Position numbers and translations under genes: made by a program
Shown here: piece after piece, positions 1 through 64,000 of the stretch
How positions within the stretch are numbered: position 1 is the stretch's first letter
Layout: every line of letters starts with the position of its first letter
DNA from: Macrotis lagotis
Taxonomy: Eukaryota > Chordata > Mammalia > Peramelemorphia > Peramelidae
Direction: 5' to 3'
DNA length: 64,000 bases
NCBI RefSeq assembly: GCF_037893015.1
Contig: NC_133665.1
Coordinates: 197,010,714 to 197,074,713, forward strand
Notes under the pieces: generated by a model
The model's input: only the letters and a program-made list of their open reading frames with translations
Databases searched by the model: none
What the model was told of the DNA's origin: nothing

Positions 1-172
1 CACATGCCCATGTGATCATCTTCCATACATGTCTCTTTTGAATCAGCATTGGTCAGAGATAAACCCTTATCTTTAGCCTTCTTGTGCTTGTTTATCCTCA
101 TCATGATCATTTCAGTTATCAGTTGCTCAATAAAAATTTATTAGCACCTATGCTATGCAGGCATTGTGCTAA

Positions 173-361
173 TGGGTGGGGAACCTTTTTTCTCCCAAGG
201 GCCACTTGGATAATTTTAACATCATTCATGTACTATATTTGTTCAAATATTTAATTAATTTATCCCTAAAAAGCTACTAGATTTATTAAATCTCCAATCC
301 TACCAGTGGTTGCCTTGATAACATCAGACTAGTACAACTGCAGACCGGAGGTTCCCCACCC
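173..361. mobile_element. Short non-autonomous DNA transposon (hAT-like) with terminal inverted repeats
   Basis: GGGTGGGGAACC at 173-184 is matched in inverse by GGTTCCCCACCC at 349-360, giving ~12-bp terminal inverted repeats around a 189-bp AT-rich element without coding capacity. The 8-bp flanks (GTGCTAAT and CTCTAAAA) are only partly alike, so a target duplication is uncertain. Size and ends fit a hAT-type MITE. Confidence 0.6.
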
Positions 362-659
362 CTCTAAAAGCATTTTAAGACTTCTCAAGATTCTTCCCAT
401 TTCTCTTTTATGGGCATTCCCCCCTCCCCATGGACTACTGGATCCAACAAATCCTTTCTCATGGTGTCTTGAAATCTCTTCTGAGTTTAGAGGCATACAC
501 CCTCACTTGGGCAGACCCATTTAGTTTGCCTCTTCTCTAACAGAAATTCCAAGATGGAGCAGTTATCATTCCTAAGATTTCTATCATGTCTAACTCATCA
601 ACTGGTTCTTCTTTGATAGACAGGCACAGTGAAGCAATTCTACCATGACCTTCACTTTT

Positions 660-1080
660 TGAAGAGTAATATTATTATTTTTAATTATTTTTTCAATTCA
701 AGGAACAAGAATTTCCATAACACAGTATAATAAAAAAGATGACTGCACATGTAACCACAAATATATAGCTATATATATATTTTTTCCTTTTTCTTCCTTC
801 CCTACCTTAGAGATGACTTCTGTTAGACACAAAAGGCATATATATATATATATGCACGAAAATTATTCTATACATACTCCTTTTTATCATTTCTTTATCT
901 GGATACAAATAGTGTCTTTTTCATATGTCCTTTATTTTTAATTTGCGTATTTATAATAAACAAAATAGCTTAGTCATCCAAAGTTCTTAAAATTATAGTG
1001 TTGTTATTGTATTTGAGTATTCTCTTGATTTTGTTCACTTTTCATCATTTTGTCATTATAATTATTCGTAATATTATTTT
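660..1080 (-). mobile_element. L1 3'-UTR-like fragment with TA-rich runs
   Basis: AT-rich sequence resembling the antisense 3' region of marsupial L1 elements, with (TA)n runs at about 763-782 and 838-853. Identified from memory of the consensus; moderate certainty. Confidence 0.45.
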
Positions 1081-1334
1081 TATTGCCAAGTCACCAATTT
1101 CCAAGCTTCTTTGTTTTTGACAGGAGATTTCTAGATAGGTGAAATCTCTATTCATTAGAACATCATGTTTCCTTGCAAATAGATGAATGTTGAAAACTGG
1201 CTTTGCATGTATTTGGAAAAATAAAATGAAATTTAAAAGAAACACCTGAGAAAAAACCCATCATGTTTCCATATCTCATTGGTGGTATTCCTTCCAAACT
1301 CTTTATTCAATACCTCCTTCTGATGAGACAAACT

Positions 1335-1500
1335 ATAGCAATGGTGTCAAACTCAAATTGAAATGGAGGCCACTAAAACTTATATAAGAATCTCTGCAAG
1401 CTTCTTGTTGACTCAGAAAACAATATATTAACATTATTTGTGCTTTATTGTATTTTTATTTGTTTTAAAATATTTCCCAATTAAATTTTAATATGGTTCA
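1335..1500. mobile_element. hAT-type DNA transposon fragment
   Basis: GTGTCAAACTCAAATTGAAA at 1347-1366 through TTTCCCAATTAAATTTTAAT resembles the end of a mammalian hAT (Charlie-like) element. It is a single end, with no opposite inverted repeat seen nearby. Confidence 0.4.
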
Positions 1501-4500
1501 GGTCACATCTCTGATCTATAGCTCATGTCCATATTGTGGTTCTGCCTCAATCAATTTCCATCTCATTGCTTTCCACCATATCCCTTTTTTTTTTGGAGAT
1601 TTCTTAATTTTCTTACATGATTATATCTCCTTAATAGACAATGCTGCTCCACAACTCCAGCCCACCCTTTCATTTATTTCACTTCATTTGATTAAGACAT
1701 GCCATCTAGAACCACATTCATATTATTAATTTTATTCCCCAAGGTATTACTACCTATGATTTTTCTCCTGGGTGTTAACCATAATTACTGCTTTGGTTCA
1801 TGGGCATCTCTCTCCTGAAGCTGCTCTTGCTACCAGGTTTCTCTTCCAGGGTTGCATCTGCTTTGATTTCTAGGAAAACTTGGCAGATTTCTCTGGGAGT
1901 CTTCTCCCTTCTATTCATCTTCCATTTAAAACCTTGCAAATCCTAACACTTCATACAGGTCTATTTCCTCTGGCTCTGGTTAAGGACATTCCATTCCTGT
2001 GTTCCAGATTTCCAAACTCATTCTCTGACATTATCGTCTTAGTCAGCAGCTCACTTCTCAAATCTATCTTTTCTTCTATGTTCCTTTCTTCAACCCTCAA
2101 CCCCAAGGATATCCTGAGTATGTATTAATAAAGTTTTTCAAATTCCTTCTCTCTTTGTCCCTCTGAAATCATTGTTATTCATGGTCATTAGGTCTGATTC
2201 TCAGGATGTCAGTCCTCAACTTTAGATGAAGTTTCTACAAAAGCAGCAAATGACCTAAGAAGTAGGAATATGACCACAAAAGACTAAAAATATAGGGTTA
2301 AATCCTCAAATGACTTCCCAGGAAAGTTACACATTTTTAAGAACAAAAACAACATCTTAAAAGAGATGTTTAAAAACCAAGATTACTTCAAATGATTCAG
2401 GGAGAATAATTCCAAACCCAGAGAAACTTTGGAGATATATAATCAAGAACATGAGGGAGTGAGAGAGGGTAAGGCTCAAAAGAACAAAGCAAAGCTGTTT
2501 AGGAGGAACACAGATATTGGTGAGAGAGTGCTTTTATCAGTTGTGTCTTTACAACTGGAATGAACTGGGTGCTGTCTCAATGCAATCACCATAAGAGGAT
2601 TGCAAGGAGCAGTAATCACTGAGGGGACAATAGAGGAGACACACATATACATACACATAGAACTCCAAATCCATTGTGGAAAGAGATGTGGCAATCCATG
2701 GAAGAAATATGAGACCTTGACTCCTTTTGTTCTCACTTCTGGGGTCCATTGGAAAGAAAGAGTGACCAATCTGTGCAAAGATGTCTTTGGATACATCCTC
2801 TCTAAGTGATGGGAACAGGAAATAATCCTCCAAGAGGAGTTCAATTGAGGTGCACTGGTGTGTGACTGAAACTTAAATTATCACTGTAAGAAGTGACAAA
2901 TGTAGGAACATGGAGACAGCAAAGGGGGCTTGCAGGATACAATACCCAGTGAGGATGAATGATTTTATTTGTGCACAAAGACCTGTTCTCAGTGCTGGAG
3001 CCATAAGGAGGAAGATGAAGGAGTTTTTGCTTCTGAGAAACTCACAGGCTAGAGGAGGGAGAGAAGGTTTCAGCTGCAGATCAGAGGAAAGCTTAACATT
3101 TGGTTATTAAAATAATAATAAAATAATACTTTCTTGCATAGTTGAGCTTAAACGCAGTTTCAGATGGAGTGGTGCTAGGTTAGTTCCAACTGTCCTGGAT
3201 TACAAAGCACTTGGCTCCTAGGGTCCATCTGAGAGGAGAGGAACTTCCCTTTCTTCATTCCCCACCCAGGTGAACTTGTTTGGAGACTTCTTTTGCATGT
3301 TGTCTTTCCCATGTAAGCATCCCCAGCCATGTGGGAACCTGCAGCTAGATCAGAAGCTTCTTAAAGGCCCTGCCTTTTTGTATTTGTATTCCCAACACTT
3401 AGCCCAGTGTCTGGTCTATAACAGATGGTTAATCAGTGCATAGGAATTAATGGCATGTGTGTGTCTCATTCATTTATTTTAAATGTATTTTTTAAAACGC
3501 ACGTCTACTGAAAATGCTAGAGTATTTGCTATCAACAGGGAAAATTGTTCTTCATTTAAATCAATTTAAAAAATGCCTCCCATACAGTAACATCAAGACA
3601 CATTGACATAAAAAGGTCACTTTCAAGAGATTTTTCAGCTCATATGTTTTTTCCATCATTTTCTCTCTTCCTTAGAACTGAAGATGACCTCTGTCAAGAG
3701 AGGAAACTGAACCAAAACATCTTATTAATTACTTGATTTGCATGGATGACATGGTTGGTTTAAACTTAGTTTCTGCCTTACTATTTTCCAATTTTTCCCA
3801 CTATCTTTTCTTATTAACCTTTTGATATCGATTCTCCCCAGGCCTAGACCCTTCCTTCTCCTCTTTTTGTTCTACATTAGAAGAGACAGCCCTTTCCAGT
3901 TCCATGCAACCATCCTTGATGGTCAATACGAATTAGAACCTTCCTAGGAGATCACCTTACAGCTTCCTGTGGGCAGGTCCTGGATTTATCAGCCACCTTA
4001 TTTGTATTGGGAAATGTGGCAAAGTAAATAGAAAAGACCTCTGAGACAGGAAGATCCTCCTGACAGTGTGACTCTGAAGCAAATCTCTCAGTGCTCTAGG
4101 CCAGAGGTACCAAAGGAGTCCCTCAAAATCCTCAATGGGCTAGAATCAGACTAAGATGTGATTGGAAATATATCTGGATGTCCCCTTAGGGGAATAGTGC
4201 TTACTTCTATACATCAGAGTCAGTTTCTTATGGATTTTTGATGCTAGAGTGTTGTCTGCAATGTTTACAGCAAACATTTTCCTAAAATGTATTTCTCCCT
4301 ACATTGGACCTATTGATGCTTGAGAGAACTCTGACTTCGGACCATTTGACCTATCCCTTGTATTTCATGTACTTTTTCTGTTAGTTGGTTGAGAATTAAT
4401 TTCCCCCTTTCCCTCCACTCAGAGAGATGTAGCACCTTATTTCCTTCTAATTTTTTCTCTATTAAGATAAGTGGTCCACAAGGGATAAATGATAGTCAGC

Positions 4501-4797
4501 AGCTGCATTTTCAGAAAATTGTGTGGTTTTGAAAAGATTAATAGTCTCTAGGTAACACAGGCACCTGGGGATGTCGTGGCTGCTGCAGGGGCTCAAGGAT
4601 TGATATGTAAAGAAGACAGGGAAAGAATTTGTGGGATGTCCAGGCCAATTGTAGGATTTCCAAGAGCACTGTCCCAGACTGAGAGCCAGGGTTCTCTAGG
4701 CAGAGAGTCATGGGAGGGTCTCCCAGCCAATGAGGAGGATCATACTTGACAGGGTAGAGTTTTCATTTTGTTCACACTCATAAATGCTAGTCCAGAG
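1501..4797. other. Intergenic, no gene seen
   Basis: AT-rich DNA with only short chance reading frames. An L2 3' end lies at 3,335-3,455. The stretch 2,990-3,060 (GAGAAACTCACAGGCTAGAG) looks like a MIR/L3-type remnant. The rest is not recognised. Confidence 0.5.
3335..3455 (+). mobile_element. L2-type 3' end
   Basis: AGAAGCTTCTTAAAGGCCCT, TGTATTCCCAACACTTAGCC and CAGATGGTTAATCAG: the widespread L2 3' end text. Confidence 0.55.
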
Positions 4798-4990
4798 ACA
4801 GTATGACTGTTGAGTAGAATATGGGATTTGGAGGTTAGAAGCACTAAGTTCAAATCCTGCCCCAAATAGTTATCAGCCTGGTTCCCTGGTCCAGTCCCTT
4901 AACTTGTCTGAGCTTCAGTTTTCTCAGCTGTAAGAAGATAATAACATCTACCTCATAAGGCTCTTGTGAGGGTCAAGGGTATAGAATTTA
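4798..4990 (+). mobile_element. MIR SINE
   Basis: AAGTTCAAATCCTGCCCCAA, CTTAACTTGTCTGAGCTTCA, GTTTTCTCAGCTGTAAG and TACCTCATAAGGCTCTTGTG are classic MIR head and core. Confidence 0.75.
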
Positions 4991-5289
4991 GCCACTAGCA
5001 CCAAATTAAGTGGATGAATCCATGATTTCTCATTCCCATTTTCTAGATAAATGTGCTGGACCTCTTGTCAGGGATGACTGCAGTACAGTCGCAGTATGCA
5101 CTCACATGATTGCAAACTCTTCAACATTAGCCAAGCCCCTGCTGGAAACATGTACAATGAGGATTGTCTTCTCTTGTTACAAAAAGTTGTCTATAAAAGC
5201 AATGGGCAATTTGAAATTGTTGCCTGGTCATATTCAATACACTTTGGCCATAGGTGCTATGGTAAAACTCCTTTGAGTTTATTCTTCCA

Positions 5290-5640
5290 AAAGAGGATCC
5301 TGGGAAGATAGCAGAGTAGGTCAGAAAATTCCAAGTTCTCTAGGTTTATTCTATCAACAAATCAAAGAAACACCAAAGGGTGAAAGTAGAATGGCAAAAA
5401 TAAGCAAAAGTTGCACTGAATGTTGTTCCTTCTGGGACAATAGGAGAAGATCTAAGGAAAGAACCTGAACACCTCCAGACCAGGTAAGAGGTGAGCCCAA
5501 GGAACAGCCAAGTGGGGAGGGAGTCTCCTTTCAGCCACAGGAATTCTCACCTCCTGAATAATGTGGAGAGTTGGGCATCTGAGTGAGGGCATCATAACCT
5601 CTGCTGATAAAGGATGCTGCCAGACCCAACTGTGCAAATG
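5290..5640 (+). mobile_element. Possible L1 5' end fragment
   Basis: CTGGGAAGATAGCAGAGTAG resembles the usual L1 5' start (AAGATGGCGGAGTAGG), followed by purine-rich 5' UTR-like sequence. Weak; no ORF1 follows that I can read. Confidence 0.3.
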
Positions 5641-6689
5641 AGGCATGACCCTGGTCAAGAAGGAATGGAAAGAGGTTTAGAAAACTGAAAAATAGCTCCT
5701 GAGGAAATAGTTGCAATGTGAGTCTGCCATCCCTATCCCCACCTGTTTAGATAGGGAATAGTCACAAAATAGATCAGAGGAGGTTGGGACCTAGGGGTGC
5801 CTTTTGGGAAGGCTAAAGCAGAACACTTATCACTTATGAAAGCTGTTGGGGGACACCACAGAAAGGGACCTTAGAAAAATGGGAAGGGGGAGGTTAATGA
5901 AAATCTTAGAACACATCTGTTTACCCTCAGGGCACAGAAGGTAATTTTTTTTGAGACTTTTCTGTACTATGGAGGGTATTCTCCATTCTCTCCATTTCCT
6001 TAACCATGTTGGACTCAAGGTCACAGTCATTAGGGCAGGAAAGGCTTAACACAGTACATAGTGTGTAGATGCCACCCATGAGCTATGAATACTGTCTTAG
6101 TCACTTCTGGGGACAGCCCCTGTGGCATAGGCATTGGAAAATACCTGGAGCCAGGTGCTAAATCACTCCTCAGAAACTACCCTTGTGCTGCTCCCCCCAA
6201 CCTTAGCTCCCCATGATCTGGCCATGTGACTGGAACAATATGGCCCCAGCTCCATGTGGATAGATCTATGTTGATCTAACTTTTCCTCTTCTCTTGGACT
6301 CCCTGACATTTTTTTCTCCCTTCTCTCCTTTGAGTTTCTCCTTTTTTCCCTTTTTAACTTGACTACTTCTTTCCGAGCTTGTGACTGCCAATATGGCTTC
6401 AGGTGGGTCTAAGCCCATCTCCTGGCTATTTCCTTTCCTTTCCTCTTTCTTTTTTAAAATGCTTTTGTGAACTTTGAGTAACCTGTAGACCTTTGTGCAA
6501 CCCATGAACTAAGCTTTTCTTAACTCTGAGGTCAGATGGTTTGTCATGAGTTTTTCACTTAGAATGAACCCAATCATCCACCTTTTGCTTGTGGGAGGGA
6601 AGGGAGTGGGTAGTTTGAAATCATAGCCCTGTCACAACCAATACACTTTTACCTTGGTTACTATAATAGACTCCTTTAAATTTTCCCTG

Positions 6690-6800
6690 GCTGCAATAAG
6701 AGACCTTGGCCTTTTTAAGATAAGGTCTTTCCCAGGTCTCAGTTTGTCTGAGGCAATACTCATTCAGTGATTAATGTTAGGTAAGAAATGAGGCAAAGAA
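6690..6800 (-). mobile_element. MAR-type SINE fragment
   Basis: Contains AGAGACCTTGGCCTTTTTAA and GGTCTCAGTTTGTCTGAGGC, the same phrase as at 7,420-7,490 in this window. Only this part is present. Confidence 0.45.
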
Positions 6801-7096
6801 TGTCAAAAAACAATCAATCTGGGAGAAAACTCTCAAGGTTTCCAACTAAAACAAACAATTGCCATTTATGTTCACTAAGTCTTCAGAGCCCAAACAATGA
6901 CCAAAGGAGGCTGGGGCTGGGACCTACTGTTGGTTAATCAATAGGAGTCAGAGTGAGTTGGGTTTAAGGCAAGGTCTTTAAAAAATAAATCTAGCCCATA
7001 AACCCCAAGATCTCTTGCAAGGTTTCAGCAATCGTAATTTATATTCATTTGAGCAGAGTTCCCACAGGGAAGAGTATGATTCCCTATGTAGACAGA

Positions 7097-7178
7097 AGGA
7101 GAGCAGGGAGAGAGAGAGAAGGGAGAAAGAGGGGGAAAAGGGAAGGAAGGAAGGGAGGGAGGGAGGGAGGGAGGAAGG
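7097..7178. repeat. Purine-rich GA/GGAA simple repeat
   Basis: GAGAGAGAGA and GGAAGGAAGGGAGGGAGGGA runs; over 80 bases nearly free of pyrimidines on the plus strand. Confidence 0.85.
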
Positions 7179-7239
7179 AGCAAGGTGCAGAAGAACTGAC
7201 TGGTTGGGTCCCCAGTGGAGAAAATTCTAATACACATTG

Positions 7240-7490
7240 TTGTCTGTCCTTTATTCTAGAAAAGGACCATGACATTAGAAAGGTGATATCTTAAATTGTA
7301 AGTGAATTGAATTTAAGCAAAGAGGTGTGCCTCACTTTCTCCTCTGGAGCCATCTGGGTTCAGGGCCAGACATAGATCAGGTTGATGGGAGATGGCCCTG
7401 AATGCTATGATGATCTTGGTCTTTTTAACCCAAGGTTTTTCTTAGGTCTCAGTTTGTCTGAGACAACACCCATTCGGTGATTAATGGTAC
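7240..7490 (-). mobile_element. MAR/RTE-tailed SINE, partial
   Basis: Antisense tail and middle (TTTCTCCTCTGGAGCCATCT), followed by the marsupial SINE phrase GGTCTCAGTTTGTCTGAGAC. The tRNA-like head is not recognisable. Confidence 0.55.
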
Positions 7491-7569
7491 TATGAACTAG
7501 GATTCTTCACAATATATCATTTTAACCATCCACAATGTAAAACCAAGTAGATGAATAACACATCTGCTG

Positions 7570-7685
7570 GCTTTCTAACAGCTAGATGGACAGAGAGACC
7601 TACTCAAGGTAACAAAGCTAATAAATGTCGGAGCTGGAAATTCCAACCCAACCCCTCTGACTACAAATTCATCATTCTTTCATGA
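7570..7685 (-). mobile_element. MIR-like fragment
   Basis: CTACTCAAGGTAACAAAGCT and GAGCTGGAAATTCCAACCC resemble the antisense MIR tRNA-related half. Confidence 0.45.
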
Positions 7686-8254
7686 CAAGATATTGCTTCC
7701 TTGGAAAGACAGGATTTGGCCTGGGGGTGGAATAGGAGTAGTAAAAGTGGTTCGCTGCTGCATAGACAGAAAGACACGGTCAGCCATGCTGCACACTGGC
7801 CTGGCATGGAGGCTTGGGAAGGGGATTTCCCAAGAATGATTGATAGGGATTCTCCTTCCTTCAGCAGGGGCCTTGATGGTACAAAGTATTCCATCAAGAG
7901 AATTGGACCAGGTTCAGTGGCTCTAATTTGGAGGGATGAAAGAAGGCCTCAATTACTTAGGTCCTTTAAATTCACAATGTCAACAAAGTGGACTGATGAC
8001 TGCCCAGTCCGAGAACCTGAAGAGGGCCATACACATAGGTTGGAGATGTGGCCAGGACAGGCTTTAGCAGCCCAGTGGAGGGGACAGCCTGGTAGCAACT
8101 GCAGCCTTCTGTGAGATCTTTAACCCCAACTTTTTTCTGTTTCTGCATCTTTGTGTCCCTTCTGGCTGGGATTGGGAAGTACTAGGTGGCACTTCCAAGT
8201 GGGGAGGGTCTGTGGGCAGGGCTGCTCCACACCATCCCAGCCGCTCTATTACAT

Positions 8255-8705
8255 TTTTAAAAAAAAAACTTATTTATTCATTTTCCTAATGATATGTAAA
8301 GATAATTTTCAACATTAAGTTTTTGTCCAGTTTTCTTCCTCCCACCATTCTTTCTTCCCACCCTAGGAGAGCAAGTAATTTAATACATGTACAATAATAT
8401 TATACATATTTCCATATCAGTTACACTGTGAAAAAGAATTAAAACAAAAAGGGAAAAAAATTTAAAAATTGTATTGAGATTCCATAATTATTTCTCTGGA
8501 TGTGGATGGCATTTAAGTCTTTTAGAAACTGTCTTTGATTATTGTATTGCAGAAATAGCTAAATCTATCATGATCGATCATTTCACAATGTTGCTGCTAA
8601 AGTGCACAATGTTATTCTCATTTCACTCAGTATTAGTTCGTGTAAGCCTTTTCAGGTTTTTCCTGAAATCTGCCTGTTCAACATTTTTATAGACTGTTCT
8701 ACCAT
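8255..8705 (-). mobile_element. L1 3' UTR fragment
   Basis: Begins with a T/A-rich run and follows the same order of landmarks as the 3' UTR of the 40.9 kb L1: TTACACTGTGAAAAAGAATT, a GATGTGGATGGCATTTAAGT stretch, a GATCATTTCACAATGTTG stretch, then CATTTCACTCAGTATTAGTT. The parallel between the two copies within this window supports the call. Confidence 0.65.
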
Positions 8706-8739
8706 CTTGCAAAAAGTCTGTCTTTAGCTCTTTGGGCAC

Positions 8740-9410
8740 TACACTGTACTTCCCATACCTTCTCTTGCTAATCATCTGTCTTGTCTTGCCTGCTCCTTTT
8801 GGCTTTTCTGGTTCATTGCCCACATTACAACCTGCAACTCTGGCTGTTCCTGCCTGGGTCCTCTTCTCTGTCAGGGAGGACCAGCACCTCTGGTGGGCTA
8901 CTGAGTTGCTTTTCCACCTTTGTATCCACCTTCACCTAGCTCTCACCTGTGGCTCCAAGAAATTGTATCATGGGCAACAGCCACACCCTGCAAAAACCAT
9001 TTTGGCAGATGGGCTAAACAGACTGTGGGTAACCAACAGGTTTCAAATCCATCAGTGACTTGGGGGGGGGTGTCTATCCCAAACCTGTGAAGGCCTCCAC
9101 CAGTGGAATGAGTGGATGAGAATAATTTGTCCCAATGTCCATGAAGATAGTGCAAGCAGATGCCATGGACTACTTAGAACTTGGTCAGACATTAAAAGTC
9201 CCAAGGTTTTCCACCATATCTGGAGCCATCATCATCAGCTCTTCTGAGCTTTGCCTTACCACTGGACTTCAATGACTTTGGAAGAGAGAATGAGACTGAT
9301 GACTTTGTGCCATTCTGCCTCCTTTCAATCCAGTTCACCCACAAGTGAAGATATCACCTGCGATGTCATTGGTCCTTTTTGAAAATAAAGGAACTCTTTG
9401 AAAACAACTA
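8740..9410 (+). mobile_element. RTE-like LINE/SINE 3' region
   Basis: Ends with GATGTCATTGGTCCTTTTTG and AAAATAAAGGAAC, close to the tail shared by the RTE-mobilised SINEs in this window. The upstream ~600 bp has no readable protein. Family uncertain. Confidence 0.4.
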
Positions 9411-9589
9411 TGATTTCTGAGCTAACAACTTCCCAACATAGAGATACAATCCATCTTCTCCTTCATGGTGCTTTCTTGTACTCCCAAGTCCTGTCCGTCC
9501 CCTTAGTAGTTCCCCTTCTTCTCAATCCCAAAGTCTTCTTCCTCCATTAACCTTGATTATCCCTCTTCTTAGGAGTTCATATCTCCTAT

Positions 9590-9725
9590 TCCTTCTGCCA
9601 AATCATGTTCTCCTTGAGAAGGGGACATTTCTGACCCTCACAGTGCTCCAAAGTCCTATGCTAATCAATAAATATTTTCTAGGCTCTGATTAGTTTCTTG
9701 AATGAATGTGCATACAAAGACTTGT
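9590..9725 (+). mobile_element. L2-like 3' end, weak
   Basis: CTCCTTGAGAAGGGGACATT and AATCAATAAATATTTTCTAG resemble the same L2 3' end, more diverged. Confidence 0.3.
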
Positions 9726-9834
9726 CCATTATCTTCACACCTTTGGGCCCTTGTGAAGGAATTACAATTTCTTTGAGCCCTGAAGGCTTGTTTGGACATG
9801 GGAAGGGTCTATGATTACTCCTCCATCACACCTG

Positions 9835-9897
9835 GGCACCAGGTGATGGTGATGATGATGATGATTATGATGATGTTTGTCCTTCATTCCTCAAGAA
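9835..9897 (-). repeat. (GAT)n-like run and short RTE tail remnant
   Basis: GATGGTGATGATGATGATGA followed by ATGTTTGTCCTTCATTCC, i.e. an antisense RTE/SINE tail with an expanded GAT repeat at its end. Confidence 0.5.
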
Positions 9898-10460
9898 GGC
9901 CAATAAAATTTCGTAGTCAACCAAGCAGGTTACACATTAGTACATAAAGGTGCCATAGATTATTTTATTATCCTCTTACCCATTCATGAGGTTTATTCTA
10001 TAGCAGAACTGAAAAAAAAATTAGCAGCAGGACTACTGTCTCCTATTCTGACTTGATATGTTATATAGACATATAAAACATTGGTATTTCTTCCTTTCTG
10101 AAATGTCATAAATATAAGAATTTATTTAAGTCAAGTCTCTTATATAGATGATCAGATCAACTTCCTGTCTTCTCAGGATAGTCTTTAATTGTTGACAGAA
10201 CTATGGAAACCAAATTTGTAGATGCAATTAGAGAGGACCAGTCTAATTCACACAGATGTAGCCTATCTTCAGATTTATAGTTGGAGAGATGGTCCTTGAG
10301 GAAAGCAGAGGCTAACATTCAGACTTACAAACCCCAATTAGAGACCAAGAAAGCAATTTTTGATAAGAAATATAAGATTAAAGAAATCTAACTTCAACAC
10401 AGTTTGGGAATTCACCAGATGCTTCTTTGCTTTGTCCCTTTCTATTGGTTTCTCTTGAAA
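9898..10460. repeat. Unnamed ~0.6 kb interspersed repeat, copy 1
   Basis: Shares a long series of ordered, diverged blocks with 16,490-17,345: ACCAAGCAGGTTACACATTA, AGCAGGACTACTGTCTCC, TTCTGACTTGATAT, CCTGTCTTCTCAGGAT, GATGCAATTAGAG and AATTTTTGATAAGAAATATA. No terminal repeats or protein were found, so its class (LTR, DNA element or other) is open. Confidence 0.6.
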
Positions 10461-10641
10461 TCCCTGGAAATGCCAATCTGTTTTAAAATTGCCTGTAACA
10501 GCTGCCTTGATTGGACAGGATGTTGCCTCTACAGCTCTAATTTCATGAACAATGGAGGCTCCACAAGGTCTACATTGACATGACTCAAAATTGAGTCTAA
10601 AGTCTCAGATTCCTTACTCTGCTCCAACCAGAGGCAATGTC

Positions 10642-10642
<1 letters not shown>

Positions 10643-10696
<54 letters not shown>
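10643..10696. repeat. (CT)n microsatellite
   Basis: About 27 uninterrupted CT units; the open frames of Ser-Leu or Arg-Glu repeats across it are not coding. Confidence 0.95.
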
Positions 10697-10698
<2 letters not shown>

Positions 10699-11174
10699 TA
10701 TGTGAATGACTGGCAGTCTACCCTGGGAGCCAGCTTGGGACAACATTTCCTCCCCATGAAAAGTTCCAAAGGACAGGAGCATTAGAATACAGGTGCTTTC
10801 ATCTCTCTGATCATATTTGGCAAAAGATTCAAAAATCCATAGATTTTCAGAGATAGTTAGAAAAGAATGTTTTGATGAGATTTATAAAAAATGTGTAGTG
10901 ACCTCAGAGCTTTCCAAACCAATGGACTTGTCAGTCACTTCAGAGAACACATCTGGTCCCTAGATGAGCAGAAAAGCTTGACCTTCCACTAGCATGAACA
11001 ATGCACATGTGTGCAAATGAGTACGGGGACTTGCACATATATGAATTGCTCAAGGGCACAAGATGAAAACACAGAATGCATACAAACAAGGACATGAACA
11101 GATGAGCAAAGGCACATATGCTAGGGAGTGTTTCAGGATGGATAATACTTATTCTTAGTAAGGAAGAACAACTG

Positions 11175-11390
11175 TAGCATAGGGCACCATAGTGCACAGA
11201 CTGCCAGTTCAAATCTGCTGCAGATACTTACTGGTTGTGTGACCCTGGGCTCTGTTTGTCTCAGTTTACACATCTGTAAAATGAACTGGAGGAGGAAAAG
11301 GCCAACCACTGCAATATCTCTGCTAAGAATACCTCAAATGGGGTCACAAAGAGTTGAATATGACTAAAACCGACTGAACAGCAATACTTC
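11175..11390 (+). mobile_element. MAR1-type SINE
   Basis: GCCAGTTCAAATCTGCTGCA (box B region), GTGTGACCCTGGGC, and a tail GGGGTCACAAAGAGTTGAAT then CTGAACAGCA. This tail type is that of RTE-mobilised MAR1 SINEs in marsupials. Confidence 0.65.
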
Positions 11391-11694
11391 CTACTAAGAG
11401 TTTGTGAATTTCCACATCAGAGTTCCAAATGAACTCCTTCAGACTTCTACATAATTTTCTTCTTTCCCTTGCTCCCTTTTTCTCCAGAGTAGTTAGAAAA
11501 ATACAAGTTTTAGGCAACAGAAGAGGCTGGTGCCATATTTCCTGTGGAGAGGATTCACAAGGCAGCACAGTGCAAAGTCTCATGGATCAGTGAAAGGCAA
11601 CTCCTCCTTGGCACCACTAACTGTCTGTGTAAGTGCTGGAATAAACTGTGGCTTTCCCTGACCACTTTTCTCCTCAATGTGTAGTTTCTTCAAC

Positions 11695-11795
11695 ATTGGA
11701 GAGAAAGCTCCAAGAAGTCCAGTATTGTCTTCACCCTTGTATTCGTACCACTGCCTAATAAGTGGTATTCATTCATTCATTCACTCTCTCACTCA
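11695..11795 (+). mobile_element. L2-like 3' end with (ATTC)n
   Basis: AAGAAGTCCAGTATTGTCTT, ACTGCCTAATAAGTGGTATT and a short ATTC repeat at 11,767-11,786, a common microsatellite at L2/MIR ends. Confidence 0.4.
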
Positions 11796-11829
11796 TTCAT
11801 CATAAGTCCACTGACATCATCACCTGCTA

Positions 11830-14819
11830 TATGTGAAGAACTCTTTGGAGCTATTTAAGGAAGAGACTGCATAAATCCCTGCTATCCAAAATCCCAGAAA
11901 TCATAGTCACTCAGGGCTGGGCAGGATTTCTGAGATTTGAGATTCCATTACCCAGATGAGCTCAATGACATTCAAAACTGTAGGTGTTTTGGATGTGTGC
12001 TTAGAGGGAAGGAGCTGGACAGTTCCCAGGGTCAGGTCTTGGGGGGAATAACTGGCAAAAGACATAAAGGGAGAGGGCTCAGACATCCTGCCAGCCTGAT
12101 CATGTGTCTAGGAACTGGCACAGAGCTTGGGGAGGGTAAGCCCTGGGCCATGGGACTTTCCCCATGGAATTACTGATGATTCCCTGGAGCCAAAAGCCTG
12201 TAAGAAATCAAAGGTGGTGCAAGAGCCCAGGGAAGGGTCGAGAGGAGCCAGGGCTGGGGGACAACTGAGGAGTCTTGTCTTCCACTAACATGGATTCGAA
12301 ATAGGTGGCATCTGCTTCTGTGGCAGGGAAGTACCCTTTGCTGTGCCTCAATATTTGTTGAGCTGTTGTAGGACTATGTTAATTCAGACTGTTGTGTACA
12401 ACAGTCCACAGGAGTACAGAGTTCAGGACGGCAAAGTGGTCCAGAAGCCACCTAGTCACTGAGGCCCAGATCAGAAGTGACTTGATGAAAGCTATTTGGA
12501 TAGGAAGATACAAAGAGATGATTCAAACCCAAGTCATCCTAGAGGGAGCAGCTGCTCTTCTTCTCATTCAAGGTCCTTCTATTTGTCCTTTGAACTAATA
12601 GTGGAATTCTATCAACCTGACCCTGAGGAGTACAGACAAGAAGAAGCAAAGACCCTTGACCTTCTTTCTGGAGCCTTCTGCCCTCAAGAGATTCTCTGTT
12701 AGGTAACCCTAAGAGTACTTCACACAGAAAATACTTATTAAATGGACTTTAACTCATGTCAAAGTTCATAATTTTGTCAGCTTATGCTACTGACCAAAGT
12801 CTAAATTCTCAATCTTTAACTAAGGATTATGAGTTTGGAATTTCTATCTTTCCTATTGTTTATTGTTCTAATAATCACAAGAAGATAGATGATTAGAAAT
12901 TGGGAAACCTGGCTAGTCATCTTTGTGAAAACCACATAGATTTTTGGTATTAGTTAAATATTAAATCAGGTATGACGTAGATAGCCATCTTCTCTATGTA
13001 ATTCAAGGATGACATATTTGTGAATAAATATGTAACCTAATGCACTAGTTTCCAGAAGCTTTTAATGATCCCCTTGTTCTTTTTATGTATACATGCTCCT
13101 TCTCCAGTTTCTACCTAAAGGCTTCTTGGTAACTCCCAGAGAATAAATTCCATGTCTAACTTAAATTCCTGTCATTTTATTTTAACCTAAATTTGAAGTT
13201 TTACATTCTAAAAGTCCTGGAAGAGAGATCTAGAGGTTAGAAATGGGTCAGGGTCTCTCCAATGGCCAGTGTGGGCTACCTTTGGTCAGCTTGCATGAGA
13301 AGTGTCCACAGGAGGCAGTCCCATGACTCTGGGGGATTCTTGGGGTTTCTGAAATCGTCCATAGAATTACCTTTCTCTGTAGAGCTGAGATTTGAGGTAG
13401 GATGTTCTATTCATATTTCAAGCAGGTGGTCTATTGCCTTCCAAACTCTGTTGATCTTATATCCCCCTTAAGAAAGAACTAAGAACCATCTATTATCAGT
13501 GTCACATGTGACATGAACAGGAATGCTTTCTCAACCCCCCCTCCCACAAGGGCCACCCACCACACTCAACTCTGCCTTCAGAGAATCAGGGAAAGCCATG
13601 GAATCCTTGGGAGCTGAATCCAGGTCCAGACTTTGTCACCAAGATGGCAGCAATCTCCCCAAACTGCCCCATTTAGAGAAGCAGGTTGGAAACCCTTGAC
13701 AGAAACAGATGTTTTAAATTAGGCAATAGGAGGTTGGAAATGGATGTTTCAGTTTTAAAGTGGCACAGAACTCCTTGAGGTTTGATTTACAAGCTGCCTG
13801 GTGGAATACCATGTGTTCAAGACTCAGTGTCATTAAACCTGACCTGTACTTTATTATGCATAGAATTCCCTGGCCCACTCCACCCCCAATCTCTCCAGAA
13901 ATGGGCTTCTGTGTTGGGTTCAAGTCCAGAAGATGACAGACCTTTGAGAAATGAGACTCTTCCCCCATGAGTCCAGCACAAGCCTGGCCATACCTGAAGG
14001 GGAGCTCAGGGGCTCACTGGGTCAGAAAAGAAGAGGCTACCAAAGCATGGCCTGTTCTGTTTGCAATCTCTAGAGACTGGGGGAAGGCTTCAGGTTGTTG
14101 GAGTACAGAGGGAAGATTGAATGACTGCCCCTGGGGTGGAGAGCAGGAGAACAGACAGAGAGCCAAAGAGAATGATTTGGGGTCTTAGTGAAAATGAGAC
14201 TCTCCAGTGGGCCCCAGTCAACCCAGGAAGATGAGGGGATGATAAGAAGGCTTGAGCTAGTCCTGGCTGGCTATAGATAGTCCTGCTGTGTTCTACCCCA
14301 GTCAGATCACATCTGGAAATCTGCCCACAGGTCTGGGTATCACAGAATAGATGGAAAACCCAGTGGTCAACTGGAGAGTCTCAAAGGAGGAACCCAGGAT
14401 GATGAAGGGTCCAGTGTTCTTATCATCTGAGAACTTAATAAATGGAAAGGGGATTTTAGTGTCACCCTTCCCCGGCTTTTCCAGTCCTGCCCCCCACCCA
14501 CCCAATGCAGACTCTGGGGTCCTTGGGTTCTGCCCTCCAGGCATTATGTGGGAAGTTCAGCCCTCATGAGCTCCTATTGGAGGGTCTCATTTAGTCCATT
14601 GCCTCCTTGAATCCTGCCTGAAGCCCTTCCAGAACTCTGTCTGCCTCTCCTCTTACTCTCCATCCCCAGGTCCCTTCACAGGATCTGACACTTGGAATTT
14701 GCCATCTGGATTGTGTCTGTACTGAAGTGAATTTCCAGGGCCAAACCAGACTGGTCATCCCCAGTCCATGGCCCCCACAATCCTGTGGCCAGATACACTT
14801 AGAGCCCTAAGGAGGTCAT
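11830..14819. other. Intergenic, no gene seen
   Basis: Non-repetitive-looking sequence with short chance frames only. No splice-supported exon, RNA gene or clear repeat was recognised. Confidence 0.45.
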
Positions 14820-14965
14820 CAGCTTCACATTTTGCAGATGAGAAAACTGACCACCAGGAATGGGGGAATAGCTTCCTAAAGACCCCTCAGCTCCTCAATA
14901 TCTGAGGCAGGTTTCAAACTCTAGTCTTCCTGACTCCAGGCACAGTGGATCATGCCTGGCTGTCA
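14820..14965 (-). mobile_element. MIR-like fragment
   Basis: TTTTGCAGATGAGAAAACTG and TCTGAGGCAGGTTTCAAACT are antisense MIR core text. Confidence 0.55.
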
Positions 14966-15554
14966 GCTTGTGAACCCAGAACTACTCTGCTCACTACTTC
15001 CAGCCCTCAATCTTGGAATTGTTAATACCTCTTTGCTGGCTTCAGAGGAGCATTCCTCCAGCTGCTATTTGGACTTTCATGCAGTGTTTCTCTTAGAAAA
15101 TGGTGTCTACCCTGGCATCGCAACCAGGAACCTGTCTTGTCCTGCCATGTCTCTCAGGGGTTCAGAGGGATCCTTGAGCACCCTTGGGGTTTGCTCATGC
15201 CCCAAAGGAGACTGCCTCAGCAGTTGTAGTGGATGGAGAGATGGGGAGGTCTTTGTGGGGATGCTTTCCTGGGCTCAGTTTGTATCTCCCCCTTGATCCC
15301 TCTTTGAACTTCCCTGATCCCAGATCTGTCCTGTCCTCAGTCACTTCCTCACCCCACCAGGGCAGGTTCTGGCCCCACCTGCACATACTTCCACTCCACC
15401 AGTGTCTTCCCTGTCCCTTCAGGAGGCTCCAAATTGAGCTTGCCCTTTGGGGACCCTGGGCAGCTCCCTGATTAGCAAGTGTATGCATCACACAACAAAG
15501 ACTCAGTGACCAGAGAACAGTAGCAATAATAAAGGGGACGGGCAGGAGAAAGTG

Positions 15555-15800
15555 TAAGTCACTGAAGCAGCTAGGGCTGTCAGGCTTAGAGTCCAGAACT
15601 CTGAGTTCAAATCCAGCCAGCTGTGTGACCTTGGGGATATCACTTCACCTTTGCCTGTCTCAGTTTTCTCATTTGTCAAATGCAGATAACAGCCCCTCTC
15701 TCCCAGGGTAGTTATGAGGATCAAATAAGGTCAAATATTTAAACTACCCAGCAAGTACCCTGCCCATAGTAGAGGTTTAATTAATGTTTGTTCTCTCCTC
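15555..15800 (+). mobile_element. MIR SINE
   Basis: GAGTTCAAATCCAGCCAGCT, GTGACCTTGGGGATATCACT, CAGTTTTCTCATTTGTCAAA, GGTAGTTATGAGGATCAAAT and a GTAGAGGTTTAATTAATGTT end: a nearly full-length MIR. Confidence 0.8.
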
Positions 15801-16489
15801 CCCCCCTCCCCTTCCCTCCCCTTCATTGGCTTTTGCCATAGTGTGGATAGCTGCTGTCTGTCTCCTGGTTGTCACTGTGTAGAACCTGCTTGCAAGGTTC
15901 AGGGATTACAGCCAGGTCTCTATTCTTCAGATGACCAAAGTCTCTTTTCTTGAGTGTGTCCTCAAAGCTCCCTTATTCCTCCATTTCCCCTAGGTGTCTT
16001 TCTGCTCCCCTGGACATTCTCCTTGGACCTTTGTCCCAGAGCAAGCTGGGAAAGCTCTTTGCATCCCTCTGTATCCACACTACCCTCCTGTCTTGCTGTG
16101 GGCTAAAAGGAGCAGTCAGGTCCCATGGGGTGGGTATTGGTGGGCCTGGGAATCACCGGACTGTGGCTGAGCTGTCCTGTGGGATATTTGGCTGCCCTTC
16201 TTTCCTCTCGCCTGCTTTCCCCTCCTGGGGATGACAGATAGAATGAATTTTGAGGCCAATTTGGAATGTGGTAATTGCCCAGCTTGGTGAGCATGTGAGG
16301 AAAGTTACCCACATGTGAGATATCCAGCTTTCTGTCAGGATAGGTTAACCATAATTTTTTTTAGGCTAAAAATGAAATAACAAAAAGTTAGTTTTATTCA
16401 TGAAGTTTTATTCTCTATGACCTTACTGAACCCATGGGTGGATGGTATCATTAAAGAAACCAACCAAGAGCTTAATGAGGAAATGATAT

Positions 16490-17345
16490 TTATAGAAATT
16501 TCTCAAAGTATCATACAATTTTGGTGACCAACCAACCAGGTTATACATTATTAGTACATACATTTGTTATTATGATTCTTTAACCCATCCATTGTCAAAA
16601 ATGACAAAGATCCAGTCAGCAACAGGACTATTGTCTCCTCTTCTGACTTGATATTTTATGTTATTAATGATGTTTGTCCTCTGTTCTTAATGAAGTCCAT
16701 GACATCAGGAGATGATGCATGACAAACACATGAATTTGATTTGAGTGGGGGGGGGTCCTATGCTAGGTCACCAGCCTCACTTTCTCCTCCAAAGCCATCT
16801 GGGTCCAGTGGCCAGATAGGAATCAGTATGATTGGTGATGCCCTGGATAGGAGGCAATTTGGGTTAAGTGACTTGCCCAAGGTCACATAGCTAGTATCAA
16901 ATGTCTGAAGTCGGATTTGAACTCCCATCCTCCTGACTCCAAGGCCAGTGTTGTGTCCCACTGCACCATCTAACTGACCAATATATTGTTAATAGATATG
17001 ATATTGACAGAGAAAAGATTGGGATTTCTCTCTTTCCAAAATTTCCTAAATATAAGTATTCAGTCTCTTATAACGATAACCAGATCAGTTTCCTGCCTTC
17101 TCAGGATGGTCTTTACTCTGATTTTTTACACATCTGTGAAATCCCAAACTTGCAAATGCAATTAGAGGGGAACTAGGCAGTTTCACACAGACAGAGTCTG
17201 CCTTCATGCAGAGACACAAACCTTGTGGAGGGCAGAGCCTAACATTTAACTGTACAAATTTCAGTTAGAGGCTGATAAAATTAATTTTTGATCAGAAATA
17301 TAGAATTAAAGAGTATAAGACTTAGACACAATTTACAGCCCCTGC
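16490..17345. repeat. Unnamed ~0.6 kb interspersed repeat, copy 2, split by a SINE
   Basis: Homologous to 9,898-10,460 in the same orientation: ACCAACCAGGTTATACATTA, AGCAACAGGACTATTGTCTC, CCTGCCTTCTCAGGATGG, AATGCAATTAGAGG and TTTTTGATCAGAAATATAGA. A MAR-type SINE at 16,675-16,980 interrupts it, so the repeat is older than that SINE. Confidence 0.6.
16675..16980 (-). mobile_element. MAR/RTE-tailed SINE
   Basis: The antisense RTE tail (TGATGTTTGTCCTCTG), body (GAAGCCATCTGGG-type stretch, TAAGTGACTTGCCCAAGGTC) and tRNA-like head (CACTGCACCATCTAACTG) are in order. Nested in the second copy of the unnamed repeat. Confidence 0.75.
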
Positions 17346-19362
17346 TTTATGTTGTGTCTCCTGCTTAAGCAGCCTGGTGTGTACCACCATCTGAAGAGTC
17401 TCCTTTGTGGATCTCCTCTTCACATTCTGTCTTCCTCTGGCTTAACTGGCTTGGGAAAAAGGCCAGTGGGAATTTCTGGCTGAGAAAGAAGTGCAGTGAC
17501 CCAGGAAGTCCTGCCCAGTCATTCCCAGTACAGTGGGAGGACTTTAGGGTTCAGGTGTATGGCTTCTGCCAGAGACAGGAAAGGAGCCTTGTGAGCCAAG
17601 CCTTCAGGAATGCACAGAAATCAGTGAGACACATAAGCCATGCCCTATGTTGAGCCTTGGGAGGGTGCAAGGAAAGGCAAAAACTCCATACTTGTCCCCA
17701 GAATCCCAACACTCTGCTATCAGTGTTTCCCTCCTCACTTCACGAAAAGCATTTTTCTAGGACAGAACCCCTCAGAATGCCAGAGATTCCTGAGCCCCAG
17801 AGCCCTCCAGTGGGACTAGCTTCCTTGAGGCCATGCAGTGATGGGCCTGGAGGTTGAAGGCCCAACCTTTTTGCTCTATGGCCATCTGCAGATCATCAGA
17901 CCTCTAAGAACCTCAGCTTCCCTCTCTGTGAAATGGAGTTATCCAGTTTCTACACCAGGAGATTGTTTTGACAACAATGCTTCATTGGCCCAGTTCACAC
18001 ATCAGTCACATCAAGAAATGGGCCAAAGGGCATTTCTCCCTACAACCCTACAAAGCAGGAGACTGGAATGAATGAATCATCAACTTGAGATGCAATGGGT
18101 GGCATCAATCTACCCAGAGGCAGGCTTTTAAATTTGAGGCTTCCAAGTGTAATGTTCCCCAGGGTCTGAGAAGGGAAATGATTAATTTCTGGACAGAGAC
18201 AATCCTGGCCTGTGTCCTAGTGGAGGAGAGAATAGACAAGGCCACAGTTACGTCAGGATGGGTGGGAAAGCATCCTTCTCCCCCAGGATGGTCTGACTTC
18301 TTCCAAACAGAACTGAAAGAAAGGGATAACTGTTTAAGATGAGGCATGAGCTGTCCAGAGGAGAAATGCTGATCCAGCCTGGGGGAGGGGGACTTCCAGG
18401 GACAGCTGCATCTGTTCTGCCTCCCTCCACCCCATGCAAATAATCCATGACTAGGAACACATGGTCAGGACTTGCCTTATGGCATTCCATCTGGCTCCCT
18501 TTGTTTCCCTGTCCATGGAGATTTTTATTTTGCTGTTATTTGGTAGTTTTTGGAAACAGGAGTTTAGGGAAACAACACAGTGACTCACTCTCCCAGGACC
18601 ACTCATAGAGTTCTGGGGAAAGTGGGCTCAGCCTTAGCGAGGAATGGAGCAAAGGGTCAGGAACTCCCTGCTGTGGTGGCTGGAAGTCCTTTCCTCCCTT
18701 CTCAGTGTTCAGGCTCTTATGGAGAAGAGGAGACAGTAGGAAGCCCTATCCAGAGTGACCAGATGCCCACTAAGATCCTGTCTGTCCTTGGCTGCTCATA
18801 GATATTGTCTCCAGATCCCGCTTTCCTGGAGGAGGATGCTGGGTCCCTTCCAGGAAGATGAGAAGGCCAGAATCCTTCTTCCAGATCTCCAAAACTGTTC
18901 TTCTGGCCCAGGGAGTGGAGGGAGGAGACCAAGAACAAAGATAAGGTGGTCCCCCCCCCCCTTCAAGTGACTCCTTCTTGAAGTTCTTAGCTGGGACATT
19001 CTAATTTCACACTCAGTGAAAGTCTTTCTAGTTTGCAATGGTCTGCTATGGGTTCAGGACCCCAAGAGCATGACCAAGTTTCCTTAGCCCATCCAAACCT
19101 TCCTCCTGCTCAGCATCACTCCATCTCATGGATCCTTAGACCTTCAAATTGCTGAAGGCTTGTTGTATTTCATATGATCAGACCATAGAGATGAGTCCCA
19201 CCCTGGCTAAGGGCCCAGACTCAGCATGTATTTAGGATTGGGGCAGGGGAGGGAGATGTGATTCAATTGCTTTACTTGCCCAATTTCCTCACACTATGTG
19301 AATATATGTTCATTTGACCAGAATGTTCCTTGGTACAAAATAAGTCTTTAATAAATGGATGT
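17346..19362. other. Intergenic, no gene seen
   Basis: Apart from a weak MIR core near 17,900 and a short C13 run at 18,949-18,961, nothing recognised. Frames of 60-85 codons here lack any family resemblance. Confidence 0.45.
17825..17950 (+). mobile_element. MIR-like fragment
   Basis: AACCTCAGCTTCCCTCTCTG then TGAAATGGAGTTA matches the MIR core. The upstream part is weak. Confidence 0.35.
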
Positions 19363-19379
19363 TGATTGATGGATTTTTT

Positions 19380-19528
19380 TTAGGTTTTTTTTGCAAGGCA
19401 AATGGGGTTAAGTAGCTTGCCCAAGGCCACACAACTAGGTAATTATTAAGTGTCTGAGACCAGATTTGAATTCAGGTACTCCTGACTCCAGGGCTGGTGC
19501 TTTATCCACTGTGCCACCTAGCCGCCCC
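19380..19528 (-). mobile_element. WSINE1-like SINE with target-site duplication
   Basis: Antisense tRNA-derived SINE: T-rich end, GCAAGGCAAATGGGGTTAAG, GCTTGCCCAAGGCCACACAA, CTGACTCCAGGGCTGGTGCT and CCACTGTGCCACCTAGCCGC. It is flanked by a perfect duplication, TGATTGATGGATTTTTT, at 19,363-19,379 and 19,529-19,545, so it is an intact retroposition event. Confidence 0.85.
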
Positions 19529-19599
19529 TGATTGATGGATTTTTTCTGGAGTTTTATCTTGAGGGTCTACCCCTCCCCTTACCCTGATGTGTTTTGGTT

Positions 19600-19742
19600 C
19601 TTTTAAAATGGTTTTTGCAAGGCAATGGGTTAAGTGACTTGCCCAAGTTTACACATAGCTAGTCTGAGGTTGCATTTGAACTCAGGTCTCCTGACTCCAG
19701 GATTTGTGTTCTCCCCACAGCACCACCTAGCTGCCCGTCCCA
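19600..19742 (-). mobile_element. WSINE1-like SINE with target-site duplication
   Basis: Antisense copy (GCAAGGCAATGGGTTAAGTG through CACCACCTAGCTGCC). Flanks GATGTGTTTTGGTT (19,586-19,599) and GATGTGTTTTGATT (19,743-19,756) form a 14-bp duplication with one mismatch. It lies only ~55 bp from the duplication of the previous SINE. Confidence 0.8.
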
Positions 19743-20239
19743 GATGTGTTTTGATTGAATTAGTTTTTCTTTGCTTGCTCCTTTTCTCTGTCTTCTCTCC
19801 CCCAGGACTTTTTTCCTTAATAACAGAATTGGGAGAGAATAGAGAAGTGGGAAGGTAGCCTGGCTGCCTTTCCCCAACCCTGAACCAAAGGGGCTACCAG
19901 GGATGGGGTGAGCATTTTCTTCATTTCTCTTGAATCATTGTTCTTTTCCTTTGCCTGGCACAGTTGACATTGGAGGTCCTTCCTACTCAGTTCTTCTAAC
20001 TTTGAGGTCAATTCTGGTGGGGGCTGCTCTCATGAATGGCCCTGGCTGTGGCCATTAGCTGGGAGTCACTGTGAACTTCCCTCAGCTGGGTCATCTGGCC
20101 CTGGGGCTTTCCAGGTCACTCTGACTTTTCAGATGATATTCCATTCTGGCCATTCAGGGTAGCAAGCATTCAGAATTTCCCCCTTGAATAGAGATTCACT
20201 AATAAGATCCTGTTCCCGAGAACGCTTTTTAGAAACAGA

Positions 20240-20430
20240 ATCACAATTGGAGATAAGCTAGAAGATCCTTGGACCCAATTCCTTCAGTTTAGAGAGGAGG
20301 AAACTGAAGTTGCCCAGAAAGGGAAGTGACCTGTCTGAGGTTACACAGCAATTAGTGGCAGTCAAGATTTGAATCTAGCTCCCTGGATTCAAAATCCAGT
20401 GTTTAGCCCCCTGTGCCATAAAACATAGAA
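20240..20430 (-). mobile_element. MIR-like SINE
   Basis: GAGGAGGAAACTGAAGTTGC, GAAGTGACCTGTCTGAGGTT and TCAAGATTTGAATCTAGCTC in antisense order. Confidence 0.65.
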
Positions 20431-20629
20431 AAGAAAGTCCTTGAGTTAAGTTCTTTTCTTCCTGATAGAGAGAAAGCTTATTCCCAATGCCAACAGGATG
20501 CCTCAGAGGCAGATTGGAGTCCAGCATTATCCATTTTTTTTGCTTTTAGTTTTGGGGTCCATGTGGCCATCAGGCGGTTAACAAACATTTATCAAGCTCC
20601 TACTATGTGCTAGGCACATTATTAAGCAG

Positions 20630-20690
20630 TCTGTGTGTGAGAGACAGACAGATAGAGAGACATAGAGAGACAGACAGATAGACAGACAAA
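20630..20690. repeat. (GACA)n/(GATA)n-like simple repeat
   Basis: GAGAGACAGACAGATAGAGA and GACAGACAGATAGACAGACA units downstream of a MIR-like TTATCAAGCTCCTACTATGT stretch. Confidence 0.75.
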
Positions 20691-20754
20691 AAACTGGGGC
20701 AGGCAGTTCTGAATCCTCTCTATCTGCCATGTTCTCCAGCAGCCTCAGGACAAC

Positions 20755-21000
20755 TAAAGCAGGATAATCATGGCAATAATAACACCTGTAGAGCACCTAA
20801 TATGCATCAGACATTGTACTAAGTGCTTTACAAATCTTACCAGAGATGTGGGTGCCATTATTATCCCCTTTTACAGATGAGGAAATTGAGGCAGACAGAG
20901 GTGAGGTGACTTGCCCCGGACCACCCTGCTAGTGAAGTGTCTGAGGCTGAATTTGAACTCAAGTTTTCCTGATTCCAGGCCCAGAGGTCTGAACCAAAAT
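20755..21000 (-). mobile_element. MIR SINE
   Basis: AGAGCACCTAATATGCATCA, AAGTGCTTTACAAATCTTAC, TACAGATGAGGAAATTGAGG and GAATTTGAACTCAAGTTTTC: a full antisense MIR/THER1-type copy. Confidence 0.8.
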
Positions 21001-22194
21001 CTTGTCTCATCCTGAGAATGGGGAGGAATCCACTCAGAAATTATGCAGGATCCACCCTCCTTGGAAGCCGGTCTTGCTTCCATCTGGTTATCTTCAGAGG
21101 CCTATTACAATTTCCTGGAATAAAAATACAGATCATTCTAACCCCAGTCTGGCAGTTTCCCAGAAGGCCAGTCAAGTATCCAAGGCAGGAATGTGGATGG
21201 ATTCAGGGAATTCAATTTGAGGATTCTCTGCTCCCAGAGTATTAGCACACTCCCAAAGCCTCATAAGGTAGTACTGAAGTCTTCTTCCCCAGGGAAGCCT
21301 GGAGCTGGGGGTGGAGGTTGGCAGAATTGACTCCCACCATATTTTCTCTATTGATCCATGGAGTCTTTCTTTGAAAAGGAGATTTTTTTAGATTAAATTT
21401 CAAAGGGCAAATTGGATTTGGTTGAGAACTCCAAGGAATGCTGCTTCAATTTGTTGTATTAAGCATACAGAAGGGTTGGGTATGCCAGGAATGCATGTCC
21501 TTTGGTGACTGTCATGGGACAGAAATACACATGATTCATTTATGAGCCAAGGTTCAATGAAGCCTGAATCTTAAATGATTCCACACAAAAAAACCTTTCT
21601 GAAGAAGTCTGTGTTTCAAAAGCAAAGCTGTCTTTTGATATACTCATTCTAACACTAAACTTAGCATATTTTGCCCCAGAAGATTCATTCACCATGGACT
21701 CCCTCTTCTGCCCTCCTCCTCCTCACCTTCCATCCCCTCAATGCCTTCTAATCATTTCTCCTCCTTCACTCGGTCTCCCATGAAGAGGCAACTCTCCTCA
21801 TGGCCAAGGGCAACCCCATTGGACACCATTTTCTCCAGCACACTGCCTCCTCTATCCTTCTTGCTCTCTCATTCAGCTACAACCCTTCTGCCTCCAAGCA
21901 TGGCATGCCTTTCTACTTCGACCACCACAACCACAATCAAAACCAACACCCTCACCTGATTCATCCCCCTTTCTGCTGGCATTGCATAGCTCTGCTACCC
22001 TTTGTGAAATGCCTTAACAACCTTCCTCTCACATTTTTCTAATTCTCGTCTGGCTTCCAACTTCATCCTTTCACTGAACCCTCTCTCTCAAATTATCAAA
22101 CTTCTTAGTTGCCAATGCTAATGTCCTTTCTCAGATCTTATCCTTGTTCTCTGTGCCTTTGATTGGCCTCTTTCCCTTAGTTTTTTCTCTGGAA
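21001..22194. other. Intergenic; possible old repeat at 21,710-22,110
   Basis: No gene seen. The C/T-rich stretch 21,710-22,110 reads like a non-coding part of an old LINE, but I cannot name it. Confidence 0.35.
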
Positions 22195-22365
22195 GTTGAA
22201 AGTATACTTTATCATTAGTCCTTTGGGATTGTCTTAGATCATTGTGTTACTGAGAAGAGCTAAGTTATTCACAGTTGTTCATTGTTGTTACTGTGTAAGT
22301 GTTCTCCTGGTTCTGCTCACTTCATTCTATATCAGTTTATTTAAGTCTTTCCAGGCAAAAAAAAG
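22195..22365 (-). mobile_element. L1 3' UTR fragment
   Basis: Contains GTTCTCCTGGTTCTGCTCAC and TTTAAGTCTTTCCAGG, shared with the L1 at 41,300-41,355. Its order relative to the next fragment (22,430-22,570) is inverted compared with an intact element, so these are separate or rearranged pieces. Confidence 0.6.
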
Positions 22366-22429
22366 CCAATTCTTAAGGGAAGACATCCAGGCTTTCTAAA
22401 AGCCATGGGGGGAAATGCTGCAAACAATT

Positions 22430-22570
22430 TAATTATATTTTTTCCCAGTTTTAAACATTTTTATTTAAAGTTTTGAGTTTCAGATTTTATCACTCCTTCC
22501 CTCTTTCCCCTTCCCATCCCTGAGATGGTAAGCAATCATGTGCAATTAAATCATTTAATTTTAGAGAAAT
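22430..22570 (-). mobile_element. L1 3' UTR fragment
   Basis: TTTTGAGTTTCAGATTTTAT, a CCTTCCCATCCCTGAG stretch and GCAATCATGTGCAATT match the distal 3' UTR of marsupial L1 as also seen at ~40,945-41,030. Confidence 0.5.
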
Positions 22571-24486
22571 TAAATTCCAAGCAGCTCTGAACCTCCACAA
22601 CACAAACAGTATTTTTATGTTTTAATGTGGTGAGAGATGGAATAGAGAGAACAGATTTCTGTTCACTAAAATAAATACAGAGGTAGAAGGGGCTACAGAT
22701 GTGGGATGTTGCTTACATTTTCAGATGAAGTCACCATATTATTACTTCATTGTTTTTCTTTGTTGCCAAAGACCTCTCACTTAGTGGGAGTAATCTTCAA
22801 ATGTTTCTAATATAAAAACAAAACACATCAGTAAAACTTCTAGAAAAGGGAAATGGGGTGGGGGTGGGGTGTCAGGGAAGCCAGGCTTATTGCCAGAGGA
22901 AAATAAAAGTTCTGTCCTTGACCCAAAGAATGTTGTTGGGGAAATTTCCATCATGACAGTAGGAATTATCTCAATTAACTCTTTAGAGTAAATTGGCTTT
23001 TCGTTGTCCTAAACATATGGAGAGGTTCTACTGCTGGGAAAGATTTCTGGTATGAGCTTGTCCCTGGGACTTAAATGTCAACAGTTAACAATAAGCAAAG
23101 CCATGTGGTGAGCAAAATGTCATATGACGAGACTGAGGTCATGGAACTGCCTTTGGTGTGTGAGAAGATATCAGGACTATGGAGGAAGGAAGCATTCTGT
23201 GCCTTCTGACTTGTCCCGAGGACCTTCTGCAAGTCTCTATTTCCTGCTCTTCATCCATCTTCATGACCACTCCTGCCCCATCAAACACACACATACACAG
23301 ATATATACATATATACATACTCATACACACAAACATACAGATACACAGGAGGACCTATCTTCCACCTAGAAGATGCATACTTAGGTCTAACTGTGGTTTC
23401 TCTCTCCATCAGTCCAGTGTATATGCCTCACACCTGACTGGTGGCAGAAGACCACGAGGGTCTATCTACATTCTCCCTTCCAAGTCTCTTCTGTTTCTGT
23501 GGCACAGACACACAGCTCAATGTTTAATGACAACCCTGTCCAGTCACCTTTGGTCACCAGCGCTCACTAATCTCAGATGCCTTCAACTCCATGGGACATC
23601 ACTTTACCCATTTTCATAATTATCCTGTGACAGTACTTTCTAGGTCCTTCTGGTTGGATGATCTGAAGAGAGCAGATCCCTCAACTATTAATGGCAAATA
23701 AACAGACCAAATCTTGGTCTTGCTCAGTGTCTTCTTCCACTGACCCCTCCTGGAGGGAGGAGATCCTCACCAGTGGAGAGCGTCAGCAGGTACTTCCTGC
23801 TCTTTAGAAGCCTCTAAGTCCAAGGGTCTGTTTTTCAGTCGATCCTCCTCCCTACCATTCTCCACATTCTGATCACAGCATAGTGGATACATAGCCCTGA
23901 CTCTTCCCATCTTTTGTCATCTTCGTTTAATCTTGAAGACCATTTCCCATTTTATGTAAGAGATGTGTCATTGTCCCTGATGACTGGGAGTGAGGAGATG
24001 CCTACCTTGAGCCTCATCAGGGTACCCTCCAGAAGGGCAAGCAGCTAGCTTTTTGGGTCAATATTGGCAATTTTTGTTTGCCAAACCTAGTTGGCTCCCA
24101 GGACTGGGATTTGGTTAAAGGAGAGGATGGAAGGGGAAGAGCAGCAGTGATCTAGGAGCCTTCCTGATTTAGTCATCACTTTTCTCTTTCTTTTTCCCCA
24201 GAGAGAGAGAAGGCTGGATTGTTCAGATGATTCTGATTGGCAATGATCAGCTACAAGACAGATACCAACTGCATTCTTTCTTGCTTGTACATGAGGGCTC
24301 TCAGCCTGGACAGCACTGGCCACTCTGCTCCCTTTCTTCTTATATGGTATCTGACTCCAGATAGATCAAAATGGAGTTTTAAAAAAAAATATCAGTACAG
24401 TTGCTCTGGCTGGGAGTATTTACATTTGGAATGTAATTTTCACTTCAGAAGTTGTGTCCAGCTCCCAAGTGTCTGTTTATCTGGCT
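22571..24486. other. Intergenic, no gene seen
   Basis: A degraded CA/TA repeat near 23.3 kb; otherwise unrecognised. The 146-codon frame at 23,179-23,619 runs through that repeat and shows no domain. Confidence 0.45.
23284..23345. repeat. Imperfect CA/TA-rich repeat
   Basis: ACACACACATACACAGATAT and ATACATATATACATACTCAT: a degraded CA/TA microsatellite. Confidence 0.75.
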
Positions 24487-24501
24487 GTCTCTGACTCTGA
24501 C

Positions 24502-24575
<74 letters not shown>

Positions 24576-24600
24576 CCACACACCCACACACAAAAACACA
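24487..24600. repeat. Compound (CTGACT)n-(CT)n-(CA)n microsatellite
   Basis: Four CTGACT-type units, then about 22 CT, then about 20 CA with CCCACA interruptions. Confidence 0.95.
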
Positions 24601-27600
24601 AAACCACACACAATTTAGCAAGCACTTGGTTGATGGGGATGGTCTTTCTTCAAAGAGTCAAAACCCTACTTCTATCTCCCATTCCTCTCCTACTCTCCAT
24701 AAAAGTCCTGTTTTAAGATCCCTCTCTTTATAAAATCCCCCAATCTTTGAGCAGATTTTGGAACCATTTAAAGCTCAATTCTCTGAGCTCAGAATATCCT
24801 GCAGCAGTGCCCCATCCCCTTTCCCCTCCAAGACCTTTTCTCCAGGGACCCTAGGGTGTTCACCCAGATAGGGAGATCAGAGCCAAGGCACATATCTTCA
24901 GAAGAGGAAAAAGGAGGGTCTCTGAGCAGGATATATTACTTGGCCATGTCCAATTTCCTTCTGTTCCTCAGCACTAAATTTAATTTGCATAGCCTAAGAA
25001 TGTGGAGGAAACTCTTCCCCAGAGAGCAGGAGCTGGCATCTTTTTTAGCCTTGCCCAAGCTGCCATTTTCTTTCCCATTCATCTTCAGTCTAATTTCTCT
25101 TTCCCTTCCTTTATCTATGGAGACATGATGAATAGGGTCCTGCAGCATAAACCGCTGTCTCATGGATGTCAGGGACTGACTCAGTTTAATATCAGTTCAT
25201 TTAGAAGAAAAGCAATTCTCTCAGCCACAAATTAACATCTGTCTCCATCTCAGCAGCACCTGGCTCAGGGTTTCTGTTTGAAATGAGAAAAATCTCTGCA
25301 GATCCATGGGACACATGGCTTTATCTCTCTTCCTATAGAATTGAGAGTTATTCTCATTATTCTCCCAGGGGAAATAAATAAAAACAATGATAATGTAGGA
25401 GAGTGTGCATTGTTTGATGGGATGAAGCTAGGTTAGCCTGAACTTCCTCACATCTGCCTCAGAGGCAGGCTGGCTGTTCAGTGGTATTATTCAATAGGCT
25501 AAAACATCACCAGTGCTGGGGTTGATGGATGGTTTTATCCCCCAGCCAGGAAGGTGGCTACAAAGGTCACCCCCACACTCCTCTCACAAGGCTGCCTCCA
25601 TGCCTCAGTCTTCTAGAACCCTAGGTCCCTACTAGTCTAGACTAGGTACTGGGGGCTTCAGTGATAGCTTATGGGCTTCAGAGAGTAGCTGAACAAGTCC
25701 TTGGCCAGCAGACCAAAGAGAAGGCCCAGTCCTAGAAGCTTGTGGAGTTCTGACTGGCCCCTGATTCATTCTCCCAGGAAGATGATCTCCTTAATCACCT
25801 GTATCCTGTTTCATTCTTATCTCCATAGTCCAAGCCCAGAGAAGTATTGCAGGAGCTTTTCCTGATGGATACTGGGGTTAACTGAATTGTTTAACTTGGA
25901 CATAGAAATAAAAGGGTTAATTGTGATATCATAGCCCTTAGCTTTGTGTGGAAAGAAGTCCCAGAAGAGAATTACTAACATAAGCATGTTTTGTAAACTG
26001 ACCACAGTATGACTATCTGCTCAGAGAAAGCATAACCTTGCACCATTATCTCCAAGGCCCCTTGCTTTCGTGAGCCTCTGGGGTATTTGGCTAAGGTCCA
26101 AAATCTTTGAAAGCATTCCCCTCTCCACCCATAATCAGAAGCAACTATCTTAAACTCCTTTTTTTCCTTTGACTCCTCGAATTTACATGTAATAAACACT
26201 GACTGAAACAGGGGTCTATGTGAGATCTCTCACAATCATCCACTAACCAGCACAGGATCCCTAGAACCTTTCTGGGTCCCTTCCCTCAATAGCACCCTAC
26301 AGGGTCAGAATGGTTCTGTGAGAGGACAAAGAGCCAGATCTGGAGTCCCAAAGACCTAGGTTGGAATCAGTGTCAGAGACTGACCAGTGGAGTTTTACTC
26401 TTCCCTCTCAGTCTCAGTTTCCTCCTCCACAAGTCACACAATTCTGACTTGCTGATCCCACATCAATACATAGATGATCAAATGGGAAAGTCATGTTTAA
26501 AGTACACTCAGATCTGGCACATAATATATGCTTAATAAAACTATCTGAATCAAATTAAATTAAATGATCTAAGAATCAATTGGTTTCTTTGAGTTTGAAG
26601 TTCAGTGTAATTCAGCTCTATTTAGGCCCCTTTTAAAGGCTAATGTTTTCTCCTGGGTGCTACATTTTAGAAAGGAAGTGGACAGACTAGGGCTTGGAGA
26701 CCAGGGTAGGACAACAATACCACAAAAGGATGAGTTGAAGAAATTGGGAAGGTGAAGCCTGAAGAAGGGAAAGCTCTGGTGGGATATGGCAGTCATCTTC
26801 AGGGATTTGATGAAGGGCAGGATAAGGAAGAAGATATCCATTTTTCTGCCTGACCCCAGGGTGACAAACATAGAACAATGACTGCAGGCTTTTGTGGCAA
26901 ATTTGAGCTCAATATGGAGAAAGACTTATTAACATTTGGGAATTCCCTTAAGATTTAGGGACTGCCCCAATAAATTTATTGTCACTTGGTCATCTCTGTC
27001 CCAAACCAAGGTTTAGGGATGCCTTGCTGAAGGTTAGAGAGATGATGGTTGAGGTCTCTCCCATGGAGATCTCATCCATCCCAAATATTTCCTATGCACC
27101 TATTATGTGCATAGACCTGTCCAGTCTGGAGGAGTTTGCAATCTAGGAGGTATCTGTGCCCTGCTCATGCCAAGGTGGTGCCAGTCCAGGGGGTCATGGA
27201 GATCAGGGAGGCATGGCCCAATCTCAAAAAGCACAGTTCTGACTAGGTGCCTGCCTATCATTAAGGTAGAGGACTTGTCCCAGAGAAAAATACAGTGCCC
27301 CTTGTCTGCAATGGGAAGAGAAAGCCTTTCCTGATTGTTCCTGCCCTTATGGACATTTCAGATCCCTTTGGCAACCTATTGAATGGAAGAAGACTATCCT
27401 CACTGACAACAGTGCCCTTAATTGAGGGACTTTCAGAGTGAGCCAAATCCCACGGTCCACCCCACAGATGAGCTGGCTTTGTAATTCCTTACTCCTGGTG
27501 TAATTTCCCTTTTATCCTTCCTCCTGGAGAGGACAGGACCATCTCTTTCAAGTTTTTTATCCTTGAACTGCCCAATCCTGAGTGTGAGGAAACTGCCCTG

Positions 27601-27924
27601 GGATGGGGCTGGAGAGAGAGAGTCAGCTCTGGGTCCAGTCATTTCTATGACACTTTCTCTCCTTAGCATGTTCCAGGTGTGCTCCTGAGTGAATGCCAGT
27701 TTCTGCAGTGGCAAATTAAACCTGCTCCATAATGTATTCTCTGAAGCTTCATGATTCTCTTAGCAGAGCAGTAAGGATTCAGGTGGGGCTCCAGGGTGGG
27801 TGGTTTAGGAGGGGACAGAATTTCCAGGGAATGTTTCTTCCCCTGATTTCCCTGCCTGCAGCATTGCTGCCTGTCCTCATTGCCCACTCAGGTCCTCTTT
27901 GTCCTGTCCTACCTCTATTTTATT
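24601..27924. other. Intergenic, one MIR, no gene seen
   Basis: Holds the MIR at 26,300-26,550 and a MIR-like phrase near 27,090 (CACCTATTATGTGCATAGAC). No exon with family resemblance. Confidence 0.45.
26300..26550 (+). mobile_element. MIR SINE
   Basis: GAGTCCCAAAGACCTAGGTT, CAGTCTCAGTTTCCTCCTCC and GGCACATAATATATGCTTAA are MIR head, core and tail. Confidence 0.65.
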
Positions 27925-28830
27925 CATGTCAGCAGAGATATAATATTTCCTCCAATAACTGCTCTGGCTGTATCCCACAAGTTCTGGTGTGTTGTCTTCT
28001 TATTGCCATTGTCCTGGGTGGTTATTATTTCTATTATTTGTTGTTTGATCTACTCATTTTTTAAAATGAAGTTACTTTCCAACAAATTTTAGGTCCATTT
28101 CTCCATGACCCTTTATTTCTTGTTTTTTATTATCTCATGATTTGAAAAGAATGCATTCAATATTTTTGCCTTTCTGCATTTGATTATGAGGTTTTTTTGC
28201 CCTAATACATGGTCAATTTTTTTGTATAGATGCCCATTACCACTAAGAAAAAAGTATATTCCTTTCTATCCTCATTTAATTTTCTCCAGAGGTCTATCAT
28301 AGCTAGCTTTTCTAACATCCTATTTTCCTCCTTAACTTCCATCTTGTTTATTTTTTTGGTGAGATTTATCTATTTCTGAGAGAGGGAGGTTGAGGTCCAG
28401 TGTTTTTGCTGTCTTTGTCTTCATGTAATTCATTTACTTTCTCCTCTAACAATCTGGATGCTGTATCCCCTGGTCCATGCATGTTTAGTATTGAAATGAC
28501 TTCATTGTGTCTGGTACCTTTTAGGAGGATGTAGTTTCCTTCTTTATCCCTTTGGATGAAATCTATTTTTATAATTGCTTTGTCTGAGAGAAGGATGGCT
28601 ACCCCTGAGTTTTTTCACTTCAGCCAAGTAGAGTATATATTGTGTTCTAATCCTTAACCTTTTCTCTAGGTGTATCTTTATGCTTCAGATGTGTTTCTTG
28701 TAAGCCCCATATTGTAGGATTCTGGTTTTTAAATACACTCTGCTCTCTGTTTCTGTTTTATGGGAGGGTTCATCTCATCCACATTCACAGTAATAATTAC
28801 TCTTTATTACCTTCCATACCATCTCCCCTC
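27925..28830 (-). mobile_element. L1 fragment, ORF2 5' part (endonuclease region)
   Basis: Read on the minus strand, this conceptually gives L1 ORF2 strings in order: NVDEMNPPIK, PTIWGLQETHLKHKDTP, GVAILLSDK, IDFIQRDKEGNYILLKG, ISILNMHGPG and KNTGPQPPSLRNR. These match the N-terminal endonuclease part of mammalian L1 ORF2, with stops and frameshifts. The 3' half of the L1 is absent on the low-coordinate side, which is unusual because L1 copies normally lose the 5' end. Confidence 0.8.
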
Positions 28831-29160
28831 TGCTTGTATTCGTTTTCCCTCCCACCCTATCCCTCCTCACTAGTGCTTTGTTTCTGAATACACCTCCCTC
28901 AATCTGTCCCCCCATCAGCCCCCCTTTTCTTCCTTTTTTCTCTTCTTCCTTTCCTTCCCCTCCTATTACTTGAAGGGCGCCAAATCCATGAGAGTGAGGT
29001 TCCAACAGCTCTCAGCCCGTCCCTCCTTTCCTCCGCTGCACTCGGGCCTTGTGTAATGCATCCCATTCTGCCTCCCCTTTCCTCCAGTCTCATTATAATC
29101 CCCCTTTTTATTGCCTTAAGTTTTCAAAAAAGCCATTCCATCAAAATCCACTCCTATCTC
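28831..29160 (-). mobile_element. Probable L1 sequence upstream of ORF2
   Basis: C/T-rich sequence contiguous with the L1 ORF2 start. Its position fits the L1 region before ORF2 (inter-ORF or ORF1) read antisense, but I cannot translate a recognisable ORF1 protein. The call depends on contiguity. Confidence 0.45.
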
Positions 29161-29572
29161 TGCTTCCATCATTCCGTCTGGCAGTGAGGACTCGAGGGGG
29201 TTGGGGTTTCCTCCCCGAGGGGGCCCGTGGCATCTTTTCGTGGCCTTAGTCTGCTCTTTCTCCTTTCCTGGTGCTCCAGTCTCCCGCGGAAGGCCGGGTG
29301 TTTCGGTCACACAAGTCTGAAACTCTCATTCAGGGCCATGGGGGGCCTGCCGGGCCCTGTGTGGGGCTGCTGGGGTGGGGGGGGGGGCCGGGCGACCCGG
29401 GGCTGCTTGTTCCACCAAGGGGATAGTTTACGTTTTTACTAGTTTTCGTTCTTTTTTAGTTGTGTGGACAAACCCGGGCCTCCCGAGGGCCGTTCTAGGC
29501 CTCAGGCCCATTGCTGGGGGTGGGGGGGAGGCCCCTCCAAGGCGTCGGGTCAGACCAGCTTTTAACGGCGCA
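29160..29572. other. GC-rich left flank of the minisatellite
   Basis: CpG-rich sequence with a G11 run near 29,377-29,388 that joins the L1-like block on its left to the 14-bp array. Its first part may be L1 5' sequence read antisense; the rest is not recognised. No supported coding region. Confidence 0.5.
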
Positions 29573-32500
29573 GCCCCTGGGGCTCCGCTCCTGGGGCTCC
29601 GCTCCTGGGGCTCCCCTCCTGGGGCTCCGCTCCTGGGGCTCCGCTCCTGGGGCTCCCCCGCTGGGGCTCCGCTCCTGGGGCTCCCCTCCTGGGGCTCCGC
29701 TCCTGGGGCTCCCCCGCTGGGGTTCCGCTCCTGGGGCTCCCCCGCTGGGGCTCCGCTCCTGGGGCTCCCCCCCGGGGCTCCCCCCCTGGGGCTCCGCTCC
29801 TGGGGCTCCCCCGCTGGGGCTCCGCTCCTGGGGCTCCCCCGCTGGGGCTCCCCTCCTGGGGCTCCGCTCCTGGGGCTCCCCCGCTGGGGCTCCGCACCTG
29901 GGGCTCCCCCGCTGGGGCTCCGCTCCTGGGGCTCCCCTCCTGGGGCTCCGCTCCTGGGGCTCCCCCGCTGGGGCTCCGCTCCTGGGGCTCCCCCCCTGGG
30001 GCTCCCCCGCTGGGGCTCCGCTCCTGGGGCTCCCCCGCTGGGGCTCCGCTCCTGGGGCTCCCCTCCTGGGGCTCCGCTCCTGGGGCTCCGCTCCTGGGGC
30101 TCCCCCGCTGGGGCTCCGCTCCTGGGGCTCCCCTCCTGGGGCTCCCCCGCTGGGGCTCCGCTCCTGGGGCTCCCCCGCTGGGGCTCCGCTCCTGGGGCTC
30201 CCCCCCTGGGGCTCCCCCCCTGGGGCTCCGCTCCTGGGGCTCCGCTCCTGGGGCTCCCCCGCTGGGGCTCCGCTCCTGGGGCTCCGCTCCTGGGGCTCCC
30301 CCGCTGGGGCTCCCCCGCTGGGGCTCCGCTCCTGGGGCTCCCCCGCTGGGGCTCCGCTCCTGGGGCTCCCCCCCGGGGCTCCCCCCGCTGGGGCTCCCCT
30401 CCTGGGGCTCCGCTCCTGGGGCTCCCCCGCTGGGGCTCCCCCGCTGGGGCTCCGCTCCTGGGGCTCCCCCGCTGGGGCTCCGCTCCTGGGGCTCCCCCCC
30501 TGGGGTTCCCCCGCTGGGGCTCCGCTCCTGGGGCTCCTCTCCTGGGGCTCCCCCGCTGGGGCTCCGCTCCTGGGGCTCCCCTCCTGGGGCTCCGCTCCTG
30601 GGGCTCCGCTCCTGGGGCTCCCCCGCTGGGGTTCCGCTCCTGGGGCTCCCCCGCTGGGGCTCCGCTCCTGGGGCTCCCCCCCGGGGCTCCCCCCCCTGGG
30701 GCTCCGCTCCTGGGGCTCCCCCGCTGGGGCTCCGCTCCTGGGGCTCCCCCGCTGGGGCTCCCCTCCTGGGGCTCCGCTCCTGGGGCTCCCCCGCTGGGGC
30801 TCCGCTCCTGGGGCTCCCCCGCTGGGGCTCCGCTCCTGGGGCTCCCCTCCTGGGGCTCCGCTCCTGGGGCTCCCCCGCTGGGGCTCCGCTCCTGGGGCTC
30901 CCCCCCTGGGGCTCCCCCGCTGGGGCTCCGCTCCTGGGGCTCCCCCGCTGGGGCTCCGCTCCTGGGGCTCCCCTCCTGGGGCTCCGCTCCTGGGGCTCCC
31001 CCGCTGGGGCTCCGCTCCTGGGGCTCCCCTCCTGGGGCTCCCCCGCTGGGGCTCCGCTCCTGGGGCTCCCCCGCTGGGGCTCCGCTCCTGGGGCTCCCCC
31101 CCTGGGGCTCCCCCCCTGGGGCTCCGCTCCTGGGGCTCCGCTCCTGGGGCTCCCCCGCTGGGGCTCCGCTCCTGGGGCTCCGCTCCTGGGGCTCCCCCGC
31201 TGGGGCTCCCCCGCTGGGGCTCCGCTCCTGGGGCTCCCCCGCTGGGGCTCCGCTCCTGGGGCTCCCCCCCGGGGCTCCCCCCGCTGGGGCTCCCCTCCTG
31301 GGGCTCCGCTCCTGGGGCTCCCCCGCTGGGGCTCCCCCGCTGGGGCTCCGCTCCTGGGGCTCCCCCGCTGGGGCTCCGCTCCTGGGGCTCCCCCCCTGGG
31401 GTTCCCCCGCTGGGGCTCCGCTCCTGGGGCTCCGCTCCTGGGGCTCCCCCGCTGGGGCTCCGCTCCTGTGGCTCCCCCGCTGGGGCTCCGCTCCTGGGGC
31501 TCCCCCCCGGGGCTCCCCCCGCTGGGGCTCCCCTCCTGGGGCTCCGCTCCTGGGGCTCCCCCGCTGGGGCTCCCCCGCTGGGGCTCCGCTCCTGGGGCTC
31601 CCCCGCTGGGGCTCCGCTCCTGGGGCTCCGCTCCTGGGGCTCCCCCCCTGGGGCTCCCCCGCTGGGGCTCCGCTCCTGGGGCTCCGCTCCTGGGGCTCCC
31701 CCGCTGGGGCTCCGCTCCTGGGGCTCCCCCCCTGGGGCTCCCCCCGGGGCTCCCCCCGCTGGGGCTCCGCTCCTGGGGCTCCCCCGCTGGGGCTCCGCTC
31801 CTGGGGCTCCCCCGCTGGGGCTCCGCTCCTGGGGCTCCGCTCCTGGGGCTCCCCCGCTGGGGCTCCGCTCCTGGGGCTCCCCTCCTGGGGCTCCGCTCCT
31901 GGGGCTCCGCTCCTGGGGCTCCCCCGCTGGGGCTCCGCTCCTGGGGCTCCCCCGCTGGGGCTCCGCTCCTGGGGCTCCCCCCCTGGGGCTCCCCCGCTGG
32001 GGCTCCGCTCCTGGGGCTCCCCCGCTGGGGCTCCGCTCCTGGGGCTCCCTCCCTGGGGCTCCCCCCCTGGGGCTCCGCTCCTGGGGCTCCGCTCCTGGGG
32101 CTCCCCCGCTGGGGCTCCGCTCCTGGGGCTCCCCCCCTGGGCTCCCCCCGCTGGGGCTCCCCCGCTGGGGCTCCCTTCCTGGGGCTCCGCTCCTGGGGCT
32201 CCCCCCCGGGGCTCCCCCCCGGGGCTCCCCTCCTGGGGCTCCGCTCCTGGGGCTCTCCCGCTGGGGCTCCGCTCCTGGGGCTCCCCTCCTGGGGCTCCGC
32301 TCCTGGGGCTCCGCTCCTGGGGCTCCCCTCCTGGGGCTCCGCTCCTGGGGCTCCCCCGCTGGGGCTCCGCTCCTGGGGCTCCGCTCCTGGGGCTCCCCCC
32401 CGGGGCTCCCCCCCGGGGCTCCCCTCCTGGGGCTCCGCTCCTGGGGCTCTCCCGCTGGGGCTCCGCTCCTGGGGCTCCCCTCCTGGGGCTCCGCTCCTGG

Positions 32501-32950
32501 GGCTCCGCTCCTGGGGCTCCCCTCCTGGGGCTCCGCTCCTGGGGCTCCCCCGCTGGGGCTCCGCTCCTGGGGCTCCGCTCCTGGGGCTCCCCCGCTGGGG
32601 CTCCGCTCCTGGGGCTCCGCTCCTGGGGCTCCCCCGCTGGGGCTCCGCTCCTGGGGCTCCCCTCCTGGGGCTCCGCTCCTGGGGCTCCGCTCCTGGGGCT
32701 CCCCCGCTGGGGCTCCGCTCCTGGGGCTCCCCTCCTGGGGCTCCGCTCCTGGGGCTCCGCTCCTGGGGCTCCCCCGCTGGGGCTCCGCTCCTGGGGCTCC
32801 GCTCCTGGGGCTCCCCCGCTGGGGCTCCGCTCCTGGGGCTCCCCTCCTGGGGCTCCGCTCCTGGGGCTCCCCTCCTGGGGCTCCCCCGCTGGGGCTCCGC
32901 TCCTGGGGCTCCCCCGCTGGGGCTCCGCTCCTGGGGCTCCGCTCCTGGGC
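29573..32950. repeat. 14-bp GC-rich minisatellite (about 240 units)
   Basis: Tandem array of a 14-bp unit with four main variants on the plus strand: GGGGCTCCGCTCCT, GGGGCTCCCCCGCT, GGGGCTCCCCTCCT and GGGGCTCCCCCCCT. There are rare 13- and 15-bp units and rare GGGGTTCC variants. The length of ~3.38 kb divided by 14 gives about 240 units. Scanning by eye, the plus strand holds one adenine in the whole array (near 29,896). All stop codons contain A, and all begin with T on the other strand, so all six frames are open. The long Gly/Ala/Pro/Leu/Arg/Ser/Trp and Pro/Arg/Ser/Gly/Glu/Gln frames are artefacts. Many units carry a CpG. GGGG runs every 14 bases could form long-loop quadruplexes. Confidence 0.97.
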
Positions 32951-33480
32951 CCGGGCAGCGCCGCGTCCTGGGGGCGGCGGGGGCGCCAGTGCGCAGCCGC
33001 AGCAGCGAGCCCGCGCCCAGGCCCCCCCGCCCCCCGGCCTCCCCAGGCGCCCCCACCCCACCCCGGCCCGGGTAGGGCCCCACGCGGAGGCGGCCACTGC
33101 CCAGCCAGGTGCCAGGCCCCCGCCGCCTTCCGAGCCTGGGGTGGGCTGCCCTGGCGGGGCCTGTTTGCCCGGGGCCCGGGGTGGGGCACCTCAGGCCCAG
33201 TGGGGCTCCCCTGCCCCGGGCGGGGCGCGAGTGGGGCGAGGGGGAGCGGGCAGGGACCGCCCCAGGAGGAGCTCTGTGGGAGCCGAGCCAGGGCTGCCCG
33301 GGCCCTGTAGAAAGGGCCCCCAGAACCGCGGGGGTCGGGTCGTGTCCCGGAGCTCAGGAGCCAGCCTCGCGCCCCCAGAGCCTGGTTCCTGGTCCCACAC
33401 GGTCTGGGCCCCGTATTCAGTCGCTGCGACCCTCGGGGGGATCCCCGAGTTCAGTGGAGCCGAGCCATCCTGACAAAGAC
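32951..33480. promoter_or_regulatory. CpG-rich unique flank right of the minisatellite
   Basis: About 530 bp of non-tandem, very CpG-rich DNA with several GC boxes. It would qualify as a CpG island even without the array beside it. No TATA box, exon or known promoter was recognised. It may be an orphan CpG island, an L1 5' UTR remnant, or seed sequence from which the array grew. Confidence 0.45.
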
Positions 33481-33614
33481 GCAGACGCCCAAGATCTGGG
33501 CAAATGCAGATTGGAAGAAACAAAGGGCACACCTTTCTCTGCCCAGGCACTCCCTAATTCTTCCCTCTTCACCTCTGAAGAAGCCTCTTGATTTCAACCT
33601 CTCATGCTATCCTT

Positions 33615-33773
33615 TTTTCTTTTTTTTGGGTTTTGGCAAGGCAATGTGCTCAGTGACTTGCCCAAGGCCACGCAGCTAGGTCATTATTAAATGTCTGAGG
33701 TCACATTTGAACTCAGGTCCTCCTGACTCCAGGACTGCTTGCTCTATCCACTGCGTCCCCCAGCTGCCCCTCT
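33615..33773 (-). mobile_element. WSINE1-like SINE with target-site duplication
   Basis: Antisense copy (GGCAAGGCAATGTGCTCAGT through GCTGCCCC) inserted at the edge of the CpG-rich flank of the minisatellite. Flanks CTCATGCTATCCTT (33,601-33,614) and CTCCTGCTATTCTT (33,774-33,787) match at 12 of 14 bases. Confidence 0.75.
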
Positions 33774-35610
33774 CTCCTGCTATTCTTAAGGAAAGATTCA
33801 GAACTGAGACCTAGACAATAGGGTAGTGAAGGGATTGCAAAGCTGGTTGGACGTGCAAGCCCAAAGAATGGTTAGTCTCAATTCAGTTCCATAGCAATAT
33901 CTCACATGGAGAGCTCCGAGGATCTGGGATGGACCTCTCTGTGCTGGTCAATTTTTTCAACAAGGACTGTGAGGAAGAATTCAAAGATAGAACAAACCTG
34001 GGAAAGCTGACAAACACCCTGAATAAGAGAGTCAGGACCCAAAGAACTTTTGACAGCTAGAGTAAGTGTGGGGCTAAATCTAATGAAGGGAAATGGAAGG
34101 CAGTTAAACATGTCATGGGAATTCGAAAAACTTATGAGGATTTAAAATTTTGCTTTACTGGATCTTATTATTTGGAACTTAAGGCTTTTCTCCTGAAAGT
34201 TTTGGTTAGCTGAAAGTCCATCATCTGTTAATATTAAACTCACTTGGCTAAAACCTGACTGATATAATGACAGAATTAAGGGAAGAATTTTTTACATTCC
34301 TCAGATAAGAAACAAAAGGGGAATTTGAACTTCTCAAAAATAGTTTGGTATTTGTAGAGCTAACTGTATGTCTTCACTTTCAGTCAACCTATTTAGAATC
34401 CCATAAGTGAAGTTAAATATGTAACCTGACTTAATTTACCTATAGAGTCTGCTTAACTAGATTTATATCCTCAGGGGCTATATAATATGATTTTGTTTAA
34501 CTAAATGTTTTCAACTTTTATGACATTGAAGCAAGCATGTGATTATAAATCTGTCTTTTTAACAGATAAAATGACAATATGTAAAAGAATTATTCTGTGT
34601 CTCTCTGACATAGTTTTGTCTATTAAAAACCTCCCTGATTTTTATGTAGGATTATTTTTCTGAATCGTGAACCTGTGCTTACATACAATAAACCCTAGGT
34701 TTTTAACATCTATAATTTCTTAATTGTGGTAGATTTATTTCTACCACAGTAACATATCACACAAAGTCAGAGGAAATGTTTCTCCCAAAACAAAGGTAAA
34801 GCTATCCCTTGAATTCAGAAATTAACTTTATGTGAACAAGACCAGGAGGCATTAGCCATTGGAAACACATCTGACCATATAGGTCCCCAGAATATCATCA
34901 TGGCCAATCTTACAGAGCATTGTATCTAATATCACTACCAAATGATGCCTTGTCCTAGGAGAGCTGGTATGCTGGATTTACCTTTTAGTCCCACCATTAA
35001 ACATGGACTTGAATAAGATTCACCGAGAGGAGGGTGAATAGGAAGGTAAGGGACCTAGGGATCATTTGAGGATTGGTGGAAGAAACTGGTCCAGTCTAGG
35101 GGGAAAAAAAAAACAACCTAGAGTCAAGGAACAAGGGGGACTGTATTTGAATGATTGTCATGGAGTCAAGGGTCTACATTTTATTTGGCCCAAGAGAACA
35201 ATAGTACATTTTTGCCAAAGGCAAAGTTTGACTTGATTTCAGGGGGAATGAAACCCTCCAATCAATCAGGTATTTAATAGATGCATGTTGCTTGATTGGA
35301 ATGGGCTACCTTGAAGGCAGTGAATTGTATCTTCAGCAGTTTGGATCTGATGGTTCCTGAAATCCCATCCATCTCTGAGCTTCTGGGGAACCATATGCAA
35401 ACAGCTTTAACCAAAATCTCTATACAGTCTGTCTTACACTGAGTGAGAGCTGTGTATTATAGTTAGGCTTTCTAGGGTCCATACTGATTGACCTAAGTCT
35501 CTGACCCTCCCTCAGACCCCTGGCCACTGAAACTTTCTGCCCCAGGTTTGTTTCTGTCTCTGTCTGCTTCTCTGTTTTACTGTCTCTCTTCTCTTGGTCT
35601 CTGTCTGTGA

Positions 35611-35652
35611 CTGTCTCTCTCTCTCTCTCTCGCTCGCTCGCTCTCTCTCTCT

Positions 35653-35722
<70 letters not shown>
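35611..35722. repeat. (CT)n microsatellite with CGCT interruptions
   Basis: About 110 bp of CT with three clusters of CGCTCGCT, so the array carries periodic CpGs. Confidence 0.95.
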
Positions 35723-35723
<1 letters not shown>

Positions 35724-36498
35724 CTTTCCTCCTCTCTTTTCCTCCTCACCCAAGAAGTGTTCTAACCAGGCTCTCTAAACACCTGCAGCTATGACCAATA
35801 CCTTCCAGAGAAATGGAGCTTGCTCACTCTCATGATCATATCCACCCTGTGTTAAGCGTGTGGAACAGTCCTTTGTGGCTAGGGAGATCTGAATCCAGGC
35901 AATGACTTCATTGTGGTAGAAAGGTAGGAAACAGTAACTGGTGTGATGAAAAATTTCTATGACTTTGTTATCATAAAATGTGACAGAAACACGTCAGAAC
36001 CTCCCATCCATTCAGACTCCAAAAAAGAGAATTCTGTTTCTAGTATTTCTAGAAGAGTCAGGATCTGACCTTCTCTCAAGGTCTCTCAATTATCTTTCCC
36101 CCTTCTAAATTCAGAGGGGAAGAAAAATCCAATCCCCCCCTAGCTACCAGTCTGTTTGGAGAAAATGAGATTAGATTAGCTCACCCTAGGATTTAACCTA
36201 GACTGAAACTCCCAGCTCCACATGACATCCTTTCTCTGCAAAGCTAAAAACTTAAAAATGCCAAATAGGAGTCCTGAAAAGTTCTAAGCCCCTCAGCAAT
36301 TTGTTGCTGTTCAAGCCAAGAGCTAGCTTTAATGGACTGTAAGTGATCCATTATCCTCAGGTTGACCTTGTCTCTTTCAGGCAAAAGCACACATTCAGAA
36401 TACAGTTTAAACCATCTGATCTTTATCTAGCAAGTCACTTAGAAGTGTAAAGAACCTGCAAGAACCTTTCAGGAGCAAAGCAACCCTCAGTGCCTCAT

Positions 36499-36516
36499 CC
36501 CCCCCCCCCCCCCCCA
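36499..36516. repeat. Poly-C run
   Basis: About 18 consecutive C on the plus strand; length may be unreliable in the assembly. Confidence 0.8.
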
Positions 36517-37069
36517 TCACACTGAGCAGACAAAAGGGAGAAGCAGATGGTGGTTCCAATTTGTGTCGTCTCCGAGCAGCCAGAGTTCACTCTGCTTCTG
36601 AATTCTAGCCCTAATTCTGAGCTGGCTCTGAGCCAGCTACAAGCTGCAAAGTTGCCTGCCTCTCTGCTGCTACCTGATGCCTTCTCCTTCTCACTCCTAC
36701 CGTTCTCTCATGTTCTTTCCCTCTGATCACTTAAAAAATTTCTGCCATTGTGTTAAGTTCTGCCTTTTTATCTAAATACTGTGCTAATCCCTTTGTCCAG
36801 CTGGGAAGAAATACATCTCTCCTATCCTCCCATCCTGTCCTCAAGTGGGGTTGGCCTTACTTAATAGGATAGACAGAATAAAGAAATGGACAGAAAGACA
36901 ACATTGGAATAGATCTGACCTGGATAGAAGTCCCACCTTTAATCAAGTCACTCTCAGTGCCCCAGGAGACCCTCTAAGACTGTGGGCACTAAAGAGATGG
37001 GGCAATTTCCCTACCTTTGTGTGAAATCACAGGTTTGAGCCAATCTGCACACAAGCAAGGTCTTTTAAA

Positions 37070-37215
37070 ATTTTAATTTATTTTTTGCAAGGCAATGAGA
37101 TTAAGTGCCTTGCCCAAGGTCACACTGCTAAGTAAGTATTAAATGTCTGAGGTTGGATTTGAACGCAGATCTTCCAGGGCCAGAGCTCTATTCACTGTAC
37201 CACTTAGCTTTCCCC
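37070..37215 (-). mobile_element. WSINE1-like SINE
   Basis: TTTTGCAAGGCAATGAGATT, CTTGCCCAAGGTCACACTGC and ATTCACTGTACCACTTAGCT in antisense order. Flanks GCAAGGTCTTTTAAAA and GCAGGGTCTTAAAAAA look like a diverged duplication. Confidence 0.7.
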
Positions 37216-37644
37216 AGCAGGGTCTTAAAAAAAACCCCCAACATATAGTAGACATGAATTCACCAAAATGGAAGTGTTTTTTATATATATTCATGGAATG
37301 CCCCTCTTATCTTCTTGTCATTCCTGAGGGTTTCTCCTGATGCCATTGGGCAGGACTGGGCCCCTCCCCTCAGGTGACTTAGAGACTTTGCTTAGCTTGG
37401 TTCCAGGTCTCTGATGGTTCTGGGAGCTCCTGTGGGCTCAGCCCCAAGGATGCTGTCTATGAGCTCTGAGCTTTGAATGTGAGGGAAATGGATTGTGATC
37501 TGTTCCTGAGTTCAACTAAAAAAAAAGATCTCTGTTAGGTCTGAATTGGAGCTTCCACTCTGAAAACCTTCTGTGATATGAAACTGAGGTCACCCTTTTC
37601 TGGTTAGTTTGATTGACCAGGCCTGTAGGTCATTCCCAGACCCA

Positions 37645-37770
37645 GGACAGTTCAGCTGGGAAGGGCCCCAGAGGCCATTCCATTTATCCTTCTCATTTTA
37701 ACAGGTAAAGAAACTGAGGCCCACAGTAAGTGCCTCTCTCAAGTTCCCATAGATTTCAGAGAGGGGATGG
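37645..37770 (-). mobile_element. MIR-like fragment
   Basis: TTTAACAGGTAAAGAAACTG followed by AGGCCCACAGTAAGTG is antisense MIR core. Confidence 0.5.
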
Positions 37771-40224
37771 AGACCCAAGTCATCAGAACTTAAATTTGGG
37801 GAGCTTCCAGGACCTTTCTGGACTTCCCCACCTTTCTGAGGACCTTTTTCAGAATCCTGCTTCCTTGAGGAGGCATGTGAAATGGACTGAGTCCTGGGCC
37901 TTTATCAGGAGACCAGGGTAGCCCTGACCAGTGATGACCAACATCTCTCAAGGCCTTTTAAAGCATTTCCCCAGAGTTGCTCTGGTTCTTCACAGACTGT
38001 CGAGACCAGAAGCTCCTTGGAGATGACTTAGCTCCAGTTCCTCATAGACTCACCCGAATGGGCCTCCTCTCTGGGGCCCAGGACCACCACTTGCACTGAC
38101 CACTCTGGCTCTGGCTTCTTCCCTGCCCCCCGGAACAGCTCAGTTTTCATTCTGACTCCCAGAGCACCATACATCACAAAGAGGGAGACTTCCAACTGCA
38201 ATTTTGTGCTTCTTTTGGGGAGTTCCCTGGAAGAACTGAGACCAGGAGAAGCAGCTGGGCTCCTCAAGCTTTGCAAACCACCAGGTCATCATGTGCAGAT
38301 ACGTAAGACTGGTCCCTTTGGACCTCCCTCCCTCTGACCCTCTCTCCCCAGGAGTCCACATTCTCCTGCCCTTCTAAGGACTAGCCTTGCCCTGCACTGT
38401 TTCCCCAGGCCTCTATCCCCATGCCAGTGGTCCCCTATAGCCCCACAAGGACAATGTCCAAATTCTACTCCATGGGGCTTTTCTGCTGGGGTAACATGGT
38501 TGGGATATATCCCTCATGTTTTATTTTCCTTTCCTCCATCTCTCTCCAATTATGGCTTTGCTAAAACAAGTCCTTATAAAATCCATCTCTAGCCCCCTCA
38601 GGTTACATAGTAACTGAGCTAAACCTGTCTTGGGACCCTCCCCAGCTCAGCCCTGATTCTCAGTCTGGGCAGCTCAGCTCTTTTCCATCATGATGGATGG
38701 CAGCTCTCAAGTCATGCCTTGGTGCCATCCTTGGATGGCAGACTCTGGTTGTGGACCTAGGCCCAGGACTATATCATGTGTGTTTGGTACACTTGGCCAC
38801 TGAGCAAAGGTAAATGGTCCCTCTGATAGCCGATCCTGGTTACTGGCCTCTGCTAAAGTTGGAGAGTCCAGAAAGGGCAACCAAGACCTCTGGTGCTCAG
38901 ACCAGTGGGTGAAGAGTAGGTAGAGAGGCAGGGTCCAGGATGCTCTGGCCATTTTGACCTCAGACTAGCCTCCTTGGTGACTTCCAACCCTAGCCCTAAT
39001 GTCTGTTTGGGTTTCAATGAGCCTTGCTCACCCCTCTCCCCGAGGTTACAGAGATTGTGTCCTTGACCCTGCTTCCTTCAGAGCAGCCTGACTTGGGCTT
39101 GCTCATTCAGGTAGATGGCTCTTGGGGTTCCAGAAGGTCCTGACTAGAGGGAACTGGATGATGCCATGAAGAAGACCTTGCTCCCAGACACAAATGTTCT
39201 CATGTTCTCATTCCCCCCACCTCCAATGAAATAGCCTACAGGCAATGATGGGACAAGAAAGGGGGAAGGTGGACAGCTCCCAATGGGGGCTTGAGTCAGC
39301 AAGAATGACCAGTGGTTTCTATGAGTGCTAAGAGCAGAATGAAAGGGACCCAGATGAAATAAGCCTTTGGGATAATGGAGCACCAGACCAGGCTTCCCCA
39401 GGAGTCCAGTTTCACTGCTTAGTTCTGAAAGTCAGGCTGAGGGAGCTGCTCCCCCTCATAGCAACCCATTGAGCAATCAGGGCAGCACCTGGAGGGAGAG
39501 GGGGAGCCTTTGGTCCTATTTAGTCTCATCTACTCCCTTCTATTAATGATTGGAAACTCAGGAGAGGAAGTGACCCCATCTCCCCTGGCAGTGAGTCAAG
39601 TCAAGACAGTGGCACTAGATGAGCCACTGGGGATCCCATAGTGCATGCACCCATGAGTCTTCCTGAGTTCAAATCCAACCTCAGATGTTGACTGTGTGAT
39701 CCTGGGCAAATCATTTTAATCTCAGTTTCCTCATCTGTAACATGAACTGGAGAAGGCAAAGGCAAACTACTCCAAGATCTCTATGAAAACCCCAAAAAGG
39801 GATTATGAAGAGTTAGGCATGATTAAAAGTGACAAAACAAGAAACCAAAGCAGGGAAGACCAGTGTCTCTGTAGTAAAGACTACACAAACCAACTTTTCT
39901 ACCAATGTAACATTTATTAATCACCTTCACTTTGCCAGGCCTTGGGCTAGAGACCAGGGGGACAAAGAAACCGAGCTTTACCCAATGACTAACAGGGAAT
40001 CATACTCCTGGTCTGTTCATCTCTGACTTCACAGATGTTTAGCAATGGTCAGGATGACCCCACACTCCTCCTTGGTAGCTTCTTGAGCTTCATCCTCTCA
40101 AGTGCCTGAAGTGACCCTTAGTGGTGGTGGTAGTGGGGAGTATGATGGGCACTGTCCAAGGATACCCACCTCCCAGGTCACATGCAGCTGGGGACAGGGA
40201 AAGACCGTGGAAGGAAAGCTGGAC
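37771..40224. other. Intergenic, one MAR1 SINE, no gene seen
   Basis: Only the MAR1-type SINE at 39,620-39,845 is recognised. Remaining sequence has moderate GC and short chance frames. Confidence 0.45.
39620..39845 (+). mobile_element. MAR1-type SINE
   Basis: GAGTTCAAATCCAACCTCAG, GTGTGATCCTGGGCAAATCA, AACTGGAGAAGGCAAAGGCA and a GAAGAGTTAGGCATGATTAA tail. Same layout as 11,175-11,390. Confidence 0.65.
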
Positions 40225-40380
40225 TTGGAGAGGGGTCAGAGGACCTGAGTTTGAATCCTGGCTCTGCTACTTATACCCCATGCTTTGAACAGGTCATTTT
40301 CTCATCTTGAAAATAAAGTGGGTAAATTCAATGGTCTTTGAAGCCTCTTTCAGGTCTAGATCTAAGTTCTTTGTCCACCT
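40225..40380 (+). mobile_element. MIR SINE
   Basis: CTGAGTTTGAATCCTGGCTC, CAGGTCATTTTCTCATCTTG and GAAGCCTCTTTCAGGTCTAG match MIR. Confidence 0.65.
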
Positions 40381-40871
40381 GAGTCACCAGCTCTGTGAGC
40401 TCCTGGTCAGATCTACTCACTGGTCTGGTCAAACCCTGACCCTGCTCTGAGCACCTGGGCAAACAATGGGGCACTGGGGTCAAGAGACCACAGATCAGGG
40501 AATCAGACAAACCTTGGAAATGGGCTGAGGTCTGAATCACAACCATGCAATGGAAAACCAGAAGTTCCTGAGCACAGCTTGCATGTCTTTGAACAAAGAT
40601 GAGTCAAAAACTGATTGCAAGAAGATTGAGGGCAGGAAATTGCTGCCAGCCAGGCAGGTCAGATAAGGGAGGAATAGATGAGGTTACTGTTGATGATCTG
40701 GCTCCACCTGCTTAGTATTTCTGGCAGCTTCTGGTATATTCCTGCTCTGTCTTTGGCTGGCTTTTGGGCCTCCTGAGCCCCTTCTTCACCTGTTGCAGCA
40801 GAGGAGCAGGTGCACTGACAAAGACACAGGCAGATACTGTGGGGGGGGGTCACCACAAATCAGTAGTTAGG

Positions 40872-42302
40872 GTTTTTTTTTATTTCATTTTATTTTGTTT
40901 TCCATTTACCTGCAGAGAGAGTTTTCAGCAAATATGCTTTTATAAACTTTTGAGTTCCACATTTTTTCTCCCACCCTTCCTTTCCTCCTCCATCCCCATG
41001 GTAGTAATCTTATATAATGTTTACATCTGTGACTAACATTCCATAGTAGTTATGCTGTGAAAGAGGAATTAGAAGGGGGGAAAGCCATGAGGAAGAAATA
41101 AACAACATAAAAGAAGTTAAAAAGTGACCATTGTCTGCTTTGCTGTGGATTCAGCCTCCATAGGTTTTTTCCTTTAGATGTGCATGGCATTTTCCTAAAC
41201 AGTTAGCTCAAGTTTATCTTTGATCACTGAACTACTAGGGGAGTTGTATCTATCATAGTTGATCATCTCATAATGTTGATGTTAATGTGTAAAAAATGTT
41301 CTCCTGGTTCTGCTCACTTCATCAGCATCAGTTCAGACAAGTCTTTCCAGGTTTTTCTAGAGTCTGGCTAATAAGGATTTCTTTCAGAACAACATTACTC
41401 CAGACCATTCATGACTTCTTCAACCATTCCCCATTTAATGGGAATTCCCTCAATTTCCAATTCTTTGCCAGTATAAAAAGAGATATTATAAATATTGTTG
41501 CATATATGGGTCTTTCCCCCTTTTACAATCTATTTGGGGTACAGTGGGATTGCTGGATCAAAGGGTATGCACAGTTTGATTGTCCTTTGAGCCTAGCTCC
41601 AAATTGGTCTCTAGAATGATTGGATCAGTTCTCAATTCCACCAACAATGCCTCACTGTCCACTTTTCCCACATCTTCAACGTTGATCATTTTCCTTTTTT
41701 TGTCATTTTATCCAATCTGATGGGTGTAAGGTGATACCTCAGAGTTGTTTTTAACTTGCATCTCTCTAATCAATAGTGATTGGAAGCATTTTTCATATTA
41801 CTATAGATAGCTTTAATTTCTTTATTTGAAAACTGCCTGTTCATATCCTTTGATCATTTATCAATTAGAGAATGACTTGTATACTTATAAATGTGACTCA
41901 GTTCTTTATATATTTTACAAATGAGTGCTTTATCAGAAACAGTAGCAGTGAAAATTGTTTCCCAGCTTTCTGTATACCTTCTATTCTTGGTTCCATTAGT
42001 CGTTTGTACAAAAATAGATTATGTGGTTGAAAATATCCATTTTGTGATTTATAATGTTCTCTGTCTCTTCCTTGGCTATAAACTTCTCCCCATTCCATAG
42101 ATCTGACAGACCATTCCTTGTTCTAAGCTTATGACATCATCCTTTATGTCTAAATCCTGTTTCCAGTTTGAGTTTATCTTGGTATAGGGGGTGAGATATT
42201 AGTCTATGCCTAGTTTCTGTTTGGGGGTTTATCAAACAGTGTATTACTTTAGTCATTTCCTACTGATTCTTTTATGCCTAATCTATTCCACTTGTCTTTC
42301 TT
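40872..42302 (-). mobile_element. L1, 3' UTR and ORF2 C-terminal part
   Basis: Starts with a T-rich run (antisense poly-A tail) near 40,872. It continues through marsupial L1 3' UTR-type sequence and the usual L1 antisense text for the ORF2 3' end (41,400-42,250), including the diagnostic ATCCAATCTGATGGGTGTAA at 41,731-41,750. Interrupted at ~42,303 by a SINE. Confidence 0.75.
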
Positions 42303-42620
42303 AGCTAAGGGGTGGCTAGGTGGTGCAGTGGACAGAGCACTGGCCTTGAGTCAGGAAGCAGGGAGTTTGAATCCAGCCCCAGACACTTGCCACTTACTTA
42401 CTAGCTGTGTGACCTTGGGCAAGTTACTTAATTCCATTTGCCTCACATCCAAGGCCATATCCAGTCCCCCCTGATTCCTATCTGGCTACTGGACCCACAT
42501 GGCTCTGGAGGAGAAAGTGAGTTGGTGACAGCACAGTTCCCCTCACTCAAATCCAATTCATATGTTTGTCATGGAAGCACCTCCCTGATGTTGTGATCTT
42601 CTTTGGAAATGAATTTCTTC
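42303..42620 (+). mobile_element. tRNA-derived SINE with RTE-type tail
   Basis: The head GGGTGGCTAGGTGGTGCAGT is tRNA-like and followed by a box B-like GTTTGAATCC. The body (GTGTGACCTTGGGCAAGT) and the RTE-like tail (CCTCCCTGATGTTGTGATCT) follow. The family is of the marsupial MAR/WALLSI kind; the exact subfamily is not certain. It lies inside the 40.9-43.1 kb L1. Confidence 0.75.
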
Positions 42621-43115
42621 TCTTATTGCTGAAGCTAACATTTCTAATAGAATATTGAATAATAGTGGTGATAATGGGCATTCTTGTTTCACCCTGATCT
42701 TATTGATAAGGGCTCTAGTTTATCCCCGGTACATATAATGCTTGTTGATACTACTTATCATTTTTAGAAAAACTCCCTTTATTCCTATGCTCTCTAGTAT
42801 TCTTTAATAGGAATGGGTGCTTATTTTATCAAAGACTTTTTCAGCATCTATTCAGACGATCATGTGATTTCTGATCATTTTGCTCTCAAAACAGTCAGTT
42901 ATGCTGATTGTTTTCCTAATGTTGAGCCATCCCTGCACACCTGGTATAAATCCTACCTGATTACAGTATATTAGTCTAGCAAACATTTGCTGTAATTTCT
43001 TTGCTAAATTTTTATTTAATATTTTTGCATCGATATTTATTAGAGAGACTGGACTATAATTTTCTTTGTCTGTTTTGACTCTTCATGGTTCAGGTATCAG
43101 CAGCACATTGGTGTC
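42621..43115 (-). mobile_element. L1, ORF2 reverse-transcriptase part
   Basis: Antisense L1 ORF2 palm/finger sequence, ending near a phrase corresponding to the NYRPISLMN region. It belongs to the same element as 40,872-42,302, but roughly 0.7-0.8 kb of ORF2 expected between the two halves appears to be missing where the SINE sits. Confidence 0.7.
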
Positions 43116-44044
43116 ATAAAAAGAATTGGGCAGAGGACACACACAGTAGGCTTGTCATCAGTGCTTATTGAACTGAATTGAATTGGCAGTCCATGACCTA
43201 GAGTTAGCAGAGGATCTAGACGTGCATCATCATGCCCTGGCAGATCCTGCATCTGGACAATGAGCTGGGCTGAAGAGAGCTGGCCAGATGGTCTTTGGGA
43301 AACTGTGCTGTGCTTCCAATCTTCACTTCAGGGTTCTGGAAATAAATGACTACATAACCCTTACAAAAACCTTTGGAGGGGACAGTGAGGGTCACTTCCC
43401 ATTCTTTCTGACCCTGCACTGAATCACCAGACATCTGCCTTCTCTGCTTTAACCCAGGCATCATTGATAGAGATGTTGACATCTCCCCTACCCCACCCCC
43501 AGGAAGTGCTTCCTTCTGCCAGAAACATGAACTAAGGCTCTTTCCATACAGATGGAGCTGCTTTTATCTAGACCTAGTCTAACCTGTAAAAACAAAGAAC
43601 AGAGTTGAAGCCACAAGGTTCATAGCCCCAAGGTGAACCATGCGGAGACTCAGTTGATGTCTGAATTCACCCATCCCAATCCCCTGATAGTAGACAAAGG
43701 ACTGGGAGATGCGAGTGCCCTCCATGTATAGAGAGGAAACCAAGAATGGGGGACTCAGAGGGAGACCTGAACTGCACAGTCACATGTATCATTGTAGCTT
43801 GCCTGTCTAAGGTCTGACTGGGTCAGTGTTTATGTGAAATCTCTTTCTTCCTTTTATAAAATTTGGGATGGTTTCCGGCCTTTGGTTGAAAACCACTCAG
43901 TGCTTGGTCTCTACTTCCTTGGGAAATTGAAGGGCAAGGGCTGTGGCAGGGGCACTGGGGTAAATGACCATCATGGAAATTCTCCATTGCCCTTTGGCTA
44001 TCTGAAATTTTATTTATTTGGAGACTGGGACTAAACCTAAACCT

Positions 44045-44495
44045 GTTCAAGAATTTTCACTGGCTTTCTGTTGACTCCAGAATAAAACATAGATTTCTGG
44101 TTGATATTTGAGTCTTCTGACTCTTGGTTTCTACTACATCTCCCTGAGCTGTGCCCATAACTCCCCCACCACAATGATGTTCTAGTATTCACTCTGTCCT
44201 GTGGACATCATTCCATCTCATGTCCTTCAAACTCTCCCTAGTCCCTCACCTCTTCCTCTTGAAAACAGTAGCTCTCTTCAAGGCTCAACTTAGGAGCTAT
44301 CTCCTTCAAGAGCTTCTCATCAGTCCTCCCTGCTTTCAGTGCCTCCCCTCTGAAATTTACCATGTATTGATTTTGTCTCTACCCATCTGTAGGCAGGCAC
44401 TTCATTGCCTCCTAGTAGAGCAGAAGCATCTCACTCTTGCCTCTGGTTCCTGCATGGTATTCTGTACACATTAGATGCTTAATAAATGGCCACTG
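44045..44495 (+). mobile_element. L2 LINE 3' region
   Basis: TCACTGGCTTTCTGTTGACT, GAATAAAACATAGATTTCTG, AGCTCTCTTCAAGGCTCAAC, GAGCTTCTCATCAGTCCTCC and AGATGCTTAATAAATGGCC follow the order of the L2 3' UTR. About 450 bp. Confidence 0.7.
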
Positions 44496-44560
44496 AATTT
44501 TTATAGATAAACTCTTCTAAGAAGACACTTTGGCTATGGGGTTCCTCACATAATCTCACC

Positions 44561-44561
<1 letters not shown>

Positions 44562-44605
<44 letters not shown>
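44562..44605. repeat. (CA)n microsatellite
   Basis: About 21 CA units, just downstream of the L2 fragment. Confidence 0.95.
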
Positions 44606-44610
<5 letters not shown>

Positions 44611-46079
44611 ACATGTCCTATCCTTGATGGCTCAGCATCTACTCTCTGTTTCTTTCCCCATTTCCTCCTCAAGAGGCCAATATGCCTGTTTTTGATTGCT
44701 TTCATGGGTTCTTCACTTCTCCTCCAGAGATTCTCATCTCCATTCCAGCTCTGTCACCCACAGGGAGTCCACAAACTGCTTGGATCTCACCCTTTCTAAG
44801 CCTTGAAGTGTCCCTCCCTCTCTGATTACAACCTTCTATCCTCCCCATCTCCTGAACCCTCATTCTGACTTTCATTTTCTTCCAGTGTATCTGCTATTTC
44901 TTAATTCCTTGTGCTCCTTTTTAAGGAGAAATCAAAAGACCTGTACTTTGCCCTTGGCCATTACCATGAGTTATCTTAGATGGTACCAACTCTACTTTCA
45001 ATCCTGGAGGAGCCTTGACTCTTTTAAGGATACACTAAGGTTAGATAATTGTATGGATTCCTGGAGGTGAAAGTGAGGTTCACAGAAGGTTGCCTGTTTG
45101 TCAATGGTATTCCTCTCCAGAGGACTCACAACCCTATGGTAGTATCTTAAAGATCTAGGTCTATGTTCATGACGGGAATAAAAATAGGAGTCATCACAAC
45201 ATGAAGAGATTGCCATGCTAGCAGGCTGAATTTTATTCCCTGACCCAGATGAGTTAAAATCAAAAGGTAATGCCATGATCAGAAAGGTTCTAGGTCTCTC
45301 TTAAAAATTAGAACTTGGGAGAGAAGAATACTTTCATATACTTTTCTGGACTACTTGAGGTCCTTATGCATTATTTTCATTTTTATGGAGTATATAATAA
45401 AGGCTCTTATACCTTATGTATGAAGTTGCCTCGAGTGCTTGAGTGGGATCTTAGGACCACATTTGTGGAGATCTAGTTATAAAATATATTATGTGCTTTC
45501 CAGAGATAATTTTTGTGGGAGCAATACAAACCAAAAAGAGTGATCAACTTGAGTTGGGAGGAGAGGGCTGCTTCCAAGACTGGGCTTAACCAAGAGTGTG
45601 GGTTACACAGATGTAAAGCACAGTGGGACAATCAAGAGATTCACAAAGAATTTCTGCCCTCCACCGCAACTCCTGTACTGAGTTGCTCCAATAAGGTTTG
45701 TTTGACAGTAATGATGGTGACGTATTGTAACCAAACCCCACTAAAACATGGTAACATTCTGTGGCACTTCATCCAATCTGAAGAGGTAAAATTCCATCTC
45801 CTGTCTAATTAGGAGAGTCTAGAGAGTTGTCTGCTGCATTATCCTCCTTTAGCATTCAGATTTGTCAGAAAATTGCTTTTGAACAGACCAAGGGCAATAC
45901 CAACCAATCCCAAGAGTGTGCCTTAATCTTCTGAGTTTCTAATGGGCCTGAAAATAGAGGAGGAGCAGAGTCTGAATGCTTTCTCTGTAGGGCTCCCTCT
46001 TCCCCTGGCACCTGCCTGGTTTCAACTCCATGGTATAAGATAAGTCTTTTGGATACCCCTAGTGTTCCCCTACACTTTC

Positions 46080-46205
46080 CTGCCCTTTTTCTGATTGTAA
46101 ACTCTTTGAGAATGGGGACTGTCTTTCTTTTACTTAATTGTATCCCCAGTAACTTAGCACAGGGCCTAGAAAATAAAATAGTTGGTACTTAATGTTGATT
46201 TGCTT
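46080..46205 (+). mobile_element. L2-type 3' end
   Basis: GTAAACTCTTTGAGAATGGG, TATCCCCAGTAACTTAGCAC and TTGGTACTTAATGTTGATTT. Confidence 0.6.
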
Positions 46206-46809
46206 GGATTGGGCATGAGCAGCTAGTTGCCCTAGGACAGTGTCTATGATGGAGTCCACAGAGGATTAGTGCAGCATTGATGGGGTGATAGAGTTCCTCA
46301 CTTCCTCTTCCCCTACTCATTCCATGATCCTGGGGCTCATTATGGACATATGGGCAGGGTGTCCTGGGTAAAAAGTCCCCAAGTCTTGAGGCAGCATTCT
46401 GCAGTGAGTCTAAAGCTGACATATTTCTAGATTTCTGTAAAGAACTGATTTAAATAGAATTTTGCCTACTCTGAAAGCAAGTATCCTTTCATGATATTCT
46501 TTTGAAGGAAGTGTTCCCTATAGTGCTGCTCCACCCCCCACCCCAGTCTTTGCAGGTGGCCCACATATGTCCCTTTCTTCACAAGGTCCTTGTCATCATC
46601 TTCATGGCCATCATTGCTGGTAATTCCATCCTCCTCCCTGTGACACGTGTGGCTCAAGATTTTGCTTTTACTCCTCCCTCTCCCTAGCCCTTTGCTCTCC
46701 ATGTCCAGACTGAATAGGCTTCCTACACATGGCTCAAGAATCTCTCTGCTTGCTTCCATTCCCACTGCCAACACATGGGGTCCTTGTAGCCTCTCAGCAA
46801 GCTTGTATT

Positions 46810-46930
46810 CATAGCAGGCCCCTGGACTCAGATGACTCCAGAGGAGAAAGGGAGGCTGGTGACTTAGTGTAGTAGCCCCTCACACATGTACTGTCATGGT
46901 GACATCAGCACCATGGCCGAAGACAGACAT
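46810..46930 (+). mobile_element. MAR/RTE-tailed SINE, 3' half
   Basis: CTCCAGAGGAGAAAGGGAGG, CTGGTGACTTAG and a CATGGTGACATCA tail parallel the 3' half of the SINE at 42,480-42,600. Confidence 0.5.
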
Positions 46931-47564
46931 GGGTACTTACCACAGACAAAGAAGTGATCACCTCCATGTCACATTGCCTTGCAGCTAAGGGTGTGTGGAG
47001 GAATCCTTGGGCATGGAGGGGAAAGGCACAGGGCAGAGTGGACCTTCCCTTTTGTGGAGCCCCTGGAGATAACCAGGCACTGGCTTTCCTGGTTTCTAAT
47101 CCTGCTTATAACATTGGTTACCTTTCTGATCTTAGACCCTCGATCTTTGTCCTCTCATATATGAAATATGGGACTTAGATTAGAGGGCCACTGAGAGCAA
47201 CTCCTTCCAATTTAGATCTACAAACCTAGGGTTTTGTTCTTCTGAGAGTATTTTTTTCAAAGAACCTTAACTGTGAGCCTTGGCTACAGAGCCCCAGACT
47301 TTCCATGAAGCCATGACTGCCTCACTTGGGGTTCCTTAGAGCTTCTTCTAATGTGAGTGTCTCTGATATATTGGAGGGTGGACAAGGAAGCTGTGCTGTG
47401 GTTTCCCTTGCCATCTATCTACTACTTGGGGGTTACCCCTCCTACCCATAACATCTAGGTCTGCCTCTCTGAAATAGTCTTCGGGACCCTGTTGATGTGC
47501 CTGAGAGGCCTCTTGCAGAGCAGGCTTTGCAATCATTTCTGCATTCCTAGTTTTCCTGGCTTCC

Positions 47565-47565
<1 letters not shown>

Positions 47566-47612
<47 letters not shown>
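47566..47612. repeat. (CA)n microsatellite
   Basis: About 23 CA units. Confidence 0.95.
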
Positions 47613-47615
<3 letters not shown>

Positions 47616-48374
47616 TTTCTATACCTCTGGGGAAATCTGTGGGAGGCTCAGTCATCTCTGAGACGACCTCCTAAGTCTCCATGAAGGAACCTCAAATGAA
47701 GACCTGAGCAAGTCTAAGCCCATCCAAGCTTTGTCCCTCTTTTTAGTTTCACGTTTCCTATACTTTACTCCATCCTAGACTGGTGTGACTAGCAGCCTAG
47801 CCCTGGGGAGGAAGCCAGAACTAATGGGGCTGGCTGATCTCTCATCTTCAAGAGGACCTTCAGCTAGACATAACTTTTTTTCACACCTCAAACATTTCCT
47901 CTCTGAGAGTAAGATTCTCTAGGCCCTGACTACTAGGGGAGGACAGACCTGCCCTTAGCTTTCCCTGGCTAGCTTAGTCAGTTCCTTTCCACCACTTTGG
48001 TGGTTTTGAGAAGGGCAGTATCCTTAATGGTCAAAGAGAGCAGTGAGCAGAAATGAGAGTTCTGCTTCCAAGAATTAGATTGGCCAAAGGATAATGTTGG
48101 GGTTAGGGATGACATCAACCCTTGGAGGAGCTAGGATGAGGTTGGGGGCTTGTGGCAGTTTGATGCAGACCCATGGCGCCTGCTGGTTTCCTACCACAAT
48201 CTGCTTTCTTCCCAGTCTGGGGGTTGGGGTGGGGGTGCTCCATACAGCACCTAGACTTCCTTGAGATTCTCTCTGGCTGGCTCCTGAAGAGTTGGAAGTG
48301 GGGGAAGGGTGGCTAGAAGAATATCTGGGGTTGATTTAGCAAACACTGAAAAAATTCACTAAAGAAGGAAATGG

Positions 48375-49739
48375 TTTCAATAAAATAAACGTTTTATTAA
48401 GAACTTGGTGATACTGGATACATTGTTAAATCTGTTTGATTCTTGGTAAAAAGAAAATGAGCATCATAGGTGCTATCACTAAGTTTTAGGTAATTTGATC
48501 CTTCGAAGAAGGGACTCCTAAAATGGGAAGGAGAAGATTTGTCAACTTTTTTGTCTTGGGATAACAATACAGGAAGGAGAGTATCTTTTTTTCTGGAGGG
48601 GATGGTCTAGAGGGAATTCAGAGCGCCTACATCCCTTGAGTCCCCTGACCACATGATCAAAGGCCTTTCTCTTTCTGGTCTCAGTGACCATCTCTGTGGA
48701 ACCCTTGCCCTGCTAGGCTTCTGGCATAAGAGGCTGAAGAAGAAAACCTCCTGGCCAAGTAGGAGAGGTAGAGGCACTGATCTCCATGGAGGATGGCAGA
48801 GGTGTTTCCACAGCTGGGCAGAGAGCTGCTGTCATGTCTGGACAGCCAAGCCTCTGAAAAGGGCTCACTTATCTGGTTATCTTCTTGCCCCTTCCCATGT
48901 TCAGAACTGGCTTCTTGTTTCACAGGGAAAATCTGACAATGGATCTCAATGTTTTCTCTAACCCTGAGTCATTCTTAAAATTTAGAAGCACATTCCAAGG
49001 ACCCTTCACATGATCCTAGCAGGGACTCTGGCTTTTTTACTCACAAGGTTAACCAGCCATGCCTGTTGGGCACTTTGTATCTGACATCGGGCACTTGAGA
49101 GGTGGCTGTTGCTGGGAGGATGCACAAGGACTTAAGATGCTAGGTCCCAAGGGGCTGTCATGGCCATCCTCCTTCCCCTCTGGCACTGTTGATCACCCAC
49201 TTCAGCCTTCCTACATTGATGGGGCTCCCTGAGAACCTATCTTGGGTCTAAGAAAGGCCAGAAAAAGAACCTCTGCCTTAAGATTCATAGAGCTGCCAAG
49301 ATTTGAGAAGGAAGAGTCAGTTGATGGTTCTTTTTTCCAACCTCAGAAATCTACTTCTTAAAAAATAAGGACTCAAACTTTTCTCATGCTTGAAGACCCT
49401 CATCAGACCAGATTTGTTTCTGAGAACCCAGTGGCTCAATGTCCCCAATCAGCCCCTGGAAAAATAAGCCAAAGAGAATATAATAATAGAAGAAAAATGA
49501 CCCTTAGTCAATATGTCCTGGAGGGCTTGAACCAAAGAGCAGTAGATCCTTAATCAAAAGCTGCCAGTAATGGAACAGCATATAAATAGAACAACAGCTT
49601 CAGAATCCGAGGATGAGGAGCAGCTCTGCTGATCCTATTTCTCCCACTTTCCTGTGTTCTGCCCACAAGTGTCTGGAGGTTTGAATCCTGGAAGGAGTTG
49701 GTGCAAGCCCAGTCCCAGAGGTTCCATGCAGGGACATGA
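48375..49739 (-). other. TFPI2: Probable TFPI2 3' UTR
   Basis: Non-coding sequence after the TFPI2 stop. The first clear AATAAA hexamer I see on the minus strand is at 48393-48398, about 1.35 kb past the stop, so the 3' UTR may extend to ~48,375. A plus-strand AATAAA pair lies beside it (48379-48389). The extent is an inference from the signal only; a shorter UTR using a variant hexamer is possible. Confidence 0.35.
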
Positions 49740-49819
49740 TCAGGGGAACTTCTTGTATATCTTCATCTTCTTGTTGGCAAAGCTGAGTCTGGGCATCTTC
49801 CTTGACTTTTTCTTCAGTG
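49740..49819 (-). CDS. TFPI2: TFPI2 coding exon 5: basic C-terminal tail and stop
   Basis: Encodes [18 protein letters not shown] followed by MKIYKKFP and a TGA stop at 49740-49742. Eleven of 26 residues are Lys or Arg. The human tail is similarly basic and starts ALKKKKKMPKLRF. This tail is thought to bind heparan sulphate and extracellular matrix. The acceptor is TTTCTATCAG|CA. The exon is too short to show as an open frame by itself and was found by matching the tail. Confidence 0.88.
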
Positions 49820-50147
49820 CTGATAGAAACAAGGAGCAGAGATCAGAGATGATTTAGCCTGAAAGGGAGTTTAAGACCCTGAGTTTCTGCTGCTTCTTAG
49901 GGAGTACATGAGGACCATCCATCATTCTCACTGAAGTGACCCTTGACTGATTGGTCCCATTCTGCTTCTAGTCTGGAATTCTCAAAGTATCCTGAAGGCT
50001 GCTCCCCAAGTCATGTTATATAGTGATAGTCCTCCACTGTCTGCCTGGCATGAATTAAAGAGTTCACTCACACTGAAATAGTGGGGCTAAAGAGACTAGA
50101 AGTATGAATTTAAGACATCTTCCCATCTGTGTTGTCCCGATTTACTT

Positions 50148-50198
<51 letters not shown>

Positions 50199-52777
50199 TG
50201 AGTCTGCATAAAAGATAGGGAACCTTATGGCTGCTCTAATTAATTGCTATAGCAACTTGAAACCATTTGCTTTACTTGGCAAATGAGATGGGGACCCTAG
50301 CCAGCACCCACAGTCAGTCTGGGGAGCCAGGCAATGCCAGGGCAAGAAGGGACCCTCAAGGACAGAATATGGCCTGGAATAGGATCCATTATTTTTGTTC
50401 GAACACTGATTGTTAACTGTACCTTTCAAACAGACATGGGCACAGTCCTTCAGGGAGACAAAGTTGTTTTCATTTCCGCCACAGCCGGTGTAGGTAAAGG
50501 ACTCACAGATTTTTCTTTTCCAGTTAAAATAGTATCGGGTCACATTTGCTGAACAAGACCCCTCATCTAGTGGACTGTAGCAGAATTGGGGAACTTTTGG
50601 AAAGAAAGAAAAAAGCTCAGTTAGAAGATTCTTGACAGAGCTGAGTCAACCAAGCCTCAGAGGGGTGATGACAAAATGTAACTTAGAATTGTGACTGAAG
50701 CTGTGAAATTCAGGGATGAATCGCCTGCTGGGGTGGAACCTTAGGGAAGGAAGCCTCAGCCATTAGAGGAGAATGCTCCTTGCAAGTGGTTCCACTCATC
50801 CAGTCTTCTCTACCCACAGAGAGAATAGGTACGACTATGTTAAAGTCTGCAGCTCAAGGGCTCAAAGCAGTGAGGATGGCACACCCTTGGGCAATGGAAG
50901 GGGTCACAGCAAGGAAATCTGGACAACAACTCAATTCTGCCTGGAGCACTGGTAAAGTAAGAATCTGCCTTACTTTTCACGGGAGCACAGAAGTTGTTGC
51001 ATGTGTGGGCATCTGGGAATTGGTTTCGATTGCCACGCCCTCCACGGACTACCAGCCTCTCACAGGCCATGGAGCTGAGGTTGAAGAAATATTGCTCCCC
51101 GGCTTCTCCCAAGTCAGCTCCACTGGCTTCCAGTCTGCAGATCTTGGGAACTCCTAGGAAGGGGAAATGGAAGCAACAGCCCGAGGGGTCCCAGCCCTTT
51201 CAGACACCATCTCACCTAATGCTCACAAGAAATGGGACAGACTGGTCCTCTTATTACACCCACTGCCCAGAGGGAACAGGTTCTGGCTCCGTGAGTCCAT
51301 AAGCCCTGAGACAGCAATAACTATATAAACGTATGTGTGGAAATTTGGTGATAGAAAAGGGCAGAAGGACATCCTGCCTTTGAGGAGCTTCCATGCCCAT
51401 AACTAATAGCTAGGTACAGCCAACGTACACAGGAGGAGGGAATGGTGGTCATCTCAGAAGGAGATGATGGGAGAGTGGGAAGGGTTAGAAATGGATCCAG
51501 GGTTTAAGGAGAGGTTTGTGAAGCAGGTAGAATTCTCTATGAATCTGGAAAGCCATCAGGGAAACCAGAAGGAGGAGGTGAGGAGGACAGCCAGTGAAAG
51601 TGCCCAGAGCTGCAAGAGTCCGGAAAACCTAGGGGAAGGAGAGACTCTAGAAGAGGGTGATCAACAGTGCCAGAGGCTGCAGAGGAGTCACACAAGCCCC
51701 CCTAACTCCAGGGCATTCTGGGCTGGGTTCCCTCCAAAAGAGGAAAGAGTTATCCTAGGATACTCATTCCAAATCACTTTGGAAGGCCTCAGCCAGACCT
51801 AGGGGGTCTATGCCTTGCCTCTGGAAAGGCCTCAGTCACTCTGATCTGGTTTTCTTTTGAACAAAGTCGGGGCTCTGTCAAGTGATTCGTCCTGGGTCAG
51901 GGCTAACACAAGTCTCTGTGGCTCTTTCCCCGGGGCCACAAGGGCCACAAGGAGTGATCCTCTTGGGAGGAGTAAGGATTTCCAGTTCTCCAGAAGTAAA
52001 TGGTCGTTTTAAGTCGTGGACCAAGGCTACAAGGATTAAAATGAGTCGGTTCAGAGAAGCTTCCAGGGCAGCCCCGTGGGGTTGATGGTGACTCACTAGG
52101 CAAAAGGAGTTTATCCAAGGGAAGGAAATCCCCACGGGTCTGGGAGTGCTGAAATCTGGGAGCAGTCCCTCTGCACGCCTGGTGGGGGGCAGGGCAGGTG
52201 GGGTGAGATCTGGGGCACCCCCCTCTCCTGAGCCAAGTTTGGGGGCGGGGACACTGGGGGGCAGTGGGGGGGGCTGAGTGAATACACCAGATCTGAGGTG
52301 CTGGGGGTGTCGGGCGCCGGGAGAGGCCAGAGGCCGGCGCCCCCCGCCCCGAGCTCCCGCTTACTGGGGATCCAGCCGCAGGTCTGCTCGCAGTCCTCCG
52401 GGGTGTCGAAGTTGTTGTCGTTGCCCCCGCAGCCCCCGAAGATGAAGAGGCGGCAGCTCTGCAGGTGGCGGTCGTAGTAGAAGCTGGGCAGGCGGGCGCG
52501 GCAGGGGCCGTCATCGGGGGGCAGCAGGCAGCGTGCGGGGGGCACGCCGGGGGCTAGCGGGGAGAAGAGGGTGCTGAGGGGCTGGGGCGCCAGCGGGGGG
52601 AGGGGTCAGAGGAGGAGACGGGGGGAGGCCGGGAAGTGGGGGGAAGATGAGAGGTGGGGGGCGGGGGAAGGGAAGGGAGGGGTCCCCCCAGGCGCTGTGG
52701 TCCTTACCTGCGGACAGAGGACTCCCGAGAGCCCGGCTCTGCCCGGCGGCCCACAGCAGCAGCAGGAACCCGAGCAT
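49740..52777 (-). CDS. TFPI2: TFPI2, tissue factor pathway inhibitor 2 (five coding exons, complete)
   Basis: TFPI2 is a secreted, matrix-bound Kunitz-type serine protease inhibitor; in the human protein the first Kunitz module blocks plasmin, trypsin, factor VIIa/tissue factor and related enzymes. Coding exons read on the minus strand: 52708-52777, 52365-52553, 50974-51153, 50423-50593 and 49740-49819. All four introns have GT-AG ends and are phase 1, as usual for Kunitz modules. The lengths sum to 690 nt, giving 229 aa plus stop (human about 235). Order: signal peptide (about 1-18), Kunitz 1 (C32-C82), Kunitz 2 (C92-C142), Kunitz 3 (C151-C201), lysine/arginine-rich tail (204-229). Family-specific strings match the human protein as I remember it: [34 protein letters not shown]. 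Sequons at N111 (NLS) and N163 (NVT) are kept. Kunitz 2 lacks the second and fourth cysteines (see findings). The ATG has G at -3 and follows a TATA-like box. The exon model was built by hand from splice signals and homology. Confidence 0.95.
50150..50195. repeat. (CA)n microsatellite in TFPI2 intron 4
   Basis: About 23 CA units between exons 4 and 5 of TFPI2, roughly 230 bp beyond the exon 4 donor. Confidence 0.95.
50423..50593 (-). CDS. TFPI2: TFPI2 coding exon 4: Kunitz domain 3
   Basis: Residues 147-204. Six cysteines are present (C151, C160, C176, C184, C197, C201) with normal spacing. The residue after C160 is serine (GSCSAN), as in human Kunitz 3, which is not a strong inhibitor. The N163-V-T sequon is kept. 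The acceptor is CCAAAAG|TTC. The donor GAAAG|GTACAG is weaker than the other three but yields the right phase into the basic tail. Confidence 0.92.
50974..51153 (-). CDS. TFPI2: TFPI2 coding exon 3: degenerate Kunitz domain 2
   Basis: Residues 87-146. It aligns with human Kunitz 2 through [15 protein letters not shown] and FCAP. Only four of six cysteines are present: C92, C117, C138 and C142. The position of the second cysteine falls in a one-residue-shorter segment ([10 protein letters not shown]), and the fourth cysteine is R126 (CGT) in GGRGNRNQF. These two normally pair with each other (BPTI 14-38). Splice sites are intact: acceptor CCTAG|GAG and donor GAAAA|GTAAGG. Confidence 0.92.
52365..52553 (-). 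CDS. TFPI2: TFPI2 coding exon 2: Kunitz domain 1
   Basis: Residues 24-87. The six cysteines C32, C41, C57, C65, C78 and C82 have the canonical spacing 8-15-7-12-3. R42, directly after C41, is the P1 residue, as in human TFPI2 (GPCRA), so this module should still be an active trypsin/plasmin-type inhibitor. The acceptor is CTAG|CC and the donor CCCCA|GTAAGC. The codon split across the next intron gives Arg87. Confidence 0.92.
52708..52777 (-). CDS. TFPI2: TFPI2 coding exon 1: start codon and signal peptide
   Basis: Encodes [20 protein letters not shown] and three more residues, then the first base of codon 24. The leucine-rich core is a typical secretory signal, with likely cleavage after ALG. 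The exon ends at a strong donor (CAG|GTAAGG). The start fits a Kozak context (GCC before ATG, G at -3) and lies 60 bases downstream of a TATA-like box. An open frame continues past the donor into the intron, but the homology stops at the splice site. Confidence 0.9.
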
Positions 52778-52905
52778 GGCGAGCGCGGCCGGCTTTCCAG
52801 GGGACCAGGCTCCGGGTGCGGGTCGGAGGGGCCCCGATTTATGGGGGAGCGAGCGGACCCGCCCCGGGGCGGGGCTAGGGTGGGGCCGTCTGAGATCTCA
52901 GCCGC
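52778..52905 (-). promoter_or_regulatory. TFPI2: TFPI2 core promoter
   Basis: On the minus strand, CATAAAT (plus positions 52837-52843) is a TATA-like element about 60 bases before the ATG, so the transcription start is probably near 52,810 with a short 5' UTR. Just upstream are GC boxes of Sp1 type (CCCCGCCCC and GGGGCGGG around 52,860-52,876). The start site is inferred, not seen. Confidence 0.6.
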
Positions 52906-53984
52906 CGCGGGGGGCAGGGGGGAGCCTCGGAGACCCTGGGAAGCGTGGGGGGCACCCACCGCGCCTCCGCATCCCGGGCAGCTGCCCGGCTCTCCCGGGG
53001 CTCGGCGCTGGCGGGGGCGGCTCCGGGCGGGGCGTCTGGGGGGGGGGGGGCGGACTCTTGTTTGTTTGCGTCCATCCTCGAGACCCCCACGGACGCCCCC
53101 CCAGTAGCAGCTCTGAGGCTCTGGATTGGGGGGTCCAGCGCCCCTCCGCGTCCCCTCTCCGGCCGAGGGGCGCCTCCCAGTCCGGCCCCGCGATGGCTCG
53201 TGGCCCCTTGGGGGCTCCAGATCCTCTCCGGGGGCCTAACAAGCTGCCGAGGTCCCGGGAGATCGGGGCGGCCTCCGAGCGGCCTCGAGGATGCTTAAGG
53301 GGACCCAGCGGCGTGGAGGCCCCCCGAAAGTGCGGGCGGCGCCAGCGGCCGACCCCCGCAGCTCAGGCTGGAAGCTGGTTCCGGGGTCCCCGGGAGCCTC
53401 ACGCTGCCCCCCACCCTGTCATTCCAGCTTCTCGGACCCAGCAGGGCCGGGGCCGCCCCGGCGCAGCCCGCTCTGTGGCCCTCTCTTCGGGGGGCGGCTT
53501 GCAGAGCTGGGCGGGACCCCCAGAGGCGAAGCCCTTCCCGGGCCAGCCCGTCCCGCAGGACCGCTCGGTGGCCGCGTCACCTGGCGCGGCTCGGGGGGCG
53601 GGACCCCCCTGTTGTTACCAGGCCCGAGACGCGGACTCACATAGAGCCCGCGACCCCCCGCGCCTCTCAGGGCCCACGGGCTCGTGCCTCACCCCCGCCC
53701 GCGCCCCACTCGGGGCTTCTCCCCTTTCCCTGCATGTGCCCCAGCTTCTCAGGCGTGACCACTCTGAGCATCCTGAGGCCCGTCCTGCCGGACCGCGGCC
53801 AGCGATGGGCCCACGGGAGGAGGCGGGGAGGAGAGACCTGCCCTCCGGGCGGGCTGGAAGGCCCGGGGGCCCTGTGGCAAGAAATCGGACGGTGGGTGAG
53901 AAGTTTGGGGAAACAAGCGGAAACGGGAGGCGCAGACTCATTCAGCCTTTCGTTAGCCAGATGTAGTCCACCTCCAGAGGGAAG

Positions 53985-54098
53985 GCTGGGGGCGCTGGGT
54001 GGCACAGCCCCGGAGGCAGAAGTTCAAATGCGGCCTCAGACAAGAATTCCCTAGCTGTGTGGCCTTGGGAAAGTCCTTTATCCTTAAAATTTTTTTTT
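53985..54098 (+). mobile_element. WSINE1/MAR-type SINE, 5' part
   Basis: GGGGGCGCTGGGTGGCACAG, AGAAGTTCAAATGCGGCCTC and GCTGTGTGGCCTTGGGAAAG, then a T/A-rich run. Inserted at the edge of the TFPI2 CpG island, it gained CpG-containing variants. Confidence 0.65.
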
Positions 54099-54253
54099 AA
54101 AAAAGGAAGGGAGGCCTCTGGCAAAGACTGCTTGCACAGCTCTGATCCTATGCACTATAGAATTTTCCCTATGCAAGGCAGAGCTGCTTGAGCCATAAAA
54201 TTTCTAGAAGCAATGCCACAGAACAACATTTACATACATGACACATAGTATTT

Positions 54254-54400
54254 TTTTTAGTTTTAGCAAGGTCAATGGGGTTAAGTGGCTTGGCCAAGGC
54301 CACACAGTCTAAGTAATTATGAAGTGGCTGAGGTCGAATTCCAACTCAGGTCCTCCTGATTCCAGGGTCAATGCTCTATCCACTGCCACCTAGCCACCCC
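54254..54400 (-). mobile_element. WSINE1-like SINE with target-site duplication
   Basis: Antisense copy (TTTAGCAAGGTCAATGGGGT through CACTGCCACCTAGCCACC). Flanks GACACATAGTATTTT (from 54,240) and GACACATAGGATTTT (from 54,401) form a 15-bp duplication with one mismatch. Confidence 0.8.
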
Positions 54401-54677
54401 GACACATAGGATTTTATAAAGAGGAAGGAAAAAAAAGTAAGTCTGATCAATATGTTGGAAAAAATTCCTCAAACATGTTCCTGCCTCCACAAAAGGGTGG
54501 GTTGGGGTGTCCTTTCATATGTCTCCATTAGAGTCATGCTTTATATTTACAGTTTTATTGTGTTCACTTCTGATGGTTTAGTATTCTTTTTTGGTGATTT
54601 TATGTCATTGTAATTATGTTTTATGCTTTTTTTTATTCTGTTTACTTCACTCTGCATTAGTCTATGACATCTTTCCA

Positions 54678-54707
54678 GACACACACACACACACACACAC
54701 ACACACC
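54678..54707. repeat. (CA)n microsatellite inside L1
   Basis: About 14 CA units inside the old L1. Confidence 0.9.
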
Positions 54708-55099
54708 TCACAGCATAGAAATATTCATTCCATTCATGTACAGTACCATTATCCAATCTGTGTCAATCTACTTTGTTTCCAGTCTGCTATCCAGTTTGCT
54801 ATCACAAAGTGTGCTGTTATAAATATTTTGGTATGTATGGGACCTTTCTTTTTATCAATGACTTCTTCGGGGCATAAACTCCAATAAAGAAGTTTTTGGT
54901 TCAAATACAAATCTTTCTCGCTTTATTCACATAATTCCAAATTGCTTTCCAAAATATTTAGTCATTTCAGAACTCTACCAAGCAATGTGTTAAGGTGCCT
55001 ATCATTCCATAACCCTTCCACCCTTCACTATTCCTATCTTTTGTTATCTTTGCTGATTTTCAGGGTATGTGGTAAAACCTCATGGTTTTTTATTTTGTT

Positions 55100-55255
55100 T
55101 TGTTTTGTTTAGGTTTTTGCAAGGCAAATGGGGTTAAGTTGGCTTGCCTAAGGCCACACAGCTAGGTAATTATTGTGTCTGAGATTGGATTTGAACCCAG
55201 GTACTCCTGACTCCAGGGCCGGTGCTTTATCCACTGCGCCACCTAGCTGCCCCTT
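55100..55255 (-). mobile_element. WSINE1-like SINE nested in L1
   Basis: AGGTTTTTGCAAGGCAAATG, GCCTAAGGCCACACAGCTAG and CACTGCGCCACCTAGCTGCC. Well preserved; a GTTTT-rich tail precedes it. It sits within the 54.5-57.3 kb L1. Confidence 0.8.
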
Positions 55256-57064
55256 GTTGTTGTTTTAATGTGCATTTCTATTATTAGTGATTTAAACTAG
55301 AACATTCTTTCATGTGGTTGTGAATGTTTTGCAATTCCTTTGAGAACTCTTTGTTCATATCCTGTGACCAGCAATGATTATTAATTATACACAAAGATAG
55401 TTTATGTACCTTAAATGCCTAACCTTAAAGAAATTTGATAGATTATTTTTCCCATTCCAGTACTTCTTTCCTTATCCTAAGTGCATTAATTTTGACTGTA
55501 CAGAAGCTTTTCAGTTTATTCTTTTACATTGCCTCTATTCCTTTTGTTTAAAAAATACATATGAGAAGAATACAATTTCCTTCTCTTCTTTTTTAATTGG
55601 ATGTTTTTTTAACAGTGAGGCTGCACACCCATTTAGAATGTATTCTGGAATATGGTATAAAATGTCAGCTTAACCCTGATTTCAACCAGACTGCTTTCCA
55701 GTTTTTCCAGGAGTTTTTTTTTTTTTTTATCAAATGAGAACTTTCCCCCCACTAGATGATTTACATTTTCCACTTTATTAAACACTGGGTTATTGAATTC
55801 CATTGTTTCTGAATTTCCCTTGCCTAGTCTGCTCCACTGATCTTTCCCTCTGTTCTTTAATCAGTACCAGATGGTTTTGATGACTGATACTTTATAATAT
55901 GATTTGAGGTCTGGAAGCACTATTCCTTCTTCATTCTTATTTCTTTTTATCATTTCCTTTGACATTCTGGATATTTAACTTTTTTCCAAATGAATTCTGT
56001 TTTTATTTTATTATATTCTATAAAGTATCCTCATTGATAATTTGATTGGTATAGCATTTACACAAAAGTGTAAATTAACTTTGGTAGTCTTATCATTTTC
56101 ATTATATTAGCATGACCTAGCCATGAGCACTAAATATTTCTCCAGCTCTTTAAGTTGTTCTTTAATTCTTTAAGGAATATTTTTAATAAATGTTTTGTAT
56201 GCTGTGGTAGATCAATCCACAAATATTTTTATGCATTTTGGAATTATTTGAAAGGGAATTTCCCCTTCTATGTTTGTTTCTTTTTATTATTATAGAGAAA
56301 TACTTTAGATTTTTAAGAGTTTATTTTGTAGCCTATACCTTTTCTGAAACTCTTAATTGTCTCAATATCTTTGCTGATTCCCTAGGATTTTTCAAGTATA
56401 TCATATCATCAAAAATGGGATAATTTGAGTTCTTCTTTGCTTAGCTTTATGCTTTTAATTTCTTTCCATTGTCTTATTACTGTTTCTAGCATTTCCATCA
56501 TATATTAAATATGGTAGGGAAAAATGAACATTTTTGCCTAATTCCTATATGTATTTGAAAGAGTTTTAATGCATTTTCATTGTACATGAAACTGTTAGTT
56601 ATAGATAAATGCATTTATCAGAATAAAACACAGTCCCTCTATGCATATATATTGTATGGTTGGTTTGTTTTTTAAACCAAAAAAGAGTGCCTTATTTTGT
56701 CAAAGGCTTCTTTTGCATCTGCTGAGATGATTCTGTGACTTTGAATATTTTTGTTTCTTACCATGATGTATTAGCTTGGTTTTTTCCCAATGTTGCACTA
56801 TTTTTGCATCCCTGATATAAACCTTAGTCATAATTAATGATTTCTTAGATAAATTGCTATAGTTTGTTAGAATTTTGCTAAAAATTTTTGAACCAATATT
56901 CATTAATGATATTGGTCCATAGTTTTTCTTCTGCATTTTATATTCCAGGGTTTAGGTATTAGAGATATATTTGTCTCATGAAAGGATTTTGGTGGAGTTC
57001 TTTCTCTAATTTTTGAGAACAATTTGTGAAGGTGTAATTGAACAATAGGTTCTTCTATTCAATT

Positions 57065-57202
57065 TTTTTTTGTAAGGCAATGGGGTTAAAGTGACTTGCC
57101 CAAGTTCACACAGCTATTAGTAAGTGTCTGAGGTCAGATTTGAACTCAGGTACTCCTGACTCCAGGGTCAATGCTCTATCCACTGCACCACCTAGCCACC
57201 CT
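57065..57202 (-). mobile_element. WSINE1-like SINE nested in L1
   Basis: TTTGTAAGGCAATGGGGTTA, GACTTGCCCAAGTTCACACA and CACTGCACCACCTAGCCACC. It interrupts the RT-side part of the same L1. Confidence 0.8.
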
Positions 57203-57343
57203 GGGATAATAGTTCTTTAAAAGTTTGATGGATTTCTCCTGTAAATCCATCAGGATTAGGATTCCCCACCATCACTTAACATCTACATCTATTTCTTTTT
57301 TCTGAGATTGGATTATCTCAAATCCCTATGTAGTCTTCTGATA

Positions 57344-57490
57344 TTTTGGGTCTTTTTGACTTAGGCAACAACCATTCAGTGAATTTGCACAGCCCTTCCC
57401 TCACTTCAATCCAATTCACTTGCATGTTGTGGCATCACCTCCCTGATGTCGTGATCCTCTTTGAGAATTAAGAACAAACTAGAACAACAA
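57344..57490 (+). mobile_element. RTE-type SINE tail
   Basis: CTTCAATCCAATTCACTTGC and CACCTCCCTGATGTCGTGAT followed by CTTTGAGAATTAAGAACAAA: the sense tail of a MAR/RTE SINE, preceded by a fragment of the GGTCTTTTTGACTTAGGC phrase. Confidence 0.6.
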
Positions 57491-58309
57491 CATTTGTGAA
57501 AGTATTCCTCTATTTCTTTTGTGTTCTTAGTTTCATTAACTTATAACTGTGTAGAATATGTTCTGATCATTTTTTCATTACTTTTACTTTTATTGTAATT
57601 AATTACTTTCATTGTAAGGAGCTGATTTGTAAATCATGGAATTTCTCCTTCTTTGGACCTCCATCTTGTTGTAGGGGTGCCTGATATTATATGTATGATC
57701 ATAAGTGGGAAGGGAGGGGGATGGTGGGTCATAGAACAATCGATTTGGGGTTTGAATGATCTTCCCAGGGCAGGCCTATTTTGCAGGACAATCTATCCAA
57801 GTAAGACAATGCAGGTGTCCTTACGATCTCCAGGAATGGTTTGGTTGATTGCATAGTCTTGGGGTTATATTATTAGCTATAGCACAGAATAATCCAATTC
57901 ATTTACACAGACAACAGAATGCAGGTCTTGTGAGGAGTGAAACAAATTACTCTGGCTACTTTGTTTTCACTGTTTTCCAGGACCAGAGAATACCAGTGAA
58001 AAGGATCTCTTGAAACTAAGGATTAATTCTTAAATGCATTATTCTTATATTAGTCTATATGAAAATCATAACTTTCTTGGCAACCCAGAAGAACATTTGC
58101 TGAGGAAACCTCCTTCCCAGTTCCAAAGCAAGGTCTGCCTCTCCTTTTCAATCTTTTTCCTCCTCTTCTTCACTCACTCCCCCTACAGACTTTTCTTTTC
58201 CTGAAAGACCACAGGTGTCAGCTTCTATCAATACTCCACACACACATACCCACTCCTCTCTATCCCTCTGGCTCCTCTCTCCCCACTGCACCTTTTTTGT
58301 ACTGTTCCA

Positions 58310-58480
58310 ATGTTAATGTTATTCAATCATTCAGTGATGTCTCATTCTTTGTGATCCCATGGACCCTACTGTCCATGGGGTTTTCTTGGAAAAAATATTG
58401 GAGGGATTTGCCAGTTCCTTTTCCTATGGACTAGGGCAAACAGAAGTTAAGTGACTTGCCTATGGTCACACAGTTAATGA
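58310..58480 (-). mobile_element. MAR1-type SINE, antisense
   Basis: CATTCAGTGATGTCTCATTC, TGTGATCCCATGG, TTGCCAGTTCCTTTTCC and TAAGTGACTTGCCTATGGTC are the reverse of the MAR1 tail and body. Confidence 0.55.
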
Positions 58481-58859
58481 GTGTTGAGGCCCTTCATTCT
58501 CTCTCTTTCCTGAGAGTCTTCTCTCATCTAGCTGCCTCTAGAGCCCCCCAAACAGACAAGCACACTGATTCATCTGCAGGTGGACTCTAATGAGGTTCTG
58601 TCCATAATGCCTCAGGTCTGCCTCTGGATTGTTACCTGAGCTCCCTTTAACTGATTTCTCTACCATCATTATTCTGCTGCTGCTGTCCTGGCCTATTGTA
58701 TTTATTCCCTCATCTTACATTTTGCTTTTTCAGGTTGTTTGAGCAGTAAATAACCTCTTCAAGTCCAATTTCCTTTCAAAGAAGGTTTAAAATATCTCTA
58801 TTATTGAAGACATCTTTTTTACATTTATGGCTCAGCTCAGATTTATAGGGTAGATCCCT

Positions 58860-59720
58860 CTGGGCTATATCCTAAGCTCCATTTCTTTTCCAAACACATT
58901 ATTCCATTCTCTCCTGATATTTTGGTAGCTGCAGAATAGACTTGTGTAATTCCAATTTCCTTTCCTTTACCTTTGATAGTCTTTCTCTTGATCATTCACA
59001 AAGTTCTTTTAATCTGAATTAAATTGCTAAATTTAACGTCTATGTCTTGGGGTGTTTTTATTTTTCTGGAAGTAATCTGTGAATTTTTCCTGATGTAATT
59101 TCATTTTCTGTGTTCGGAAGTTCTGGGTAATTCTCTTGTATTATTTCTTGAATTGTGGTGTCCAATGAATTTACTTTTTTATTTTTAATATTGGTTGTTT
59201 GGTTTTCTTCTTTTTTAAAAATCATTTTAGCTAATGACTTATTTTTTTCTTCAGAAAACAAGTTTATAGGGGTGACTGGGTGGTGCAGTGGATAGAGCAC
59301 TGACCCTGGAGTCAGGAGTACCTGAGTTCAAATCCAGTCTCAGACACTTAATAATCACCTAGTGGCCTTGGGTAAGCCACTTAACCCAATTTGCCTTGAA
59401 AAAAAAAACTAAAAAAAAAAGAAAAGAAAACAAGCTCATAGTTTTATTTGTTTATTTTTTTCTTTCAATTATGTTAATCTCTTCTGTTTTCTCTTCTGGC
59501 ATTTAATTGGTTTTGCTATTTTATTATTTTTGTTATTTTTCTATTTGTTATTTCATTTGTTGTTCTTTTAATATGTGTTGATTTGCTCTTTTTTTATTGC
59601 TGAAAATGTTTAGAGACACTAAATCTTCCCTAAGTATTGCTTTGGCTGCTTCACAAAATGCTGATGTATTGTCTTAATGAAGTGATTATTTTAAATTAAA
59701 ATAGTTTCTTAAGATTTATT
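58860..59720 (-). mobile_element. L1-like 5' half fragment (ORF1 region), with nested SINE
   Basis: T-rich antisense sequence that resembles marsupial L1 ORF1-side consensus as I remember it (around 58,880-59,260 and 59,430-59,720). It is interrupted by a SINE at 59,266-59,420. No clean protein can be read. It may be the upstream part of the 54.5-57.3 kb element, separated by later insertions. Confidence 0.45.
59266..59420 (+). mobile_element. WSINE1-like SINE with target-site duplication, nested in L1
   Basis: Sense copy: GGGGTGACTGGGTGGTGCAG, GAGTTCAAATCCAGTCTCAG, CACTTAACCCAATTTGCCTT and an A-rich tail. Flanks GAAAACAAGTTTATAG and GAAAACAAGCTCATAG form a 16-bp duplication with two mismatches. 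Confidence 0.8.
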
Positions 59721-60200
59721 CCTTGACATACCTATTCTTTGGGACTCAGCCACCAGGAGGCTCTCTCTGCAGGTTCAATTCTGGCCTTTGCCCAATGCCC
59801 TGGTCATTCATTGTACAACAGCTTCAGCCTGGGCTGGGGATTGGAGTCAGAGTTGCACGGCATCTGTCCGCTCCTTATGGCATTCCTCACTCAGCATGTC
59901 TGGTCCCCTAGACACCAGTCCCCTACTTGGTTCACCCTGAGTCCGTCCTGGAACTGAATAGCGGGCAGCAGAGATGCCAAATGGCCCTGTTCCTGCTGCT
60001 AATGCCAGTGCAGGGGTCCTGGGATCTCTTCCAGTCCTGGTGCCCTCTCAGCAAGACCTCATTCCCAGTGGGATGTTTTGGAGTGGATTGATTTTCTGAT
60101 CAGAATTCAGTCTGAAGATCTTTCTAAAACTTGGTAAAGATCTTCTTGGGAGGGACTGAGGCTTTACTTTGCCCTGTTATTCCCCTTCTGTTTGATTCTT
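59721..60200 (-). mobile_element. Possible L1 5' UTR remnant
   Basis: A GC-richer block directly beyond the L1-like ORF1 side, where an antisense L1 would have its 5' UTR. The call rests on position and composition only; no family string was firmly recognised. Confidence 0.25.
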
Positions 60201-61254
60201 CTCCTTTGTGATCTGCCCTCCAGGATTCCACCACATTGCAGTCCCTGTGCCCATCACCCTTTTCTGTCCAGTTTTCCACCCAACACTTTAGCTGACCTTT
60301 TGGCCATACTCTGACCTCCTCACCCTGATCCTTTCACTACTAATTCCTGGCTGAGCCTCAACATTGAGGAATGCCTCTGGGTTCCTCCCTCTACCCACCT
60401 TCTCTTCATCTATTTCTTCATTACTGAAGAAATGCCAGCCTTGCCAACTGGATCTACTGTAAATAGTCATCATTGAACCTCAGGCCTCATTGATGCACAA
60501 AACTTGCTGCAGCATCACAGGCTTTTGAGGCTAGTCAGGTGAGGATTAAGAAAAGGTCATGGAGGAAGATGCAGCACAGGGATGGGGGTGGAGCCCCCAA
60601 CAATTTTGGTCCTTGTTTAATATCTAAGGAAAGAAGGGAATATTTAAGGAGGCAATCTCCAGCTTCCCCTTTGTCTTCTCTCCAACACTTCTTTCCTTCT
60701 TTCCCCAATGCCAAGAAGCTGAAATAAGACGGTGTGGAACATTAAGCAAAGCAATGAATGATTGGCAAGGAAACTAGCCCTTCTGCACCCAACCGGATTC
60801 CAAGTGGAGCAGGGATGGGTGGAAGGAGGGAGGAGATGCCAATGGCTTCCCACAGGTCTTTTCTGGCACAGCCATACAGTCTGCCAACTCTCAGGGACCT
60901 TTTCCATCTTGAGTCTACCAATCTAAGGTCAGGGCAGGCCCTGGGAGACTTAAAGGATGCCAGGTAAAAACCTCCTTCTCTGGAGCAGGGCAGGCCCATG
61001 GGACCCTCCCTTGATGGTCTGACCTTCTTGTTGGAGGAGAGCCCACAGGAATTGGGCCTGGATAAATAAATATGGCAGGCCTGGTTGGCACACACATCTA
61101 TCCTTTTTCTCCCCAGGCTGTGAAGGTTTTGGCAGCTCAGAGCACTTTCCTGGAGCTGTTTCCTCCCAGCATGTGGCTTGGTCTCTGGTGGGCTCCCCCT
61201 TGACCCCTGGCTCCGGGCCAGACCTCAGAATGATATCACCTCTTCCTGGGGCCC
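60201..61254. other. Intergenic upstream of GNGT1
   Basis: No repeat family or exon recognised. Its low repeat content next to the GNGT1 promoter could mean retained regulatory sequence. Confidence 0.4.
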
Positions 61255-61295
61255 CATAATACTAGATTAAACACATCAGCACTTTAGTGGATTAT
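61255..61295 (+). promoter_or_regulatory. Distal CRX-like motifs upstream of GNGT1
   Basis: AGATTAAAC near 61,263 and GGATTA near 61,289 are further homeodomain/CRX-type cores about 230-260 bases upstream of the TATA box. GGATTA is the full CRX consensus. Short motifs like this occur by chance, so this is only suggestive. Confidence 0.35.
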
Positions 61296-61479
61296 GGCTC
61301 AATTTTCCCTGATGACCTCAAAAAGGAGAGGAAAGTGTGTGAATCATTCCATGACTATTTAGAAAAAAATGCCATTTCACTGAGAAGGAAAATCCCAGTG
61401 GGCTGTGAAGACATCCCCTCTTTCTTCAACTCATCCTGTAGGCTCCATGGTGGAGGGCTTGGGCAGTGGGCTAAACCCT

Positions 61480-61548
61480 GGGCTTAATCACATTAGCAGA
61501 GATTATGTCCAATTGCTATAAAACCCTGGGGTTGGACAGGCCAGCAGG
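61480..61548 (+). promoter_or_regulatory. GNGT1: GNGT1 core promoter with TATA box, CCAAT and CRX-type sites
   Basis: TATAAAA lies at 61517-61523, about 140 bases before the ATG, so transcription probably starts near 61,548. Directly upstream are CCAAT (61509-61513), GATTA (61501-61505), ATTA (61492-61495) and TTAATC (61484-61489). TAATC/GATTA cores are the binding preference of the photoreceptor homeodomain factor CRX. I see no clear NRL element. The 5' UTR (to 61,662) has no polypyrimidine-backed acceptor, so it is probably unspliced. Confidence 0.65.
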
Positions 61549-61662
61549 AGGGGCAAGAGCCAGGCCTGGTGAGCGGGTGAGGGGTGGGTAGACTGAGGCA
61601 GAGCAAGCCTTGGCAAGAAGAGACAGGTGGGGCTCTGGTAGGAGGGCCAGCCTGGGGCCAAC

Positions 61663-61758
61663 ATGCCAGTGATCAATATTGAAGACCTGACAGAGAAGGA
61701 CAAACTGAAGATGGAAGTGGACCAGTTAAAGAAAGAAGTGACACTGGAAAGGATGGTG
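61663..61758 (+). CDS. GNGT1: GNGT1, rod transducin gamma subunit, first coding exon (partial gene)
   Basis: The frame begins MPVINIEDLTEKDKLKMEVD and continues through QLKKEVTLERMV, 32 residues. This matches the N-terminal half of rod G(T) gamma-1 almost residue for residue, with V for human L at position 32. The product is the gamma subunit of transducin, which couples rhodopsin to cGMP phosphodiesterase on rod outer-segment discs. This part forms the N-terminal helix that coils against G-beta. The exon ends in phase 0 at GTG|GTGAGT. The second coding exon, carrying the farnesylated CAAX end (CVIS in human), was not found before the right edge, so the window holds only the 5' part. The start is fixed by homology and by the promoter just upstream. 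Confidence 0.95.
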
Positions 61759-63389
61759 GTGAGTGGTCACTCTAGGATGTCTGGACCAGGTCTGGGCAGG
61801 TGAGGCCTGGCTAGTTCAGTCTTGGAAGTGACAACCCGGGGAGAGCCAATTGAGGATGAGCTTAGGCTAGCCTGGGGAGAGGGAGAGGCTCCAGGCCAGG
61901 TGGACCAGGCCCAGGCTCAGGCCCAGGCCCAGGCCACTGTGAAGCTGCTCTCCTCTGCAGGAACTGCCTGGTCAGAGACTTTAGAGGCAGTACAGAGGGA
62001 CGAACTCAAGCCCTGAAGTGAAGGCTGGCCCGGAGGCCCCATTTTGTTACCTGCACTATGGGCATATCCTTATATTCTTTACCTGCCTGCCAGGCTGTTA
62101 GACCCAGCAATCCTGGTTCCCCCTCTTCCCACCCCCAGGTCTTGGATGACCATCCAGGAACCCCAGTGGCAGTGCTCATCAGAGGCAGGTCTTTGTAGCT
62201 CAGAGACTGGCTCTCTACTTGCTACTTTGCCTTAGGGCCTCTAAAAATCACCCAGAGTCTCCAAATCCCAGATCCATCATCCCAGGCATCCAGAGGGTAC
62301 ACAGAGGCTCAGTTAGTGGGCAGCTCCTCCTGGAGGCTCCCTGCCCAAGGGAAGGAAGGGAAAAGAGGGATTTTGGTTCTACTCTATCAGCTTCACCTTC
62401 ATTTACAACCCAGATCAAGCATGATTCCACCAAACCTGGGTAATGGCCTGGCCAGCAGATGGAGGCTGGGATTTATCCTTGGGGTGGGTGGGTGGGGGGG
62501 CCTACCTTCTCTCTTGGACCTTGCAGGGCAGTAGAGGTGAAAAGTCGACCTTTTGGTTTAATTTCAACTCTTGATGGACCTAGGGCAGGGCGTGTCCCCC
62601 TCCCCCAACCTTGGACTATTCTCACCCCCTTAAATCCTTCCCTGAGGCCTGGACCTCCTCCAGCCTCCTGGTCCTACAGTCCTTCAGTCTGCTCTCACCA
62701 GACAGCGACTAAGCTCTCTGAGTTCTGGCTTTCTCTGGGGACCCAGTGTCTGCCACAACTTGTTCTGACCTCACTCAGTAACCTGCTCTGCTGGTGTCTC
62801 CACTTGTGAGTCTTCCTCAATGGCACAGGCTTCGCCCCCATCGCCTGCTTGCTGTTGCTTTTGGGTCACTTTGCATGTTCCCACCATCAAGGTAAAAAGG
62901 GCCAGGATGCTTTTTTGAAAGCAGAAGCAGCAATATGACCCCTGTGCTCTCTGTGGGCACAACTCCACCCAGACCTCAAAGCTTTGTCCAATGATCTCAG
63001 AGAACCAAAGGGCAGAAGAAGCCCTTCCCCCAAGGTAAAGGGGATCTTGCCGCCTGAGTATCCCAGAGAACCCCTCCTAATGTAGTTAAGGGTCCCTCTT
63101 GACTTTGAGGCTGTGATCCAAGGCCAGTATACTCACTCCCCCACCTTCCAGCAGTGTGGGGTATGGGCTCCAGGAAATGCAAACCCATTTTGATGTCAGA
63201 AAGAGAAAGACAGTGTTGGCAGAGAATTGTTCTGCAGCCTTGGCTAGAAATAAAGGCTTATATCAGCCAGAGATGATGAGAAAGGGTTTCTGGGGCATCC
63301 GCACTCTGGAACTCCTCTGCACTATCCTGCTGAACTATGACCATCACTACTGGAGGGGGGGATCTGCCTGCTGTGCCCACCTCTCCCTG
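61759..63389 (+). other. GNGT1: GNGT1 intron (5' part)
   Basis: Begins at the GTGAGT donor. A short CAGGCC-type repeat lies at ~61,907-61,935. I looked for the second coding exon (VSKCCEEVRDYVEE in human) and did not find it, so the intron appears to run past the window edge. Confidence 0.6.
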
Positions 63390-63800
63390 CTTCAGTCCAT
63401 TCTCCATTGGCTGCCAAAGGGAGCTTCCTAAAGGGAAAATCTTACCATGCCACCCCTATCCAATAAACTCAGGGCCTCCCCATCACCTCCAGGAACAAAT
63501 GCAAAATGTTCCATTTAGGGTTTAAAGCCCTTCTTAAGCAGCCCCCTCCTCCCTTTCTAGTCTTTGACACCATTGCAGATGAGAAAACAGGCTCAGAGTC
63601 AGGGTCTGAGGAAGCAGCAGAGCCTGGCAGGACCAGGTCCAAAGATTTGCTTCCTTCAGGTTTCCCTCTCTCCTGTCCACTGGCAGGACATGTGTCCCTC
63701 TCTCCTTCCCTCCTTTGCAATGCATCCCCCAAAGCTGTGCCCCCCACATGCAGGGACTCTCTTACTGAATCCCTTCACCTCGGGATCCTTATCCAGCTCC
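63390..63800 (+). mobile_element. L2 LINE 3' region
   Basis: CATTGGCTGCCAAAGGGAGC, CCATCACCTCCAGGAACAAA, TGCAAAATGTTCCATTTAGG and GTTTAAAGCCCTTCTTAAGC resemble L2 3' UTR text. The right part is weak. Confidence 0.5.
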
Positions 63801-64000
63801 CCAGACTGCCCCAGTGGTCTCCCCAGCATGGACCCTGGGCTGAGGACAGCCTGCCACCATAGTCTGGTCCATGCATCTGGACATGGCAGCCCTTGCTCCA
63901 TTCTAAGGTCTGAAACCTGAGTTTGGCCTGGTGTTGAAGTGGAAGGCTTCCATGATGGTGGAACAAGCCTGTGTGTGGGCTGAGTTGTTGGGAGGACAGT

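Follow-up and report, generated by a model that had tools for sequence, protein, structure and literature searches.

A nearly adenine-free 14-bp tandem array in Macrotis lagotis, very probably an ordinary GC-rich minisatellite

A window of 64,000 nucleotides from the genome of Macrotis lagotis (assembly GCF_037893015.1, contig NC_133665.1, positions 197,010,714 to 197,074,713 of the forward strand) contains a 3.4-kb tandem array, one strand of which is almost devoid of adenine. This array is very probably an ordinary GC-rich non-coding minisatellite, presumably a locus of the VNTR type, a class defined by length polymorphism between individuals, and neither a gene nor a new kind of element. 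It consists of about 240 head-to-tail copies of a 14-bp unit, within the 10-100 bp range of minisatellite units, and it contains interspersed variant units and the traces of turnover by block duplication, in the form of 0.9-kb and 194-bp copies. The sequence-only reading that had drawn attention to the tract was correct in what it observed but over-read it. The missing adenine is one fact about one 14-bp word and not about 3,384 independent bases. The features of the array and of its surroundings are collected in Table 1.

Table 1. Features recognised in the window, with positions counted from its first nucleotide
Feature	Position	Strand	Basis or remarks
Left GC-rich flank	28,970-29,575	.	58% GC, CpG o/e 0.51
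14-bp GC-rich minisatellite (very probable), about 240 units	29,576-32,949	.	TRF, cyclic parse
Block of about 0.9 kb, copy 1	29,577-30,513	.	Self-alignment of units and of bases; contains the only A
Sole A of the tract	29,896	+	Base count; lies in unit CTGGGGCTCCGCAC
Block of about 0.9 kb, copy 2	30,514-31,423	.	Offset 896-910; self-alignment, exact matches
194-bp block, tandem duplication	32,177-32,593	.	Exact 223 bp, 32,177-32,399 = 32,371-32,593, lag 194
Right GC-rich flank	32,950-33,500	.	78% GC, CpG o/e 0.61
SINE-like element	33,608-33,801		11 further matches within the window at 70.6-80.3% identity
Putative TFPI2-like gene	50,430-52,777	-	Kunitz matches, exon order
Last Kunitz exon, domain	50,430-50,582	-	Best PDB match TFPI, 2.4e-25
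Degenerate-looking middle exon	about 50,974-51,153	-	By eye only; departs from the scripted Kunitz cysteine pattern
First Kunitz exon, domain	52,378-52,530	-	Pfam PF00014, E 4.1e-20
Signal-peptide-like exon	about 52,708-52,777	-	
CpG island, about 1.9 kb	52,201-54,100		Spans the first exons (5' end) of the TFPI2-like gene

Base composition, units and reading frames

The base count of the tract from 29,573 to 32,956 gave 1 A, 1,603 C, 1,157 G and 623 T over 3,384 bases, in agreement with the single A in about 3,380 bases that had been noted by eye. On either side of this A, the tract is free of adenine over 323 bp (29,573-29,895) and 3,060 bp (29,897-32,956). The next longest adenine-free run of the window measures 137 bp (35,611-35,747) and overlaps a CT array in which CTCGCTCG steps are interspersed.

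The array was reported by TRF with periods of 28, 42 and 70, each a multiple of 14, and with 88-89% matches. Its 3,374 bp include 1,597 C and 1,153 G, and its GC content reaches 81.5%. A cyclic parse divided it into 242 pieces, among them two edge fragments and one fused pair, which leads to the estimate of about 240 units; this count, like the block duplications described below, could be wrong if the array is partly a product of the assembly. Four main unit types, none of which contains an A, account for 218 of the 242 pieces, namely CTGGGGCTCCGCTC (111 pieces), CTGGGGCTCCCCCG (64), CTGGGGCTCCCCTC (23) and CTGGGGCTCCCCCC (20). When up to two mismatches were allowed, CTGGGGCTCCGCTC was found 162 times in the window, always between 29,577 and 32,944, whereas shuffled sequences gave 0.54 occurrences on average, and the window holds a single 3.4-kb array of this unit.

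The tract is nearly devoid of A because its 14-bp unit happens to have none. In the GC-rich flanks, 18.8% of 1,180 14-mers are likewise without A. The strict strand bias had been described as unusual, a judgement that is not supported, since the bias is fixed by the 14-bp unit and a three-letter strand has a precedent in the human minisatellite CEB25.

The insulin-gene VNTR, with its GC-rich unit of 14-15 bp carrying G runs, resembles the present array in its unit but differs in its location, as it lies in a gene promoter, whereas about 17.5 kb separate the end of the array from the last Kunitz exon of the nearest recognised gene, the TFPI2-like one. The consensus of the G-rich strand of CEB25, as given in Table 1 of PMC3486850, is 52 bp long, contains no C and has a GC bias of 100%; one base is therefore missing from one strand in both cases, C there and A here. 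On the other hand, the CEB25 unit is 52 bp long with 56% GC and forms a stable G-quadruplex (G4) in vitro, whereas no canonical G4 is found on the GGGG strand of the present array. According to the available excerpts, the HRAS1 (28-bp) and CEB1 (39-bp) arrays are also built of tandem GC-rich units of 10-100 bp, and the CEB1 alleles of the yeast study are likewise of kilobase size. Their motifs have GC contents of 68% and 77%, respectively, compared with 81.5% for the present array, which further differs in its 14-bp unit and in the 10-nt spacing of its GGGG runs, the strand of these runs being rich in C as well. In the excerpts available on marsupial minisatellites, GC-rich VNTRs and variant-repeat arrays the locus was not found, although it may still have been described, and the available text of PMC12776774 has no content on marsupials or GC content. 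An exact search of viral contigs with a 24-base pattern of the array gave no match.

No stop codon occurs inside the tract in any of the six frames, and the stop-to-stop frames that cross it extend over 1,169-1,340 codons. This bears out the earlier description of a tract open in all six frames, with several overlapping frames of more than 1,000 codons. The reason then offered is right for the plus strand, on which a stop codon requires an A, but wrong for the minus strand, for which it was argued that stop codons start with T. Since no stop codon lacks either A or T, a stop on either strand can occur only where the plus strand has an A; the six frames are open because A is missing from the tract.

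These frames could be taken as a sign that the array encodes a long repetitive protein in one of them, but this has next to no probability and was rejected, as starts were lacking, the stretches compared with Pfam and the PDB gave no match and the frames are explained by composition. The 14-bp unit is not a multiple of three, as a protein repeat would call for, and the frames of one strand consequently share a cyclic family of 14-amino-acid peptides. Neither strand of the tract contains an ATG. From stop to stop, five of the six frames contain no methionine, while the only one of the sixth frame (minus strand) lies at 29,511, beyond the tract, and no upstream ATG reads into the array in any of the six frames. 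In addition, the plus strand contains no AG within the tract and thus no splice acceptor. Six stretches of 400 amino acids, one per frame and covering about the first 1.2 kb of the tract, had no match in Pfam, and one stretch of 300 amino acids had none in the PDB. The giant open frames carry no function, and the tract cautions against taking stop-free frames in base-depleted repeats for genes.

Block duplications and growth of the array

Self-alignment of the array gave a best score of 121.5, compared with maxima of 36.0 for 150 shuffles of the units and 68.5 for 150 simulations under a first-order Markov model. When the two copies of the 0.9-kb block were aligned base by base, 892 identities were observed together with three substitutions, one of which sits at an ambiguous gap placement, and 57 gap columns, interpreted as one single-base gap and four gaps of 14 bases. 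The longest exact match covers 461 bp (30,077-30,537 = 30,973-31,433, lag 896) and another covers 193 bp (29,897-30,089 = 30,807-30,999, lag 910). Moreover, two rare variants are common to both copies, CTGGGGTTCCGCTC at 29,717 and 30,626 and CTGGGGTTCCCCCG at 30,500 and 31,396. The base aligned in the second copy with the A at 29,896 is a T, and this A therefore most simply postdates the block duplication. The autocorrelation of unit identity over lags reached at best 0.519, within the shuffles (mean 0.438, maximum 0.630), which was attributed to the short overlaps at large lags.

The proposal of the sequence-only reading that the strand bias reflects very recent amplification or strong homogenisation is backed, in a more specific form, by the array's internal exact repeats (461 and 223 bp). 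They support an amplification mode in which blocks of 14 to about 64 units are copied. In such a history, an A-free stretch of 14 bp within the locally GC-rich segment of about 4.5 kb would have been duplicated in tandem, and the array would then have grown as whole blocks were copied, including one of some 64 units (about 0.9 kb) and one of 14 units (194 bp). The copying may have proceeded by unequal exchange, by slippage during replication or by conversion, the origin of the unit from a local 14-mer is plausible, and the amplification was presumably recent. Block copying would spread the existing A-free units faster than point mutation adds A, so that the tract would stay nearly A-free. The map of variant units offers a ready marker of repeat turnover.

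Short reads, on the other hand, cannot be placed within exact repeats of this length (461 and 223 bp), and the array could in part be an assembly artefact, that is a collapsed, expanded or chimeric repeat. This explanation is unlikely. Rare unit variants are interspersed from 29,717 to 32,441, which makes a wholly false array improbable, even if its length may still be wrong.

DNA structure, mutation spectrum and flanks of the array

GGGG is present in nearly every unit, with runs 10 nt apart. Over the 3,374 bp of the array, no start of a canonical G4 was found on the plus strand, which carries the GGGG runs, and 16 were found on the minus strand, while a long-loop pattern with loops of up to 12 nt gave 469 starts on the plus strand. 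G4Hunter, run as an in-house script, gave maxima of 0.72 (plus) and 1.68 (minus) and means near 0 on both strands. No excess folding was observed in one 140-nt sample per strand; with z scores of +2.01 and +2.22 the samples folded worse than shuffles, 199 and 198 of 200 of which folded at least as well. The GGGG runs had been suspected of stalling polymerases. Stalling is possible but not indicated, given the lack of a canonical G4 on the plus strand, the lack of excess folding and the spacing of the runs.

A related explanation holds the array for a structural or fragile site in which a G-quadruplex or a hairpin drives expansion, as in CEB1 and CEB25, and this has to be considered doubtful. 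On the plus strand, the GGGG of nearly all units and the 469 long-loop starts point in this direction, but canonical G4 are absent and the G4Hunter maximum stays at 0.72. On the minus strand, the 16 canonical starts and a maximum of 1.68 also speak for it; nevertheless, the means are near 0 and the 140-nt samples of both strands fold worse than shuffles. The yeast precedents also point both ways. In the available text of PMC5491262, instability of CEB25 variants is caused by short-loop G4 only, while CEB1 is unstable without a consensus G4 motif, and in the available text of PMC3486850 the HRAS1 motif forms no stable G4 in vitro and yet raises rearrangements 20-fold. A short-loop G4 motif of the CEB1/CEB25 type was not found in the 14-bp unit, which lowers the case for a structural site and does not close it, as CEB1 lacks the full consensus.

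Of the 24 odd pieces, 13 were left out of the tally of rare changes, being length variants of the C run or the T site or else fused or edge pieces (nine starting with CGGGG, the 27-nt fused pair, one CTGGGCTCCCCCCG and the two edge fragments), and the remaining 11 were merged by hand into eight events. These hand-deduplicated events comprise five C>T, two G>T and one T>A, with the reservation that the event at 30,528 could be a C>T from another unit type and not a G>T, and that two units with TT after GGGG could represent one event. The array contains 198 CpGs (CpG o/e 0.36), and none of the five transitions falls on a CpG, with P = 0.007 or 0.047 if CpGs mutate at 10 or 5 times the rate, values that are post hoc and drawn from few events. 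At G:C pairs, all seven strand-informative changes produce a T on the plus strand (P = 0.013 if the two strands were equivalent, post hoc), and the five transitions alone give P = 0.074 on the same post hoc basis. Germline hypomethylation and strand asymmetry are hinted at by these counts, neither being proved.

Another explanation, and a very improbable one, sees in the array and its GC-rich right flank a regulatory element close to the TFPI2-like gene that is hypomethylated in the germ line and may be a differentially methylated region. The lack of transitions at 198 CpGs would suit such an element, but there are just five events, the CpG o/e of the array is 0.36, and homogenisation alone could erase decayed CpGs. 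In the same way, TFPI2 (printed TFP12) and CALCR are named as imprinted at the human PEG10 locus in the available text of PMC3820666, but the TFPI2-like gene lies about 17.5 kb away, and that text gives no imprinting of TFPI2 in marsupials, in which PEG10 is imprinted, SGCE is only preferentially paternal and PPP1R9A is biallelic. In the available text of PMC11438212, TFPI2 is named only in the reference list. The fuller proposal, in which the array together with the CpG-rich stretch 32,950-33,500 would escape methylation in the germ line and regulate the TFPI2-like gene over a long range, possibly as a lineage-specific differentially methylated region made of tandem repeats, is a far-fetched one; what hints at it is that the five transitions fall on C positions other than CpGs and that the seven changes at G:C pairs all gain T on the plus strand. 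The minisatellite would gain in importance only through methylation or allele data linking it to this gene.

The GC-rich segment that encloses the array measures about 4.5 kb (28,970-33,500), and outside it GC amounts to 42% (27,000-28,969) and 41% (33,501-36,000). In the right flank, the 14-mer at 33,201 is one mismatch away from the rotated unit; it may be a relic or a seed of the array, or a chance match. A transposon origin of the flanks, judged by copies within the window, was considered and dropped. For the left flank (25,000-29,575), no further copy turned up at E 1e-4. A search with 32,950-37,000 gave, besides the matches of the SINE-like element, which fit a mammalian genome, one short pyrimidine-rich match and a self-match of the GC-rich flank in reverse complement that reaches the last units of the array. 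The stretch 27,000-28,969 is strongly depleted in CpG (2 CpGs in 1,970 bp, o/e 0.02), with a sharp switch at 28,970, and presumably resembles old LINE sequence. Rfam gave no RNA family at gathering score and no tRNA gene was found.

The putative TFPI2-like gene

The gene at 50.4-52.8 kb was named TFPI2-like on the basis of Pfam and PDB matches, of exon order and of the layout of the human TFPI2 protein, and the name is a provisional one. For its first Kunitz exon, the best PDB matches were the multi-domain inhibitors SmCI (3.4e-35), boophilin and TFPI, with TFPI2 in sixth position (1.3e-17), and for its last Kunitz exon TFPI2 was not among the best 60 PDB matches listed. The marsupial gene ELP (PMC3426482) was considered first for this locus. 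It was given up since ELP carries just one Kunitz domain, while here two Kunitz exons line up with a third exon of degenerate appearance.

The list of open reading frames contains 91 entries of at least 90 amino acids, of which two sets of 10 were compared with Pfam. One match, to the Kunitz domain, was obtained in the first set and none in the second, seven frames of which lie within 26.6-33.7 kb. At the 5' end of the TFPI2-like gene, the CpG island has 73% GC and an o/e of 0.66, as calculated over 52,200-54,050.
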